A stretch of DNA of 64,000 bases, taken from assembly GCF_014874095.1 (NCBI RefSeq), contig NZ_JADBEB010000001.1:1922001-1986000 (forward strand). Direction: 5' to 3'. The translations under genes were made by a program, and so were the position numbers. Of this stretch, positions 1-64,000 are shown piece by piece. A model generated the notes under the pieces. It made no database searches. It saw nothing but the letters and a program-made list of their open reading frames with translations, and was not told where the DNA came from. Each line of letters starts with the position of its first letter. Within the stretch, counting starts at the first letter, position 1. Origin of the DNA: Plantactinospora soyae (GTDB taxonomy: Bacteria; Actinomycetota; Actinomycetes; Mycobacteriales; Micromonosporaceae).

Positions 1-1
1 C

Positions 2-481
2 CTGAGCGGCCTGGTCGGGTTGGACACGGCCGGTCCGCTGGTCAGCTTCCTGCCGATCCTGCTGATCGGCATCCTGTTCGGGCTGGCGATGGACTACGAG
101 GTGTTCCTGGTCTCCCGGATGCGGGAGGACTTCGTGCACGGCGACACCCCGACCCAGGCCACCATCAACGGCATGGGACACGGTGCCCGGGTGGTGACCG
201 CCGCCGCGCTCATCATGACCTCGGTTTTCGCCGGCTTCGTCCTGCTCGACGATCCGGTGATCAAGTCGATGGGCTTCGCCCTGGCCATCGGGGTGGCGAT
301 CGACGCGTTCGTGGTCCGGATGACGATCGTGCCGGCGGTCATCTCGCTGCTCGGCCGCAGTGCGTGGTGGCTGCCTGGCTGGCTGTCGAAGATCCTGCCC
401 AATGTCGACATCGAGGGCGAGCGGCTGCGCCGGCATCTGGCCGAGGAGCCGGAGCCGGAGCGGGTACCCGCCGGAGTCTGA
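2..481 (+). CDS. MMPL-family transporter, C-terminal part (5' cut by window edge)
   Basis: The last 159 codons of an RND-superfamily MMPL membrane protein; the frame is open to the left edge. Three or four hydrophobic segments are visible. The stretch GLAMDYEVFLVSRMRED carries the Asp-Tyr pair in a membrane helix followed by an Arg-rich turn that is typical of the final MMPL domain, where it is thought to act in proton coupling. Members export lipids, siderophores or drugs using the proton gradient. The cytoplasmic tail is Arg/Glu/Pro-rich. A perfect hairpin terminator follows at once, so this is the last gene of its unit. The substrate cannot be told from the fragment. Confidence 0.88.
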   Translation: MSGLVGLDTAGPLVSFLPILLIGILFGLAMDYEVFLVSRMREDFVHGDTPTQATINGMGHGARVVTAAALIMTSVFAGFVLLDDPVIKSMGFALAIGVAIDAFVVRMTIVPAVISLLGRSAWWLPGWLSKILPNVDIEGERLRRHLAEEPEPERVPAGV

Positions 482-491
482 GCAGCCCCAT

Positions 492-528
492 CCGGACGCG
501 CCCGACCATCGTGGTCGGGCGCGTCCGG
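492..528 (+). terminator. Intrinsic terminator after the MMPL gene
   Basis: A perfect 17-bp inverted repeat (arms 492-508 and 512-528) with a 3-nt loop lies 11 bases after the stop codon and is followed by a short T-containing stretch (cgtttgtcg). It is GC-rich, without a true U-tract, as is usual in high-GC actinobacteria. Confidence 0.85.
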
Positions 529-605
529 CGTTTGTCGGGTGATGCCGGCCACCCGGACCCGGTAATTTGCTGGCCGGAACCGGGCCCGGAGGTCAGGATC
601 GCGGC

Positions 606-1532
606 ATGGCATCGACTTCCGCGGACGGCCGTGCCGGCATCGACACCGCCCTGGTACGCCGGCTGCTCGCCGCGCAGTTCCCACAGTGGAGCGCCCTGCC
701 GGTGACGCCGGTGGAGGTCGACGGTTGGGACAACCGGACGTACCGGCTGGGCGAGAAGATGACCGTACGGCTGCCCACCGCCGCCGGCTACGTCCCCGCG
801 ATAGCCAAGGAGAACGAGTGGCTGCCCCGACTCGCGCCGGCGCTGCCGGTCGCGGTGCCGCCGGTCCTGGCCATGGGCGCGCCGGACGCCGGGTACCCCT
901 TCCCGTGGTCGGTGCGCGGCTGGTTGCCCGGCCAGCGGGCTGATCGGGGGCGCATCGACGACATGCCTGGGTTCGCGGTCTCGGTGGCCGGGTTTCTCCG
1001 TGCCCTCCAACGCTGCGACACCGCCGGTGGCCCGCCGGCCGGCGAGCACAGTTTCTACCGGGGAGCCTCGCCCGCCCACTACGACCAGGAGACTCGACGC
1101 TGCCTTGCCGCGCTGGCCGGCCGGGTCGACACCGCCCGCGCCGCCGCCGTCTGGGACGCCGCCCTGGCCGCCGAGTGGCGGGGCGAGGCCGTGTGGTTCC
1201 ACGGCGACGTCGCCTCGGGGAACCTTCTGGTCCGGGACGGCGAGCTGGCGGCGGTCATCGATTTCGGCACCTCGGGCGTCGGGGATCCGGCGTGCGATCT
1301 CGTGATCGCGTGGACGATGTTCTCCGGCGACAGCCGGGACGCCTTCCGACGGGCGGTCGGCCAGGACGAGGGCACCTGGGCCCGAGCCCGAGGCTGGGCC
1401 GTGTGGAAGGAACTCCTGGTCCTGTCCGGCCGCATCGACACCGATCCGGAGCAGGCCGCCGTCAACCAGCGCGTGATCGGCGAGATCCTCGCCGACCACG
1501 ACCGCTTCGGCCAGGCCACCGTTACGGCCTAG
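606..1532 (+). CDS. Aminoglycoside phosphotransferase-family (APH/ChoK-like) kinase
   Basis: 308 residues with the APH fold. WFHGDVASGNLLV holds the catalytic Asp (HGD) and the Asn that helps bind metal, and VIDFGTSGVGDPACDL holds the metal-binding Asp (DFG-like) followed by the family's GDPxxDL. The N-terminal lobe has the WDNRTYRLG start typical of these enzymes. Members phosphorylate hydroxyls of small molecules: aminoglycosides, macrolides, hydroxyurea, choline or sugars. Family membership does not show resistance. The ATG at 606 is chosen because GGAGG lies at 588-592; an in-frame ATG further upstream would add 13 residues without a better ribosome site. It is convergent with the CPBP gene. 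Confidence 0.85.
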   Translation: MASTSADGRAGIDTALVRRLLAAQFPQWSALPVTPVEVDGWDNRTYRLGEKMTVRLPTAAGYVPAIAKENEWLPRLAPALPVAVPPVLAMGAPDAGYPFPWSVRGWLPGQRADRGRIDDMPGFAVSVAGFLRALQRCDTAGGPPAGEHSFYRGASPAHYDQETRRCLAALAGRVDTARAAAVWDAALAAEWRGEAVWFHGDVASGNLLVRDGELAAVIDFGTSGVGDPACDLVIAWTMFSGDSRDAFRRAVGQDEGTWARARGWAVWKELLVLSGRIDTDPEQAAVNQRVIGEILADHDRFGQATVTA

Positions 1533-1578
1533 CCGAAGCGTCCCGCTCCCGGCGGCCCGGTCAGGCCGCCCGAACCGA

Positions 1579-2505
1579 TCAACCGTGGGTTCGACCCATC
1601 CGGTACGTCGCGTCGGGGTCGACCTGGCCGGCGGGGCCGACCGGGTACGGATTGGCGTCCACCCGGTACGGGTCGGCGTCCACCTGAACCGGCAACTCCG
1701 GCCGGCGATCGCGGTACGACGCGAGCAGCGTGAGCGCGACGATGACCTGCACCGCCACGATGAATGCCAGCGTCATGGGCGACTTGACGCCCAACAGCGC
1801 GATCGTCGTGTTGACGCCGAAGTGGACCGCGATCGCCGCCAGCACCCCGGCCCGCTCGTAGGCGTACCCGATGAGCAGTGCCATCGGGATGACGTTGACC
1901 GAGAACAGCAGCCCGTTCCAGCTGATCAGACCGAACTCGGCGTGAATCGTTCCGGGGATGAAGAACAGCGGCAGGTGCCACACCGCCCAGGCGGCACCCA
2001 TCAGCAGGCCGACCTGGAGGCGGCTCATCGACGCCCGCAGTCGTGGGTACGCCGTGCCACGCCAACCGGGCTCCTCGGCCAGCGGACCACCGATCAGCAT
2101 GCTGATGAAGAACGGCACAGGTCCGCCGACAGTCGCGATCAGACTCTGCCCCGACGTGAGACTCAGCTCCGGACCACCCAGGAGGTACGCGAGCAGCGCG
2201 CCCGCCAGCACGGTCGCCGACGCCATCGCCAGCAGGGGCAGTACCCAGAACAGTCGCATGCCCAGCCGGAGTCTCACCGTACGGGCAGGTACGGGTTGGC
2301 GGAGCCGGGCGCGGCGTGCCCGGACCACGATCGCTCCGATCGTCGGGCCGAAGCCACCGAGCAGGAAGAAGATGGCGGTGGGGAAACTCGTCGTCGATCC
2401 GCCGAGTGCGATCGCGGTGAACCAGAAGACTCCGGTCCACGCGAACGTGACAGCGAAGAAGAGGGCAAGACCACTTTGCCGGCTGGCGGGGGTTGCGATA
2501 GTCAC
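1579..2505 (-). CDS. CPBP-family intramembrane glutamic protease
   Basis: A 308-residue polytopic membrane protein of the CPBP (CAAX protease and bacteriocin-processing, Abi) family, M79-like. The motifs are visible: EEPGWRG for EExxxR, then WHLPLFF for the first catalytic His helix, then HFGVNT for the last His/Asn helix. Such enzymes cleave within membranes; in bacteria the roles range from bacteriocin immunity to protein processing, and the substrate here is unknown. The GTG at 2505 is preferred over an upstream start near 2580, because the extra residues are hydrophilic and an AAAGGGA-like site precedes 2505. The tail after the last helix is a short D/P/Y-rich repeat (VDADPYRVDANPYPV). 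It lies 100 bp downstream of the hydrolase gene on the same strand and may be cotranscribed. Confidence 0.85.
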   Translation of the reverse strand: MTIATPASRQSGLALFFAVTFAWTGVFWFTAIALGGSTTSFPTAIFFLLGGFGPTIGAIVVRARRARLRQPVPARTVRLRLGMRLFWVLPLLAMASATVLAGALLAYLLGGPELSLTSGQSLIATVGGPVPFFISMLIGGPLAEEPGWRGTAYPRLRASMSRLQVGLLMGAAWAVWHLPLFFIPGTIHAEFGLISWNGLLFSVNVIPMALLIGYAYERAGVLAAIAVHFGVNTTIALLGVKSPMTLAFIVAVQVIVALTLLASYRDRRPELPVQVDADPYRVDANPYPVGPAGQVDPDATYRMGRTHG

Positions 2506-2604
2506 GCCTTTTCCCTTTCCGGGGGTGTCGCACGAAGGGACCACGATCGCCTCGTGCGGGAAGCGAGCGGAACTGCACAAAAGGGGTCGGACCAGGGGCT
2601 CTGA

Positions 2605-3576
2605 CTAGGGGGTTGCCCGTTCCGTCCGGGGAGTTCCGTCCGCGTGCGCGGCGCGAATCTCCTGAGGCCTGTCCTGGAGTCGCTGGGCGAGCCAGCCGGC
2701 CACCTGCGCGAGCAGGTCGGCGTCGACCGGCTGGCGCAGCAGCCGGGGATAGGAGCGCACCGACGGACGGCCGGGGTCCCGGCGCAACACGTGGGTGAGG
2801 TCGGGGATCCGGTGGACCTCGACGGCGCCGGGCACCAGCCTGCTGATCTCGTCCAGGTCCGCGGGATCGACCTGGATGTCCTTGTCGCCGGTGATCGCCA
2901 GGACGGGGACCTGGATTTTCGCCAGTTCCGGGCGCGGGTCGTGGTGGAGCATCTCCCGCATCCAGCGGGCGTTCATCCGCATCCCGGCAACCCGTACGAC
3001 GTCCGTGCTGCTCCTCTTGATCCGAGCCAGTTGCCGGGCGGCCAGGGTACGCAGGAGTGGCAGCAGCGGCCGTACCGGCGCAGGAAGATCACGGGCGATC
3101 ATCCGGGCCTGCCAGCGCAGGGCGTCCTCGCCCAGCCGGGCGAACCCGGCCAGCAGCACCACCGCGCCGATCCCCGGGTGCGTGCCGAGGGAGATGGCGT
3201 GCAGGGCACCCTCGCTGTGCCCGACGACGCCGATGGCGTCGGCCCGGATCTCGGGTCGCCCGGCCAGGGCGCGTAGCGCGGCGGCGGCATCGTGCCGGTT
3301 CTCGGCGAATCCGGTCGCGAGCCAGTCGCCGGCCGTGGCGCCCACGCCGCGCCGGTCATAGCGCAGCGTGGCGATTCCCACCCTCGCCAGCGCGGCGGCC
3401 AGCGGCGGTCCGAGTTCCATCCGGAGCCGAGGGCCGGTGTTGGCGTCGCGGTCCAGCCGCCCCGACGCGTGCAACAGCAGGACCGCCGGGTGCGGCCCGG
3501 GGCCCGCGGGCAGGGTCAACGTGCCGACCAGGGGCAGTCGGTCATCCGCGATGACCGACATGTCGACATCCTGCAT
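2605..3576 (-). CDS. Alpha/beta hydrolase (serine hydrolase, dienelactone hydrolase/acyl-peptidase type)
   Basis: 323 residues with the alpha/beta-hydrolase fold. LLLHASG forms the oxyanion-hole strand, GVVGHSEGA is the nucleophile elbow (Ser in GHSEG), ITGDKD carries the acid residue, and DLTHVLRRD supplies the catalytic His. There is no signal peptide, so it is cytoplasmic. The natural ester or amide substrate cannot be predicted. ATG at 3576 is used; a second ATG five codons on (MSVIADD) is also possible. The gene diverges from the HTH regulator at 3654, with three regulator-type repeats between, so it is the obvious target of that regulator. Confidence 0.85.
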   Translation of the reverse strand: MQDVDMSVIADDRLPLVGTLTLPAGPGPHPAVLLLHASGRLDRDANTGPRLRMELGPPLAAALARVGIATLRYDRRGVGATAGDWLATGFAENRHDAAAALRALAGRPEIRADAIGVVGHSEGALHAISLGTHPGIGAVVLLAGFARLGEDALRWQARMIARDLPAPVRPLLPLLRTLAARQLARIKRSSTDVVRVAGMRMNARWMREMLHHDPRPELAKIQVPVLAITGDKDIQVDPADLDEISRLVPGAVEVHRIPDLTHVLRRDPGRPSVRSYPRLLRQPVDADLLAQVAGWLAQRLQDRPQEIRAAHADGTPRTERATP

Positions 3577-3600
3577 GTCCCACCTTCCATTATTCTCGAT

Positions 3601-3648
3601 ACTGCGAACATTCCCGTCTGTGGGAACATTATCGTATGTGGGAACATG
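3601..3648. promoter_or_regulatory. Three direct repeats at 18-bp spacing in a divergent control region
   Basis: The motif TGTGGGAACAT occurs at 3619-3629 and 3637-3647, with a weaker copy (actGCGAACAT) at 3601-3611, each exactly 18 bp apart. They sit between the divergent hydrolase and HTH genes. The last copy overlaps an in-frame ATG at 3636, which argues that translation of the regulator starts at 3654 instead. Inferred role: operator for the adjacent HTH protein. Confidence 0.6.
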
Positions 3649-3653
3649 GGGTC

Positions 3654-4208
3654 ATGGCAACCGCAGACCTTTTCCTCCACCCCGTACGGATGCGCATCCT
3701 GCAAGCGCTGTTCGACGCCGACCCGCTGACCACCGCACAGCTGCGCGATCGCCTGCCCGACATCCCGGCCGCGACGATGTACCGGCAGATCGCCGTCCTG
3801 GCCGACGCGGGCGTACTGGAGGTGGTGGACGAGAAACGGGTACGCGGCACGGTGGAACGCAGCTACCGGGTACGCGACGAGCACGCGGTGATCGACCCCG
3901 CCGCACGATCGGCGATGACCCGGGAGGACCACCAGCGGGCGTTCACCACCTTCTCGGCATCGCTGATGGGTGACTTCCACCGCTACCTCGCCCATGAGGA
4001 CGCCGATCCGACCTACGACGGGGTGGCCTACCGACAGGCCGCGGTATGGCTGACCAGGGAGGAGTTCGCCGCGATGGTCGAGGAGATCGAGCACGCGGTC
4101 GTCTCACGGATCGGCGGCACCCGGGACGGCGACCGGATACGTCACGTCGTCAGCCTCGTCGTCGTACCGGACAACCCCGCGCCGAAGCCGGCGCCCGGCG
4201 CCAGCTGA
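3654..4208 (+). CDS. ArsR-like winged-HTH transcriptional regulator
   Basis: 184 residues. Residues 1-80 form a winged helix of the ArsR/HTH_20 type: LFLHPVRMRILQAL for helix 1, LTTAQLRDRL then TMYRQIAVLADAGVLEVV for the recognition helix, and a basic wing (EKRVRGTVERSYRV). The C-terminal half is the effector or dimer part seen in many actinobacterial HTH regulators of about 180-190 residues; no metal-binding Cys pair is present. It reads divergently from the hydrolase. The start at 3654 (MATADLF) matches the usual N-terminus, and the upstream ATG at 3636 lies inside an operator-like repeat. Probably autoregulated and controlling the hydrolase and CPBP genes; the ligand is unknown. Confidence 0.82.
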   Translation: MATADLFLHPVRMRILQALFDADPLTTAQLRDRLPDIPAATMYRQIAVLADAGVLEVVDEKRVRGTVERSYRVRDEHAVIDPAARSAMTREDHQRAFTTFSASLMGDFHRYLAHEDADPTYDGVAYRQAAVWLTREEFAAMVEEIEHAVVSRIGGTRDGDRIRHVVSLVVVPDNPAPKPAPGAS

Positions 4209-4235
4209 GCGTGCCCGCCAGGTGCACGAGGTGTT

Positions 4236-4283
4236 AGGAAGGGGCCCTTCTTCTACAGAAAACGATAAGAAGGGGCCCTTCCT
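4236..4283. terminator. Bidirectional hairpin between convergent genes
   Basis: Perfect 17-bp arms (4236-4252 and 4267-4283) around a 14-nt A-rich loop; each arm contains the palindrome AAGGGGCCCTT. The right arm ends where the stop codon of the minus-strand gene begins. It works as a terminator in both directions and looks like a dispersed GGGGCCC-type intergenic element. Confidence 0.75.
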
Positions 4284-5285
4284 TCACGGGGTGAACGACA
4301 GCGCGCACTCGGTGTGATGCGCCGCGATCTGCAGCATGAAGGCCCGGTCGGAGAAGTCGCCGTCGAGCAGCCGCAGCGGTCCCGCGACCAACGACAGGTG
4401 CCGGGCGAGTCGGTAGAAGCGCAGTCGCCGCTCGTCGAGTTCGTCGGCGGGCCGCAGCAGGCGGTAGTGCTCGCCGAAGCGCATCCACAGGAAGACGTGC
4501 TCCCACTCGACGTCGAAGAACATCAGCCCCTCGATGTCGATCAGCACCGGAGCACCGTCGCCGTCCACCAGCACGTGATCCGGCCCGAGCTCGCCGTGGA
4601 TCAGCCCGTACGTCGTCCGGGGTGCGATCACGTCGGCCAACTGGTGGAGCAGTTCGGTCAGCCGTACCCGGTCCCGGGCGATCCGCTCGTCCCGGCCGGC
4701 GGCCTCGGCGAGGTCGGCGAGCGCCCCGTCCAGCACCAACCGCACCGACGACCGGTGCTCGGGCGCCGAATCGACCGCCCTGGCGACGGCCGCGACCTTG
4801 CCTATCCGCGACGTCCGGTGCTGACGCATCGCCGTCAGGGCCTCGCCGAGCCGGGCGACGGTGCCGGCCATCGCCGCCGGGTCGGCCGCGAGTCGCCGCT
4901 CCAGGTTCGCGCCCCGAACGTCCTCGACCAACGCCACGTCCGCCGGATACAGGTTCCGGCTCCGATCGAGGAACAGGACCGTCGGCGTACGGACTCCGAT
5001 CGCGGACAACGTGTCGCTCGCCGCCTCGAACAACTCGCTGCCGGAGGCGTCCGAGAACGGGTCGTCGAGCGGGTCGCCGTCGGTCTCGCGTCCCGCCGGC
5101 CAGAAGTTCTCCTCGGCGCTCCAGACGTAGACGACCACTGTGGACCGATCGTCCAGGGTCAGTCGGTAGACGCCCTTCTTCGTACCGCCGCGCAGCCGGT
5201 CCACCGCGTCGATCCGGCGTACGGGTCCGAGGCCGGCCCGGACCACCCCGGCCAGCCGCTCCCGGTCGGCGAACTCCCGCCGCAT
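4284..5285 (-). CDS. Phosphotransferase (APH-like) protein
   Basis: 333 residues with an APH/kinase-like fold: an N-terminal nucleotide lobe with GTKKGVYRL, then TYGLIHGELGPDHVLV (HGE in place of the usual HGD, with His in place of the metal Asn) and VLIDIEGLMFFDVEWEH (DIEG metal motif). The HGE and DH changes mean that catalysis may differ from a standard aminoglycoside kinase, and similar proteins are often annotated only as phosphotransferase. The start at 5285 is supported by GGGAGG nine bases upstream. It is divergent from the sigma factor at 5499, leaving a 213-bp control region, and convergent with the HTH gene across a strong hairpin. Substrate unknown. Confidence 0.8.
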   Translation of the reverse strand: MRREFADRERLAGVVRAGLGPVRRIDAVDRLRGGTKKGVYRLTLDDRSTVVVYVWSAEENFWPAGRETDGDPLDDPFSDASGSELFEAASDTLSAIGVRTPTVLFLDRSRNLYPADVALVEDVRGANLERRLAADPAAMAGTVARLGEALTAMRQHRTSRIGKVAAVARAVDSAPEHRSSVRLVLDGALADLAEAAGRDERIARDRVRLTELLHQLADVIAPRTTYGLIHGELGPDHVLVDGDGAPVLIDIEGLMFFDVEWEHVFLWMRFGEHYRLLRPADELDERRLRFYRLARHLSLVAGPLRLLDGDFSDRAFMLQIAAHHTECALSFTP

Positions 5286-5498
5286 CTCGCACCTCCCACT
5301 GACGCCGCCGGACAGTATGGCGGCCACGAGACGGATGGGTGCGGCGGGTTGGCCACCCGGGTCCGACCAGCACCTTCCCGAACCGGTACGGCTACCGTTG
5401 CGGCGGCGACCGGACCCGACGAAGTCTCCGATCGAGATGCCCGCCGACCGAGGCAAACTTTCCCCGGTCCTCGACGTCTGAGGAAGGGGAGGTGCGTT

Positions 5499-6023
5499 GT
5501 GGGCCGGACGTCCGAGCGGGAGTTCACCGCTTTTGTCCATGAGCGTGGCGATGTGCTGCTGCGTGTCGCCCAGGCGCTCGCCGGTGACCGGTACTCCGCC
5601 GAGGACCTGCTTCAGAACGCCCTGGCCAAGGCGTACGCCCGATGGCCACGGATCCGGGGCGACGCCGAGCCGTACGTCCGGCAGATCCTCTACCACGACC
5701 AGGTCTCGGCCTGGCGCCGTCGCGGTCGGCGCCCGGAGGTGCCGCACGCCGAGGTGCCGGAGCCACCGGCCGCCGACACCCAGCACGACCACGAGACGGC
5801 GGTACGGATTCTGCTCCGGGACGCGCTGCTGATGCTGCCACCCCGGCAACGGGCCGTACTGGTGCTCCGATATCTGGAGGACCAGTCGGTCGAGCAGACC
5901 GCCACCGCACTGGGCTGCCGACCGGGCACCGTCGCCAGCCAGGCGTCCCGGGCGCTGACCAAACTGCGGCAGTTGGTGCCGGAGTTCGCCGAGATGACGG
6001 ACCGAGAGGAGGCGATCCGATGA
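5499..6023 (+). CDS. SigE-family RNA polymerase sigma-70 factor
   Basis: 174 residues: a compact two-domain ECF-like sigma factor. Region 2 spans about 10-80 (RYSAEDLLQNALAKAY, YVRQILYHDQVSAWRRR, the DNA-melting and -10 segment). Region 4 spans about 110-165 (LPPRQRAVLVLRYLED then QTATALGCRPGTVASQ, the -35-binding HTH). This SigE-family layout is common in Streptomyces and Micromonospora. GTG at 5499 follows GGGGAGG. Its stop overlaps the next start as ATGA, so the two products are translationally coupled; the partner is a membrane protein with an exterior beta-propeller-like domain and may control this sigma. A similar pair lies at 61.2-62.9 kb. Confidence 0.9.
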   Translation: MGRTSEREFTAFVHERGDVLLRVAQALAGDRYSAEDLLQNALAKAYARWPRIRGDAEPYVRQILYHDQVSAWRRRGRRPEVPHAEVPEPPAADTQHDHETAVRILLRDALLMLPPRQRAVLVLRYLEDQSVEQTATALGCRPGTVASQASRALTKLRQLVPEFAEMTDREEAIR

Positions 6024-7198
6024 GTGGGGACAACGCGGAGCGACTGCTGCGTGGGGCCGTACGCGATCTGGCGGGTGACCCGCACCAGACGCCGGACCTG
6101 GCCACCGTCGCGGTGAGCCGTGGTCGGCGGATCCGGCGACGCCGTCAGGTGGGTACGGTCGCCGCCGCGTTCGTCGCCGTCGCGGCCATCGCCGCGCCGT
6201 ACGTGCTGCTGCGGCCGGACCCGGGGCCGCCGGGCTATCCGATCGCCGGACAGCCGGCCACCTCCGCCACGGCCGCCTCCGCCACGACCGGCACCGCCGG
6301 ACCGGCGCCGACCGCGGCCCCGGAGCCCACCATCTGGCGGGACTGGGAGAGCAGCCCGGTGAAGGTGCCCGGTGGGTGGATCGTGACCGGTGCGACCACC
6401 ACCGGTACCCCGGTCAGCAACTGGGCGTACGACCGCACCCGTGGCCGCTACGTCGACACCTCGCAGGACTACTCCTCGGTCTGGACGGCGCCACAGGGCA
6501 GGCTGGCGGCCGTACGCAAGACCAGCCGGCCCGGCGAGACCGGCCTGCTCGACATCCCCACCGGCAAGGTCAGGTGGATCCGGACCACCTCCGAGATTCT
6601 CACTCCACAGTGGTCGCCGGACGGAACCCGACTGTTGATGACCCTGATGGAAGGGGGCACCGGAGATTTCTCCTTCGGCGTGCTGACCGTCGCGAACAGC
6701 TCCTTCCGCCGGCACGCGGTACGGCCCGACAGGTTCGAGTGCACGGACCTGTGCCGCTTCACCTGGGTACCGAGCGGCAAGGAGGTGGCGTTGCCGATGA
6801 CGGACCCCGCCGCGCCCCGCTCGGAGTCGGCACCGCACCTGCGGCGCGGGTTGCAGCTCTTCTCCGCCGCCGATGGCACGCCCACCCGGCTCCTACCGGT
6901 CCGGGGCAACGTCTCCGGTCCGTCGGCGTGGTCCCCGGACGGTCGGCTGATGGTGGTCGCGGGGCAGGAGACGACGCAGCTCGTTTCGGTCGACAAGGGG
7001 ACGGTGATGCACGAGATGCCGTCGGCCGACGTCACCTGGATCGACGAAAAGCGGCTGCTCTACCTGGACCGGAAACTCAACCCCGGCAGCTCGATCGACG
7101 TCGCGGCGGTGCTCGTCGACCTGAAGGGCACCGAGATCGCGCGGACCGTACTACCGGCGGAACTCGCCGGGACCGACGTCCTGATCGCGCGACGGTGA
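6020..7198 (+). CDS. Membrane-anchored WD40/TolB-like protein, partner of the SigE-type sigma factor
   Basis: 392 residues. Residues 1-40 are cytoplasmic and Arg-rich (RGRRIRRRRQ), followed by one transmembrane helix at about 44-62 and a Pro/Ala/Thr linker. The exterior region has repeated beta-propeller-like blades (QWSPDGTRLLMTL, AWSPDGRLMVVAG), as in TolB/PD40 proteins. It overlaps the sigma gene by 4 bp. No zinc-finger anti-sigma motif (HxxxCxxC) is present, so calling it an anti-sigma factor is inference from coupling and topology only. The basic N-terminus could bind the sigma factor or the membrane. See the parallel protein at 61699. Confidence 0.75.
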   Translation: MSGDNAERLLRGAVRDLAGDPHQTPDLATVAVSRGRRIRRRRQVGTVAAAFVAVAAIAAPYVLLRPDPGPPGYPIAGQPATSATAASATTGTAGPAPTAAPEPTIWRDWESSPVKVPGGWIVTGATTTGTPVSNWAYDRTRGRYVDTSQDYSSVWTAPQGRLAAVRKTSRPGETGLLDIPTGKVRWIRTTSEILTPQWSPDGTRLLMTLMEGGTGDFSFGVLTVANSSFRRHAVRPDRFECTDLCRFTWVPSGKEVALPMTDPAAPRSESAPHLRRGLQLFSAADGTPTRLLPVRGNVSGPSAWSPDGRLMVVAGQETTQLVSVDKGTVMHEMPSADVTWIDEKRLLYLDRKLNPGSSIDVAAVLVDLKGTEIARTVLPAELAGTDVLIARR

Positions 7199-7390
7199 TC
7201 GGCGGGTAACGATCCGGTACGCACAACGCCGGGCCTGGTAAGTTTTCCACCCATTCGGTACCGGAAGCGGTTACTGTCGCACGGACGTCCGGCCGAGGTG
7301 GGTGTGCGGTGACCAGGCCCCGATCCGCTACCCACCGGCCGGCGTCCGAGTCCGCCCGCTGATTTGCCACTACCAGCTACCTTCCAGGTT

Positions 7391-7903
7391 GTGGCAACGG
7401 GGACTCTGATCTTCCTCATCATCGGCGGTTCCGGCGTCGCGCTGCTCCTGCTCGCCTTACTCGGCACGGAACTCGCCCACCTCGGTAACCCCGACATCGA
7501 CGGCCCGATCAGCCTGGAGGCGATCGCCGGATTCGCCGGTGTGCTCGGCTTCGGCGGGGCGATCGCCTCCGAACTACTGAACGCCCGCAGTTTCAACCAG
7601 CTCGTCGTGGCCGGCGGCATCGGCGCGATGGCGGCGGTGCCCGCCGGGTGGCTCGCGAGCCGGCTGTCCCGGGCCGCCCGCAACATGCACACCGACGCCA
7701 CCCCCACCCGCAACGACCTGGTCGGGTCGCTCGGGGTGGTGGTCACCCCCATCCCCAACGGCGGCTACGGCGAGGTGCGGGTACGCGTCAGCGGCCAGCC
7801 GGTGAAACTCAACGCCAAGTCGGAACGTCCGATCGCGATCGGCGCCCAGATCTTCGTCGTCGAGGCGTTGAGCGAGACCAGCGTCCTGGTCGAGACCTAC
7901 TGA
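7391..7903 (+). CDS. NfeD-like membrane protein with C-terminal OB-fold
   Basis: 170 residues: three hydrophobic segments (about 4-28, 43-62 and 72-90) then a beta-rich domain of about 65 residues (LVGSLGVVVTPIPNGGYGEVRV, ending in VEALSETSVLVETY) typical of the NfeD OB fold. NfeD proteins partner with flotillin/SPFH proteins, which is exactly what follows 56 bp downstream. Together they organise membrane microdomains. GTG at 7391 is chosen because it directly precedes the first hydrophobic helix; a TTG at 7364 would add nine residues. No catalytic ClpP-like protease domain is present, so this is the short NfeD class. Confidence 0.8.
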   Translation: MATGTLIFLIIGGSGVALLLLALLGTELAHLGNPDIDGPISLEAIAGFAGVLGFGGAIASELLNARSFNQLVVAGGIGAMAAVPAGWLASRLSRAARNMHTDATPTRNDLVGSLGVVVTPIPNGGYGEVRVRVSGQPVKLNAKSERPIAIGAQIFVVEALSETSVLVETY

Positions 7904-7959
7904 CCTCGGTAAGCCCCCCGCAATTCCGCCTCCGTCACCACGCCCAATCGCGATCCGAA

Positions 7960-9501
7960 ATGGACGGTGTCATGCTGATTCTCATCGCCATCGGCGGAGC
8001 AGTGCTCCTCGTTCTCATCCTCGTCATGTTCGTGCTCTCCCGGATCAAGGTCGCCGGCCCGAACGAGGCGTTCATCGTCACCGGCCGCAAGGGGCGTACC
8101 ACCCAGACCGCCGACGGCAGCCGGTCCACCGACATGTCGGGGCAGAAGGTCGTACTCGGGGCGTCGGTCTTCGTACTGCCGGTGGTGCAGAAGTTGCAGT
8201 CGCTCGACCTGTCCAGCCGGCGCATCGACGTCAGCATCAAGGGTGCGGTCAGCAAGCAGGGCATCCGGGCCGAGCTGCACGGCGTCGCGATCGTCAAGGT
8301 CGGTGGGACCGAGGACGCGATCCGGGCCGCCGCGCAGCGGTTCCTGCACCAGCAGGACGAGATCGAGAGCTTCACCCGCGAGGTGCTCGCCGGTGCGCTG
8401 CGCTCGATCGTCGGCCGACTGACCGTCGAGGAGATCATCCGGGACCGGGCGGCGTTCGCCAGCGCGGTGGCCGAGGAGGCCGAGCACTCGATGACCAACC
8501 AGGGTCTGGTGCTCGACACGTTCCAGCTCCAGGACATCCTGGCCGAGGGCTCCTACCTCCAGGACCTCGGACGGCCGGAGGCGGCCCGGGTGCTCAAGGA
8601 CGCGGCCATCGCCGAGGCCCGCGCCCGGCAGCACGCCGAGACGGAGCGGCTGCTCGCCGAGGAGGCCATCGCCGAGGCGAACCGAAACCTGTCGCTGAAG
8701 CAGGCCGGGATCCAGGCCGAGATCGACGCGGCGAAGGCCCGGTCGGCCGCCGCCGGTCCGCTCGCCCAGGCCGAACGGGACCAGGCGATCCTCTCCGAGC
8801 AGCAGAAGGTCGCCGAGCGCAACGCCGAACTCAAGCAGCGGCAGCTCGACACCGAGGTCCGCAAGCCGGCCGACGCCGCGCGGTACAAGGTGGAGCAGGA
8901 GGCCGAGGCGTCCCGCAACGCGGCGGTGCTGCACGCCGACGCCCAGCGGCAGTCCACCATCGCCGCCGCACAGGCCGTCGCCGAGCAGTCCCGGCTGACC
9001 GGTGAGGGCGAGCGGGCCCGCCGGGCGGCGCTGGCCGAGGCCAACGCGATCGAGGGTGCCAAGGAGGGTGAGGCCGAGCAGCGGCGTCGTACCGCCATCG
9101 CCGAGGCCGTCGAGCGCGAGGGGCAGGCGGAGGCAACGGCGATCCTGGCCAAGGGCCAGGCCGAGGCCGAGGCGATGTCCCGCAAGGCCGAGGCGTTCGC
9201 GACGTACGGCGAGGCGGCCGTGCTCGACCTGCTGGTGAAGGTGCTGCCGAAGGTCGTCGAGGCGGCCAGCGCGCCGGTGAGCGCGATCGACAAGATCACG
9301 GTCATCTCCACCGACGGCGCCTCGTCGCTGACCAAGGCGGTCGCGTCCAACGTCGCCCAGGGGTTGCAGCTCGGCACCGACCTGACCGGGGTCGACCTGA
9401 CCGGGCTGCTGGCCCGGCTCGGCGCGGCACGGGTCGGCGACGACCAGGTCGTCGACGGCACGCTGACCAACGGCGGCAAGTCGGTCGAGTCGAAGAGCTG
9501 A
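7960..9501 (+). CDS. Flotillin / SPFH-domain protein
   Basis: 513 residues. An N-terminal membrane helix (residues about 5-27) is followed by an SPFH/Band 7 domain (about 28-210; PNEAFIVTGRKG, LDLSSRRIDVSIKG, GALRSIVGRLTVEEI) and then a long Glu/Ala/Arg/Gln-rich coiled coil (about 215-440), as in flotillins and YuaG/FloT. It ends in a more ordered tail. Flotillins scaffold functional membrane microdomains and affect membrane fluidity and the assembly of membrane complexes. It is the partner of the NfeD-like gene. The start could also be ATG 7972 (MLILIAIGG), which has a GGACGG-like site; the family assignment is unaffected. A strong hairpin follows. Confidence 0.9.
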   Translation: MDGVMLILIAIGGAVLLVLILVMFVLSRIKVAGPNEAFIVTGRKGRTTQTADGSRSTDMSGQKVVLGASVFVLPVVQKLQSLDLSSRRIDVSIKGAVSKQGIRAELHGVAIVKVGGTEDAIRAAAQRFLHQQDEIESFTREVLAGALRSIVGRLTVEEIIRDRAAFASAVAEEAEHSMTNQGLVLDTFQLQDILAEGSYLQDLGRPEAARVLKDAAIAEARARQHAETERLLAEEAIAEANRNLSLKQAGIQAEIDAAKARSAAAGPLAQAERDQAILSEQQKVAERNAELKQRQLDTEVRKPADAARYKVEQEAEASRNAAVLHADAQRQSTIAAAQAVAEQSRLTGEGERARRAALAEANAIEGAKEGEAEQRRRTAIAEAVEREGQAEATAILAKGQAEAEAMSRKAEAFATYGEAAVLDLLVKVLPKVVEAASAPVSAIDKITVISTDGASSLTKAVASNVAQGLQLGTDLTGVDLTGLLARLGAARVGDDQVVDGTLTNGGKSVESKS

Positions 9502-9520
9502 CCCGCGCCGTCCCACCCGC

Positions 9521-9553
9521 GGCCCGGTACCGGAGCACCTCCGGTACCGGGCC
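9521..9553. terminator. Bidirectional terminator between flotillin and DUF1963-like genes
   Basis: Perfect 15-bp arms (9521-9535 and 9539-9553) with a 3-nt loop between two convergent genes whose stops are at 9501 and 9559. Confidence 0.85.
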
Positions 9554-9558
9554 GGTCG

Positions 9559-10677
9559 CTACTGCACGTCGAGCCGGAACGGCAGGTCGGGGCAGCTCTC
9601 GCAGACGAAGATCCGCATCGCACCCCAGCGCCCGACGACTACTCCGGTCGGCATCGCCTCCGACCCCTCCAGCCCAGCCTCCTCGACCGGGCGCCACCGC
9701 TCGCGGGTACCGCCGTCGTACTCGGACGAATCGATCACCAGCGCCAGGGTGGTCGGGCCGGCACAGCTGCGACAGGGAGTCGGAGACAGGTCGGTGACGT
9801 TCCACTTGGCGTACCCGCCGACCTTCCAGCCGGGCACCATGAAGGTGGTGACGTAGTCGACGCCGTGGTCGCCATCGCCATCGCCATCGGCGTCGTCGTC
9901 GCCGTCGCCGTCGCCGTCGTCGTCGTCATCGTCGTCGTCGGACTCCCACTCGTCGATCCGCTCGGCCAGCTCGGCCGGCAGCTCCTCCGGGTACGGGTAC
10001 TCGACGACCTGCTCCGGATGCAGCCGGCACGGCCGGGGCAGGTAGCCCTTGTTCCCGACGTCGCCCCGGGGCGGCGGGGCGTCGGGTCCGGTCACGTCCG
10101 CCTCCCGCCGCCACCGCAGCCGTACCGCCGGACCCCACAGGTTCGCCTGGACGTGCTCGAAGGGACACCACAGCACCTGCAACAGGTCCGCGCCGCCGGG
10201 CCGGAGCAGATCCGGGATGTCCTCGGCCCGCAACTGCGCCACCGCCACCATCGGATTGGGCCGGGGATGTGGACGGGGAACGTACCGGTAGCCGACCACC
10301 GGTCCGTCGTTCACCGACCCGAAGCCGGTGTAGCCGGGACCGACCAGACGCGCGATCTCGTCGTACAGCTCCGTCTCGCCCTCGGCCATCACGTGCCGCG
10401 GCCGGGTACGGCGGGACCCGACCGCCCGGAGCCGGTCCAGCAGTTCGAGTGGAATCGGCACCTCCTCCCGGACCTGGTGTGGCAGCTCGCAGGTGGGCCA
10501 GGGCTCGTCCGCCGGCCAGCGCAGCGGCCCGCCGACATGGCTCTGGGTCGCCTCGACCGGACCCGGACGGGGATGCAGCCGGGTGGTGGTCCGGCCGAAC
10601 CTCTCCAGCCCGGGAAGGCGGGTCAGCGCGTCCGCCGGCGGTGGTGGGGTGCTCAGCACGTCGTCGGGTTCTCCCAT
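9559..10677 (-). CDS. DUF1963-like (YwqG-type) protein with an Asp-rich insert
   Basis: 372 residues. HVGGPLRWPADEPWPTCE near residue 50 is the GGxPxWP signature of the DUF1963/YwqG fold. A C-terminal zinc-ribbon-like CxxC pair (PCRSCAG) lies in a region resembling the family's end, and CESC follows. Function is unknown; relatives are cytoplasmic. Residues about 244-270 are almost only Asp and Gly and come from GAT/GAC/GGC triplet repeats, an apparent expansion not needed by the fold. ATG at 10677 is preferred to the adjacent upstream TTG. Confidence 0.65.
   Translation of the reverse strand: MGEPDDVLSTPPPPADALTRLPGLERFGRTTTRLHPRPGPVEATQSHVGGPLRWPADEPWPTCELPHQVREEVPIPLELLDRLRAVGSRRTRPRHVMAEGETELYDEIARLVGPGYTGFGSVNDGPVVGYRYVPRPHPRPNPMVAVAQLRAEDIPDLLRPGGADLLQVLWCPFEHVQANLWGPAVRLRWRREADVTGPDAPPPRGDVGNKGYLPRPCRLHPEQVVEYPYPEELPAELAERIDEWESDDDDDDDDGDGDGDDDADGDGDGDHGVDYVTTFMVPGWKVGGYAKWNVTDLSPTPCRSCAGPTTLALVIDSSEYDGGTRERWRPVEEAGLEGSEAMPTGVVVGRWGAMRIFVCESCPDLPFRLDVQ
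9866..9945. repeat. Trinucleotide repeat tract inside the DUF1963-like gene
   Basis: About 80 bp of tandem gcc/atc/gtc triplets that encode the Asp/Gly run on the minus strand. Simple tandem repeats of this length can change length by slippage. Confidence 0.75.
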
Positions 10678-10689
10678 CAAGCGTTCTGG

Positions 10690-11295
10690 TCAGCCTGACC
10701 GGACGTACGACGTGTCGAAGATCAGAGACTTCTGCGTCAGTGAGTTCCCGGCACAGGTGTAGCTGGACGGTTCGGTGGAGGCGGTGAAATCCTGCCACGG
10801 TCCCGGCGTACCACCGCCGACCAGGAGCCGGACGTTGGCCTGGGAGCGTACGTCCGACAGCTCGATCCGATCGGCGGCGAGCAGGTAGCGGTAGCTGACC
10901 GTACCCCGCAACTCCAGGACGACGTCCTGCCCCGCGTAGTCGCCCCGGTAGACGGTGCCGGTGCCGTAGTCGACGATCCCGCTTCCCTCGGCGCTGAGCG
11001 AGAGCGTGGAACCGACCCCGCCGGTGAATCTCAACCGGCCCACCCCGGGTACGTCGACCTGTTCGCTGTGCGAGGTCACCCGCCAGGCCCCGACCAGACA
11101 GTCGACCCCGCCGCCGGGTGCGGCGGCCACGGTCGGGGTGGGCGGGGGTGATCCGGTGCCGTCCGCGCCGCCGTCCGCGCCGTGCCGGAGCACGAGTACG
11201 ACCACGATCGCGACCACCAGGCCGACCAGCGTCGACGCCAACGCCACCATCGGAACCAGGAAGGACCGGTTGCCCGGCCCGCCCGAGACCGCCAC
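10690..11295 (-). CDS. Membrane-anchored hypothetical protein, lipocalin-like exterior
   Basis: 201 residues: a short cytoplasmic start, one transmembrane helix at about 15-37, a Pro/Thr/Gly linker, then an exterior beta-rich domain beginning CLVGAWRVTSH, which resembles the first strand of lipocalin-like proteins (xxGxW). Two Cys (CLVGAW and YTCAG) could form a disulfide. Not assigned to a known family. GTG at 11295 is chosen since GGAGG lies six bases upstream; the GTG two codons earlier would overlap that site. It lies 12 bp upstream of the DUF1963-like gene on the same strand, so the two are likely an operon. Confidence 0.65.
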   Translation of the reverse strand: MAVSGGPGNRSFLVPMVALASTLVGLVVAIVVVLVLRHGADGGADGTGSPPPTPTVAAAPGGGVDCLVGAWRVTSHSEQVDVPGVGRLRFTGGVGSTLSLSAEGSGIVDYGTGTVYRGDYAGQDVVLELRGTVSYRYLLAADRIELSDVRSQANVRLLVGGGTPGPWQDFTASTEPSSYTCAGNSLTQKSLIFDTSYVRSG

Positions 11296-11452
11296 GGTCA
11301 CCTCCCCGGCCGTTGCACGTCATCGGGAACGGTAGCGGATATTTCGGACGGTCGATGACCCGGGTGTGCCGGCACCCTTGTGGCAGGGAAGGCGTCCGCA
11401 CTGCGCGGAACCGGCCCGCTCGGCCGCTGGAAGTGGTACGACAGTTCGGGCG

Positions 11453-13063
11453 TCAGCCGGTGACGCCCTGGTCGCGGGCCCAGCGCTGCAACTCGGCCTC
11501 CGCCTCGTCCCGGGTCAGCGGCCCGCGTTCCATGCGCTGCTCCTTCAGGTGCCGCCAGGCCCGACCGACGATCGGCCCCGGGGGTACGCCGAGCAGTTCC
11601 ATGATCGCGTTGCCGTCGAGGTCGGGGCGTACCCGGGCCAGGTCCTCCTCCGCCGCGAGCCGGGAGATCCGGTCCTCCAGGGCGTCGTAGTCGGCGGCCA
11701 GCGCGGCAGCCTTGCGGCGGTTCCGGGTGGTGCAGTCGGACCGGGTCAACTTGTGCAGCCGGGGCAGCAGGGCACCGGCGTCGGTGACGTACCGCCGGAC
11801 CGCGGAGTCGGTCCACTCGCCCCGGCCGTACCCGTAGAACCGCAGGTGCAGCCCGACCAGCCCGACCACCTGGCTGATCACGTCCTTGGGATAGCGCAGC
11901 GCCTTCATCCGCTGCTTGGTCAGCCGGGCCCCGACCACCTCGTGGTGGTGGAAGCTGACCCGACTGTCCGGGCCGACCGCCTTGGTCGCCGGCTTGCCCA
12001 CGTCGTGCATGAGCGCGGCCATCCGCAGCACGAAGTCGCAGCCGTCCTCCTCCAGCCCGACGGCGTTGCTCACCACGGTCAGGGTGTGCTCGTAGACGTC
12101 CTTGTGCTGGGCGTGCTCGTCGATCTCCAGCTTCAGCCCGGACAGCTCCGGCAGGAACCGGTCGGCCAGGCCGGTGTCGACAAGCAACCGCAGCCCGGTG
12201 ATCGGGTCCGCCCCGCAGAGCAGCTTGGTGAACTCGTCCCGGATCCGCTCGGCGGTGATCCGGTCCAGGTCCGTCGCCATCGCCCGCATCGCCGCCCGGA
12301 CCGGCGGATGCACGGCGAACCGGAGCTGCGCGGCGAACCGGGCGGCCCGGAGCATCCGCAGCGGATCGTCGCCGAACGACTCCTCGGGGGTACCCGGGGT
12401 CCGGATCACCTGGTCGGCGAGGTCGTCCAGTCCGCCGTGCGGGTCGGTGAACTCGTGGTCGGGCAGGCTGACCGCCATCGCGTTGATGGTGAAGTCGCGC
12501 CGCCGCAGGTCGTCGCCGAGGTTGGTGCCGTACTCGACGACGGGGTTCCGGCTCACCTGGTCGTACGACTCGGCCCGGAAGGTGGTGATCTCCAGGCGCA
12601 GTCCGTCGCGCTGCGCGCCGATCGTGCCGAACTCGCGCCCGGTCTCCCAGGTCGCCTCGGCCCAGCCCTTCAGCAGCCGCAGCGTCTCGTCCGGATGCGC
12701 GTCGGTAGCGAAGTCGAGGTCCTCGCCGAGCCGGCCGAGCAACGCGTCCCGGACCGACCCGCCAACCAGGTGCAGTTCGTGGCCGGCGGCGGCGAACCTG
12801 CGGCCCACTTCGTCGGCGACGGGAGACACCCGCAACAGCTCCGCGACGGCGTTGCGCTGGGCGGTGGTCAACCGGGTCATTCGGGGCGCCGATCCTGCGG
12901 AGTCCGGCCCGGGGACGACCGACTCCGTACCCTCCGGACCGGGTGGCCGGGTCGACTCCGGTCCGCCGGACCGGAAACCGGTCGGGGCGGACGCGCCGGG
13001 ACCGGGCGACCTGGTGCGCGACGGTGTGGAACGGTCAGCGTTCGGGGCGGATGTTTCGGACAT
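11453..13063 (-). CDS. cca: CCA tRNA nucleotidyltransferase
   Basis: 536 residues; adds or repairs the 3' CCA of tRNAs in the cytoplasm. Residues 1-60 are a Pro/Ser-rich, probably disordered extension. The polymerase head domain (about 85-220) shows LVGGSVRDALLG and EDLDFATDA (metal-binding Asp pair), then RRRDFTINAMA and the arginine-rich PFGDDPLRMLRAARFA-type neck. A C-terminal HD domain follows (HDVGKPATK). This fits the actinobacterial PcnA/Cca type with HD domain. It is divergent from murJ as in other Actinobacteria. tRNA-Ile in this window has no encoded CCA, so this enzyme is needed. ATG at 13063 is chosen; an internal ATG at 12880 would remove the extension. Confidence 0.93.
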   Translation of the reverse strand: MSETSAPNADRSTPSRTRSPGPGASAPTGFRSGGPESTRPPGPEGTESVVPGPDSAGSAPRMTRLTTAQRNAVAELLRVSPVADEVGRRFAAAGHELHLVGGSVRDALLGRLGEDLDFATDAHPDETLRLLKGWAEATWETGREFGTIGAQRDGLRLEITTFRAESYDQVSRNPVVEYGTNLGDDLRRRDFTINAMAVSLPDHEFTDPHGGLDDLADQVIRTPGTPEESFGDDPLRMLRAARFAAQLRFAVHPPVRAAMRAMATDLDRITAERIRDEFTKLLCGADPITGLRLLVDTGLADRFLPELSGLKLEIDEHAQHKDVYEHTLTVVSNAVGLEEDGCDFVLRMAALMHDVGKPATKAVGPDSRVSFHHHEVVGARLTKQRMKALRYPKDVISQVVGLVGLHLRFYGYGRGEWTDSAVRRYVTDAGALLPRLHKLTRSDCTTRNRRKAAALAADYDALEDRISRLAAEEDLARVRPDLDGNAIMELLGVPPGPIVGRAWRHLKEQRMERGPLTRDEAEAELQRWARDQGVTG

Positions 13064-13214
13064 GGGATCGCCAGCGTAGCGGGCCGACCGGTGCCGCGTG
13101 GCGGCGGGCACACCGGGCGGAAGCGACGCGCCCCGGCAGAACGGTGACCGGGTTGACTAAGGTTCCAACAGTGCCGGCGGGTGCCCTGCCCGCCGTACCC
13201 CTTGGGAGGCTGAC

Positions 13215-14933
13215 ATGGCTGGCGGGCTGTACCGCAGCGCGAATGCCATGCCGGAGGGGGTTCCGCCGCCCCCGGACGGAGCGACGCTGATCTCGGCCAC
13301 CCCGGCGATCGAGGGCACCAACCCGCCGCCCGAACCGGGCGGCAACGCCGCCGGCAACAGCGCGATGATGGCGGCCTTCAGTCTGATCAGCCGGGGTACG
13401 GGCTTCCTCCGGCAACTGATGATCGTGGCGACGCTGGGCCTGAGCCTGGTAGGCAACGCCTACACCACCGCCCAGATCATTCCCGGCATGGTCTACGAGT
13501 TCCTGCTCGGCGGCATCCTGAGCAGCGTCCTGATCCCGGTGCTGGTACGCCGCCGCAAGGCCGATCCGGACGGCGGGCAGGCGTACACCCAGCGACTGCT
13601 CAGCCTGGCGGTGCTCATCCTCGGTGGCGCCGCGCTGCTGGCGGTGCTCGGCGCCTCGGTGCTGACGACCATCTACGCCGGACGGCAGGGCCAGGACTAC
13701 CGGGAGCTGGTCACCAACCTGTCCCGGCTGCTGTTGCCTATCCTCTTCTTCTCCGGAGTGAGCGCCCTGCTCACCGCGGTGCTCAACACCCGGGGCCACT
13801 TCGCCGCGCCGGCGTGGGCGCCGATCCTGAACAACGTGGTGGTGATCGCCACCTGCGGCCTCTACATCGCCATCTTCGGCGCCAAGACCGTCCAGCCGGA
13901 GGAGATGGGCCTCGGCCGGGTACTGGTGCTCGGCGGGGGCACCCTGCTGGGCCTCGTGGTGCAGACCGCCGGCATGCTGCCGGCGCTGCGCAAGGTCGGG
14001 TTCCGCTGGCGCTGGCGGTTCGACTTCCGGGCGCTCGGGCTGCGCGAGCTGGGCCGGCTCGGCGGCTGGATGTTCTGCTACGTCGCGGTGAACTCGTTCG
14101 GCCTGATCGTGCTCTTCAACCTGCTCAACGAGGTGAAGGACAAATCCGCCGGCCCGCTGGTCTACAACAACGTCTTCCTGCTGCTGATGATGGCGCACGG
14201 CATCATCGCCGTCTCGATCATCACCGCGCTGCTGCCGAGGATGAGCGCCGCCGCCGCCGACGGCCGGTACGCCGACATAGCGGCCGACCTGAGCCGGGGC
14301 ACCCGTACGGTGACCGCGGCGCTCGCCCCGATCGCGGTCTGCTACGCGGTTCTCGCCGACCCGATCGCGAAGGCCCTGTTCGACTACGGCGCCGCCCAGG
14401 GCGGGTCCGGCACCACCGGTCCGGTACTGCTGGTCGCCGCGCTCGCGCTGATCCCGTTCGCGGTCAGCCAGCTCTTCACGTTCGCCTTCTGGGCGATGCC
14501 CGACACCCGGATGCCGGCGCTGATCAACGTGCCGGTGGTGGCCGTACGGGTGCTGGTCCAGGTGATCGTCTTCGCCGCCTTCTCCACCTCGTTCCTGGCC
14601 GCCGGGATGATGATCGGGAACGCCGTCTCGTACATCGCGGCGGCGGCGATCTCCGCCTGGTTCCTGCGCCCCCACATCGGTCAGATCGGAGTCGCCGCGA
14701 TCATGCGGACGTTCGGCCGGGTCCTGATCGCCGCCGTCGGCGCGACCCTGGTCGGGCTGCTCGTGGTGGCGTTGCTGCCCGGCGAGGCCGCGTCGAACCG
14801 GTGGCTGGCGTTCGTCGAGGTGGCCGTCGGCGGTGCGGTGATCGGCGGGACGTACCTCGGGCTCGCGATGCTGCTGCGAATCCGGGAGATAACGGACCTG
14901 GTCACCATGGTCCGGCGCCGACTCGGCCGGTGA
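13215..14933 (+). CDS. murJ: Lipid II flippase MurJ (MviN)
   Basis: 572 residues with about 14 transmembrane helices (MVF family). After a Pro-rich 50-residue cytoplasmic start come SLISRGTGFLRQLMIVATLG and AYTTAQIIPGMVYEFLLGG, the conserved MurJ opening with the cavity arginine. It moves lipid II across the membrane for cell-wall synthesis. In Mycobacterium the same gene carries a C-terminal pseudokinase and exterior domain; here the protein ends after the last helix and those parts are encoded by the separate gene at 15437. ATG at 13215 follows GGGAGG. cca is divergent upstream. Confidence 0.95.
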   Translation: MAGGLYRSANAMPEGVPPPPDGATLISATPAIEGTNPPPEPGGNAAGNSAMMAAFSLISRGTGFLRQLMIVATLGLSLVGNAYTTAQIIPGMVYEFLLGGILSSVLIPVLVRRRKADPDGGQAYTQRLLSLAVLILGGAALLAVLGASVLTTIYAGRQGQDYRELVTNLSRLLLPILFFSGVSALLTAVLNTRGHFAAPAWAPILNNVVVIATCGLYIAIFGAKTVQPEEMGLGRVLVLGGGTLLGLVVQTAGMLPALRKVGFRWRWRFDFRALGLRELGRLGGWMFCYVAVNSFGLIVLFNLLNEVKDKSAGPLVYNNVFLLLMMAHGIIAVSIITALLPRMSAAAADGRYADIAADLSRGTRTVTAALAPIAVCYAVLADPIAKALFDYGAAQGGSGTTGPVLLVAALALIPFAVSQLFTFAFWAMPDTRMPALINVPVVAVRVLVQVIVFAAFSTSFLAAGMMIGNAVSYIAAAAISAWFLRPHIGQIGVAAIMRTFGRVLIAAVGATLVGLLVVALLPGEAASNRWLAFVEVAVGGAVIGGTYLGLAMLLRIREITDLVTMVRRRLGR

Positions 14934-14974
14934 AAGGGGTCGGTTGGGCTCCGGGGCGTACCTGGGGAAGCGGT

Positions 14975-15027
14975 TGTGGATAACTCGTCCTATCCGGGCC
15001 GCAGCAAGGTGAATCGCCTGTGGATAA
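14975..15027. promoter_or_regulatory. Two perfect DnaA boxes downstream of murJ
   Basis: TGTGGATAA (reverse of TTATCCACA) occurs at 14975-14983 and 15019-15027, in the same orientation 44 bp apart (about four helical turns), in the 503-bp gap between murJ and the pseudokinase gene. Placement 20 kb from oriC suggests a DnaA-titration or regulatory site; this is inference. Confidence 0.6.
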
Positions 15028-15201
15028 CGGCGGGTCAGGATCGACTCACTCGGCGTCAACCTATTGGTGGCGGACCCGGATACCCCGGCCCCGCTCGATC
15101 CGGCATACTTCCGGCGCGCGGGGGAAGGTGCCGGGTGCACGGCGGTACTCCGGACGACCGGAGTGCCGGGACCGACTGCGACCGGCACACCGACCCGGTA
15201 G

Positions 15202-15236
15202 CAAACTGTTGAAATTAACCTATAGATTGCTAAACG
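15202..15236 (+). promoter_or_regulatory. AT-rich promoter-like island before the pseudokinase-sigM unit
   Basis: A stretch rich in A and T in a very GC-rich setting, with TTGAAA at 15209-15214 and TATAGA/TAAACG at the -10 distance. It is probably a promoter or UP-type element for the downstream genes, about 200 bp from the start codon. The rest of the 14934-15436 gap shows no gene. Confidence 0.4.
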
Positions 15237-15436
15237 CACGAGCCATCAGGCGGACCCAGCGGGCGATCCGGCGCGCTTCCCGACACTTCCGGCAGCTGGT
15301 CGGCCTACGGCCGCAAGATGACGTGTCGGGGATTAGTCAGACCCGGGTAAGGTCGCTCTCGACGGGTGCGGCTAGCGCCTAGGCTAGGAGAGCCGGTGGC
15401 CGTCCGATTCCTTCGAAGGCGGAGCGGGAAAGCCAG

Positions 15437-17056
15437 ATGCCTAGCAGCACGGGTCCATCGATCGACACGATCACCGAGGGAGGACGGGTGACCCAGGTCG
15501 GCGAAGGTCAGGAGGCGGACGAGGTAGCTCCCTCTGTGATGACCTTCGGTGCGCCCGCCGTCGGTGAGGTCCTGGCCGAGCGGTACGAGCTTGCGGAGCA
15601 CATCAACGACGACAGCGCCGGCCGCCAGGTGTGGCGTGGCGTGGACGTGATCCTGCGGCGGCCGGTGGCCGTCGTACTGCGCTACCCCGGCGGCGACTCC
15701 GCGAAGGAGATGCTCCAGGCCGCCGTGGCGGCGAGCCGGGTGATCCACCCCAACCTCGTCGGCGTCTACGACGCGATCGACGAGGAGGACCGGGCGTACG
15801 TCGTCCGCGAGTGGGTGGACGGGCACTCGTTGCGCGAACTGGTCGCCGACGGAGTCCTCGACCCGGCCCGGGCCACCAGCATCGCCCACGCCATCGCCGG
15901 TGCGATCTCGGCCATCCACGCCACCGGCATGGTGCACGGCAACCTGCACCCCGGCACCGTGATGGTCGGCGACGACGGTCGGGTGGTGCTCGCCGACGCC
16001 CGCACCGACGGCGCAGACACTCCCGAGACCGACGTACGCGCGGTCGGCGGCGTCCTCTACTACGCGCTCACCGGCCATTGGCCGCACGCCGAGGCGTCCC
16101 TGACCAGTGGCGAGGGCCGCCGGGCCCGCACCGCCCTGGCGGACGCCGTCCGCGACGCCAGCGGCACCATCGCGGCGCCCCGACAGGTCCGTGCCGGCGT
16201 ACCCGCGTACCTCGACGACCTCACCATGGACCTGCTCGACTCCCAGCTTCCGGTGCCGTCCTCCGACATCCTGGCCGCCGAGTTGAGCCGGCTGGACGCC
16301 GCCGCGGAGGAGCAGTACCTCGACAGCGGCCCGCTGCGTTTCACCTCCGGCGACGACGGCGGCCCCGACCTACCGGCGACCGGTGGCCGGAGAATGCTGA
16401 TCGGCGTGGCCGCGCTGTTGGTGGTCGCCCTGGTCGGCCTGATCCTCGGCATCAACGCGCTGGTCGGCGGGAGCCCGGCCGACGACCAGGCTGGGCCGAC
16501 GCCGACCGCCGGGACCAGCAACGAGCCCGCCGCCGCGGGTGATCCGGATCCGCCGCTGGCCAAGCCGCAGAAGGTCGCCCTCAAGGGCAGCCAGGTACGG
16601 GTCATCGACCCGGGCGGCACCCGCACCGAGCTGGACGGTGTGGAGAAGGTGGTCGACGGCAATCCCAACGAGGCGTGGGAGACCGAGACCTACAAGACCG
16701 ACTCCAAGTTCGGTAGGAACAAGCCCGGCATGGGGATCCTGATCGACCTCGGCGAGCTCCGGTCGGTCACCAGCGTGCAGGTGCAGCTCTCCGAGGGTGG
16801 CGCCTCCGCCGAGCTGCGCTCGGGAGACAAGAACTACGACGCCAACAGCGCCGGAGACAAGGACCTCGTCGAGGCGTACAAGAGGGTCGGTCTTCCGATC
16901 GACAAGTCCGACGGCTCCGGTGCCACCATGACCTTCAGCTCGTTCGAGCCGGACCAGAAGTACCGCTACCTGCTGCTCTGGATCACCGACCTGCCGGAAA
17001 TCGACGCCGGCAAGTACAAGCTCGGCGTGCAGGAGATCACGGTCAATAGCCGGTGA
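15437..17056 (+). CDS. MurJ-associated pseudokinase, membrane-anchored with discoidin-like exterior
   Basis: 539 residues. Residues about 45-290 form a protein-kinase fold, but the catalytic loop reads HGNLHP (Asp of HRD replaced by Asn) and the DFG motif reads DAR, so catalysis should be lost: a pseudokinase. A transmembrane helix lies at about 316-338, then a linker and a C-terminal beta-sandwich resembling F5/8-type discoidin (DGNPNEAWETETY, IDLGELRSVTSVQVQL). This is the MviN pseudokinase-plus-exterior module of mycobacteria made as a separate protein; there, phosphorylation of MviN recruits the FHA protein FhaA. ATG 15437 is used; GTG 15488 has a better GGGAGG site and would drop 17 residues. 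sigM follows after 49 bp. Confidence 0.85.
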   Translation: MPSSTGPSIDTITEGGRVTQVGEGQEADEVAPSVMTFGAPAVGEVLAERYELAEHINDDSAGRQVWRGVDVILRRPVAVVLRYPGGDSAKEMLQAAVAASRVIHPNLVGVYDAIDEEDRAYVVREWVDGHSLRELVADGVLDPARATSIAHAIAGAISAIHATGMVHGNLHPGTVMVGDDGRVVLADARTDGADTPETDVRAVGGVLYYALTGHWPHAEASLTSGEGRRARTALADAVRDASGTIAAPRQVRAGVPAYLDDLTMDLLDSQLPVPSSDILAAELSRLDAAAEEQYLDSGPLRFTSGDDGGPDLPATGGRRMLIGVAALLVVALVGLILGINALVGGSPADDQAGPTPTAGTSNEPAAAGDPDPPLAKPQKVALKGSQVRVIDPGGTRTELDGVEKVVDGNPNEAWETETYKTDSKFGRNKPGMGILIDLGELRSVTSVQVQLSEGGASAELRSGDKNYDANSAGDKDLVEAYKRVGLPIDKSDGSGATMTFSSFEPDQKYRYLLLWITDLPEIDAGKYKLGVQEITVNSR

Positions 17057-17105
17057 CGGGGCGGTCACCCCGACGACTGATGCGCCCTTCGGTTATCGTG
17101 CGGCC

Positions 17106-18080
17106 ATGACCGGTGCGTTGGGTTCCGACGCCGCCGGCCAGACCAGCTCGCCGTCCGCCCATCCGTGGCCGTCGACCGAGCCGGTCCGGCCGGCAGGTCA
17201 GGCCGTCGACCATCTGGACGACGGTGACCCGCCCGGCCGGCCCGAGACGTACCCGCCGCACGCCCATCCCGCACGCGAGCTGCCCACCCAGCCGGCGCAC
17301 GACCTTCCGGTCCAGCCGGACGGCTCAGAGCCTCCGGCCGGCACGGTGTACCCGGATGACGCGGGACGCAGCGACGTCGAACTGCTCCAGGCTCACGTGG
17401 CCGGCGACCGGGACGCGTTCGCGGTGCTGTTCCACCGGCACCGGGACCGGCTCTGGGCGGTCGCACTGCGCACCGTCGCCGATCGGGAGGAGGCGGCGGA
17501 CGCCCTCCAGGACGCGCTGCTCTCCGCACACCGGGCGGCGGCCCGCTTCCGTGGCGAGGCCGCCGTCACCACCTGGCTGCACCGGATCGTCGTCAACGCC
17601 TGCCTGGACCGGATCCGACGACGCCAGGCCCATCCGACCGTGCCGCTGCCCGACAGCACCCGGCCGACCGGTACCAGCCGCTGGGCCGGCGGCGTGGAAC
17701 CGGCCGCGCCGGCCACCGATCACGACACCACGCTCGTCGTACGGCAGGCGCTCGCGGAACTGCCGATGGAGCAGCGGGCCGCCCTCGTCCTGGTCGACCT
17801 ACAGGGCTATCCGGTCGCCGAGGTCGCCGAAATCCTCGGCGTCGCCGAGGGCACCGTGAAGAGCCGCTGTGCGCGCGGCCGGGCCCGGCTCGCCGTACTC
17901 CTCGGTCATCTGCGGTCCGGAGGTGACCCTGAGCCCGACGCCGGGGTGCCGTCGGTCACCAGCGGGAACCTCGGACCCGGCAACCGCGTCCGATCGGGGC
18001 CGAGCCGGCTCGGGGCGGACCGGCGGCAGGCGCAGGACCGGAGCCAGCGCCAGCGCGACCAGGACCAGGAGGAATCGTGA
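17106..18080 (+). CDS. sigM: ECF sigma factor SigM
   Basis: 324 residues. A Pro/His-rich extension of about 90 residues precedes sigma region 2 (about 95-165; DRDAFAVLFHRHRDRLWAVAL, REEAADALQDALLSAH, TWLHRIVVNACLDRIRRR), then a linker and region 4 (about 215-270; LPMEQRAALVLVDLQGYPVAEVAEILGVAEG split over the HTH). SigM sits between the murJ module and trxB in Actinobacteria and controls envelope-stress and differentiation genes. The tail after region 4 is a basic Arg/Gln-rich stretch. Its stop overlaps the next start (GTGA, 4 bp), which couples it to the membrane anti-sigma factor. Confidence 0.9.
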   Translation: MTGALGSDAAGQTSSPSAHPWPSTEPVRPAGQAVDHLDDGDPPGRPETYPPHAHPARELPTQPAHDLPVQPDGSEPPAGTVYPDDAGRSDVELLQAHVAGDRDAFAVLFHRHRDRLWAVALRTVADREEAADALQDALLSAHRAAARFRGEAAVTTWLHRIVVNACLDRIRRRQAHPTVPLPDSTRPTGTSRWAGGVEPAAPATDHDTTLVVRQALAELPMEQRAALVLVDLQGYPVAEVAEILGVAEGTVKSRCARGRARLAVLLGHLRSGGDPEPDAGVPSVTSGNLGPGNRVRSGPSRLGADRRQAQDRSQRQRDQDQEES

Positions 18081-19162
18081 CCGGGGGCCCGTTCAGGGAG
18101 GTCGATCCCGACCTGCTGGCCGACTATGTCGGCGGCGCGCTGGACGGCACCCCGGAGGAGGCTGAACTCGCCTGGCTGATCGACGAGGACCCCATCTGGG
18201 CGGAGGCGTACGCCAGCCTGAGCGCCGGCATCGACGCGGTACGACTCGACCTGGGCGCCTGGGCCACTGAGCCGATCTCGATGCCGTCCGCGGTGACCGA
18301 GCGGCTCGCCGCCGTGATCACCCGGGCATCGCTGCCTACCGAAACCAGGCCAGCCGCGCCCGAAACCGGATCAGCCGCGCCCGACACCTCGGCCGGGCCG
18401 ACCGATGCCCCGGACGAGGACGACGCCGATCCGGACGATTCGGTACCCGTCGTCCGCCGGCCCCGGCGCTCCGGCGTACCGGTTCAGGCTGGTGGCGCCG
18501 CTCCGCACGGTTCCCGGGGACCCGGCCGGCAGCGGCGGTGGATGCGACGGATCGCCGGTCCGATCCTGGTCGCCACCGTCGTGGCCGGCTTCGCCGGGTT
18601 CGCGGTCAGTCGTCTCCTCCTCGACAGCGGCGCCCAGGACGGCGCCACGAGTACGGCGCTGAGTTCGGCGGACAACGGAGCCGAGCAACCCGCCCCGGCG
18701 CTGGGCTCGGGCCCGCCCCGGGCGGTAACCGAACCGTCCGCCGAACGGGTGCTGACCACCGGAACCGACTACAACCCCACCTCGCTCCCCGACACCGCCT
18801 CCGCGTTGACCAAGCGGGTCACCTCGAACGAGCGGGCCGGCGCGACCACACCGGTCACCGAAGCGCCGGGAACGATGATTGACGGCGGACCGACCTCCGC
18901 CACGCCGTCGCGGAGCGTCTCCGGGCTGGAGCGGTTGACGGACCGGACCGTCCTCGCCGCCTGCCTGGACGCGATCGCGGCGAGACACGCACAGGGACCG
19001 ATCGCGGTCGAGTTCGTGGACTACGCCACGTTCCAGGGCACGGCCGCCCTGGTCGTCGTCTTCACCGACCGGTCCGGGGCCCGCTATACCTGGGCCACCG
19101 GGCCGAACTGTGGAACGTCGGCCTCTGGCGCGGACGTCACATATCAGACCCGGGTAGGCTGA
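18077..19162 (+). CDS. Membrane anti-sigma factor of SigM (RsmA-like)
   Basis: 361 residues with an N-terminal cytoplasmic domain of about 85 residues containing DLLADYVGGALDGTPEE (typical of anti-sigma N-termini), an acidic/Pro linker, one transmembrane helix at about 158-178, and an exterior domain. The exterior half has two Cys (LAACLDAIA and GPNCGTS) in a small fold at the end. No zinc HxxxCxxC motif is seen. Position and overlap with sigM support the role of membrane-bound SigM inhibitor; the sequence match is weak beyond the N-terminal motif. Confidence 0.78.
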   Translation: MTGGPFREVDPDLLADYVGGALDGTPEEAELAWLIDEDPIWAEAYASLSAGIDAVRLDLGAWATEPISMPSAVTERLAAVITRASLPTETRPAAPETGSAAPDTSAGPTDAPDEDDADPDDSVPVVRRPRRSGVPVQAGGAAPHGSRGPGRQRRWMRRIAGPILVATVVAGFAGFAVSRLLLDSGAQDGATSTALSSADNGAEQPAPALGSGPPRAVTEPSAERVLTTGTDYNPTSLPDTASALTKRVTSNERAGATTPVTEAPGTMIDGGPTSATPSRSVSGLERLTDRTVLAACLDAIAARHAQGPIAVEFVDYATFQGTAALVVVFTDRSGARYTWATGPNCGTSASGADVTYQTRVG

Positions 19163-19345
19163 AACAACGCCTCATCGGCCGTTTCGTCGACGCAGTGACA
19201 TGACCCACCGGATGACCGGCTCGGGAATCCCCGGTTAATACGATGACGTTCAGGCTTGCAGGTGCCGGTGCAGTTCAGGGCCGGCGCTCGGACAGCCGTC
19301 GGCGCCAGGCGCCGGTGGCGCAGAGACATACATCGGGAGACGGCA

Positions 19346-20302
19346 GTGGACGAGGTCCGCAACCTGATCATCATCGGCTCTGGGCCGGCCGGCTACACGG
19401 CTGCGGTCTACGCCGCGCGCGCCAACTTGAAACCGCTGGTCATCGAGGGTGTGCAGTCGGGCGGTGCCCTGATGACCACCACCGAGGTGGAGAACTTCCC
19501 CGGCTTCGCGGACGGCATCATGGGCCCGGAGCTGATGGACTCGATGCGCAAGCAGGCCGAGCGGTTCGGCGCCGAGTTCCTCACCGACGACGTCACCCGG
19601 GTCGAACTTGTCGACACGGGCGTTCCCGGTTCCGGGGCGGTGAGCACGGCGTACGTCGGCGAGACGGCGTACCGGGCGAAGGCGATCATCCTGACCACCG
19701 GCTCCGCGTGGCGCCCGCTGGGTGTGCGGGGTGAGCAGGAGTACCTCGGACACGGTGTCTCCTCCTGTGCGACGTGTGACGGGTTCTTCTTCCGTGGCCA
19801 GGAGATCGTGGTCGTCGGCGGCGGCGACTCGGCGATGGAGGAGGCGACGTTCCTCACCAAGTTCGCCAGCAAGGTGACGATCATCCACCGCCGTGACGAG
19901 TTCCGGGCCAGCAAGATCATGGCCGACCGCGCCCTGGCCAACGACAAGATCCGGGTCGAGTGGAACAGCGTGGTCGAAGAGGTGCTCGGCGACGACGGCA
20001 AGGTCTCCGGAGTCCGGCTGCGCAACGCGCACACCGGCGAGGCCAAGACGCTGGACGTCAGCGGGGTGTTCGTGGCGATCGGTCACGACCCGCGCAGCGA
20101 GCTCTTCCGGGACCAGGTGGAGCTGGACGCGGAGGGCTACGTGCAGGTCCAGGCCCCGACCACCCGGACGAACATCCCGGGCGTCTTCGCGGCCGGTGAC
20201 CTCGTCGACCACACCTACCGCCAGGCGATCACCGCAGCGGGTACCGGATGCGCCGCCGCGCTCGACGCGGAGCGGTTCCTCTCGACGTTGGAAGAAGACT
20301 GA
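19346..20302 (+). CDS. trxB: Thioredoxin reductase (NADPH)
   Basis: 318 residues, FAD-dependent. [19 protein letters not shown] is the FAD GxGxxG start, [11 protein letters not shown] carries the redox Cys pair (CATC), [13 protein letters not shown] is the NADPH-binding fold, and [12 protein letters not shown] is the second FAD motif. It reduces thioredoxin, encoded 36 bp downstream, in the cytoplasm. GTG at 19346 follows GGGAGA. Residues 86-93 include a short acidic-poor insert ([12 protein letters not shown]) common in Micromonosporaceae-type enzymes. Confidence 0.97.
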
Positions 20303-20338
20303 ACTCACCGCAGGAAGCAACACCCCGAGGAGGGTCTA

Positions 20339-20662
20339 GTGGGAGCAACAAGCGCCGTCACCGACGCCAACTTCGCCAGTGACGTGCTGCAGTCCGACAC
20401 GCCGGTACTGGTGGACTTCTGGGCCGAGTGGTGCGGACCGTGCCGCAAGGTCGACATGATGCTGGAGGAGATCGCCAGCGAACTGGGGGACAAGGTCCGG
20501 ATCGTCAAGCTCAACATTGACGAGAACCCGGAGACCGCCCGGGCCTACCGGGTGCTCTCCGTACCGACCCTCACGATGTTCAAGGGTGGCGAGCCGGTCC
20601 AGTCCGTCGCCGGCGCCCGCCCCAAGGGCGACCTGATCAAGCTCATCGAAACGGCGATGTAA
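20339..20662 (+). CDS. trxA: Thioredoxin
   Basis: 107 residues, normal length. WAEWCGPCRKV holds the active WCGPC, and the cis-Pro segment is SVPTLTMF. It reduces protein disulfides, for example in ribonucleotide reductase and PAPS reductase. GTG start after GAGGAGG. It forms an operon with trxB and ends at a strong hairpin. Confidence 0.98.
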   Translation: MGATSAVTDANFASDVLQSDTPVLVDFWAEWCGPCRKVDMMLEEIASELGDKVRIVKLNIDENPETARAYRVLSVPTLTMFKGGEPVQSVAGARPKGDLIKLIETAM

Positions 20663-20686
20663 GGCCGCTCAGCCCGGCTCTCGTTC

Positions 20687-20719
20687 CGCGCCCGCATCCG
20701 GATCCCGGATGCGGGCGCG
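20687..20719 (+). terminator. Terminator of the trxB-trxA operon
   Basis: Perfect 15-bp arms (20687-20701 and 20705-20719), 3-nt loop, followed by ttcgtttcc. It lies 24 bases after the trxA stop. Confidence 0.88.
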
Positions 20720-21082
20720 TTCGTTTCCAGGGCCGGGACCGCACCGGGCCGGGACACCCCTTCCGGTACGTCCGGCGCACCCAGCCGCGCCATGGCACGT
20801 CCGGCGCCCAGCCGCCTTCCGGTACGCATTTCCGCAGCTCGGCGGTGGTGTAGTCGGCATCGCGTACCGTCAACGACGGGCGCTGACCAGGGCGCCACGG
20901 TACGCTCCGGAAGCGTTCTTTCGCCCGAGGGTGACCGGCAGCGTGGGTCGGACCCCTTGGCGATCGGTCCGCCGATCTCGGCGGAGGGAACGCCAGCCGT
21001 CCACCGGACCGGTCGGCAGGATCGGCCCGGCACTGCCCCGTAGGCGGGCAACCAGCCACCGGCACGCAGAGGGAGGTCGTCT
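20720..21082. other. Intergenic region before cwlM
   Basis: About 360 bp without a credible gene. It holds short direct repeats (ccttccggtacg at about 20758 and 20815; acgtccggcgc twice between) and presumably the cwlM promoter; no clear -10/-35 pair was found. Confidence 0.5.
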
Positions 21083-22249
21083 GTGCGTCCAATCCGACGT
21101 GGTGATCGCGGACCCGCGGTGACCGAGATCCGTGCCGTCCTGGTCGGTCTGAGCCTGCTCCCCGCCGGTGGCCCGCCCGGGGCCGACGAGTTCGAGGCGG
21201 AGACCGAACGCGCGGTCCGGACCTTCCAGCAGGACCGTGGCCTGAGCGTCGACGGACAGGTCGGCCCGGAGACCTGGCGGGCCCTGGACGCGGCCCGCTG
21301 GCGGCTCGGTGCGCGCACGCTCTACCAGGCGATTCCCGATCCACTCATCGGCGAGGACGTCCGGACGCTCCAGGAACGCCTGCTGGAGATGGGGTACGAC
21401 GTCGGGCGCGCGGACGGCGTGTACGGCGCCCGTACGTCCCGTGCGGTCGCCCAGTTCCAACGCGAGGTCGGCCTGGGACCGGACGGCGCCTGTGGACCGC
21501 AGACCATGAACGCGCTGCGGCGGCTGGGCCGGAAGGTGGTCGGTGGCCGCCCGCAGTGGCTACGTGAGTCCGACGCGTTCCGGCAGTCCGGCCCGAACCT
21601 GGTCGGCAAGGTCATCGTGATCGACCCGGGACACGATCCCTTCGATCCGGGATTCGTCGTCCAGGAGGGTCCGCTGCGCTGGACCGAGGCGGATCTCGCC
21701 TACGACCTCGCCGCCCGGCTGGAGGGCCGGCTCGCCGCCGCCGGCATGCGGGTCCACCTCACCCGGGGTCCCGCGCCGGCCGCGCCGCTGACCGACCTGA
21801 CCCGTGCCGACCTGGCGAACGAACTCGGCGGTGACCTGCTGATCTCGCTGCACATCGACGGGCACGCCAACCCGGAGGCGGACGGGGTCGCGACCTACCA
21901 CTACGGCACCTCCAACGGCGTGACCTCGACCGTCGGGGAGCGGCTCGCCGGCCTGGTCCAGCGGGAGATCGTGGCCCGGACCGGCCTGCGCGACTGCCAC
22001 ACCCACGCGAAGACCTGGGAGCTGCTCCGGCTGACCCGGATGCCGGCCGTACGGGTCGACGTCGGCTACCTCACCTCGCCCGGCGACCTGGCCAAGCTGA
22101 CCGATCCCCGCTTCCGGGACGGGGCCGTGGACGCCATCGTCGCGGCGGTACAGCGGATGTACTTCCCGGTCGAGGAGGACGTGCCGACCGGCTCGATCGA
22201 CGTCAGCGAACTGCGTGCGGTGGTCGCCGCGGGAGCCGCGCTCGACTGA
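21083..22249 (+). CDS. cwlM: CwlM-like peptidoglycan-synthesis regulator (amidase_3 fold)
   Basis: 388 residues with no signal peptide, so cytoplasmic. Two peptidoglycan-binding repeats come first (about 5-70 and 85-150; TFQQDRGLSVDGQVGPETW and QFQREVGLGPDGACGPQT), then an N-acetylmuramoyl-L-alanine amidase_3 domain from about 175: VIDPGHDP (first zinc His), WTEADLAYDLA (Glu), LISLHIDGHAN (second His). The usual last catalytic Glu (V-E-x-G) is Asp here (VRVDVGYL). In mycobacteria CwlM is not a wall hydrolase but activates MurA and binds MurJ and FhaA; the position near murJ and trxA agrees. GTG at 21083 follows GGGAGG. Confidence 0.85.
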   Translation: MRPIRRGDRGPAVTEIRAVLVGLSLLPAGGPPGADEFEAETERAVRTFQQDRGLSVDGQVGPETWRALDAARWRLGARTLYQAIPDPLIGEDVRTLQERLLEMGYDVGRADGVYGARTSRAVAQFQREVGLGPDGACGPQTMNALRRLGRKVVGGRPQWLRESDAFRQSGPNLVGKVIVIDPGHDPFDPGFVVQEGPLRWTEADLAYDLAARLEGRLAAAGMRVHLTRGPAPAAPLTDLTRADLANELGGDLLISLHIDGHANPEADGVATYHYGTSNGVTSTVGERLAGLVQREIVARTGLRDCHTHAKTWELLRLTRMPAVRVDVGYLTSPGDLAKLTDPRFRDGAVDAIVAAVQRMYFPVEEDVPTGSIDVSELRAVVAAGAALD

Positions 22250-22281
22250 TCCGGTACCCGTCGTCCTCCGTCCGCGTCCGG

Positions 22282-22941
22282 TCAGCCGGCGGCCGAGCGG
22301 GTGGCCGGTCGTACGGGGCGGAGCAGGCCCTCGGGGCTCATCGAGCCGAGCAGCTTCTCCAGCGCGTACTCGACGTCGGACTTCCAGGAGAGTGCCGTCC
22401 GCAGTTCCAGGCGCAGCCGGGGAAAGCGCGGATGTGGACGTACCGTCTTGAACCCGACGGAGAGGAAGTAGTCGGCCGGAGCGACGCATCCGCCGGCACC
22501 CTCACCGGCGTCGCCGAACTTCGCGTCGCCGAAGGCCTCGATCGCCTTGATCCCCCGCTTCGTCAGGTCCCGCGCGACGCCCTGGACGAGCATCCGGCCC
22601 AGTCCGCCACCCGCGAAGGCGGTCACGATGTGGGCCGTGGTCAGCAGCGCGGCGTCGGCGGAGACCGGTGAGGTCGGGAACGCCATCGACCGGGGAACGT
22701 AGGCCGGTGGGGCATACATCACGAATCCGGCGGGCATACCGTCGACGTATGCCAACTTTCCGCAGGAACCCCACTCCAGCAGGGTCTGCGAGACCCAGGC
22801 CTCCTTCTCCAGACCCGGATCACCCGCCTCGCGGGCTCGCTCGGCCGCCACCGGGTCCAGCTCCCAGTAGACGCACTGGCGACAGGGCCGGGGCAGGTCT
22901 TCAAGTGTGTCGAGGGTCAGACTGACCAGACGTCGCGACAT
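22282..22941 (-). CDS. GNAT-family N-acetyltransferase
   Basis: 219 residues of the GNAT acetyl-CoA fold. The core is VSADAALLTTAHIVTAFAG then GGLGRMLVQGVARDL, the Q/R-x-x-G-x-G/A-like acetyl-CoA loop. The N-terminal segment has a Cys pair (PRPCRQCVYWEL), also seen in the actinobacterial proteins found next to the parAB/trxA block. Substrate unknown. ATG at 22941 is preceded by GGGGA. It is convergent with cwlM. Confidence 0.8.
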   Translation of the reverse strand: MSRRLVSLTLDTLEDLPRPCRQCVYWELDPVAAERAREAGDPGLEKEAWVSQTLLEWGSCGKLAYVDGMPAGFVMYAPPAYVPRSMAFPTSPVSADAALLTTAHIVTAFAGGGLGRMLVQGVARDLTKRGIKAIEAFGDAKFGDAGEGAGGCVAPADYFLSVGFKTVRPHPRFPRLRLELRTALSWKSDVEYALEKLLGSMSPEGLLRPVRPATRSAAG

Positions 22942-23361
22942 CGGCGCATCCCCAAAAGTCCTACTCGGGGGCCCAAAGGCCGCAAATATCGCCATCTCCG
23001 GTCCCTACCCCCAACGAGCGATCGTACGCCGGAACGCTCCGACTCGGGAGAGGATCGGGGCAGTGATGCCCGGACCGCCCGGTCAGGTACCGCGAAGGGC
23101 AGCTCAACCGGTCCGACATGTGGACCAGCCGCTGGGGCGAGGGCCAGATCCGGCCGATCGGATTAGGATCGACCGACGAGCGCCGACCGGCGGAGCTGCC
23201 GGCCGACCCACCCGAACCGTCCCCGGCCCACCGGGGCTCCGGAAGACGGACACGTGGCGGGCGCGGCGATCGAGGTGCCGACGGCGCACTGTTGGGGATG
23301 CGTTCGGTGACCGACCCGGCCATCATGAGCCACGATGGGGCGAACGCGGCGAGGAGATGTC
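22942..23361. other. Divergent control region between GNAT and aminotransferase genes
   Basis: About 420 bp. No gene with convincing composition or similarity is seen on either strand; no clear hairpin or boxed motif stands out. It should contain two divergent promoters. Confidence 0.5.
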
Positions 23362-24678
23362 ATGACCGGCACGACGCTCGACGACTACACGGATCGCTAT
23401 GCCCGGCGGGTACGCGGGATGACAGCGTCGGAGATCCGCGCGCTGTTCGCCGTGGCCAGCCGGCCCGAGGTCGTCTCGCTCGCCGGAGGTGCACCCTACA
23501 TCGCCGCACTGCCGCTCGACGCGGTCGGCGAGATGCTCAACAAGCTCGCCGCCGAGCAGGGGACCACGACCCTCCAGTACGGCATCGGTCAGGGCACGCT
23601 GGAGCTGCGTGAACGGATCTGCGAGGTGATGGCGCTCTCCGGCATCGACGTCGGCTGCGGCGCCTCCCCGGAGGACGTGGTGGTCACCGTCGGCGGCCAG
23701 CAGGCGCTGGACCTGATCGCCCGGCTGTTCCTCGATCCCGGCGACGTCGTCCTGGCCGAGGGACCGACCTACGTGGGCGCGCTCGGCGTCTTCCAGAGTG
23801 CGCAGGCGCAGGTGGTGCACGTACCGATGGACGCCGACGGCCTGATCCCCGAGGCGCTGGAGCTGGCCATCGCCGACGTCGCCCGGTCGGGTCGACGGGC
23901 CAAGTTCCTCTACACCATCCCGACCTTCCAGAACCCGGCCGGCGTGACGCTGAGCGAGGAGCGGCGGGAACGGGTACTCGACATCTGCGAACGTGCCGGC
24001 CTGCTGGTGGTCGAGGACGACCCGTACGGCCAGCTCGGGTTCGACTGCGAGGCGCCGGCACCGCTGCGGGCGCGTCGCCGGGACGGCGTCTTCTATCTCA
24101 GCACCTTCTCCAAGACCTTCGCCCCAGGGCTACGGGTGGGTTGGATCCTGGCCCCGCACGCCGTACGGGACAAGCTGGTCATCGCCAGCGAGGCGCAGAT
24201 CCTCTGCCCCAGTGCCTTCGCCCAGGCCGCCGTCACCACGTACCTCTCCACGATGCCCTGGCGCCAGCAGCTCAAGATCTACCGCGAGGTCTACCGGGAA
24301 CGCCGCGACGCGCTGCTCGACGCGCTCGCGGACTACATGCCGGCCGGCACCAGCTGGACGGAGCCGGGCGGTGGCCTCTTCGTCTGGACGACGCTGCCGG
24401 AGGGCCTCGACGCCAAGGCCATGATGCCGCGGGCCATCGCGGCCCGGGTCGCCTACGTGCCCGGAACCGGCTTCTACGCCGACGGCACCGGCGCCGGGCA
24501 CATGCGGCTCAACTTCTCCTTCCCCCCGCCGGAGCGGATCCGCGAGGGTGTCCGCCGGTTGGCGACCGTGATGGAGCAGGAGACCGCCATGCGCGAGGTG
24601 TTCGGCACGGTGGTCGGACCGGCCCGGGGCCGTCGGGGGCAGGCCGGCTCGGACGTGCCGGGTCCCGACTTGGCATGA
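23362..24678 (+). CDS. PLP-dependent aminotransferase, 2-aminoadipate/LysN-like (fold type I)
   Basis: 438 residues. LAGGAPY and LQYGIGQGTLELRERI are the substrate-side start of class I/MocR-type aminotransferases; GGQQALDLIARLF, PTFQNPAGVTLSEERR and VEDDPYGQL bind PLP; STFSKTFAPGLRVGW carries the Schiff-base Lys. It is stand-alone, with no GntR domain. Members transfer amino groups between amino and keto acids (aminoadipate, aromatic or branched). The exact substrate is unknown. ATG at 23362 follows GAGGAGATG. It overlaps the next gene by 4 bp (ATGA), so the ligase and aminotransferase act as one unit. Confidence 0.9.
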   Translation: MTGTTLDDYTDRYARRVRGMTASEIRALFAVASRPEVVSLAGGAPYIAALPLDAVGEMLNKLAAEQGTTTLQYGIGQGTLELRERICEVMALSGIDVGCGASPEDVVVTVGGQQALDLIARLFLDPGDVVLAEGPTYVGALGVFQSAQAQVVHVPMDADGLIPEALELAIADVARSGRRAKFLYTIPTFQNPAGVTLSEERRERVLDICERAGLLVVEDDPYGQLGFDCEAPAPLRARRRDGVFYLSTFSKTFAPGLRVGWILAPHAVRDKLVIASEAQILCPSAFAQAAVTTYLSTMPWRQQLKIYREVYRERRDALLDALADYMPAGTSWTEPGGGLFVWTTLPEGLDAKAMMPRAIAARVAYVPGTGFYADGTGAGHMRLNFSFPPPERIREGVRRLATVMEQETAMREVFGTVVGPARGRRGQAGSDVPGPDLA

Positions 24679-25718
24679 TCTCCGGCATGGGTACGAACTC
24701 CCCCGCCGAACCTTCCCGTTCCGCCGACTGGCCCCTCCCGCTGCCTCGGGAGGCAACCGCCGATCTACGGGTACTCGTGCTCGCCGGCGGGCTGTCGTAC
24801 GAGCGGGACGTGTCGTTGAAGTCCGGTCGCCGGGTACTCGACGCGCTCCGTTCAGCGGGGGTGGAGGCCGATCTCCGGGACGCCGACGTCGCCCTCCTTC
24901 CGCTCCTACGGGACGATCCGCCGGACGCGGTCGTGGTCGCACTGCACGGGGCGACCGGCGAGGACGGCTCGCTCCGAGGCGTACTCGACCTCTGCGACGT
25001 GCCGTACGTCGGTTGCGACGCCCGCTCGTCCAGGCTGGCCTGGGACAAGCCGTCGGCGAAGGCGGTGCTTCGGGAGGCGGGCATCCCGACACCGGACTGG
25101 GTGGCTCTGCCGCACGACCGGTTCTCCGAGCTCGGGGCGGTGGCCGTACTGGACCGGATCGTCGAGCGGCTCGGGCTGCCACTGATGATCAAGCCGACCC
25201 AGGGCGGCTCGGGCCTCGGTGCCGCGGTCGTCCGGGACCCGGCCGCGCTACCGGCGGCGATGGTCGGCTGCTTCGCCTACGACAGCACCGCCCTCGTCGA
25301 GCGCTACGTTCCCGGCATGGACGTGGCGGTCTCCGTGGTGGACCTGGGCAACGGCCCGCAGGCGCTGCCCGCCGTCGAGATCGTCCCCCGCAACGGCGTG
25401 TACGACTACGCCGCCCGGTACACCGCCGGCCTGACCACCTGGCACGCCCCGGCGCGGCTGTCGGCCGTCGCGGCGGCCAGGGTCGCGGAAACCGCTCTCG
25501 CGGCCCACGCCGCGCTCGGGCTCCGGGACCTGTCCCGGGTGGACCTGATCGTCGACGAGGACAACCGCCCGCACGTGCTGGAAGTGAACGTCTCACCCGG
25601 GATGACGGAGACCTCGCTGATGCCGCTCGCCGTCGCGGCCGCCGGACTCGACTTCGGCGAGCTGTTGCGTACCCTCGTGGTCCGCGCCTCCCAGCGCCGG
25701 AGCCTCGGCCAATCCTGA
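24675..25718 (+). CDS. D-alanine--D-alanine ligase-like ATP-grasp enzyme
   Basis: 347 residues of the ATP-grasp fold. LVLAGGLSYERDVSLKSG is the Ddl N-terminal signature, ALHGATGEDGSLRGVLDLCDVPYVG-type spacing is present, IKPTQGGSGLGAAVV is the ATP lid, and VLEVNVSPGMTETSL carries the metal and second substrate residues (N-V-S-P-G-M-T-E, close to the Ddl NTLPGLT). This block is Ddl-like rather than the true housekeeping Ddl, which is normally elsewhere with murF; it may make a dipeptide or D-Ala-D-X. ATG at 24675 overlaps the aminotransferase stop; ATG 24687 is an alternative. Confidence 0.82.
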   Translation: MISGMGTNSPAEPSRSADWPLPLPREATADLRVLVLAGGLSYERDVSLKSGRRVLDALRSAGVEADLRDADVALLPLLRDDPPDAVVVALHGATGEDGSLRGVLDLCDVPYVGCDARSSRLAWDKPSAKAVLREAGIPTPDWVALPHDRFSELGAVAVLDRIVERLGLPLMIKPTQGGSGLGAAVVRDPAALPAAMVGCFAYDSTALVERYVPGMDVAVSVVDLGNGPQALPAVEIVPRNGVYDYAARYTAGLTTWHAPARLSAVAAARVAETALAAHAALGLRDLSRVDLIVDEDNRPHVLEVNVSPGMTETSLMPLAVAAAGLDFGELLRTLVVRASQRRSLGQS

Positions 25719-25811
25719 CGGCAGTCGCCCTCGGCCCCCCGCGACCGCACAGCCCCGCCCCGCCCTGCCGCCCCTCGCCCCGCTGACGCCCTTCCGGTAC
25801 GCCGGGGTCGT

Positions 25812-26684
25812 CTAGTACGCCCTGGTCGCCGGATCACCGGAGGATTGGCGCTCAGGGGCGGGCCGGAGGGGTTGCGCCGGCACCTCTGCCGTCTTCGCCT
25901 CCGCTGCCGCTGCCGCCTCCGCTGCCGCTGCCCCCTTCGTGGTCTCTGCCGCCACCGGTCCATCCGGTGCATCCGATGCCGGTACCGCCGATGGCGCGGC
26001 AGGCGTCACCGACGACCTCTCGGCCGCCAGCGCGGCCTCACGTCCCGAAGCCGCCTGCTGCGTCAGGTTCGACGGCGCCTGCCACTGGATGCGGGGTGGC
26101 TCGGCCAGGGGACGTCCACCGAACTCGGCGAGCCAGGCGGCCACCATCGCCAGGTTCTCCCGCCACTGCGACTCGGGAATCGCCGGCAGGATGTCGTCCC
26201 AGAGGGACAGGAACGTGCCGCGCAACTGGAGTCGGCCGTACGGCCGGGCGAGGAACCACAGATGCAGGTGCTCCGCGCCGTCACCCCAGCGGTTGACGTG
26301 CACCCGGGCCACCCCGTCGAGTGAACGGACCGCGCGTTCCAGCCGTACCGTCATCACGCCGAGTTCGGCGGCGAGCAGGTTGGGCAGGTCGCCCAGGTCC
26401 AGATGAGAGCGGGATTCGAGGATCAGCACCATCGGCAGGCCGGTGGGCCGGTCCATGGCACGCACCCGCCAACGCTCACTGACCCAGATGTACGCATCGT
26501 CGGGCGCGTTGCAGGAATGACACTCACCGGAGCCTTCGCCCTTGCGCGGGGGTTCGACCGCGACCGGCTCGTCGAGTTGCTTGACCCGGAAGTCGCCTTC
26601 GAAGGGAAAGGAGGGCCACCTGGTGAAGTCCGGTACGGCAGGAGGGGTGTGGGACACGAGGCTGACCCTAACCGAGTTTGACAC
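25812..26684 (-). CDS. HIT-like hypothetical protein with Ala/Pro-rich tail
   Basis: 290 residues. Residues about 40-210 resemble an actinobacterial HIT-like (histidine triad) fold, with GAEHLHLWFLARP giving an H-x-H run at the expected place. Two Cys (GECHSCNAPD) near residue 45 could bind metal. Residues about 215-290 are Ala/Glu/Pro repeats (AAAEAAAAAEAK). Function not assigned. GTG at 26684 is used; a GTG nine codons later (VSHTPP) is possible. It lies downstream of parB across a 1.2-kb non-coding stretch with two parS sites. Confidence 0.65.
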   Translation of the reverse strand: MSNSVRVSLVSHTPPAVPDFTRWPSFPFEGDFRVKQLDEPVAVEPPRKGEGSGECHSCNAPDDAYIWVSERWRVRAMDRPTGLPMVLILESRSHLDLGDLPNLLAAELGVMTVRLERAVRSLDGVARVHVNRWGDGAEHLHLWFLARPYGRLQLRGTFLSLWDDILPAIPESQWRENLAMVAAWLAEFGGRPLAEPPRIQWQAPSNLTQQAASGREAALAAERSSVTPAAPSAVPASDAPDGPVAAETTKGAAAAEAAAAAEAKTAEVPAQPLRPAPERQSSGDPATRAY

Positions 26685-26822
26685 CGCTGTCCCTACCCCG
26701 TTTCGGCTGCCGACGATCGGGACTCCGGGGAGCCTTCCGGGCGGCGGAAGTTGGCGGCACGCGAGGCTCCGGAAGCGTCGGCAACGACCCCGAAACGGCA
26801 CGATCGGCGTCGGTTGGGCTCC

Positions 26823-26890
26823 GTTGTCCACAGGCCGGTACCCCGTTCCACGCGCGGTTTCACGTGAAACGGGGGCAGCCTGTGGACAAC
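26823..26890. repeat. 13-bp DnaA-box inverted repeat enclosing a parS site
   Basis: GTTGTCCACAGGC (26823-26835) and its exact reverse complement GCCTGTGGACAAC (26878-26890) each contain a perfect TTGTCCACA box (26824-26832 and 26881-26889). A near-match TGTGGATGA follows at 26894. The parS at 26857-26870 lies between the arms. Confidence 0.85.
26857..26870. promoter_or_regulatory. parS: parS site 1
   Basis: GTTTCACGTGAAAC, a perfect 14-bp palindrome matching the universal ParB-binding core. Non-coding. Flanked by DnaA boxes. Confidence 0.95.
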
Positions 26891-27374
26891 GCCTGTGGAT
26901 GACCGCGCACCGTCCTCGGTCGACGTCGTCGCGGCCAAACCGGAGACCAGCCGGCCTACCCCGTTGAGCGGATGTCGGCCACCTCCCAGCGTCGGTCTCC
27001 GTCGCTCGATGACCCGGCGCGCAGCCGTTCCGATCGTGAATGCCGACCGGGCACAGGTGTCCGGCATCCGGCCGGTAATCGCTCGCAGCGTGCGCACGGG
27101 CGGGACGACGACGGACGACGGCGGTCCGATCCGTCGCAGCGCCAGGTCGAGCCTGGGGAACTGCCTGGATGTATACGGGGGATGGATGTCCCCACGCGCC
27201 GGAGAGGCTCGACGTCGCGGCCCGATGATTTCCCGAGGGCAGCCTCGGCGAGCACGCCCCAAGGTCACTGTCGGAGTACGACCACGCCCGTGCCCCGGCG
27301 GGTTGTGGCCGGCGTGGAAGGTCCGGTCCTTCGGATCGCCGTCCCCGGGTATCAGGCGGTGGCGGAGCGGGCTG

Positions 27375-27388
27375 GTTTCACGTGAAAC
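27375..27388. promoter_or_regulatory. parS: parS site 2
   Basis: A second perfect GTTTCACGTGAAAC palindrome, 518 bp from site 1 and about 500 bp downstream of the parB stop. Confidence 0.95.
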
Positions 27389-27846
27389 GCGACGCCGTCC
27401 CCTCGGCGGGGCGCGTGGTGGATTGGGTCCACCCTGGCGATCACCCTGGACCGGCGCAGGGAACACCCGGACGGACCGGCGCACGGGGACGCCCGGACGG
27501 ACCGGCACCGAGGTAGACCGGGCGGCGGGTGGTCGCCGGTCTCCATCGGACGGGGGGCCGCACGGACAGACCTATGAGAAACCGAATCTACGGACGGCTG
27601 GGCAGGCGGTCGATCGGATTCAGGAAGGGGCGGTGGGACGGGGCGGCGTGGACGGGCCGGATCCAAGAGAGGACGGACGACCAAGGACCCACGGCTGGAC
27701 GACCGGTCGGACGCGGAGGCGGTCGGCCAACCCGGCTGCTCGATCGGAGACACACGGATGGCGACGTTCCCGGGTGAGGGATCGTGGCCATCTCAGCGTC
27801 GATACGTCGGCTCCGAAGGCCGGGGCGACACCGACCCCGGCTCGGG

Positions 27847-27874
27847 GTGTACGCCGGGAGCCCCCGGCGTACAC
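27847..27874 (-). terminator. Terminator of the parA-parB operon
   Basis: 12-bp perfect arms (27847-27858 and 27863-27874) with a 4-nt loop, starting 14 bases after the parB stop on the minus strand. Confidence 0.8.
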
Positions 27875-27887
27875 GGGGCAGCAGCAG

Positions 27888-28925
27888 TCAGTCCGAGTCG
27901 TCGTCGTTCTGGCCCTCGGCGTCCACCATGCCGATGACACCGACGATTCGCTCAAGGTCGTCGACCGTGGCGAACTCGATCGTAATCTTGCCTTTGTTCC
28001 GACCGATGTCGACCTTGACCCTGGTGTCGAACCGATCCGACAGCCGATCCGCCAGATCGGTCAGGCCCGGGGCGTGCACCTTGGCGCGCCGCTTCGCCGG
28101 GCTGGGCCGGGTAGGCGAAATCTCGGCCAGCTTCACGACCTCCTCCGTGGCCCGTACGGAGAGCCCTTCGGCCACGATCCGACGCGCCAACTCCTCCTGC
28201 GCGGTCGAATCCTCCAGACCCAGCAGCGCACGGGCGTGGCCTGCGGAGAGCACCCCGGCAGCCACCCGCTTCTGCACCTCGGGCGGAAGGTTCAGCAGCC
28301 GGATGGTGTTGGAGATCTGCGGCCGGCTCCGGCCGATCCGTCGGGCCAGCTCCTCGTGCGTCGCGCCGAACTCCTCCAGCAGCTGCTGGTACGCCGCCGC
28401 CTCTTCCAGCGGGTTCAGGTTGGCGCGGTGGATGTTCTCCAGCAGCGCGTCCCGGAGCATCGCGTCGTCGCGGGTGTCCCGGACGATGGCCGGAATGGAC
28501 TCCCGGCCGACAGCCTGCGCCGCTCGCCAGCGCCGCTCGCCCATGACGAGTTCGAACTGATCGTCCGGGAGCTGCCGCACCACGATCGGCTGGAGGAACC
28601 CGACCTCCTGGATCGAGAGCTTGAGTTCCTCGAGAGCGTCCTCGTCGAAAATCTGCCGAGGCTGCTTGGGGTTGGGCACGATCGAATCCAGCGGGATCTC
28701 GGCGAACCGAGCTCCGGGGACCGGCGCCAGCTCCGGACCGGCCGGCTGTGCCGGGGCGACGGGCGCCGGCGCCACCCAGGTGGTCTCGCCGGCGGCCGCC
28801 GGCGCTACGGCCTCAGGCCGATCGGCTGGAGGCTCGGCCGTCACCACTCCGGAGACTGGTTCCGCTGTGGTGGGAATCAGCGCGCCCAGACCTCGACCGA
28901 GCCCGCCCCGCGGACGGTTCTTCAT
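27888..28925 (-). CDS. parB: Chromosome-partitioning protein ParB (CTPase)
   Basis: 345 residues. After a basic start ([13 protein letters not shown], the usual ParA-contact segment) and an Ala/Pro linker comes the CTP-binding domain ([32 protein letters not shown]), then the HTH that reads parS ([17 protein letters not shown]) and a C-terminal dimer domain. It loads at parS as a sliding clamp and spreads to position the origin and load SMC. The tail is acidic ([11 protein letters not shown]). ParA is 27 bp upstream in the same operon, and the parS sites flank and enter the operon. Confidence 0.97.
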
Positions 28926-28952
28926 GCCACGCCTCCCGACGAATCAACCGAG

Positions 28953-30542
28953 CTACACATTGCGGCCAACAGACTCTTTGACCCCTCGCATCGCAATCTC
29001 CTGAGCGGCCTCGAAGTAACTGGTGGCGCCCCGCGATCCGGGATCGTAGGTCATGACGGACTGGCCGTAGCTCGGAGCCTCCGATACCCGCACGTTCCGC
29101 GGGATCACGGACTGCAGGACCTTGTCGCCGAAGTGGTTCCGGACGTCCTGCTCGACCGCGTCCGCCAGTCGGGTGCGCCGGTCGTACATGGTGAGCAGGA
29201 TGGTCGAGACCTCGAGGGTGGGGTTCAGGTGCTGCCGTACCAGGTTGATGTTGTTGATCAGCTGGTTGAGCCCCTCCAGCGCGTAGTACTCGCACTGGAT
29301 GGGGATCAGTACCTCCTGCGCGGCGCAGAGGGCGTTGACCGTGAGCAGCCCGAGGGAGGGCGGGCAGTCGATGAAGACGTAGTCGAACTCGGCGGGGTGG
29401 CCGGCGATCGCTCGGGCCAGCCGTGACTCCCGGGCCACCACCGAGACGAGTTCGATCTCCGCGCCGGCCAGGTCGATGGTGGCGGGTACGCACCAGAGAT
29501 CGGGGATCCCCTCGACGCTCTGGGCCACCTCGGCGAGGGGGACGTTGTCGATCAGGCAGTCGTAGACGTCCGGGACACCGGCGTGGTGGGGCACGTTGAG
29601 TCCGGTGGAGGCGTTCCCCTGCGGATCAAGGTCAACGACGAGGACACGATTTCCGTGCAGCGCCAGGGCTACGGCCAGGTTGACCGTCGTGGTGGTCTTG
29701 CCAACCCCTCCCTTCTGGTTCGCAACACACATGATCCGTGGCCGGTCCGGACGCGGCATCGTCACCTCGCCGCTCGGGTTCAGGATTTGCACAGCGCGCA
29801 TTGCCTCCATTGCCAACGGGGGATCGTCCTGGTCACGCGACGGCGTTTCACGTGAAACGTACGCGTCGGGCGCGGCTTCCTCGGTCAGGGGTTGCGGTAC
29901 AACTGTCGACGAATCGGCTCTCGGGCCGGAATCGGCGATCGGGTGGAGATCGGGGCCTTGGCCGTCCGCCGTCGGTACCGGAGTACCGGCCGGCCCCGAC
30001 GACTGCGGCTCGAAGTGCTGGGTCACCGGCTGGACCGGAACTGGTGGTCCGGTTGGCGTCGGGTCGGGGAGGCGCGCCGACCGCCGTCCCGGCTCCGCAG
30101 CCCGACGCCCCGCCGGCCGCTGCGGCTCCGGAGCACGCTCCCGTCGCCGAGGCGGTTCCGGCGTACGCCCGGCAGGCCGTACCGGAGCCGGCACCGACGC
30201 CGAGGCGGAGGCGGCCGCCGGATAGGACACCTCCGGCACTGGCACCGAGGCGGAGGCAACCGCCGGATAGGGCGCCTCCGGGCGCGGAACCGGATACCCC
30301 GGCTCCGGTGGCGAGTCGTGCCCCGGCGGCGTCACCCGCGCGGTACCGCGGCTCGGCCCCGGGGGTGCCGCAGAGTCGTACCCGTCGGACTCGTCAGGCC
30401 CGCCAGCTCGGGCCGGCGGCCGAGCCCGCCCGCTGGCAGACCAGCCCTCGTAGTCGGTTTCACGTGAAACATCGGCGTCGCCGGAGTGGTATCCCCCGGA
30501 GTCCGTCATCTCTGAATCGTCATACCTACCGTTGTCATGCAC
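28953..30542 (-). CDS. parA: Chromosome-partitioning ATPase ParA with a long disordered N-terminus
   Basis: 529 residues; usual ParA proteins are near 260-320. The ATPase core begins at about 265: CVANQKGGVGKTTTTVNLA (deviant Walker A), LVVDLDPQGNASTGL, FIDCPPSLGLLTVNAL, then LLTMYDRRTRLADAVEQDV. Residues 1-260 are Pro/Arg/Ala-rich, low-complexity and without a fold. Two parS palindromes lie inside this part of the gene (about codons 25 and 229), encoding VSRET each time. The ATP-dependent dimer binds DNA and is driven by ParB to move origins apart. ATG at 30542 is the first in-frame start; an ATG 11 codons later is possible. Confidence 0.93.
   Translation of the reverse strand: MHDNGRYDDSEMTDSGGYHSGDADVSRETDYEGWSASGRARPPARAGGPDESDGYDSAAPPGPSRGTARVTPPGHDSPPEPGYPVPRPEAPYPAVASASVPVPEVSYPAAASASASVPAPVRPAGRTPEPPRRRERAPEPQRPAGRRAAEPGRRSARLPDPTPTGPPVPVQPVTQHFEPQSSGPAGTPVPTADGQGPDLHPIADSGPRADSSTVVPQPLTEEAAPDAYVSRETPSRDQDDPPLAMEAMRAVQILNPSGEVTMPRPDRPRIMCVANQKGGVGKTTTTVNLAVALALHGNRVLVVDLDPQGNASTGLNVPHHAGVPDVYDCLIDNVPLAEVAQSVEGIPDLWCVPATIDLAGAEIELVSVVARESRLARAIAGHPAEFDYVFIDCPPSLGLLTVNALCAAQEVLIPIQCEYYALEGLNQLINNINLVRQHLNPTLEVSTILLTMYDRRTRLADAVEQDVRNHFGDKVLQSVIPRNVRVSEAPSYGQSVMTYDPGSRGATSYFEAAQEIAMRGVKESVGRNV
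29845..29858. promoter_or_regulatory. parS: parS site 3 (inside parA)
   Basis: Perfect GTTTCACGTGAAAC within the parA coding sequence, between the disordered extension and the ATPase domain. Confidence 0.95.
30457..30470. promoter_or_regulatory. parS: parS site 4 (inside parA)
   Basis: Perfect palindrome near the 5' end of parA, flanked as GGTTTCACGTGAAACA. The nearest parS to oriC, about 7.5 kb away. Confidence 0.95.
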
Positions 30543-30966
30543 CGTGTCATCCCTGCCAGCTTCGGATGGTGTCGGCCCCGTGAGCGCTCATGCCCGCGCC
30601 TTCGGGCGTAGCGTGCGGTCCGGCAAGAAGCAGCGAAGGCCTGAGGCGCCACCCGCTGCCCGGTCTACACTATCGACGCGCGGTCAGCCTACGGCCGCTG
30701 GGCAAAATGAGCCACGGCTGTCCGCAGGGTGAATCGTCGTGGCGTGGATAACGGAGCCCCGCCAAGCGGATCCGGCACTCACTCGGGGTTCCCCGCCCGC
30801 CACCGGACCCGTGCTCCCCGGCGTGCTCCGTACGGAGCGGTACCGCCAGGCGCGCTCCCTACGGACCGGGTTACCGCCAGGTGCGCCCCCTACCGGCCGG
30901 CGCGGATCCACGGTCGGCTCGGTCCGACCATCCATTGAGGACCTGATCTGGGCCGGAGTCGATGCG
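30543..30966. other. Region between rsmG and parA
   Basis: About 420 bp with no clear gene. It should hold the parAB promoter (reading left). A DnaA-like box CGTGGATAA is at 30743-30751, and an imperfect 24-bp direct repeat (accgccaggYgcgcYccctac) occurs at about 30842 and 30871. Confidence 0.5.
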
Positions 30967-31938
30967 CTAGCGGCGCGGCTTGGAACGACGGCCGGCTGCC
31001 GAGCGTGCTGCCGACTCCCGCGCCGCTCCGATTACCCGCTCCCGGACGATCTCGACCACGGTCGTCGACGGCTCGACGATCCCCGTCCCGCACTGCTGGA
31101 CAACCGGGTGCGCACCACCCAGCCGCCGTACCGCCGCCGCGGTGTTCGCCACCTCTTCCTCGGCCGTGGCGCCCTTGAGTGCGAGAACTCGCCCGCCCGG
31201 TGCGGTGAGCGGAAGACACCAGCCGGCCAGCCGATCAAGCGGTGCGACGGCCCGAGCCGTCACGATGTCCGCCGGCCCGCTCAGCTCGGCCGGAAGATCG
31301 GACAGCTCGATCAGACCCCTCTCCGACCCGCCGGAACTCTCCGGGGAGCCCGACTCGGACCGGAGCGGAGCGGACGCCTGACGGTCCGACGCCGTACGCC
31401 GGTCCAAACTCCGGCCGGTGCGGCGCCAGGCCGAGGGAATCTCCTCCGCCCGGGCCCGGAGCACGGTGACCGAGTCCCCGAGGGCGAGTGCCGTGACCAC
31501 CTCGGCCAGAAACACGGCGCGCCGGGCCAGCGGTTCGACCAACATGATCGACAGGTCGGGCCGGGCGATCGCGAGCACGATACCGGGCAGGCCCGCTCCG
31601 GAGCCGACGTCCACCACCGAGGAACCGGCCGGGATCAGCTCCGCCACCACGGCGCAGTTGAGCAGGTGGCGGTCCCAGATTCGCGGCGTCTCGCGAGGAC
31701 CGATCAGCCCACGCACCACACCCGGACCGGCGAGGAGTTCCGCGTACGCCGCCGCGAGCGGCAGCCGATCGCCGAACAGCGTACGGGCGGGGCCGGCCAG
31801 TTCGGTGGGCAGTGGTGCCGCCGGAACGGCGCCCGCACCGGCCTCCGCGTCGCGGCCGGCTCCGCTGTCCGACGGGGGCACAGGGAACGGCCCGGGCGGC
31901 GGTTCGCCACCCGGGCCGGAAATCGGACGGTACGTCAT
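30967..31938 (-). CDS. rsmG: 16S rRNA (guanine-527-N7) methyltransferase RsmG (GidB)
   Basis: 323 residues; usual length is about 210-250. The core shows [23 protein letters not shown] then [39 protein letters not shown] (SAM loop) and [12 protein letters not shown]. It methylates N7 of G527 of 16S rRNA; loss gives low-level streptomycin resistance. Two extra parts stand out: a Pro/Ala/Gly-rich N-terminus of about 45 residues and a Ser/Gly/Arg insert at about 172-212 between the SAM domain strands. The start lies eight bases after the jag stop, so it belongs to the rpmH-to-rsmG operon. Confidence 0.93.
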
Positions 31939-31946
31939 TGATTCGC

Positions 31947-32720
31947 TCAGTCGACCGGACGTACGACGATCCGGCGGTTCGGCTCGACGCCCTCCGACTC
32001 GCTCTCCACCCCGGCGATGGCGTTGACCACGTCGTGGACGCACTTGCGCTCGAAGGCGGACATCGGCTCCAGCCGGACGGCCTCGCCGTGCTGCTTGACC
32101 TTCTCCACGGCGTTCTTGGCGACCGCCGAGAGTTCCTTGCGCCGGGTCGCCCGGTAACCGCCCACGTCGAGCAGGAGCCGGCTGGGCGAGCCCGTCTGCC
32201 GGAACACGGCGAGCCGGGTCAGCTCCTGCAACGCCTCCAGTGTCGCGCCGCGCTGGCCCACCAGCGCCTGCAACCGGCCACCCACGACCTCGACGACCGG
32301 GCGGCCGGCCGAGACCAGCTCGTCGATGTCGCCGTCGTAGTCGAGGATGTCCAGCAGTCCTTCGACGTAGTCCGCGGCGATCTCGCTCTGCCGGAACAGG
32401 TCCGCGTCGGTGGTCGGCGCCGCCGGCTTCGCACCGTTGTTGCTCGCGGCGACGTCCCCCTCGGCGGCGTCCTCGTCGTCCGCCTCTTCGTCGTCCTCCG
32501 CGTCTTCTTCCTCCGCGTCCTCTTCGTCCGCGTCGTCGTCATCCGCGTCGGCTTCGCGATCCGGACCACCCCGGCCGTCGGCCACCTCGTCGACGTCCGC
32601 GCTGTCCCCGGCTACCGAAACGGCCTCGGTGGTTTCGGCCTGCGTGGCCGAGGCTCCTGCCACAACAGGATCGGTGTCGCCGATGGGCTCGTCAGCGCGC
32701 GGAATACTGGTGTCGGTCAC
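31947..32720 (-). CDS. jag: Jag/SpoIIIJ-associated RNA-binding protein (KH-R3H)
   Basis: 257 residues. The C-terminal half has KH-like ([26 protein letters not shown], with GxxG-type loop GQRG) and R3H segments ([15 protein letters not shown], ending [10 protein letters not shown]), the Jag/KhpB layout. It binds RNA and acts with YidC and cell-envelope growth. Residues about 50-90 are almost pure Asp/Glu/Ala, as in other actinobacterial Jag proteins but long here. GTG at 32720. Same operon as yidC; a hairpin lies between them. Confidence 0.92.
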
Positions 32721-32901
32721 GGTTCATCTCCGTACTCTCTCGGCCGGACCGTACGGTCGGCGCTGGTTTCCCGGGTCCGGCGGGAGATCGCCGAATGCCA
32801 CGGGCACGTCTGTCGCGGGCAGCACTGCCCGTCCGCGCGCGGGGAGCGGCGGACTTCGGGCCGGCGCCAGCGCTGGCGGCAGCACGGCCCAGAGTCCTAC
32901 C

Positions 32902-32935
32902 GGGCCGCCGGCGCGACTGACGCTGCCGGCGGCCC
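32902..32935 (-). terminator. Hairpin between yidC and jag
   Basis: 11-bp perfect arms (32902-32912 and 32925-32935) with a 12-nt loop, beginning seven bases after the yidC stop. It may end some transcripts or stabilise them while jag and rsmG are read through, or a second promoter lies in the 221-bp gap. Confidence 0.55.
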
Positions 32936-32941
32936 GTCGCG

Positions 32942-33988
32942 TCAACCCTGACGCTTAGCCGGACGCCCCTTCTTGGGGTTGACCGGCTTGGCGCCCGGCT
33001 TCGGGGCCAGCGCCTTGGTATCCACCACCGGCTTGCTCTCCGGCTGCGCGCCGTTGGCCTTCGACCGACCGAACCGACCGGCCGGCTTGGCCGGCTTGGC
33101 CGGCTGCACCGGGTTACGGGAATCGGTGGTGGTCCGACGAGGCCCGGTCGTACGCCGAGGAGCCGACTCGCCCGGCTTGGGCAGCCGGGCGGCGGTGGGC
33201 GGCGGCGGGTACTTGCGGAGCACCCACTGCTGCTGGCCGAGGGTGAAGAGGTTGTTCGTGACCCAGTAGATGACCACACCGATCGGGAAGATCGCACCGG
33301 AGACCAGCAGCGAGGCCGGGATGCCGTACAGCATCAGCCGCTGGATCATCCGCTGCTGCGGGTCCTCGGCCCAACCGGTCTTCAGGATCATCTGACGGCT
33401 GGTCAGGTACGTGGTGGCGATCATGATGGCGACCAGTACGCCGGCCAGGACCTTGACCGAGGCGCCGCTGGCGTTCAACCGGGCCAGCTCGGCCGCGCTG
33501 GAGCCGAACTTACCGGCGATCGGTACGTCGAAGAGCCGGGCGTGGGTGGCGCTCTCGAACTGGTCGACGGTCCAGCCGTACTTGGTCTTGCCCTGGTTGA
33601 TCGGGTCGAGCCGGCGCAGGACGTGGAAGAGGCCGATGAAGACGGGAGCCTGGAGGAAGATCGGAAGGCAGCCCATCAGCGGGTTGGCCTTCTCCTTCCG
33701 GTAGAGCTCCATCATCTCTTTCTGGAGCGTCTCCCGGTCACCCTTGTGCTTCTCCTGCAATGCCTTCAGCTGGGGCTGGATCGCCTGCATCGCCCGCTGC
33801 GACTTGATCTGCTTGACGAAGATCGGGAAGAGGATCACCCGGAGGGTGACCACCAGGAAGATGATCGCCAGGATCCAGGACCAGTTCGTGCCCAGGACTG
33901 CGCCCGTCGACACTCCGATGGCGTCCCAGGCGGAGTGCCACAGCAGCAGGATCCACGAGATCGCCCAGTAGATCCAGTCGAGACTCAA
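32942..33988 (-). CDS. yidC: Membrane protein insertase YidC/Oxa1
   Basis: 348 residues with five to six hydrophobic helices. The Oxa1/YidC core spans about 35-265: [21 protein letters not shown] contains the conserved groove Arg region, [21 protein letters not shown] is a family hallmark, and [14 protein letters not shown] ends the core. The tail is basic with Pro/Lys/Arg repeats and should touch the ribosome. It inserts membrane proteins with or without Sec. The start is TTG at 33988 (GGAG eight bases before), overlapping the yidD stop by four bases. Confidence 0.96.
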
Positions 33989-34278
33989 TTCGGGGCTCCA
34001 GTCACATCGGCATGGCGGCGTCCGCCCGGCTCCGGTACCGGGTCATATCCACCGGGGTGGAAGGGGTGGCAGCGCAACAGCCGTCGGACCGCCAGGAAGG
34101 CTCCCCGAAGCGCGCCATGTCCCGCGACCGCCTCCAGGGCGTACGCGCTGCACGACGGGTGGAACCGACAGCGGGCCGGCAGCGCCGGGCTTATCCAACG
34201 ACGGTACGCGACGATGGGTCCCGCCAGCACTCGGGCACCGAGTGTCATCCCGGACGACGTGTCGATCGGGTTGCTCAC
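33985..34278 (-). CDS. yidD: Membrane protein insertion efficiency factor YidD
   Basis: 97 residues. The family core is [24 protein letters not shown] and [16 protein letters not shown], with conserved Cys residues. Small membrane-associated helper of YidC-dependent insertion. It overlaps rnpA upstream by four bases and yidC downstream by four. Confidence 0.95.
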
Positions 34279-34709
34279 CGGGACCGCCGAGCGGATTTTC
34301 TGGGCGCCCGGGCCGCGGCGAGGGCGGCGTCGAGGTCGGCTCCGAGCCGGGCGTACGAGGCCTCGGCGGCGTCGGGTAGCGCACGTACCACGAGGGTGGT
34401 GCCGGCCGGCAGCCCGGCGAGCCGCTCCCGGACGAGGTGCCGGAGCCGACGGCGGACCCGGTTTCGGATCACGGCGCCGCCCACGGCCTTGGAAACGACG
34501 AAGCCGGCCCGGACCGGCGCGGATTCCTGCTCCGCGCCGGCATTCCGGGCCGGCTTCGACGCTGTTCTGGTCAATGGGGATCGGGACGGTTCCGGGGTGC
34601 CGGTCGGATGGAGATGGACGACAAGGACGCCACGATTGGCTCGTCGCCCACCCCGGATCGCTGCGGCGAAGTCACTGCTGCGCCGCAGTCGCTGTGCGGC
34701 CGCCAGCAC
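34275..34709 (-). CDS. rnpA: Ribonuclease P protein component
   Basis: 144 residues. [17 protein letters not shown] begins the fold and [20 protein letters not shown] is the conserved RNR motif that binds P RNA. It helps RNase P RNA to mature tRNA 5' ends. An insert of about 20 residues after residue 35 ([19 protein letters not shown]) lengthens it over the usual 110-125. GTG start at 34709, 35 bases downstream of rpmH. Confidence 0.94.
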
Positions 34710-34744
34710 GACTGCCTACATCCCCGGACCGGCCTTGCCAGCCG

Positions 34745-34882
34745 TCAGGCCGACAGGCGGGTACGACCCTTGCCACGGCGGGCAGAGAGGATGGCGCGGC
34801 CCGCCCGGGTGCGCATGCGCAGCCGGAAGCCGTGGGTCTTCGCGCGGCGGCGGGTGTTCGGCTGGTAGGTGCGCTTGCTCAC
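34745..34882 (-). CDS. rpmH: 50S ribosomal protein L34
   Basis: 45 residues, normal length: [17 protein letters not shown] then [15 protein letters not shown], the invariant L34 sequence. GTG at 34882 follows GGAGAG. First gene of the minus-strand rpmH-rnpA-yidD-yidC-jag-rsmG operon, divergent from dnaA, as in most bacteria. Confidence 0.98.
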
Positions 34883-34966
34883 GTCAGGCTCTCCGTCGTC
34901 GTACGCCCCGGCCGTGTGACATCGGGGTCGTGTGATGGTCTGGCGTTGGCCGCCTGGGCGGCCGGG

Positions 34967-35036
34967 TTCGATGCCGTCCGGGTTCGATGCCGTCTGGCGA
35001 TTCGATGCCGTCCGGCGGTTCAATGCCGTCTGGCAT
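34967..35036. repeat. Four tandem TTCGATGCCGTC units before rpmH
   Basis: Copies of TTCGATGCCGTC start at 34967, 34983, 35001 and 35019 (the last reads TTCAATGCC), giving 16-, 18- and 18-bp spacing. They lie 85-154 bp upstream of rpmH. Confidence 0.8.
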
Positions 35037-35403
35037 CGGCCGCTGCCCACAGCACGGGCGGCGGTCAGGCAGTCTTCCATCACCCTAGCAGAGGGCGACA
35101 GAGCAACCGTTGGAGCCTACGCAGGCCGGCAGTGAGCGTCAAACAGGAGTGGGCGGGTGCTGATCCTCCTGGTCCGGCCGATCCGCCGAGCCGGTCCGGC
35201 CGGTTCGGAAACCCGGACCGGAACCCCCGGCCGAAGCATCCCCGCGGGCACCGGCACCCGGTTCGAACCGTCGGGCGAGGCAATCCGGCCGAGTCGGGCC
35301 GATCGCCGTAGAGCGGGAGGAACCGGGTGGCTAGGCTGGGCCGACCGACCGGGGTTTTTCGCTGATGTTGCCAAGGTGGCGACGGGGTCGACGGTTGATG
35401 GCG

Positions 35404-35412
35404 TGTGGACAA
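35404..35412. promoter_or_regulatory. DnaA box upstream of dnaA
   Basis: TGTGGACAA, the exact reverse of TTGTCCACA, 313 bp before the dnaA start. Candidate for DnaA autoregulation. Confidence 0.7.
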
Positions 35413-35587
35413 CGCTGTTAGCGTGCCCGATTGCACGTCGGCGTCAGAGGGTGGGGGTGCCGCTGACGGGCAAAACCGGACAAGCTCGTCGATCGTTCGA
35501 CAGATGAACCCGCGTCAACGCCATTTGGAGCCGGGGGCGACGGCACGGACGCCCGGCCGGGCGACAACAATCAGTCGATACACAGGT

Positions 35588-35596
35588 TGTGGATAA
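35588..35596. promoter_or_regulatory. DnaA box near the dnaA start
   Basis: TGTGGATAA followed by a weaker TGTGGACGG at 35599-35607, 120-137 bp before the dnaA start. Probably where DnaA limits its own synthesis. Confidence 0.7.
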
Positions 35597-35724
35597 CTTG
35601 TGGACGGCGTCGGCATCCGCCGGGCGCCGCGTCGTGCCTGTTCACGCACGATAGCAAGCCTGGAACGGTCGACTGGGACGGCAGCGGCGGCCGGAGACGC
35701 AGAGGCGATGGGGGTGGCGCGACG

Positions 35725-37809
35725 GTGGCCGACACGATCGACCTTGCCGCAGTGTGGATGGCGACGACCGAGGAACTGGCTGACGAGATCATCTCAGCTC
35801 AGCAGCGCGCCTACCTACGGCTGACCCGACTGCGCGCGATCGTCGAGGACACCGCACTGCTCTCCGTACCGGACGCCTTCACCCGGGATGTGATCGAGTC
35901 CCGGCTCCGTCCGGCGATCACCGAGGCGCTGTCGCGCCGACTGGGCCGGGCGGTCCAGGTCGCCGTCACGGTACGACCGCCGGACGACGCGCAGACCCGG
36001 CCGACCGGCACCGGCTACCCGAGCGCCTCCGAACCGTCCGGTCGCACCTCAGGCACGGGGTACCAGTCCGTCGGCACCGCCGCGGGCTATCCCGGCGCCG
36101 CCGACCCGACCGGTGGATACGGCGGCCCGAACCCTGCCAGTGGATACGGGCCGAACCCGCCCAGCGGGTACGGCCCGGACCCGGCCCCCGGGTACGGCGG
36201 CCAGGACCAGAGCGGCGGGTACGGCGGCCAGCAGCCGGGCGGCGGGTACGGCGACCCCGGCCCCGGTAGCGGATACGGACCCGAGCCGCTGCGCTATCCC
36301 GGTAATCCGGGGCAGGAGGAGCAGGGCCACCGGAACCCCGATCCCGGACCCGACCAGGGTGGCCGGGAATCCGGTCCGTTCTCCGGCTCCGCGCAGCAGC
36401 CGATCGTCGGTTCGGCGCGCCCGCCGGGGCGACCCGCGGACGGCGGACGCCCCAACCTGATCCCGGCCAGCCGGGACGGCCAGGAGACACTCTTTTCCGC
36501 CCCCTATCCGGAGCCGTACCGACCGACCGCCCCGCACCAGGACCGACGCGGTTTCGACGAACGGGTCAACAACGCCGGTGACTCCGGCCAGTTCGGCGTC
36601 GACCACCGTCCGCCGGACCGCCGCTACCACGACGGCCGGGACGGAGCCGGACGACTCGGCCCCGGCCGGGACAGTGGTACGGACAACGGGCCGGGTCGGG
36701 GCGGCGCCTTCGCCGACCATCGGCAGGGTGGCCGGGACGACCGCCGGCCGGGCGGAGTCGGCGGGGCCGGAGATGTCGGCGGCAACCGGCTGAACCCGAA
36801 GTACATGTTCGAGACCTTCGTCATCGGCTCGTCCAACCGGTTCGCCCATGCCGCCTCGGTGGCCGTCGCCGAGTCGCCCGCGAAGGCGTACAACCCGCTG
36901 TTCATCTACGGCAGTTCGGGACTGGGCAAGACCCACCTGCTGCACGCCATCGGCCACTACGCCACCACCCTCGGCAACGCCCGCTCGGTCCGCTACGTCT
37001 CGACCGAGGAGTTCACCAACGACTTCATCAACTCGCTCCGGGACGACAAGACGAGCGCGTTCCAGCGCCGCTACCGGGACGTCGACATCCTCCTGATCGA
37101 CGACATCCAGTTCCTGGAGAACCGGGAACGGACCCAGGAGGAGTTCTTCCACACCTTCAACACCCTGCACAACGCCAACAAGCAGATCGTGATCACCTCG
37201 GACCGGAAGCCGAAGGATCTCGCGACGCTGGAGGACCGGCTGCGTACCCGCTTCGAGTGGGGACTGCTGGCCGATATCCAGCCGCCCGACCTGGAGACCC
37301 GGATCGCGATCCTGCAGAAGAAGGCGGCCCAGGAGCGGTTGTTCGCCCCGCCGGACGTACTGGAGTTCATCGCCTCGCGGATCTCCAACTCGATCCGGGA
37401 GTTGGAGGGCGCGCTCATCCGGGTCACCGCGTTCGCGTCGCTGACCCGGTCGCCCGTGGAGCTGTCCCTGGCCGAGGAGGTGCTCCGGGACTTCATTCCG
37501 GACGGCTCCGGGCCGGAGATCACCGCGGACCAGATCATGGTCGCCACCGCCGACTACTTCGGTGTCAGCCTGGAGGACCTGCGCGGCCAGTCGAGGTCCC
37601 GGGTACTGGTGAACGCCCGCCAGGTGGCGATGTACCTGTGCCGCGAGCTGACCGACCTGTCCCTGCCCCGGATCGGGCAGGCGTTCGGCGGCCGCGACCA
37701 CACCACGGTGATGCACGCCGACCGGAAGATCAGGCAGCAGATGGCGGAACGGCGCTCGCTCTACAACCAGATCGCCGAGCTGACCAACCGGATCAAACAG
37801 ATCACCTGA
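35725..37809 (+). CDS. dnaA: Chromosomal replication initiator DnaA
   Basis: 694 residues, much longer than the usual 450-500 because of domain II. Domain I (about 1-90) binds the helicase side. Domain II (about 95-355) is a Gly/Tyr/Pro-rich disordered linker with repeated GYG-P units. Domain III holds Walker A (GSSGLGKTH, about 396) and Walker B (LLIDDIQFL, about 456). Domain IV ends with the DNA-binding signature [14 protein letters not shown] (about 655-668). It binds DnaA boxes and opens oriC, which lies directly downstream. GTG at 35725 ([11 protein letters not shown]) is the normal N-terminus; two DnaA boxes upstream suggest autoregulation. Confidence 0.95.
36076..36290 (+). repeat. Gly-Tyr-Gly-Pro coding repeats in dnaA domain II
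   Basis: Degenerate tandem repeats of about 24-30 bp (core ggSggSccSaac..ggStacgg) encoding [14 protein letters not shown] and GGGYGDPG. They lie in the linker, not in the functional domains. Confidence 0.7.
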
Positions 37810-37862
37810 CCCCACCCACGCCGGCCGAGGCCGGGTTCGGACCCTTCCGGTCCGGGCCCGGC

Positions 37863-37920
37863 CTTCGTCGTACCCGGTCCGGGCTTCCTCCTACCCGGGT
37901 CCGGGCTTCGTCGTACACAG
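37863..37920. repeat. 22-bp direct repeats at the left edge of oriC
   Basis: CTTCSTCSTACCCGG..TCCGGG occurs at 37863-37883 and 37884-37905 with a partial third copy at 37906-37920. A hairpin that may end dnaA transcripts (outer arms 37829-37835 and 37857-37863) sits just before. Confidence 0.65.
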
Positions 37921-37921
37921 C

Positions 37922-38380
37922 TCGTCCACAGCCGGTTGTCCACCATCGGTGGATAACCGGGGGGTGCCTTCGGTGAGCGAACCCACAAGCTGTGGACAAG
38001 TGTTGGGGATAGTGATGTGGACAGTCACCCAGAGTCACCGACTTGTCCACCGGGTTCGGCCGCCTGTGCACGGGCTGTTGAAGGTTCTGGGGACAGTGCT
38101 CGTCGATGTCCGACCGGCTGTGCCCACAGATGGGGAAAAGGCGGTGGGTAACCCGGTGGACAACCGGTGGACAACCGTGGATAACCTCGGCGGCCCGACC
38201 GGCTGTGGATGGGCGACCCCGTTTTCGGGCCGGTTGTCCACACCCCGCACACCGGTGGATAAGCTTCTGACCTGCGTAGACCCCGCCTCTCCACAGTTTG
38301 CACAGCACCGATGAAGACGATTTAGATATCTCTTCTAAAGAACAAAAACCAATCACCAGCGTTGGGCATGCTGTGGATCG
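37922..38380. other. oriC: Chromosomal origin of replication (oriC)
   Basis: The dnaA-dnaN gap holds about 15 DnaA boxes with at most two mismatches to TTGTCCACA. Perfect: 37991-37999 (reverse) and 38234-38242. Others: 37922, 37936, 37948, 38016, 38043, 38155, 38166, 38176, 38204, 38254, 38287 and 38372. Both orientations occur, several close together (38155-38184 has three in a row). Together with dnaA and dnaN at the sides and the parS sites nearby, this marks oriC. Confidence 0.95.
38319..38352. other. AT-rich unwinding element of oriC
   Basis: The stretch around gatttagatatctcttc and the following taaagaacaaaaacc is about 70% A+T in an otherwise GC-rich region and lies between the main box cluster and dnaN. 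It is the only such stretch in the gap, so it is the likely DNA unwinding element. Confidence 0.75.
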
Positions 38381-38548
38381 GTTTGACTTGTCGTACCGAT
38401 CGGCCAAGATCTGCCGAAGTACCGGGGTCGGACGCACAGCCGATGAGGCAGGGCCCTAAGGTGCGATGAAGACCCGCACGGTTGGCGGGGCCGGAAGGCT
38501 GCCGCCGGCATGAGACAGTTGTCGCTGACGTCGATCCGGAGGCATGGC

Positions 38549-39682
38549 ATGAAGTTCCGCGTGGAGCGCGACGCGCTCGCCGACGCCGTGGCGTGGACCG
38601 CGAAGAGTCTGCCCAACCGTCCCTCGGTCCCGGTGCTCGCCGGAGTGCTGCTCCGGGTCGCCGAGGGTGGCCTGCACGTCTCCGGGTTCGACTACGAGGT
38701 CTCCAGCCAGGTGACCGTCGACGTCCAGAGCGAGGCCGAGGGTGCCGCGCTGGTCTCCGGCCGGCTGCTGGCCGAGATCACCAAGGCGCTGCCGGCGAAG
38801 CCGGTGGACATCGCCGCCGCCGGCGCCCACCTGGAGCTGGTCTGCGGCAGCGCCCGGTTCACCCTGCCGACGATGCCGGTCGAGGACTACCCGACGCTTC
38901 CCGAGATGCCCGGCAGCGCCGGCACGATCGACGCGGCGACCTTCGCCGCCGCGGTCGGTCAGGTCGCGATCGCCGCCGGCCGGGACGAGACGCTGCCGAT
39001 GATGACCGGGGTACGCATCGAGCTGAACGGCTCGATGCTGTCGATGCTGGCGACCGACCGCTACCGCCTCGCCCTGCGGGAGATCGAGTGGCGCCCGGAC
39101 GACCCCGAGGTGAGCATCAACGCGCTGGTGCCGGCCCGGACCCTGCACGACACCGCCAAGGCCCTCGGCCCGATCGGCGGCGACGTCACGATGGCCCTGG
39201 CCCAGGGCGCCGCCGGAGAGGGGCTGATCGGCTTCGCCGGTGGCACCCGCCGGACCACCAGCCGGCTGCTGGACGGCGCCAACTACCCGCCGGTGCGGTC
39301 GCTCTTCCCCGCCAGCCACAACGCCGAGGCCCGGGTGTCGGTCGCCGCGCTCACCGAGGTCGTCAAGCGGGTGTCGCTGGTCGGCGGTCGGACCACGCCG
39401 GTGCTGCTGAACTTCAGCTCCGACGGCCTGGTCGTCGAGGCCGGCAGCACCGAGGAGGCGCGGGCGAGCGAGGCGATGGACGCCACCTTCACCGGAGAGC
39501 CGCTGACCATCGGCTTCAACCCTCAGTACCTGATCGACGGTTTGCAGAATCTCGGATCCGCGCTGGCGGTCTTCTCCTTCGTCGACGCGTTCAAGCCCGC
39601 CGTCATCTCGCCCTCCGGCGAGGACGGCGAGGTCATTCCTGGCTATCGATACCTGATTATGCCGATCCGGGTCACCCGCTGA
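38549..39682 (+). CDS. dnaN: DNA polymerase III sliding clamp (beta subunit)
   Basis: 377 residues, normal length, three repeated clamp domains: MKFRVERDALADAVAW at the start, VEDYPTLPEMPG, TDRYRLALREI in domain 2, and YRYLIMPIRVTR at the end (P-x-R cap). It rings DNA and holds polymerase III. ATG at 38549 follows GGAGG; an upstream in-frame ATG would add 13 residues but overlaps no better site. Confidence 0.97.
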   Translation: MKFRVERDALADAVAWTAKSLPNRPSVPVLAGVLLRVAEGGLHVSGFDYEVSSQVTVDVQSEAEGAALVSGRLLAEITKALPAKPVDIAAAGAHLELVCGSARFTLPTMPVEDYPTLPEMPGSAGTIDAATFAAAVGQVAIAAGRDETLPMMTGVRIELNGSMLSMLATDRYRLALREIEWRPDDPEVSINALVPARTLHDTAKALGPIGGDVTMALAQGAAGEGLIGFAGGTRRTTSRLLDGANYPPVRSLFPASHNAEARVSVAALTEVVKRVSLVGGRTTPVLLNFSSDGLVVEAGSTEEARASEAMDATFTGEPLTIGFNPQYLIDGLQNLGSALAVFSFVDAFKPAVISPSGEDGEVIPGYRYLIMPIRVTR

Positions 39683-39707
39683 TCGCACGGTTCCGAAGGG
39701 AAAGTTC

Positions 39708-40580
39708 ATGCAGCTCGGCCTCGTAGGCCTCGGCCGGATGGGCGGCAACATGCGCGAACGACTGCGCGCCGCCGGACACGAGGTGATCGGCTTCGATCGG
39801 AATCCGGGAGTCAGCGACACTGCCAGCCTGGCGGAGCTGGCGGAGAAGCTGGCCGCCCCCCGGGCCGTCTGGCTGATGGTCCCGGCGCAGTACACCGAAG
39901 CCACGGTGGACGGGCTGATCGAGGTGCTCTCGCCCGGCGACATCGTCATCGACGGCGGCAACTCGCGGTTCAGCGACGACCTGCCCCGGGCGGAAAAGCT
40001 CGACCAGCACGGCATCGGCTACATCGACGTCGGGGTCTCCGGCGGGATCTGGGGTCGGGAGAACGGTTACGGCCTGATGGTCGGCGGGGACGAGCAGCAC
40101 GTCGAGCGGTTGATGCCGATCTTCGATGCGCTCAAGCCGGCGGGCGAGTTCGGCTTCGTGCACGCCGGGCCGGTCGGCGCCGGGCACTACGCCAAGATGG
40201 TGCACAACGGCATCGAGTACGGCCTGATGCACGCCTACGCCGAGGGCTACGAACTGCTGACCGCCTCCGAACTGGTGACCAACGTGCCAGGCGTCTTCAA
40301 GTCCTGGCGCGAGGGCACCGTGGTCCGCTCCTGGCTACTCGACCTGCTTGACCGGGCACTCGACGAGGACCCGGAGCTGGCCGACCTGAGCGGCTACACC
40401 GAGGACACCGGCGAGGGCCGCTGGACGGTCGACGAGGCGGTCCGGCTCGGAGTGCCGCTGAACGTCATCACCGCCTCGCTCTTCGCCCGGTTCGTCTCCC
40501 GACAGGACGACTCGCCCGCGATGAAGGCCGTCTCCGCGCTGCGCCAGCAGTTCGGCGGGCACGCCGTCCGCAAGAACTAA
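39708..40580 (+). CDS. gnd: 6-phosphogluconate dehydrogenase, decarboxylating (short type)
   Basis: 290 residues, the short GntZ/YqeC-like class. [13 protein letters not shown] binds the cofactor, [12 protein letters not shown] and [19 protein letters not shown] carry the substrate and catalytic Lys-Asn residues. It makes ribulose-5-phosphate, CO2 and NAD(P)H in the pentose-phosphate path. The dnaN-gnd-recF order is a known actinobacterial arrangement. ATG at 39708 after AAGGGAAAG. Confidence 0.94.
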
Positions 40581-40585
40581 GCGCG

Positions 40586-41761
40586 GTGTACGTCCGCCGG
40601 CTCGAACTGGTCGACTTCCGCTCGTACGAGCGGGTCGGGGTCGATCTGGAGCCGGGCGGGAACGTGCTCGTCGGCCCCAACGGGGTCGGCAAGACGAATC
40701 TCGTCGAGGCGCTCGGCTACGTGGCGACGCTGGCCAGCCACCGGGTCGCCACCGACGCCCCACTGGTCCGGGCCGGAGCGGCGACCGCGGTGATCCGGTG
40801 CGCGATCGTGCACGACCAACGGGAGCTGCTGGTCGAGCTGGAGATCGCTCCCGGTCGGGCGAACCGGGCCCGGCTGAACCGCTCACCGGCCCGACGGGCC
40901 CGGGACGTGCTCGGCGCGCTGCGGCTGGTGCTCTTCGCACCGGAGGACCTGGAACTGGTCCGGGGCGATCCGGCCGAGCGGCGGCGCTATCTCGACGACC
41001 TCCTGGTCACCCGGATGCCCCGGTACGCCGCCGTACGGTCGGACTACGAGCGGGTGGTGAAACAGCGCAACGCGCTGCTGCGTACCGCCTATCTGGCCCG
41101 GAAGACCTCCGGTGGGCGGGGACGGCGTACCCGGACCGAGACCGATCAACCGGCCGACTCCGGGACGGAGCTGTCGACGCTGACGGTCTGGGACACCCAC
41201 CTGATCCGGCACGGGGCGGAACTTCTGGCCGGCCGATTGGAGTTGGTCGCGGCGCTGAGCCCGCACGTGTCGAAGGCGTACGACGCGGTGGCGCCGGGAC
41301 GGGGTGCGGCGGCGATCACGTACCGCTCCTCGCTCGATCTCGTCGATCCGGCGCCGGACCGGTCCGCGCTGGAGGCGGCGATGGCGACCGCGCTGGCCGA
41401 GTCCCGGACGTCCGAGATCGAGCGAGGCGTGACGCTGGTCGGGCCGCACCGCGACGAGTTGACCCTCACCCTCGGCCCACTGCCGGCCCGTGGCTACGCG
41501 AGCCACGGCGAGTCCTGGTCGTTCGCCCTGGCGCTCCGGCTGGCCGCGTACGACCTGCTCCGCGCCGACGGGGTGGAGCCGGTACTCGTCCTTGACGACG
41601 TCTTCGCCGAGCTGGACAGTGGACGCCGGGAACGGCTGGCCGAGCTGGTCGCCGGCGCCAGTCAGCTGGTGGTCACCTGCGCGGTCGCCGACGACGTACC
41701 GCAGGCCCTCCGGGGTGCCCGCTTCGAGGCGTCCGACGGGGAGGTACGCCGTGCCGAATGA
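40586..41761 (+). CDS. recF: DNA replication and repair protein RecF
   Basis: 391 residues, SMC-like ATPase. [18 protein letters not shown] and [14 protein letters not shown] (Walker A) start it, [11 protein letters not shown] and [14 protein letters not shown] (signature region) follow, and [16 protein letters not shown] is Walker B with D-loop. It loads RecA at gaps. GTG start six bases after gnd. It overlaps the DciA gene by 11 bases. Confidence 0.95.
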
Positions 41762-42446
41762 CCCGGAAGTGCGGCGGGGCGCCGGCTCGGCCGAGTCGAA
41801 CCCCGGTCCGGCCGGATCGGGTTCCGGGACCGCCGGACCGGCCGCGTCGGATCCGGTGCCCGCCGACGGTACGGAGCTGACCGGGCCGGCGTTGGCCCGC
41901 GCCGTGCTGGACGCCGCGATGGCTCGCCGGAAGGCGGGCGGGTCGGGTCGACGTACCTGGGCAAGGGGTGAGGTCACCGGCGATTCGACCGTCGGCGACG
42001 GCCCCGGCGAGGCCGGTGGCGCTCCGGCGACCGGTCGGGGCGGGAAGCCCCGGCGTCGGCCCCGGGGCTATTCCGGGCCGGGACCGGACCCCCGGGATCC
42101 GCAGCTCTTCGGTGCCGTGCTGGCCCGGATGGTGAAGGCGCGTGGCTGGCAGCAGCCGGCGGCCGAGGCGACCGTCTTCGGCGCATGGGAGCGGGTGGTC
42201 GGGCCGGACATCGCCGAGCACAGCCGTCCGATCAAGCTGGAGGACGGCGAACTCACGGTCGAGGCGGAGTCGACGGCGTGGGCGACCCAGCTTCGGCTGC
42301 TGGCCGGCTCGCTGCTTCGGCGTATTGCCGCTGAGGTGGGACATAACGTGGTTCGGCGGCTGCACGTGCACGGCCCGACCGCCCCGTCCTGGGTCCGTGG
42401 TCCACGGCGGGTACGAGGACGTGGTCCCCGGGATACGTACGGCTGA
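41751..42446 (+). CDS. dciA: DciA (DUF721) replicative-helicase loader-type protein
   Basis: 231 residues. The C-terminal 100 residues hold the DUF721 core: [53 protein letters not shown] in parts, and [23 protein letters not shown]. DciA loads DnaB helicase in bacteria lacking DnaC/DnaI. The N-terminal half is a Pro/Gly/Arg-rich disordered stretch. GTG at 41751 follows GGGGAGG and overlaps recF. Its last 194 bases overlap the end of the opposite-strand MFS gene. Confidence 0.9.
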
Positions 42447-43848
42447 GCCGACGGAGGCGGACGGCCGGCATCCGGCCGATGGATCCGCCTCCCGCGACGC
42501 GTAGCCGACCGGCGCGGGAGCGCGCCATGGCAGGCACCCTCCCCGCTGTGGCGGGCAGCGTTCCGGCTGTCGTCGGCAGGGGAAGGCCCGGCGCGACGGC
42601 GGTGCGCTGCCGACGGGCCAACGCCAGCCCGGCCCCGGCCGAGGCGAACAGACCGACGCAGCCGGCGAGTACCAACGTCTGCCGGGGACCGGCGTGCTCG
42701 GACAGCCAGCCGAGGCCGGGCGCACCGACGGCGGCCGCGACCGAGCCGGTCACCGCGACGGCGGCCAGCACCCGGCCGCGCATTGCCCCGTCGGTGTCGA
42801 GCTGTGCCCGGGTGCCGACGGTGGTATCGATGATCACGGCGGCGGCGGCGATCGGCAGGATCGCCAGTGCGAAGCTCCAGACGCCGGGTGCCAGACCGGC
42901 GACGGCCTGCAGGACGCTGGCGACCACTCCGGCGCCGATCAGGAGGCCGTAGCTGAGGTGGCGCCTGCGGGCGGCGGCCAGTGCGCCGAGCACCGTACCG
43001 ACCGCGAAGACCGTGGAGAGCAGGCCGTAGACCGCGGCCCCGCCACCGAACGGGCCGGCGCTCATCGCGGCCATTGTGACCTGGTAGTTGCGGCCCAGGC
43101 TGCCCAGTACGAAGGCGAGCGCGAGGGCGGTCAGGATGACCGGCTGCCGACGGAGGTAGCTCAGCCCGGCCCGGATTCCGTGCCGGACCTCGGGATGCCC
43201 CTCGGGATCGGGTTCCGGCTGGTACAGATCCCGCTGTCGTACGGAGAAGAGCGCGGCCACCACGGCGGCGAAACTGACCGCGTTGACCACGAACAGCAGG
43301 GCCGGTCCGGTGGCGGCGACCACGACCGCACCGAGGCTCATCCCGAGGATCCGGCCGGCGGAGTTGGTCAGTGAGCCCAGCGCCAGGGCGTTGCCGAGGG
43401 TCTCCCGGTCGACCATCGTCGAGCCGTACCGGCCCATGACCGGGCCCTCGATCGCGGTGAGCGCCCCGCTGACCAGTGAGATCGCGTAGATCATCGACAT
43501 CTGGGGCGCGTCCGACCAGGCCAGCATGGCCAGCCCGGCGGCGAGTGCGGCGTGCCCGACCTGGGTACTGATCAGCAGCGGCCGGGCCGGCAGCCGGTCC
43601 GCGAGCGCACCGCCCCAACTGCTGAGCAGGAGGGTGGGGAGAGCCTGGAGCAGCACCGCGAAGCCCATCGAGGTGGCCGAGCCGGTCTGCTGCAGGACGT
43701 ACCAGTTGACCCCGAGCACCTGCATCCAGGTGCCGATCACGGACACGAATCCGGCGCCCGCCCAGATCCGGTAGTTGCGATGGCGCAGGGCGCCAAACGT
43801 GGTGCGCAAAGCCGCGAACCCTTCCCGCTCGTTGGCGGGCGTACGCAT
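42253..43848 (-). CDS. MFS transporter with unusual C-terminal tail over dciA
   Basis: 531 residues. The first 415 form a 12-helix major facilitator (MFS_3/DHA-like): RHRNYRIWAGAGFVSVIGTWMQ, GGALADRLPARPL, GRYGSTMVDRETLGNALALGS and GLGWLSEHAGPRQTL. It probably exports a small molecule; the substrate is unknown. The last 110 residues are Pro/Arg/Ala-rich with no fold, and the final 64 codons are antisense to the conserved part of dciA. Either this tail is real but untypical, or the stop arises earlier in other genomes. ATG at 43848. Confidence 0.82.
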   Translation of the reverse strand: MRTPANEREGFAALRTTFGALRHRNYRIWAGAGFVSVIGTWMQVLGVNWYVLQQTGSATSMGFAVLLQALPTLLLSSWGGALADRLPARPLLISTQVGHAALAAGLAMLAWSDAPQMSMIYAISLVSGALTAIEGPVMGRYGSTMVDRETLGNALALGSLTNSAGRILGMSLGAVVVAATGPALLFVVNAVSFAAVVAALFSVRQRDLYQPEPDPEGHPEVRHGIRAGLSYLRRQPVILTALALAFVLGSLGRNYQVTMAAMSAGPFGGGAAVYGLLSTVFAVGTVLGALAAARRRHLSYGLLIGAGVVASVLQAVAGLAPGVWSFALAILPIAAAAVIIDTTVGTRAQLDTDGAMRGRVLAAVAVTGSVAAAVGAPGLGWLSEHAGPRQTLVLAGCVGLFASAGAGLALARRQRTAVAPGLPLPTTAGTLPATAGRVPAMARSRAGRLRVAGGGSIGRMPAVRLRRLSRTYPGDHVLVPAVDHGPRTGRSGRARAAAEPRYVPPQRQYAEAASRPAAEAGSPTPSTPPRP

Positions 43849-44200
43849 CGAACGTCCCCACCGGATGGCTGTCCGTCACCGATTCGCCACACTCCGGGAG
43901 GACGCGCAAGTCTGGCTGCTGCTCCCCGGGTTCGTTCAGGGGCGGTGGGAAAAGTCACGCGTACCGTCGCGCAACCGGCGATTCGGACTAAGCCGTACGT
44001 GGCCGTTCGGCCGACCGGTCACCGTTCGACAGGTCGACAGCCCGGCGTCGACAGCTCGACGTGGCGGCTCGGGGGGCAGGCGCGAGCGGCTCGGGTCAGG
44101 AGTCGGCGGTTCGAGTGCGCGGATCGGTGGTTCGGGTGCGCGGATCGGTGGTTCGAGTGCGTGAGTCGGCGGCTCGGGTCAGCCGCCAGCGGCCCGAGGG
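43849..44200. other. Intergenic region before the 184-residue hypothetical gene
   Basis: About 350 bp without a credible gene. Contains a 21-bp tandem repeat at 44108-44170; otherwise nothing recognised. Confidence 0.5.
44108..44170. repeat. Three tandem 21-bp repeats
   Basis: Units 44108-44128, 44129-44149 and 44150-44170 share ggttcgRgtgcgcggatcggt; the third is degenerate, and weaker copies extend on both sides. They lie just after the stop (44201) of the minus-strand hypothetical gene. Confidence 0.85.
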
Positions 44201-44755
44201 TCAGGAGTCGGCGTAGACAGCGAAGCCGCGCTCCGCGCAGCGCCGGTAGAAGCCCGCGAGGACACCCAGCTCGGAACGGGAGAAGCTCCACTGCGGCGCC
44301 GCCCCGGACTCGTCGCGGAGCGCGTCCAGCCGGCCGTCCAGCCACCGCAGTTGCTGCTCGGCCAGCCGGCCGTCGGCGAGTGCGGCCTGCAGCACGGCGC
44401 TCACCGTGTCGAAGGTCACCGACTCGCCGAAACTCCGGTGTCCGTCGACGAACCGCTCCAGCCCGCCCGCGATCCAGGCGCACCCGTCCGGATCGATCAC
44501 CGGGTCCTCGTCCTCGGCGGCCGCCTCGGTGGCGTACAGCACGCCGTCGAGGCCGAGCAGCAGATCGACCAGCTCGGTGTACGCGGTCGCCCGGACCGAA
44601 CCGGTCTTGGCGATGTATCCGGCGAGGGCCGCAGTCGGTGCGGCGACCTCCGGCACGTCGGCCAACTCGCCGAAGTCCACGAACTCGGCCGGGGCCACCG
44701 GGTCGTAGAAGCGGCCGGTCCGCGGCCAGCGCACCGCGACATTGTCCAGCCCCAT
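44201..44755 (-). CDS. Conserved hypothetical protein
   Basis: 184 residues, acidic and soluble, no signal or membrane helix. MGLDNVAVRWPRTGRFYDPV starts it and WIAGGLERFVDGHRSFGESVTFDT follows. I do not recognise a family; it has no obvious catalytic motif. The position between the MFS gene and gyrB is of no help. Coding composition (strong third-position GC) supports a real gene. Confidence 0.6.
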   Translation of the reverse strand: MGLDNVAVRWPRTGRFYDPVAPAEFVDFGELADVPEVAAPTAALAGYIAKTGSVRATAYTELVDLLLGLDGVLYATEAAAEDEDPVIDPDGCAWIAGGLERFVDGHRSFGESVTFDTVSAVLQAALADGRLAEQQLRWLDGRLDALRDESGAAPQWSFSRSELGVLAGFYRRCAERGFAVYADS

Positions 44756-45331
44756 CGAGCGTCACCTCTCTTGGCACCTGACGAAACCGGTCGGTAGGAC
44801 CGTCCGATGCGCTTTCCGGGCATCTTGGCCACGGAGCTTACTCACGGCGTCGCTGTCGCAAAGTTACGGCACCGCCCGGGTTCGCGCGACCCCCCGCTCC
44901 GGTCGTCCGGCGGAGGCCGCGGGGAGGTCGGCCGGAGTGGATCCGCCCGTCCGTGGTCGACGCGGCGATGCCGGAAACCGCCCCCGATCCGACCCCATGC
45001 GTGTGGGGGGAGTCGTAGGAGTGGGGGTTCGGGCGCCTACGACTGTCTCAGGGCGCCGCGCAGGGTGCCGGATAACCAATATGTCATCTGGGCACAGTAA
45101 GATTGACAGCGAGACGACGACACGGTGTGGAGCGATGACCCGGACCTCAAGGATTCGGGCCGGGACCGCGCCGGGTCCGAGCCGATCGCGATCCGTGGGC
45201 AACCGCGGCGACCGGCGCGTTCGACCGTACCCCGGAACTTGTCGTGGTGTCGGCCCGCGCGCCCGCCGTCGTGGCCGTCCACCAAACCCGCGCCTCTCCG
45301 CGCCTGACCCGGCGTGGAGCGACGCGAGAAA
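44756..45331. other. Upstream region of gyrB
   Basis: About 575 bp without a gene. TAAGAT at 45098-45103 and TTGACA at 45103-45108 are the only promoter-like hexamers seen and do not form a standard pair; the gyrB promoter lies somewhere here. A run of g before 45010 is otherwise unremarkable. Confidence 0.4.
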
Positions 45332-47284
<1,953 letters not shown>

Positions 47285-47330
47285 TGCCGGTACGGCGATC
47301 CCGCACGGCCGGCCCTGACCGGCGGTGCGG

Positions 47331-47363
47331 TGTTGCCGGGCCTGGACGAATGGCCCGGCAACA
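47331..47363 (+). terminator. Terminator after gyrB
   Basis: 12-bp arms (47331-47342 and 47352-47363) and a 9-nt loop, 46 bases after the gyrB stop. Confidence 0.8.
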
Positions 47364-47370
47364 TCGTCGT

Positions 47371-47419
47371 TCCACACAGTTATCCACAGCTTCCACGGTT
47401 TCCACAGCCGTTATCCACA
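47371..47419. promoter_or_regulatory. DnaA-box cluster between gyrB and gyrA
   Basis: Two perfect TTATCCACA boxes at 47380-47388 and 47411-47419, with three more TCCAC cores between or beside them (47371, 47392 and 47401), all in the same orientation. The cluster is 36-84 bp before the gyrA start. Confidence 0.75.
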
Positions 47420-47454
47420 GCGGAATGCGGCTTTGAGTCTGATAAGGGTTGACA

Positions 47455-49983
47455 GTGACGGATACTCCCGAGTCCTCCGCGAACGAGCCAGAGCAGGAGA
47501 CCGCTGCCGGCGGCGCGGTCGCTCAGCACGATCGGATCGAACCGGTCGGGCTCGAGGTGGAGATGCAGCGCTCCTACCTCGACTACGCGATGAGCGTGAT
47601 CGTCGGGCGGGCACTGCCGGACGTGCGGGACGGGCTCAAGCCCGTACACCGCAAGATTCTCTACGCCATGTTCGACTCCGGCTACCGGCCGGACCGGGGG
47701 TACGTGAAGTGCTCCCGGGTGGTCGGCGACGTGATGGGTCAGTTCCACCCGCACGGCGACTCCTCCATCTACGACGCCCTGGTCCGGATGGCCCAGACCT
47801 GGTCCCTGCGCTACCCGCTGGTCGACGGCAACGGCAACTTCGGCTCTCCGGGTAACGACCCGGCAGCCGCCATGCGCTACACCGAGTGCAAGCTCGACCC
47901 GTTGGCGATGGAGATGCTCCGGGACATCGACGAGGACACCGTCGACTTCCAGGACAACTACGACGGCCGGGCCAAGGAGCCGACGATCCTGCCGTCGCGC
48001 GTGCCCAACCTGCTGCTCAACGGCTCCGAGGGCATCGCGGTCGGAATGGCGACCAAGATCCCGCCGCACAACCTGCGGGAGATCGGCGCGGCGGTGCAGT
48101 GGTGCCTGGAGAACCCGGACGCCGACGAGGCGACCACCCTCGACGAGCTGATCGGGATCGTCAAGGGGCCGGACTTCCCGACGCACGGCCTGATCGTCGG
48201 GACGACCCCGATCCAGGACGCGTACCGGACCGGGCGTGGCTCGATCCGGATGCGCGCGGTGGTCGAGGTCGAGGAGGACAAGAAGGGCCGGACCTGCCTG
48301 GTCGTCACCGAGCTGCCGTACCAGGTCAACCCCGACAACCTGGCCGAGCGGATCGCCGAGCTGATCAAGGAGGGGAAGCTCGCCGGGATCGCCGACATCC
48401 GGGACGAGTCCTCCGGGCGTACGGGCATGCGGATCGTGCTGGTGCTCAAGCGCGACGCGGTGGCGAAGGTGGTGCTGAACAACCTCTACAAGCACACCCA
48501 GCTCCAGGAGACCTTCGGCGCCAACATGCTGGCCCTGGTCGACGGGGTGCCCCGGACGCTCAACCTGGCACAGTTCATCCGCTACTACGTCGAGCACCAG
48601 ATCAACGTGATCCGCCGGCGTACCGCGTACCGGTTGCGGAAGGCCGAGGAGCGGGCGCATATCCTCCGGGGTCTGGTCAAGGCGCTGGACGCGCTCGACG
48701 ACGTCATCGCGTTGATCCGTCGCTCGCCCACGGTGGACGAGGCCCGGCAGGGTCTGATCCAGCTGCTGGAGATCGACGAGGTACAGGCCACGGCGATCCT
48801 GGACATGCAGCTGCGCCGGCTCGCCGCGCTGGAACGTCAGAAGATCATCGACGAGTTGGCCAAGATCGAGATCGAGATCGCGGACCTCAAGGACATCCTG
48901 GCCAAGCCGGAGCGGCAGCGGAAGATCGTTTCCGAGGAGCTCGGCGAGATCGTGGCCAAGTGGGGCGACGAGCGCCGGACCAAGATCGTGCCCTTCGAGG
49001 GCGAGGTCTCGATGGAGGACCTGATCGCCCGCGAGGACGTGGTGGTCACCATCACCCGGACCGGCTACGCCAAGCGGACCAAGGTCGACCTCTACCGCTC
49101 GCAGCGGCGCGGCGGCAAGGGGGTCAGTGGCGCCACGCTTCGGCAGGACGATATCGTCAGCCACTTCTTTGTCTGCTCGACGCACGACTGGATGCTCTTC
49201 TTCACCAATAAGGGGAGGGTCTACCGGGCCAAGGCGTACGAGTTGCCAGAGGCCAGTAGGGTGGCGAAAGGTCAGCACGTGGCCAATCTGCTCGCCTTCC
49301 AGCCGGACGAGCAGATCGCCCAGGTCATCGAGATCCCGGACTACCAGGTCGCGCCCTACCTGGTGCTGGCCACCAGGAACGGCCTGGTGAAGAAGACGAA
49401 GTTGGAGGAGTTCGATTCCAACCGTTCCGGCGGCGTGATCGCGATCAACCTCCGGGACGAGGACGAGCTGGTAGGAGCGGCGCTGGCGGGACCCGGGGAC
49501 GATCTCCTGCTGGTGTCCAAGCAGGCGCAGGCGATTCGGTTCAACGCCACGGACGAGGCGCTCCGGCCGATGGGCCGGGCCACGTCGGGGGTGATCGGGA
49601 TGCGGTTCACCGACGACGACGTGCTGTTGGCGATGGAGGTAGTCCGCGAGGGCATGAACCTGGATGTCCTGGTGGCGACGAACGGGGGATACGCAAAACG
49701 TACCCCGATCGAGGTGTACCCCGTGCAGGGTAGGGGAGGTAAAGGGGTGCTGACCGCGAAGATCACCGAACGCCGTGGTGGTCTGGTCGGTGCGGTCGTG
49801 ATCAGCCCGGACGACGAGCTGTTTGCCATCACCAGCAACGGCGGTGTGATCCGGACTCCCGTGAAGCCTGTACGCCGAACGCGTGATCGGAACACAATGG
49901 GGGTCAAACTGATGGACCTACCAGACGGCGTGACTATTGTGGCGATTGCTCGCAATGCCGACGAGCCTGACGAACAGGACTAG
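47455..49983 (+). CDS. gyrA: DNA gyrase subunit A
   Basis: 842 residues. The winged-helix breakage domain has [20 protein letters not shown] and the catalytic Tyr in AAAMRYTEC; the quinolone region reads [15 protein letters not shown], with Ser and Asp at the positions linked to sensitivity (Escherichia coli 83 and 87). The C-terminal pinwheel contains the GyrA box [11 protein letters not shown] at 47455 after AAGGG; an in-frame TTG lies two codons before. It is followed after three bases by the DUF3566 gene. Confidence 0.97.
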
Positions 49984-49986
49984 TTG

Positions 49987-51087
49987 ATGACGGAGACACA
50001 GGCGAAGTCGGGGGCTGCGGGGGCCTCGACCAACCCGGTCGACGAGGAGGCCGGCGGTGCCGGCGCACCAGCGACCGGCCGCACGGCAGTCGGCCGGGCG
50101 GTAGTCCCCGCTGACGCGCCGTCCCCCAAGTTCACCCGGGCGCCGGGCATGCCGCCGCCACCCGAGCAGCTTCCCGAGGAGTCGGCCAGCACGTCGGCCC
50201 AGGCCGACGGCAGCCTCGAGGAGACGGCGCCGGTCGCGAAGGACGCCGAGGAGACCGTGACCTACCCGGTCGCATCCTCCCCGGCCCCGAGGGTCACCGT
50301 CGGAGCCGGTCGGGTAGAGCCGGCCGATAGAGCCGAGCAGTCCGCCCCGACCGGCCGGTTGGAGCAACCGGGCTCGTCCAGCCGTACCGAACGCATCCCG
50401 AACCGGACCGAACGGCCGGCCGTCCCCACGGCGAGCGGTGCCGAGTCGACCCAGCCGATCTCCAGCGCCCAGCAGGGTGCCTTCCGGCCCGGGCGGGCCG
50501 GTGGAACGCCCCAACCCCAGACCCCGACGAGTCGGTTCGGGTTCGGCGGTCCCGCCGCGCGGCCGGCCACCGGAGTCGGCGCCGCCGGGGCGACCGGCGG
50601 CCCGGGTGCCGGCGGCGGCGGTGGTGCGGCCGCCGGTGGTGCCGGAGCGGTCGGTGCCGCGCGGGTGACCGAGGCCGTTCGCGCCGCCCGCAGCACGGTC
50701 AGCTCGGCGGCCTCGCGGGGTCCACGTCGGGCCCGGCTGAACCTGAAGCGGATCGACCCCTGGTCCGTCATGAAGTTCTCGTTCGCGGTCTCGCTGGTGC
50801 TCTTCATCGTGGTGATCGTCGCAACGTCCGTGCTCTATCTCGCGCTCGACGCGATGGGCGTCTTCGACAGCGTGAACGGCACGCTCACCGACATGCTCAG
50901 CGCGACCGGCGGTCAGGGCGGCAGCACCTTCAAGATCACCGCCAAGGGTGTCATCCTCACCTCGGGTCTCATCGGCCTGGTGAACGTGGTGCTCTTCACC
51001 GCGTTGGCCACGCTCGCGGCCTTCATCTACAACGTCTGCGCCGACCTGGTCGGCGGCGTCGAGCTGACGCTCGCCGAGCGGGACTGA
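49987..51087 (+). CDS. DUF3566 membrane protein
   Basis: 366 residues. Residues 1-250 are Pro/Ala/Gly-rich low-complexity cytoplasmic sequence; the C-terminal 115 residues are the DUF3566 domain with two membrane helices (FSFAVSLVLFIVVIVATSVLYLAL in parts and GLIGLVNVVLFTALATLAAFIYN). The gene follows gyrA in nearly all Actinobacteria, and the role is unknown; a link to nucleoid or membrane placement is guesswork. ATG at 49987 (MTETQAK) three bases after the gyrA stop, so cotranscribed. Confidence 0.9.
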   Translation: MTETQAKSGAAGASTNPVDEEAGGAGAPATGRTAVGRAVVPADAPSPKFTRAPGMPPPPEQLPEESASTSAQADGSLEETAPVAKDAEETVTYPVASSPAPRVTVGAGRVEPADRAEQSAPTGRLEQPGSSSRTERIPNRTERPAVPTASGAESTQPISSAQQGAFRPGRAGGTPQPQTPTSRFGFGGPAARPATGVGAAGATGGPGAGGGGGAAAGGAGAVGAARVTEAVRAARSTVSSAASRGPRRARLNLKRIDPWSVMKFSFAVSLVLFIVVIVATSVLYLALDAMGVFDSVNGTLTDMLSATGGQGGSTFKITAKGVILTSGLIGLVNVVLFTALATLAAFIYNVCADLVGGVELTLAERD

Positions 51088-51110
51088 GCGGACGACAGCG
51101 GTTTCGGCAC

Positions 51111-51146
51111 ACGCCGGGGCACGCCGCAAAGCGGTGGCCCCGGCGT
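51111..51146 (+). terminator. Terminator after the gyrA-DUF3566 unit
   Basis: Outer arms 51111-51120 and 51137-51146 with an inner stem CCGC/GCGG (51124-51127 and 51131-51134), followed by tcgtcgttcc. Confidence 0.8.
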
Positions 51147-51258
51147 TCGTCGTTCCGGTACCGTCTCGTCGTACCGGGTAGGGCAGTGCAGGTTTCGCCA
51201 GCGGCGGCCCCGAGTTGGGATCGGCGCCGGGGGTACGGTAACCTTGCTCGGCGCACGG

Positions 51259-51332
51259 GGGGCTATAGCTCAGTCGGTTAGAGCGCAGAGCTGATAACTC
51301 TGAGGTCGATGGTTCGATTCCATCTAGCCCCA
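51259..51332 (+). tRNA. tRNA-Ile(GAT)
   Basis: 74 bases. Acceptor GGGGCTA pairs with TAGCCCC; anticodon arm CAGAG-CTGATAA-CTCTG gives GAT (51293-51295); T-loop GGTTCGATTCC. No CCA is encoded after the discriminator A. Position after gyrA is conserved in Actinobacteria. Confidence 0.97.
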
Positions 51333-51374
51333 CTTCACACCGTCCGACGACTGGTCGAGCGTGAGGATACATCC

Positions 51375-51503
51375 ATGTTGAAGAAGATCCTGCTCGTCGT
51401 CGGCGTGGTAGGCGTCGCGGCACTCGTCTACAAGAAGGTCAAGGAATCCAACGACGAGCGGGCCCTCTGGCATGAGGCCACCACCGCGCCGGACCTTCGG
51501 TAG
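51375..51503 (+). CDS. DLW-39-family small membrane protein
   Basis: 42 residues: LKKILLVVGVVGVAALVYKKVK is a short membrane helix with basic ends, then NDERALWHEATTAPDLR. It matches the DLW-39 family, named from an Asp-Leu-Trp motif; here that motif is ALW. The gene sits between tRNA-Ile and tRNA-Ala as elsewhere in the phylum. Function unknown. ATG at 51375 after GAGGATA. Confidence 0.88.
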   Translation: MLKKILLVVGVVGVAALVYKKVKESNDERALWHEATTAPDLR

Positions 51504-51545
51504 TCTTCCGATCGGACCGCCGTCCCCGGGGACGTGGTCCAGCCC

Positions 51546-51621
51546 GGGGCCGTAGCTCAACTGGCAGAGCACTGCCTTTGCAAGGCAGGGGTTAGGGGTT
51601 CGAGTCCCCTCGGCTCCACCA
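51546..51621 (+). tRNA. tRNA-Ala(TGC), CCA encoded
   Basis: Acceptor GGGGCCG pairs with CGGCTCC (one G-U pair); anticodon stem CTGCC-TTTGCAA-GGCAG gives TGC (51579-51581); T-arm GGGGTTCGAGTCCCC. The discriminator A at 51618 is followed by encoded CCA (51619-51621), unlike the Ile tRNA. Confidence 0.97.
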
Positions 51622-51813
51622 TTCAACGCCTTGAACGGGCAATGCCTGACGCAAGATCATCGAGTGGACCACCGGTACGAGCTAGGTGACCTCTGGACGG
51701 CCCGTCGGGGTTCGACCGGGTCGAAGCGGAGAACTGTCCCGCTGGCGTAGCGGGGACGTGCCGCGTGCCACCGCAGAGGATGCGCTCGCGTGTGACGAAG
51801 CCTGCGGGCCGAT

Positions 51814-51845
51814 CGGTCAGGAATCAAGAAGCACGGGTCATCGAG
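51814..51845 (+). promoter_or_regulatory. 32-bp element, copy 1 (before VOC gene 1)
   Basis: Starts CGGTCAGGAATC and ends GGGTCATCGAG; 28 of 32 bases equal copy 2 at 52698. It lies 18 bp before the VOC start. In frame with the gene it reads RSVRNQEARVIE, as copy 2 does in the regulator (RPVRNREALVTE), so it may be an operator or a leftover of a lost regulator gene end. Confidence 0.65.
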
Positions 51846-51863
51846 GCGCATAGCCTGATCATC

Positions 51864-52274
51864 ATGGACATCACCATTCACACGACCGTCCTTCCGCACG
51901 ACGACCCGGACGCGTCCCTGGCCTTCTACCGAGATGCCCTCGACTTCGAGGTTCGCAGCGACGTCGGGAAGGGCAAGATGCGCTGGATCACGGTCGGCCC
52001 CGTCGGCCAGCCCGGCACATCCATTCTTCTGGCGCCGCCGGCCGTCGACCCCGGGATCACCGAGGACGAGCGCCGCACCATCGCCGAGATGATGGCCAAG
52101 GGCACCTACGGCTGGATCCTGCTGGCCACCCGGGACCTCGACGGCACCTTCGAGAAGGTCCAGGCCGGCGACGCCGAGGTCGTACAGGAACCGACCGAGC
52201 AGCCGTACGGCGTCCGTGACTGCGCCTTCCGCGATCCGGCCGGCAACTTGATTCGGATCCAGGAGCTCCGCTGA
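51864..52274 (+). CDS. VOC-superfamily protein (glyoxalase/bleomycin-resistance fold)
   Basis: 136 residues, two beta-alpha-beta-beta-beta modules. VLPHDDPDASLAFYRDAL starts and GVRDCAFRDPAGNLIRI ends the fold; the metal-binding His/Glu are partly in place (H at the start, E near the end in QEL). Members act on or bind small molecules: ring-cleaving dioxygenases, glyoxalases, antibiotic-binding proteins. The substrate is unknown. ATG at 51864 is chosen because the upstream codons belong to the shared 32-bp element. Confidence 0.82.
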   Translation: MDITIHTTVLPHDDPDASLAFYRDALDFEVRSDVGKGKMRWITVGPVGQPGTSILLAPPAVDPGITEDERRTIAEMMAKGTYGWILLATRDLDGTFEKVQAGDAEVVQEPTEQPYGVRDCAFRDPAGNLIRIQELR

Positions 52275-52414
52275 CCGGTCCGATCATCCGGCTCGGCCCG
52301 TTCAACCGGCCCGTCGACTACCGGCGAGCCGGTGATCATCGCGATCGAGCACCTCGCCGCCCACCTCGACCGGCGATCCAGGCGCTCACGGACATCGACG
52401 GAAGGAGTTCTCTC

Positions 52415-52744
52415 ATGTGTCACCCCTCGTGGGGGCGTGCCCGCAGCACGGCGTACCGGCTGGACGAACTCGTACGACTGCGCCGGGTCCGGGATCGGAT
52501 CGACCGGGGGTACGCGGAGCCGCTCGACGTCGAGGCGCTCGCCCGTGACGTGGACATGTCGGCCGGGCAGCTCAGCCGCCAGTTCCGGCTGGCCTACGGC
52601 GAGTCGCCGTACGGGTACCTGATGAGGCGTCGTATCGAGCGCGTGGCGGCGCTGGGTCGACTCCGGGTGCAGAGCCCTCGGGCGGACCCGACAAGACCGG
52701 TCAGGAATCGAGAAGCGCTGGTCACCGAGCCGGAACTAGCGTGA
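52415..52744 (+). CDS. Shortened AraC-type HTH regulator
   Basis: 109 residues. The first AraC helix-turn-helix is intact (RLRRVRDRIDRGYAEPLDVEALARDVDMSAGQLSRQF in parts, then ESPYGYLMRRRIERVAAL), but after that point the second HTH (the VCFAVGC...F-type segment of about 45 residues) is missing and the text jumps to RADPTRPVRNREALVTEPELA, the usual family end. So an internal in-frame deletion is likely; DNA binding would be weak. Normal members are about 140-150 residues. It lies between the two VOC genes and its end overlaps the next start. Confidence 0.75.
   Translation: MCHPSWGRARSTAYRLDELVRLRRVRDRIDRGYAEPLDVEALARDVDMSAGQLSRQFRLAYGESPYGYLMRRRIERVAALGRLRVQSPRADPTRPVRNREALVTEPELA
52698..52729 (+). 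promoter_or_regulatory. 32-bp element, copy 2 (inside the regulator end, before VOC gene 2)
   Basis: Starts CGGTCAGGAATC and ends TGGTCACCGAG, 14 bp before the second VOC start. It is the second copy of the element at 51814. Confidence 0.65.
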
Positions 52745-53376
52745 TGACCATGACATTCATCGAATCCGTCACCCTCGACGTGGCCGACCCTACCGCCGCC
52801 GAACGCTTCTACCGCACCGCCTTCGGTCTGGACAGCCAGGTACGCCTGCGGGCGTCGCAGGCCGCCAGCACCGGTTTCCGTGGGTTCACGCTGTCGCTCA
52901 CGGTGTCCCAGCCCGGCACCGTCGACAGCCTCGTCAACGCCGCCCTCGGTGCCGGCGCCACGTCGCTCAAGCCTGCCGCGAAATCGCTCTGGGGCTACGG
53001 CGGCGTCGTGCAGGCCCCGGACGGGACAATCTGGAAGGTCGCCACCTCGGCGAAGAAGGACACCGGCCCCGCCACCCGCCAGATCGACGACATCGTGCTC
53101 CTGCTGGGAACCGCGGACGTCGCCGCGAGCAAGCGGTTCTACGTCGACCACGGCCTTGTCGTGGCGAAGAGCTTCGGCCGCATGTACGTCGAGTTCGCCA
53201 CCGGGTCGGGCCCGATCAAGCTGGCGCTGTACCGGCGCCGCGCCCTCGCCAAGGACGCCGGTGTCTCTCCCGACGGCACCGGATCGCACCGGCTCACGAT
53301 CGGCGGCGATGCCGGCTCCTTCAGCGACCCGGACGGCTTCGCCTGGGAGGCCGCGTCACCGGTACCCACGCCCTGA
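52744..53376 (+). CDS. Two-domain VOC-superfamily protein
   Basis: 210 residues with two VOC halves: FIESVTLDVADPTAAERFYRTAF and IDDIVLLLGTADVAASKRFYVDH, each a beta-alpha unit with D-P-x-x-A-x-x-F-Y. This is the glyoxalase/DUF899-like two-module type. No full set of metal ligands is evident, so it may bind rather than turn over a ligand. It overlaps the regulator stop (GTGATG) and has an in-frame ATG two codons later. Confidence 0.8.
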   Translation: MTMTFIESVTLDVADPTAAERFYRTAFGLDSQVRLRASQAASTGFRGFTLSLTVSQPGTVDSLVNAALGAGATSLKPAAKSLWGYGGVVQAPDGTIWKVATSAKKDTGPATRQIDDIVLLLGTADVAASKRFYVDHGLVVAKSFGRMYVEFATGSGPIKLALYRRRALAKDAGVSPDGTGSHRLTIGGDAGSFSDPDGFAWEAASPVPTP

Positions 53377-53461
53377 CGTGTCACCGCGAACAGCGGTGCG
53401 AAGCAGGTCGCCGGTCGACGTGTCCAGGAACGGCGGGGCGGGGCGACAGCATCGCCCCGCC

Positions 53462-53920
53462 TCAACCGATCTGCAGTAGCAGGACCTCGTCCTCCCGGAG
53501 GTGGGCGATGGTGTCGCGCAGCAGCCGCAGTCCATCCAGCCCGGCCATCACGCTCTCCTCGGAGGAGTCGAACCCCATCTCCGCGAAGTGGGCGGCCAAC
53601 TCCTTCGTGCTGTGCCCGGCCGGATCGAGCCGGCCCAGGAGTCCTTCGTCCGCCGGCGGGATGAGCAGGCTCATGCCGCACGACCCGTTGATCGCGGCGG
53701 ACTCCGGCTGGAACTCCGACCGCTCGAGGTCGACGTCGCGCTCCTGGAGATAGGTGAGGACGTACAGCATGCAGTAGCCGGACCAGTCGTACTCTTCCGG
53801 CGGCCTGCGCCCGTGCTCGGCGAGGTAGGTGTGCAGCGACGACGGCGACGTCTGCGCCAGCCGGGCCAGTTCCGGGACCCCGCTCCTGTCGAGCAGCGTC
53901 AGCGATGCGATGGCGGACAA
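53462..53920 (-). CDS. Hypothetical protein
   Basis: 152 residues from a TTG start at 53920, which has AGAGG seven bases before and lies 43 bp after the dac stop. LSAIASLTLLDRSGVPELARL looks like a helical start; then a Pro/Glu-rich middle and GHSTKELAAHFAEMGFDSSEESVMAGLDGL. No known family. A longer frame reading further upstream would run into the dac gene and is less likely. It is probably cotranscribed with dac. Confidence 0.45.
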   Translation of the reverse strand: MSAIASLTLLDRSGVPELARLAQTSPSSLHTYLAEHGRRPPEEYDWSGYCMLYVLTYLQERDVDLERSEFQPESAAINGSCGMSLLIPPADEGLLGRLDPAGHSTKELAAHFAEMGFDSSEESVMAGLDGLRLLRDTIAHLREDEVLLLQIG

Positions 53921-53963
53921 CAGGAACCTCTTCTCGTACGACCTCGGCGGTGGGTCACGCGGG

Positions 53964-55253
53964 TCAGCGGCGTTCGCGGATGCGGTCCCAGTTGCTCGGC
54001 GGCTCCAGCCGTACGCCGGTGTGCAGCGGGGCGCCGACCGGGGCGTTGTCCCCGGCGACCGCACTGATCTGGCCGTGTTCGGCGTCGGCCAGCAGCCGCG
54101 TCGGTACGGCCGGGATGTCGACGTCCAGCCGTACCTCCATGCCGGGCCAACCCACCACGGCCAGGTCCTTCCCGGCGTTGATCGTCGTGCCGGTGCCGAG
54201 CGGTCCCTGCACGGTGGCGACCTGGTCGCCGGCCCGGACGATCGGATGCACGACGATCGCCGCGGCGGCGGTGCGGACCAGCGGTCGGGTCGCCTTGAAC
54301 ACCCGGTCCAGCTGCACCGGGGTGTTGGCGCCGGGCTGCCCGAAGACGGCGCCCACGATGGTGATTCGCCGGCCGCCGACCTTGACGACGGCGGCGAAGA
54401 CCAGGCAGCCGCCGGCCTCGTCGGTGGACCCGGTCTTGATCCCCACGACGCCGTCCCGGCCGACCAGGGAGTTGTAGTTCTTCACCGTGCCGGCGACCGG
54501 GAGGGTGGCCTTCTTCTGCGCCACGATCTCCGCGAACGCCGGCAGCTTCATCGCCTTGCGGGCCAGGATCACCTGGTCCACGGCGGTGCTCACGCTGCCC
54601 GCGTCGAGCCCGGACGGATCGGTGTAGCGGGTGTCGGCCATGCCCAGTTTGGCGGCCGTGTCGTTCATCTTGGCGACGAACGCCTCGATGCTGCCGGCGT
54701 CCCAGGCCGCGAGGATCCGCGCCATGTTGTTCGCCGACGGGAGCAGCACCGCCTGCAACGCCTGCCGCTCGGTGAAGACCGCGCCCGCTCGGACCGCCAC
54801 CAGGGACTCGCCACGGGCCAGCTCCGCCGGGTACGCGGCGGCCTGCGCGGCGCTGACCGTGAGCTTCGGTCCGTGCTCGCCCCGTTTGAGGGGGTGCTCG
54901 GTCAGGATGACGTACGCCGTCATCACCTTGGCCACGCTCGCGATCGGTATCGGCTCGCTGCCGCCCGAGGTGCCGAGCGAGCCGAGCCCCTCGACCGAGA
55001 GGGCCGCCTGCCCGGACCTCGGCCACGGCACCGTCGGGGCCTCGCCGGGGATGACCATCGACGCGGGGAGGGTCCGCGTGACGGCCGGCGCGGGCAGCGG
55101 TTGCCGCAGCGGGTGGATCACGACCAGCGCGGTACCGGCAAGGAGCAGGGTCAGCAGACCACTGATCAGCAGCCAGAGGCGGCCGTTACGACGCCGGGCC
55201 GGCGGTGGTGGCGGGACCGGTGTAATCACCTGGGTCGTCGCAGAGTCGAACAT
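53964..55253 (-). CDS. D-alanyl-D-alanine carboxypeptidase (serine penicillin-binding protein)
   Basis: 429 residues. A cytoplasmic start with a Pro run, one membrane helix at about 25-48, and an exterior peptidase S11 domain: IASVAKVMTAY (SxxK), PSANNMARI (SxN) and GIKTGSTDEAG (KTG). It trims the fifth residue of wall peptides. The C-terminal region (VRAGDQVATVQGPLG onward) has repeats of the DacA-like extra domain. ATG at 55253 follows GGGGAG. It is divergent from the YcxB-like gene. Confidence 0.92.
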   Translation of the reverse strand: MFDSATTQVITPVPPPPPARRRNGRLWLLISGLLTLLLAGTALVVIHPLRQPLPAPAVTRTLPASMVIPGEAPTVPWPRSGQAALSVEGLGSLGTSGGSEPIPIASVAKVMTAYVILTEHPLKRGEHGPKLTVSAAQAAAYPAELARGESLVAVRAGAVFTERQALQAVLLPSANNMARILAAWDAGSIEAFVAKMNDTAAKLGMADTRYTDPSGLDAGSVSTAVDQVILARKAMKLPAFAEIVAQKKATLPVAGTVKNYNSLVGRDGVVGIKTGSTDEAGGCLVFAAVVKVGGRRITIVGAVFGQPGANTPVQLDRVFKATRPLVRTAAAAIVVHPIVRAGDQVATVQGPLGTGTTINAGKDLAVVGWPGMEVRLDVDIPAVPTRLLADAEHGQISAVAGDNAPVGAPLHTGVRLEPPSNWDRIRERR

Positions 55254-55446
55254 TTCGATGTCTCCCCGTGTCGCACGCCGGCCTGCCCACGGGGGCGCGG
55301 CCGGTGCGCTGATCTGGCTGTCACTGACGTGGCCGTCGCCGGTGAACCCGTACCGGTACCGCGCACGCTGCCGAGTAGTGCATTGTCGCACCGCTCGTCA
55401 ATCGCTCGGCCGGTCGAGCGCTCCAATCCCGGTAAGCTGCCCGGCT

Positions 55447-56019
55447 ATGCCAGCCGAGCAGATCACGACCGATCCGATCGTGCTCCGTTACACCCTCACC
55501 CCGGACGACCTGCGCGACGGGTTCGCCGCCCAGCAGCGTCGGATCTGGCGTCCCTGGCTGGTTCCCCTGCTGACGGCCGCCGCGCTGATCGGGCTCGCCA
55601 AGGCCCTCGTCTCATCCGGGGTCGGGGAGCTGCCGGCGCTGGCCATCGCGATCGTCGGGGCCATCTCCGTCGTGCTGGTGCTCCTCATCATCGGGCTGAG
55701 CCTGCTGCTGCTCCGGCTCCTGTTCGCCCTGATCTACCGGGGGCAGGTCCGCCTCATCGTGCGCGGGAATCCCTGGCTGTCCCAGCCGATCCGGGCGACG
55801 GTGTCCGACGCCGGAGTGCAGCTCAGCAACGCGGCCGGGGAGACGACGAGCCGCTGGCCCCAGTACCCGCTGTACGTCGAGACGGCCCGGTCGTTCGTCC
55901 TGCTGGCCTCGGAGAAGCGTGCCGCGATGGTGCTCGTGCTGCCGAAACGGGGACTGGTCGGGGCCGATCCGGCGCGGCTGGCGGCGGTGCTCGCCACCCA
56001 CTCCCGACAGCGCACCTGA
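55447..56019 (+). CDS. YcxB-like membrane protein
   Basis: 190 residues: two membrane helices in residues 40-95 (LVPLLTAAALIGLAKAL and AISVVLVLLIIGLSLLLLRLL) then a soluble domain (IRATVSDAGVQLSNAAGETTSRWPQYPLYVETARSFVLL in parts) typical of YcxB-like C-terminal domains of unknown role. A short start before the helices (ITTDPIVLRYTLTPDDLRDG) also fits. ATG at 55447. Divergent from dac, convergent with the kinase. Confidence 0.75.
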   Translation: MPAEQITTDPIVLRYTLTPDDLRDGFAAQQRRIWRPWLVPLLTAAALIGLAKALVSSGVGELPALAIAIVGAISVVLVLLIIGLSLLLLRLLFALIYRGQVRLIVRGNPWLSQPIRATVSDAGVQLSNAAGETTSRWPQYPLYVETARSFVLLASEKRAAMVLVLPKRGLVGADPARLAAVLATHSRQRT

Positions 56020-56045
56020 GCAGGGCGGGCGACAGCCTCCGACGA

Positions 56046-57845
56046 TCAGTCGCAGTGCTCGAACGGGCTGCCGTAACTGGCCCCGGCGGCCGAGCCACCC
56101 CAGCGCACGCAGACCCCGGCGGCCTTCGCCCGTACCGGACCGGCGTAGTACGCGAAGGAACCGCCGTCGGTACTCCGGGTCCGGCCCTGCACCTCCAGGT
56201 ACGTCGAGACCGCCGTCGCCTTGCCGATCGAGGTGGACTTGAGGGCGACCGTGCAGTTGTAGCCGTTGCCGGCGTTGTACAGCAGGTACACCTTGCCCCG
56301 CTGTACGCCGTCCGATCCGGTCAGCGTGGCCGAATCGATCACCTTGTACCCGCTGCCGCAGACCTTGCCAGGGGTGTGCGGATTGCTCGCCGGGGGCTTG
56401 CCCGGCGTCGTACCCGGTTTCGGGCCGCCGGTGGTGTCCGGGTCGGTGCCCCGGGAGGGGACCGAGGGATTCGTCGTGCCGGGGGCCTTGGCCGACTGGC
56501 TCGGCCGGGCGGTCGCCGTCGCGCGGGCCGCCGGTCCGGCGCCGCCATCGCCAGGGTCCGCACTGGCAGAGGTCCCAACCCACGCCTTCGTCAGCTCCTC
56601 CGGCGAGGGTTCCTCGTCGTCGGGTCGCAGGCCCACGAAGGCGGCGACGCTGGCGAGCGCGAGGACGACCGCCCCGGCCACGCTGGCGAGCAGAACGTGG
56701 CGGCGCCGGTTGCTGCGGACGGTCGGCGGGAAATACAGCGGGCCCGCCTCGGAGTGTGACCGGTCGGGATGCGGGCCCGCACCGGGGTCATTCCGTGGCC
56801 GAGGCGGGATGGACCGCAGCTCCGGACGGGTGTTCGGCACCAGCCCGCCGGTCGTGGCGCCTGAGCCGAGCCCACCGGTCGTGGCGCCTGAGCCGAGCCC
56901 ACCGGTCGTGGCGCCGACCGAGTGACCGCCGGTCGTGGCGCCGCCGAGGCCGATGCCGGACCCACCGCCGTGGGCGAAGCTCGGGCCGGGCGGCGGTGGT
57001 GGCGGCGGAATCGACCCGGCGTGTTGGGCGGCGCGGGCGGCGTCGGCGAACGCCGCGGCGCTCGGGTACCGCCCGGCGGGGTCCTTGGCCAGGGCCCGGC
57101 TCACCAGTGCCGCCACCGACGCGGGTACGTCGAGCGGCAGCGTGGGCGGGTCGTCCTGGAGGTGCTGGGTCACCACGTGCAGTGGATTGGCGCCGGGGAA
57201 CGGCGGTCGGCCGGTCAGGCAGGAGTACGCGACCGCGCCGAGCGCGTAGACGTCGGTGGCCGCCGAGACGGGCCGACCGGCGATCTGCTCGGGCGCCATG
57301 TACTGCACCGTGCCGAGTACGACGTTCGTGCCGGTGATGCTGGTGACGTTCCCGGACCGGGCCACGCCGAAGTCGACGAGTACGACGCTGCCGTCCGGCT
57401 GGATCAGCAGGTTGCTCGGCTTGACGTCCCGGTGGACGATGTTGGCGTTGTGCGCGACGTGCAACGCCTGCGCGGCCTGGGCCAGGATGGAGACGGTCTC
57501 GGCGACACCGAGCCGGCCGGCGGCCCTGATCCGCTTCGACAGCGGAATGCCCTCGATGTACTCCATGACGAGGTAGTCCACCCGGCGGTCATCGACCATC
57601 GCGTCCTCGCCGTAGTCGTGGACCGCGACGATGCCGGGATGGCGGAGCGCGGCGAGCATCCGTGCCTCGGTGCGGAACCGGGTGATGAACTCGGTGTCCG
57701 AGACCAGCGCCGGCAGCAGCACCTTGACCGCGACCCTGCGTCCCAGCAGCTTGTCGGTGGCCGACCAGACCTCGCCCATGCCGCCGGTCGCGATCCGATC
57801 GTCGAGCAGATAGCGATCGTTGAGTACGACTCCCCGGGTCAGCAC
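56046..57845 (-). CDS. Ser/Thr protein kinase with spore-associated-protein-like exterior
   Basis: 599 residues. An active PknB-type kinase (residues about 8-275): ATGGMGEVW loop, VAVKVL Lys, HRDVKPSNLL, DFGVA and APEQ. Then a Gly/Thr repeat region, a transmembrane helix at about 380-402, a Pro/Thr linker, and an exterior domain of about 100 residues starting VCGSGYKVIDSATL and ending SPFEHCD. The latter looks like spore-associated protein A of Streptomyces (secreted, disulfide-bonded). So an outside sensor domain joins an inside kinase. GTG at 57845; a GTG 21 codons upstream is possible. Confidence 0.85.
   Translation of the reverse strand: MLTRGVVLNDRYLLDDRIATGGMGEVWSATDKLLGRRVAVKVLLPALVSDTEFITRFRTEARMLAALRHPGIVAVHDYGEDAMVDDRRVDYLVMEYIEGIPLSKRIRAAGRLGVAETVSILAQAAQALHVAHNANIVHRDVKPSNLLIQPDGSVVLVDFGVARSGNVTSITGTNVVLGTVQYMAPEQIAGRPVSAATDVYALGAVAYSCLTGRPPFPGANPLHVVTQHLQDDPPTLPLDVPASVAALVSRALAKDPAGRYPSAAAFADAARAAQHAGSIPPPPPPPGPSFAHGGGSGIGLGGATTGGHSVGATTGGLGSGATTGGLGSGATTGGLVPNTRPELRSIPPRPRNDPGAGPHPDRSHSEAGPLYFPPTVRSNRRRHVLLASVAGAVVLALASVAAFVGLRPDDEEPSPEELTKAWVGTSASADPGDGGAGPAARATATARPSQSAKAPGTTNPSVPSRGTDPDTTGGPKPGTTPGKPPASNPHTPGKVCGSGYKVIDSATLTGSDGVQRGKVYLLYNAGNGYNCTVALKSTSIGKATAVSTYLEVQGRTRSTDGGSFAYYAGPVRAKAAGVCVRWGGSAAGASYGSPFEHCD
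56848..56928. repeat. 27-bp tandem repeats in the kinase gene
   Basis: Two identical units (56848-56874 and 56875-56901) and a diverged third (56902-56928) encode GATTGGLGS between kinase and membrane helix. Confidence 0.85.
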
Positions 57846-57917
57846 CCGACCACGGTACCCGGCACCCGGGCGGCGCTCCGGAGTGGCCGTCGCGCTGACG
57901 ACGGCCACCCCGGTTGC

Positions 57918-58895
57918 TCAGAACCCTTCCGCAGCGTGCGGTACGTAGTGCTCGCCGAGCCGGCGCAGCTCGTCCTCGCCGAGCGCCAACTCGACCGCGG
58001 CGACCGCGTCGGCGATGTGCTCCGGCTTCGTGGCACCGACGATCGGTGCGGTCACCGCCGGCTGGTGCCACAGCCAGGCCAGCGCGACCTGGGCCCGGGA
58101 CACGCCGAGTTCACCGGCCACCGCCGCGACCGTGTCGACGACCGCGCGGTCGGCCTCCTCAGCCTGCCGGTAGAGGGTGCCGCCGAACCGGTCGGTCTCG
58201 CTGCGCCGCGTCCCGGCGTCCCAGTCCCGGGTCAGCCGGCCCCGGGCGAGCGGGCTCCACGGCAGCACCCCGACGCCCTGGTCGAGGCAGTACGGCAGCA
58301 TCTCCCGTTCCTCCTCGCGCATGATCAGGTTGTACTGGTCCTGCATCGAGACGAACCGGGTCCAGCCGTTCAGGTCGGCGGCGTGCTGCGCCTGCGCGAA
58401 CTGCCAGGTCCACATCGAGGAGGCGCCGAGGTAGCGGACCTTGCCGGCCCGGACCACGTCGTGCAGCGCCTCCATCGTCTCCTCGATCGGCACGTTCGGG
58501 TCGTACCGGTGGATCTGGTAGAGGTCGATGTAGTCGGTGCCGAGCCGGCGCAGGCTCTCGTCGACCTGGCTGAGGATCGCCGCCCGGGAGAGTCCGCCGC
58601 CCTTCGGTCCCGGAGCCATCCGGCCGTGCACCTTGGTGGCGATCACCACCTCGTCGCGCTTCGCGAACTCGCCGAGCAGCCTGCCGGTGATCTCCTCGCT
58701 GGTGCCGGCCGAGTAGACGTTGGCGGTGTCGAAGGTGGTGATCCCGGCCTCGATCGCCTGCCGGACGAACGGCCGCGACTCGTCGAGGCCGACCGACCAC
58801 TCGTGGGTGCCGCGCTGCGGATCGCCGAAGCTCATGCAGCCGAGGACGACACTCGACACTTCCAGTCCCGAGTTGCCCAACCGTACGTAGCGCAT
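57918..58895 (-). CDS. Aldo/keto reductase
   Basis: 325 residues, NADPH-dependent (beta/alpha)8 barrel. The tetrad is present: TFDTANVYSAG (Asp and Tyr), IATKVHGRM (Lys) and YQIHRYD (His). YLGASSMWTWQF and NLIMREEEREM are class features of the YajO/IolS-like group. The substrate is an aldehyde or ketone, not known. ATG at 58895 follows GAGGAGAG. It is downstream of the kinase unit but the kinase begins 73 bp later on the same strand, so they may be cotranscribed. Confidence 0.9.
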   Translation of the reverse strand: MRYVRLGNSGLEVSSVVLGCMSFGDPQRGTHEWSVGLDESRPFVRQAIEAGITTFDTANVYSAGTSEEITGRLLGEFAKRDEVVIATKVHGRMAPGPKGGGLSRAAILSQVDESLRRLGTDYIDLYQIHRYDPNVPIEETMEALHDVVRAGKVRYLGASSMWTWQFAQAQHAADLNGWTRFVSMQDQYNLIMREEEREMLPYCLDQGVGVLPWSPLARGRLTRDWDAGTRRSETDRFGGTLYRQAEEADRAVVDTVAAVAGELGVSRAQVALAWLWHQPAVTAPIVGATKPEHIADAVAAVELALGEDELRRLGEHYVPHAAEGF

Positions 58896-58979
58896 CAGCT
58901 CTCCTCGCCTCGATCTCCTCGCGGTGCCCTGTCCTGCCGTGCCCGCCCCGTTTCCGGCACGCCCCGGCCAGCAAACGTA

Positions 58980-59021
58980 CCGGCCCGGGAACCGTCGCCT
59001 CGACGACGGCTCCCGGGCCGG
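58980..59021 (-). terminator. Terminator after the metzincin gene
   Basis: 18-bp arms (58980-58997 and 59004-59021) with one mismatch and a 6-nt loop, 48 bases after the protease stop. Confidence 0.85.
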
Positions 59022-59068
59022 AGAGCCTTGCTTTGCGGGGTCGGGACCGGCGGACCGGTCCCGACCGG

Positions 59069-60976
59069 CTACCTCGTGACCGTGAGGGCGATCCGGCTGA
59101 GGGTGTCCTCGATGCCGGTGAAGCCCTCGTTCGGGTTCAACTCGTCCTCGCCGAAGTCGACGTCCGGGTCGTCAGCGGTGCCGCCGACGCCGTCCGGGCC
59201 GACCGCGAACATCAGCGCGAAGTTGCCGCCCTGGTCCATGATGTTGGCCTGCTCGTTGAACTGGTCGACGTGCCAGTCGCCGAGGAAGTGCCCGGCCTCG
59301 TGCGCGGTGACGTTACCCACCGCCCGGCCGACGAAGCCGATCCGGTCGCTGGCTCCGGTCAGGTACGTGTTCAGCGACGTCTCCTCGCCGGCCGGGTCGC
59401 TCAGCACGTCGAGCAGCACCAGCGCGGAGTCCTCCGTGCCGAAGTTGCCCGGGTCGATCGACTGGGCGATGCCGATGGTCGGGATTCCGGACTCGACGAT
59501 GGTGCCGCCGATGATCACCCGGCTGACGTTCGCCTCCCCGAACGGGTCGGCATGGTCGCGGCTGTTCCGGATCCGGAGGTCGAACCGCTGGTTGAGACCG
59601 CTGGCGACCATGTCCGCGCGGAGGTTCTCCTCCACCTCGGCGATGATCGCGTCGATCACGGCGTCCTCGTCGTCGACGCTGAGCCCCCACCTGCCGAGGA
59701 AGGCCCGGAACGGGCTGAGCGTACGCACGCCCGGACCACCGAAGATCGCCGTGTTGATCCGCTCCCCGTCGAAGTCGAGGAAGATCGTCTGGCGGGGACG
59801 CTCGCCCTCCAGGCCGGGCCGGTACGCCTCGACCGTGATGTCGTAGTTCCCGTCGCCCGCGCTGACCCCGACGTAGTGCCAGCCCGCCTTGTCGGCGACG
59901 TGCTCGGTGACCGCGTTGCCACCGCCCGGCAGTGGGCTGTTCGCCGGGTAGATGCCGCTGGCGTCCTGGTCGGAGCCGTGCACCTCACGCCGATCGGTGT
60001 CGTAGACCGTCACCTTGGTGGCCGCACCCTTGACCGAGGCACCGAGCACATCACCCGGACGCAGCCGTACGGCGAAGAAGTCGACGTCCTGCTCGCCGGT
60101 GTGGATGGTGACCTGGTACGGCCCCTCGGTGCCGACGCCCAGCCCGCTGCCGGAGTCGAACGGGTCGACCGGCACGGACGGATAGCCGACGACCGCGACG
60201 TAGTAGCTGCCGTCCTCGGTGAACTCGTGGACCAGCAGGCTGTCGAAACCGTCCGCGCTGTCGTCGTTGGCGGCCACCACCTCGCCCTCGGAGTCGAAGA
60301 GGGCGACGATCGAGTCCAGGTCGTCGGTCGGGGTGTCGATGTCGATCGTCACGGTCTGGCCAGCGACCCCGGTGACCTCGTAGAAGTCGAAGTCACCCGT
60401 GCCGTCACCGGCGCTGCCGTGCGGACCGTCGCCGATCTCGGCGGACGTGGTGACTGCCTTGCGGGTGTCGCCGACGCCGGTCTCACCGGCCAGCGGGATC
60501 GCCCCGTCGTCCTCCGGATTCGGCGCGATCTCCTCCGGGTCCAGCTCTTCCGGCGAGAGCGCACCGAGGATCCGGAGCTGGAAGTTCTCCTTGGCGCCGG
60601 TGCCGAAGCCGGTGATTCGCTGCGCGGTCGCCGGGGTGTCGTTGCCGTTCCGGATGCCGGCCGGCTCCTCCTCGTCGGCCAGCAGCGGCGCGGCGAGCGC
60701 CGCCCGCTGTCGGGCCCGCAGGTCGGCACGCTGGTCGCCCTTTGCGGCCAGCCAGTTCCGCCAGCCGGCGTAGTCCGCCTTGCTGGGATCCGGCAGCAGC
60801 GCGAGGAACGGATTCGGTCCCGACGGTGCCCGGGCCGCGATGCCGGGCCCGGACTTGGCGGTGGCCGTGCCCTTCGCGCCGGCGTCCTCGGGGCCCGGCC
60901 GGGCCTGGGCGCTGCTCGGCGTGAGCACGGCGGCCACCAGTGTCCCGGCAGCCAGTATGGCGATTGGTCGACGCAT
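59069..60976 (-). CDS. Secreted zinc metalloprotease (metzincin) with two pre-peptidase domains
   Basis: 635 residues. A Sec signal peptide (RRPIAILAAGTLVAAVLTPSSAQA, in parts; cut near 26) is followed by an acidic propart, two PPC-type beta domains (about 195-275: DFDFYEVTGVAGQTVTIDID; about 290-385: QDVDFFAVRLRPGDVL) and the catalytic domain, whose zinc site is TAHEAGHFLGDWH (HExxHxxGxxH) near residue 560 with Met-turn NIMDQGG. So it is an exoprotease of the reprolysin/M12-like type. The family beyond metzincin is not fixed. Monocistronic: hairpin after, divergent sigma gene before. Confidence 0.87.
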   Translation of the reverse strand: MRRPIAILAAGTLVAAVLTPSSAQARPGPEDAGAKGTATAKSGPGIAARAPSGPNPFLALLPDPSKADYAGWRNWLAAKGDQRADLRARQRAALAAPLLADEEEPAGIRNGNDTPATAQRITGFGTGAKENFQLRILGALSPEELDPEEIAPNPEDDGAIPLAGETGVGDTRKAVTTSAEIGDGPHGSAGDGTGDFDFYEVTGVAGQTVTIDIDTPTDDLDSIVALFDSEGEVVAANDDSADGFDSLLVHEFTEDGSYYVAVVGYPSVPVDPFDSGSGLGVGTEGPYQVTIHTGEQDVDFFAVRLRPGDVLGASVKGAATKVTVYDTDRREVHGSDQDASGIYPANSPLPGGGNAVTEHVADKAGWHYVGVSAGDGNYDITVEAYRPGLEGERPRQTIFLDFDGERINTAIFGGPGVRTLSPFRAFLGRWGLSVDDEDAVIDAIIAEVEENLRADMVASGLNQRFDLRIRNSRDHADPFGEANVSRVIIGGTIVESGIPTIGIAQSIDPGNFGTEDSALVLLDVLSDPAGEETSLNTYLTGASDRIGFVGRAVGNVTAHEAGHFLGDWHVDQFNEQANIMDQGGNFALMFAVGPDGVGGTADDPDVDFGEDELNPNEGFTGIEDTLSRIALTVTR

Positions 60977-61178
60977 GTATCCCCCTCCGTCGTGCCATCG
61001 TCGGTGGCCCCCGCCACCGATGGCTACCGTGACGCTACTGATCAGTCAGGAGAATTAATAGAAGTAACGAGATATTTGGATTCGCCGCCCGACTCCGTGT
61101 CGCCAACTTTGTTGGGGGTTCCAACCTCCGGCGCCCCGCAGGCATGTATTCGGCAATGGAAGAGTCGTGGGAGGACTT

Positions 61179-61727
61179 GTGGACGACGACGCGGGGTTCC
61201 GGGAGTTCGTCGAGGCGCGACTGGTGCGACTGTCCCGGGTGGCCTATCTGCTCACCGGACAGCATCACGACGCCGAGGACCTGCTCCAGGCGGCGCTGGT
61301 GAAGGTTGCGGCACGGTGGCGACGGGTGTCCGGGACCGGTGACCCCGAGGCGTACGTCCGCAAGGTGATGTACAACGAGCGGATTCTGTCCTGGCGGAGA
61401 TGGCGTCGCCAGGTCGTTCAGCCGGCCGGAGGCGTACCCGAATTCGACCGGGCACCGGACGGCGCCGACGCGGTGGTCCGGCGGCTCCTGCTGGAACGCG
61501 CGCTTGCCCGGCTCACCTGGCGGCAGCGGGCGGTGCTGGTGCTGCGCTACTTCGAGGATCTCTCCACCGCCGAGACCGCTGCGGTGCTGGGCTGCTCGGT
61601 CGGCACCGTGAAGAGCCAGACCAGTCATGCGCTCGGCCGGCTCCGGACGCTCGCCCCCGAACTCGCCGAACTGATGAGGGAACCGATGGAGGTGGAACGT
61701 GGACGGGTTGAGGAACGGACTCGATGA
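61179..61727 (+). CDS. SigE-family RNA polymerase sigma-70 factor (second copy)
   Basis: 182 residues. Region 2 (about 8-80; HHDAEDLLQAALVKVAARW, YVRKVMYNERILSWRRWRRQ) and region 4 (about 105-165; LTWRQRAVLVLRYFEDLSTAETAAVLGCSVG in parts, TVKSQTSHALGRLR). Same type as the factor at 5499. GTG at 61179 is chosen since GGGAGGACTT precedes it; a GTG four codons before is less likely. Overlaps its partner by 29 bases. Confidence 0.9.
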   Translation: MDDDAGFREFVEARLVRLSRVAYLLTGQHHDAEDLLQAALVKVAARWRRVSGTGDPEAYVRKVMYNERILSWRRWRRQVVQPAGGVPEFDRAPDGADAVVRRLLLERALARLTWRQRAVLVLRYFEDLSTAETAAVLGCSVGTVKSQTSHALGRLRTLAPELAELMREPMEVERGRVEERTR

Positions 61728-62910
61728 GCTGGCCGAGCAGGCCAAGGTGTACGACGTCACCGGGCGCGCGCTCCAGGTGGCCCGGCGGCGTCGCCGCGCC
61801 GCCCGGCTCGCCCCGGTCGCCGCCGCGACGGCGGTGGTGCTGGTCGGACTGGTCGCGGTGGCGGGACTGCGACCGGGTCCGTCCGGCGACCTGGATGTCG
61901 CGGCGCCGCCGAGGATCGACTGGCTACCGGAGCGGCTCGAACTGCCGGCGACCGACCCGGAACCGTTGCCGGCCAGCGGCAAGGTCGGCCAGGGCGTGTT
62001 GATCTACGGCACGACGGCGCCCGGAGCACGCCCGCTGGTGCTGCTCACCGCCGACGGCCGGCAGCACCGACTCGCGGATGGGGTCACCAGCAAGGACGGC
62101 GTCTCCTACACCCGACCCGGACTGTCTCCGGACGGTCGGTGGCTGGGCGAGCAGCGGGCCGGCCGGTACGTGGTCCGCGACCTCCTCGGGACCGCACGGT
62201 TCGAGCTGACGGACGGGCACGCGCCGGTCGCCTGGTCCCCGGACAGCCGCTGGCTGCTGCTCACCGACAACCTGAACGAGACCGCGCCGCCGATCCGGCT
62301 CGACCTGAGCAGCGGAGCGCAGCAGCCGGTTCCGGTCGGCGACCGGCAGCGGTGGCGGGCGGAGGCGGTGCTGCCCGGCGGCGACGTACTGGTCAACCAG
62401 ACGTGGCTCGACAACACCCGGCAGCGGAACCTCGACGCCCGGGTCGTCGATCCGGTGACCGGCCTCGACCGGTCCCGGATCCAGGTCGACCTGAATCCGT
62501 ACCTCGGAGCGAAGGAGAGCCGGACCTACGATCCGCCGAGGCTCGCTCCGGACGGGCGGACGGTGTGGCTGGGCGTGGTGCACGCCGAGCGACCGGAGGA
62601 CGGCATGCCGGGGCTGGACATGGGCGGTGACCTGCTACTGGTCGACCTGACCGCTGGCGGGATACGTCGGGCGAACCTGCCCCGCCCGACAATCACCACG
62701 AAGACCGGACCCGGACCGACGCCGCCGCCGACCGGCACCGGTCGGATGGAACCGATCGGGTACCTGCCGGAGGGTGTGCTGCTGCGGACGACCGACGAGC
62801 GGGGGGACGCACTGCGGATCATGGACCTCGCATCCGGCGCGACCACTCTCGTGACCGAGCTCACTGCTGCCCAGGGGGAGATGGACCAGGTGCAGGTACG
62901 GGGAAGCTGA
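61699..62910 (+). CDS. Membrane-anchored WD40/TolB-like protein, partner of the second SigE-type factor
   Basis: 403 residues: cytoplasmic start with an Arg run (QVARRRRRAARL), one membrane helix at about 38-56, exterior beta-propeller-like blades (GLSPDGRWLGEQ, AWSPDSRWLLL, RLAPDGRTVWLG). Layout equals the protein at 6020 (basic start, one helix, PD40-type repeats), though sequence identity is modest. GTG at 61699 follows GGAGG. A convergent hairpin ends it. Confidence 0.75.
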   Translation: MDGLRNGLDELAEQAKVYDVTGRALQVARRRRRAARLAPVAAATAVVLVGLVAVAGLRPGPSGDLDVAAPPRIDWLPERLELPATDPEPLPASGKVGQGVLIYGTTAPGARPLVLLTADGRQHRLADGVTSKDGVSYTRPGLSPDGRWLGEQRAGRYVVRDLLGTARFELTDGHAPVAWSPDSRWLLLTDNLNETAPPIRLDLSSGAQQPVPVGDRQRWRAEAVLPGGDVLVNQTWLDNTRQRNLDARVVDPVTGLDRSRIQVDLNPYLGAKESRTYDPPRLAPDGRTVWLGVVHAERPEDGMPGLDMGGDLLLVDLTAGGIRRANLPRPTITTKTGPGPTPPPTGTGRMEPIGYLPEGVLLRTTDERGDALRIMDLASGATTLVTELTAAQGEMDQVQVRGS

Positions 62911-62927
62911 CCCCACGCCTCGGCACC

Positions 62928-62965
62928 GTACGGCCACCGTCCGGAACCCCGGTCGGTGGCCGTAC
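62928..62965. terminator. Bidirectional terminator before the P-type ATPase end
   Basis: 12-bp arms (62928-62939 and 62954-62965) with a 14-nt loop, between two convergent genes. Confidence 0.75.
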
Positions 62966-62982
62966 CGGCTGTCCCGGGTACG

Positions 62983-64000
62983 TCAGGCCGGGCTGGCGGC
63001 CGTCGTGCCCTCGTCGTCCCTATCGGTCGGCCTGCCGTCACCGTCCGGCGAGGTGCCGATCAGGCGGTCCACGGCGGTGTTCGTCAGGGTGGCGCTGATG
63101 GCGCTGCCGGCGGCGATGCCCCAGCCCACCGGCCCGAGCGGTGTGCACCCGAAGAACTGGCTCAGCCCCGGTGTCTGGATCACCGCGGCGAGCAGGGCCA
63201 CGGAGGCGGCGGTCGACACCAGCACGCTCGGACTCAACCCGCCGTCGATCAGGGTCTGGCCGAGCTGCGTTCCGACGAGGGAGGCCAGCGCGACCGTACC
63301 GGCCCGGCGTCGGGTCCCGGTGTAGCGGGCGAGCGTCCAACCGGTGGTCGCACCGAGGGTTGTGGTGCCGGCCCGCAGCGCGATCTCGCGGGTGAGGGTG
63401 GCCCCGAGCGAGGTCTCCGGTCCCTCGGTGAGCAGGCTGTCCATGCTGTCCTCGCGGGGGGCCCGGATCGCGATGGCCATCGCCGGTGCGAGGTCGGTGA
63501 GCAGGTTGACCAGCAGCATCTGTCGACCGTTCAACGCGGATCGGCCGGTCAGCGCGGCGGTGAGGACGCTGAACGCGATTTCGCCGAGGTTGCCGCCGAC
63601 CAGGATGCTGAGCGCGTGCCGGACCGAGGACCACATCGCCCGCCCCTCGATCAGGGTCGCGATGATCGTTTCGAGCCGGTCGTCGGTGACCACGAGGTCG
63701 GCGGCGGCCCGAGCGGCCGGGGTACCCCGTTGGCCGAGCGCGATGCCGACGTCGGCCAGCCGGATCGCGGGGGCGTCGTTGGCGCCGTCCCCGGTCATCG
63801 CCACCGTACGGCCGCACTTCTGCAACGCCCGGATGATCCGTACCTTGTGTGTCGGCGTACACCGGGCGACCACGTCGGTCCGGGCCAGCCGCTCGGCGAG
63901 CGCGTCGTCGTCGAGTTGGTCGAGTTCGGTCGCGGTGACGACGCGTTGCGCCACACCGTCGGTGCTGATGATCGCCGCGATCGCCTCGGCGGTGGCCGGA
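62983..64000 (-). CDS. Cation-transporting P-type ATPase, C-terminal part (5' cut by window edge)
   Basis: 339 residues visible, open to the right edge. TVAMTGDGANDAPAIRLADVGIALG is the P-domain GDGxNDxP motif, followed by the membrane helices (ALSILVGGNLGEIAFSVLTAALTG in parts, MLLVNLLTDLAPAMAIAI). The layout fits P2-type cation pumps of Actinobacteria, often annotated as HAD-IC type. The metal-site helix M4 is outside the window, so Ca, Mg, Mn or other cannot be told. Confidence 0.87.
   Translation of the reverse strand, partial: PATAEAIAAIISTDGVAQRVVTATELDQLDDDALAERLARTDVVARCTPTHKVRIIRALQKCGRTVAMTGDGANDAPAIRLADVGIALGQRGTPAARAAADLVVTDDRLETIIATLIEGRAMWSSVRHALSILVGGNLGEIAFSVLTAALTGRSALNGRQMLLVNLLTDLAPAMAIAIRAPREDSMDSLLTEGPETSLGATLTREIALRAGTTTLGATTGWTLARYTGTRRRAGTVALASLVGTQLGQTLIDGGLSPSVLVSTAASVALLAAVIQTPGLSQFFGCTPLGPVGWGIAAGSAISATLTNTAVDRLIGTSPDGDGRPTDRDDEGTTAASPA

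What the first reader, a model, noticed from the sequence alone, without database searches (positions are those of the whole stretch)
26823..26890. 13-bp inverted repeat of perfect DnaA boxes around a parS site
GTTGTCCACAGGC at 26823-26835 and its exact reverse complement at 26878-26890 hold a perfect TTGTCCACA each; the parS palindrome 26857-26870 lies between them, 7 bp off the centre. A near-match box follows at 26894. The exact symmetry in non-coding DNA about 11 kb from oriC suggests selection. DnaA bound here might couple initiation to ParB loading or titrate DnaA at the centromere.
Basis: partly seen in the sequence, partly recalled or inferred. Interest (0 to 1): 0.75.

Follow-up and report, generated by a model that had tools for sequence, protein, structure and literature searches.

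The report
DnaA boxes caging one centromere site
Many members of one family of soil bacteria carry a precisely spaced set of binding sites for the protein that starts DNA replication, usually placed around a binding site for the machinery that pulls chromosomes apart, which suggests that the two processes are wired together at this spot.

Summary
The window holds three inward-facing DnaA boxes around a perfect parS. The long exact repeat is not what is kept: 13 bp or more across parS in 6 of 61 modules. Spacing is kept: box, 24 nt, parS, 8-10 nt, box, 4 nt, box. A sequence model scores 56.9 bits or more in 77 of 150 genomes of the family (probably Micromonosporaceae; 48 of the 77 built the model), and at most 26.7 bits in 207 genomes of other families of the order. 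Of 487 other parS in 101 family regions, 34 have a box within 62 bp. In 12 regions (5 genera) the central parS is gone, yet the 47-48-nt gap is kept and another parS lies 14-28 bp outside in 11 of 12. Best reading: a DnaA complex built at, and coupled to, one parS. Its topology is that of the E. coli DARS core with about four helical turns more between the facing boxes. Binding and function are inferred.

The parts
26824..26832 (+). Outer left DnaA box, TTGTCCACA (often TCATCCACA in relatives)
   Evidence: same place, centred 35.5 bp from the parS centre, in 46 of 61 modules, plus 8 at the mirrored place; TCCACA core at exactly 24 nt from parS in 54 of 61
26833..26856 (+). 24-nt spacer between outer box and parS with conserved (G)TTYYACGCGCT next to parS; possibly a site for a further protein or a bend
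   Evidence: column information; AC at spacer positions 18-19 in 43 of 54 modules with central parS and 11 of 12 without
26857..26870 (.). parS, GTTTCACGTGAAAC, exact
26881..26889 (-). Inner right DnaA box, TTGTCCACA, 10 nt after parS
   Evidence: offset 10 nt in 29, 9 nt in 28, 8 nt in 2 of 59 modules
26894..26902 (-). Outer right DnaA box, TCATCCACA, 13 bp from the inner box; with 26824-26832 it is symmetric about parS
26822..26835 (+). Left arm of the exact inverted repeat (14 bp; 13 bp in the finding): box plus flank
26878..26891 (-). Right arm of the exact inverted repeat (14 bp; 13 bp in the finding): box plus flank
25812..26657 (-). Gene downstream of the module: conserved protein without a Pfam match at E 0.01, HIT-like by eye (HLHLW); start codon not determined; called YbjN in my scripts by mistake
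   Evidence: module to its tblastn match start: median 193.5 bp, 110-878, n=56
27888..28925 (-). parB (Pfam ParB_N, HTH_ParB, ParB_C)
28953..30542 (-). parA (Pfam AAA_31, CbiA)
27375..27388 (.). Second parS, no DnaA box within 62 bp
29845..29858 (.). Third parS, no DnaA box within 62 bp
30457..30470 (.). Fourth parS, no DnaA box within 62 bp
37922..38242 (.). Cluster of eight DnaA boxes (up to 1 mismatch from TTGTCCACA), the likely oriC, about 11 kb away; a separate site
   Evidence: oriC role inferred

Best explanation
It is a composite initiator-centromere site. DnaA occupies three (in some genera four) inward-facing boxes and forms one fixed nucleoprotein complex; in most of the modules found the ParB loading site parS lies at its centre. 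Bound DnaA, about 21 and 35 bp from the parS centre, would fence ParB clamps as they leave parS, and ParB loading would in turn disturb the DnaA complex. So this one parS, about 11 kb from the likely origin in the window, would let initiator state and partition-complex assembly sense each other, while the other parS sites load ParB freely. Shown: anatomy, spacing, one strong copy per genome, restriction to the family among the genomes searched, persistence of adjacency when the central parS is lost. Inferred: DnaA and ParB binding, mutual influence, effect on initiation or segregation.
For: One parS per region carries 2-4 boxes in 61 of 101 regions; of 487 other parS, 34 have a box within 62 bp, and the six of these with two or more are second parS copies 78 bp from a module parS. 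Box positions are fixed, and every position within 62 bp used by three or more boxes faces inward; far-left flank columns average 0.09 bit. 77 of 150 family genomes score 56.9 bits or more, 48 of them the source of the model, 29 not. In the order draw 36 of 42 family and 0 of 207 other genomes score 49 bits or more; 17 of the 36 were not in the earlier draw, and all 17 new family genomes of that draw are among the 36. parS-less modules keep a 47-48-nt gap and have another parS 14-28 bp outside in 11 of 12. Outside the family, 5 of 130 parS have a box within 62 bp, about 11 expected. TTGTCCACA is listed as a high-affinity box of S. coelicolor and M. tuberculosis (PMC4285127 passages). DNA-bound TetR attenuates ParB accumulation in vitro (PMC7053999 passages). 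DnaA binds Caulobacter parS and acts on its partition (PMC6399470 section 10; PMC4468827 passages).
Against: No binding data. In 12 of 101 regions the boxes keep their geometry without a central parS, so DnaA function at the site does not need parS between the boxes. 26 of 101 regions have no such triplet and 6 more have one only on the oriC side; some of these genomes hold the module beyond the fetched stretch (places against the regions), others have other box arrangements or none that I saw. 7 of the 61 modules do not have the outer box at exactly 24 nt: degraded in L092, L097 and L118, shifted by 1 nt in L096 and L139, otherwise arranged in L093 and L143. The six family genomes without a strong hit in the order draw are five of genus g12 and one of g5. 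The module lies closer to the downstream gene than to parB. parS is common in this intergenic region, so adjacency after loss is partly expected; its base rate was not computed. A B. subtilis study titled 'Regulation of DNA replication initiation by ParA is independent of parS location' (PMC7614844, listing only) warns against assuming that location matters.
Confidence: 0.55

Rival explanations
1. A DnaA-control element like E. coli DARS or datA, or a titration site, in which parS is incidental: DnaA molecules on facing boxes contact each other across a looped spacer and change nucleotide state, or are simply held there.
For: DARS1 and DARS2 cores, measured here, have one box facing two tandem boxes (gap 5, tandem step 12); the module has the same topology with gap 47-48, tandem step 13. 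The extra 42-43 bp are about four helical turns. Gap-16 triplets (one turn more than DARS) recur in genera g61, g7 and g31. Geometry survives loss of the central parS.
Against: Gap and tandem step differ from DARS. DARS1 and DARS2 lie far from oriC (0.81 and 2.97 Mb positions in E. coli; PMC5742627 passages), this site close to the likely oriC. If parS were incidental, its recurrent centring and its presence within 28 bp in 11 of 12 parS-less cases would be coincidence. The phasing argument rests on few spacing classes, and gap-16 triplets also occur in two regions of other families (L266, L270).
Confidence: 0.22
2. A regulatory region of the downstream gene: DnaA (and ParB) control transcription of the conserved HIT-like gene.
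For: The module lies a median of 193.5 bp from the start of that gene's tblastn match (110-878), against a median of 1080.5 bp (73-4374) from parB, n=56.
Against: The module is inverted relative to the gene in 8 of 61 modules (read). In L126 an ORF that looks GNAT-like lies between module and gene; L164 also has a large distance, 878 bp (cause not examined). Promoter control would not by itself ask for a symmetric box layout or a parS.
Confidence: 0.14
3. ParB-centred cage only: boxes limit ParB spreading or shape the partition complex, with no feedback on replication.
For: Symmetric placement of the outer boxes about parS; DNA-bound TetR attenuates ParB accumulation in vitro (PMC7053999 passages).
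Against: Box geometry is kept without a central parS; most other parS have no box near.
Confidence: 0.07
4. Chance or shared ancestry without function.
For: Family members are related, so counts are not independent.
Against: Spacing is kept while the flanks carry almost no information across 18 of 44 genera (genera counted by hand); about 1e-4 by chance in the window.
Confidence: 0.02

Closest known systems
Caulobacter crescentus parS with DnaA binding (Mera et al. 2014, not seen itself; read through PMC6399470, PMC4468827 and PMC9945499, section 10 of the first, passages of all)
   Same: Initiator DnaA binding placed at the centromere, near the origin (about 8 kb there, about 11 kb here).
   Different: Here three or four boxes in rigid spacing, conserved over many genera of one actinobacterial family; one parS among four or five in the window's genome. 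Binding and effect are reported there, not shown here.
Vibrio cholerae chromosome II rctA/parS2 (PMC6399470 passages)
   Same: A parS embedded among binding sites of the replication initiator near the origin.
   Different: Initiator RctB, not DnaA; iteron-type origin; control of initiation reported from experiments there.
E. coli DARS1 and DARS2 core
   Same: Three DnaA boxes, one facing two in tandem; fixed spacing; intergenic.
   Different: Gap 5 nt and tandem step 12 there, gap 47-48 and step 13 here; DARS is not described with a parS in the passages read; different chromosomal position; nucleotide-exchange activity unknown here.
Streptomyces coelicolor DnaA-box clusters H69, H24, D78 (recalled; no text seen)
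   Same: DnaA-box clusters outside oriC in an actinobacterium.
   Different: A link to parS is not known to me; six regions of genus g70, which I take to be Streptomyces (unnamed), had no box within 62 bp of any of 29 parS.

Membership tests
DnaA-bound centromere of the Caulobacter type | DnaA boxes beside a parS near the origin | tested here: met
   (origin position inferred)
DnaA-bound centromere of the Caulobacter type | DnaA binds the site and affects parS movement | not testable with these tools
   needs ChIP or imaging
DARS | Three boxes, one opposite to the other two | tested here: met
DARS | Core spacing (gap 5 nt, tandem step 12) as measured in DARS1 and DARS2 | tested here: not met
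   gap 47-48, step 13
DARS | Promotes ADP release from DnaA | not testable with these tools
   biochemistry needed
rctA/parS2 | parS embedded among initiator binding sites | tested here: met
   (DnaA boxes, not RctB sites)
rctA/parS2 | RctB-type initiator and iteron origin | not tested
   the sites here are DnaA boxes; no search for RctB or iterons was made
chromosomal parS | GTTTCACGTGAAAC near parAB (consensus recalled) | tested here: met
S. coelicolor DnaA-box clusters | Homology or shared position | not tested
   original paper not seen

The most novel reading that the evidence does not exclude
A ParB-gated DARS-type switch: facing DnaA boxes, in about the same helical phase as the E. coli DARS core but four turns further apart, hold DnaA in a loop whose apex carries parS. 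ParB loading opens or closes the loop and thereby changes the DnaA nucleotide state, so that partition-complex assembly directly licenses or delays the next initiation.
Probability: 0.15. Interest if true: 0.92.

Novelty: new variant of a known kind. Interest (0 to 1): 0.72.

Why it matters
How replication initiation and chromosome segregation are coordinated is an open question. Here evolution has kept a short DNA element with fixed geometry that brings initiator boxes and a centromere site together over many genera of one actinobacterial family, and has left natural variants (parS inside, parS outside, inverted, two plus two boxes, shorter gap) that serve as ready-made mutants. The element is short enough to test in vitro with purified DnaA and ParB.

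Tried and rejected
Rejected: the exact repeat as the selected unit. Exact repeats of 13 bp or more across parS are in 6 of 61 modules; in most, only the box cores and spacing match. Corrected: parS is central, if the outer boxes are taken. Considered and dropped: the conserved spacer motif as a ParB half-site. TTNNAC next to parS occurs at 20 of 61 module parS and 0 of 487 others, but its AC persists when the central parS is lost (11 of 12), so a separate site is the better reading. Tried: phylum pattern parS-N7..13-TGTGGA: 4 of 396 genomes; only two genomes of the family show in that table and both match, the two matches outside have GTGTGGA or TTGTGGA and look like chance. Tried: geometry pattern in the family: 90 of 150 genomes, some of these matches elsewhere than at the module, e.g. 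all seven in G023. In the order: 33 of 249 genomes, 5 of them outside the family, none of those five with parS in the gap. Literature: ten searches of the open-licence library; I saw no report of such a module in Micromonosporaceae in the listings or passages; most subscription papers are not held.

Rows dropped: searches left out L093 and L143 (boxes arranged otherwise), one search also the window; alignment A1 holds 48 of the 58 sequences listed. In one search, six of 18 parS-less triplets lie 9-10 kb on the oriC side and were not counted as modules. Of the 146 family genomes with a parB match, the window's own and 100 others were used (for G012 the stretch with the module, not that with parB). 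Of the 104 non-family genomes with a parB match, 40 were fetched; two of the 40 regions had no parS.

Full report
WHAT IS THERE. The window (G000:C1:1922001-1986000, a 9.7-Mb genome in one contig) holds, between a HIT-like gene and parB, the sequence TTGTCCACA (26824-26832), 24 nt, parS GTTTCACGTGAAAC (26857-26870), 10 nt, TTGTCCACA on the minus strand (26881-26889), 4 nt, TCATCCACA on the minus strand (26894-26902). The two outer boxes are symmetric about parS (midpoint 26863.0, parS centre 26863.5). The genome has four exact parS and one with one mismatch; of the four in the window only this one has boxes within 62 bp.

WHERE IT LIES TAXONOMICALLY. A parS-plus-box pattern in the named collection gave 33 stretches, all from records named Micromonospora, Plantactinospora, Catenuloplanes or Rugosimonospora. 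Contig lengths of G006 and G003 (genus g1, the window's) equal those of Plantactinospora endophytica and P. mayteni records there; G005, also g1, equals a record named Micromonospora sp. HM5-17; G012 (g7) and G027 (g22) equal Catenuloplanes japonicus and Rugosimonospora africana. So the genus is probably Plantactinospora or its close kin and family f1 is probably Micromonosporaceae (inference).

CONSERVATION. The six other genus members held have the module. I fetched one region from each of 100 family genomes with a parB match (7-20 kb each) and added the window. Among 548 parS (up to 1 mismatch) the boxes concentrate on one parS per region: 61 of 101 regions have a parS with two or more boxes (up to 1 mismatch) within 62 bp. 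Of the other 487 parS, 34 have at least one box and 6 two or more; those six are second parS copies 78 bp from a module parS. Positions relative to the parS centre: left box at -35.5 in 46 of 61 modules, inner right at +20.5 or +21.5 in 48, outer right at +33.5 or +34.5 in 49, and the mirror image in eight. Every position within 62 bp that holds three or more boxes faces inward. The outer box has its TCCACA core at exactly 24 nt in 54 of 61; the seven others are degraded, shifted by 1 nt or otherwise arranged. Column information is high in boxes and parS and near zero outside (mean 0.09 bit in the far-left flank; 59 modules). These modules were chosen for having boxes near parS, so box presence is by selection; the fixed spacing and orientation are not. 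Some genera have two boxes on each side.

SPECIFICITY. A sequence-only model (R1) built from 48 modules scores 56.9 bits or more in 77 of 150 family genomes, in 18 of 44 genera (my count from the list); 48 of the 77 are its source, 29 are not. G002 has two such hits; in the capped list no other genome has a second hit at another place above 34 bits. In a draw of 249 genomes of the order, 36 of 42 family members score 49 bits or more, among them all 17 family genomes that were not in the earlier draw; the other six are five of genus g12 and one of g5. None of the 207 genomes of other families exceeds 26.7 bits (searches of more than 40 genomes use stricter filters that lose some weak matches). 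In 40 parB regions of other families, 5 of 130 parS have a box within 62 bp where about 11 would be expected from box density; four of the five lie in three genomes of one genus, g371 (L235, L256, L263; the first two were looked at and have weak boxes).

NATURAL VARIANTS. The geometry box core, 46-49 nt, box core, 7 nt, box core (at most one mismatch in all) was found at the locus with parS in the gap in 57 of 101 regions and without parS in the gap in 12 (six of genus g54, three of g19, one each of g2, g16, g26); 6 further regions have it only on the oriC side and 26 not at all. In the 12 the gap is 47 or 48 nt. A parS lies 14-28 bp outside the module in 11 of the 12 and 260 bp away in the twelfth. 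Four of the g54 gaps hold a 9-of-14 match and the g26 gap an 8-of-14 match to parS at the old place, better than elsewhere in the gap, as expected for a relic; the other seven do not. Genus g61 has a shorter gap of 16 nt with tandem step 12 (three genomes looked at), four g7 genomes have such a triplet in addition to the normal module, and L171 (g31) has one with step 13. Genus g17 has other box arrangements beside two parS (three genomes looked at).

COMPARISON WITH DARS. E. coli DARS1 and DARS2 cores, read from NC_000913.3, are box, 5 nt, box, step 12, box with one box facing two. I located them by the map positions in PMC5742627 and by the box pattern. That review (passages) states the same topology and equal spacing at both sites, and PMC8682772 (passages) a head-to-head contact of DnaA at boxes I and II. 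The module has the same topology with 42-43 bp more between the facing boxes, about four turns of 10.5 bp; the gap-16 class is one turn more. This phasing is suggestive only: few spacing classes exist.

MECHANISM. I favour a composite site where DnaA and ParB influence one another (confidence 0.55). DnaA-bound boxes 21 and 35 bp from the parS centre would be barriers to ParB clamps, as TetR is in vitro (PMC7053999 passages), and ParB loading would disturb a DnaA complex spanning parS. Precedents: DnaA at Caulobacter parS (PMC6399470 section 10; PMC4468827 and PMC9945499 passages; the 2014 paper itself was not seen) and rctA/parS2 of V. cholerae (PMC6399470 passages). The main rival is a DnaA-control element in which parS is incidental (0.22). 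Control of the downstream gene is weaker (0.14): the module is close to it (median 193.5 bp, n=56) but inverted in eight of 61 modules and separated from it by a GNAT-like ORF in L126.

LIMITS. Family genomes are related and no tree was built; counts are not independent events. Binding, occupancy and phenotype are untested. Boxes were scored by consensus only. The names HIT-like and GNAT-like rest on inspection; Pfam gave no match for the former at E 0.01.

Noticed in passing
L077 / G002:C397, about 2.7 kb and 94 kb: parB and the module occur twice in inverted orientation near both ends of one contig: large inverted duplication or assembly artefact.
   Followed up: no
L112, L120, L135, L143, L145, L148, 9-10 kb right of parB: A triplet with the same inward geometry and 46-48-nt gap, without parS and with one mismatch, lies on the oriC side in six regions.
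   Followed up: no
G023 (seven places on five contigs): Dispersed palindromic repeat, mostly TCCACATCC...GATGTGGATC, that mimics the box geometry.
   Followed up: no
window 14975-15027 and 47380-47419: Two further pairs of TTATCCACA boxes in the same orientation, 44 and 31 bp apart.
   Followed up: no
window 25812-26657: Conserved gene next to the module without a Pfam match at E 0.01; looks HIT-like.
   Followed up: partly
L235, L256, L263 (genus g371, another family): parS with weak boxes within 62 bp in three genomes of one genus; in L235 and L256 two boxes on one side, 21 bp apart. Possibly an independent association.
   Followed up: partly
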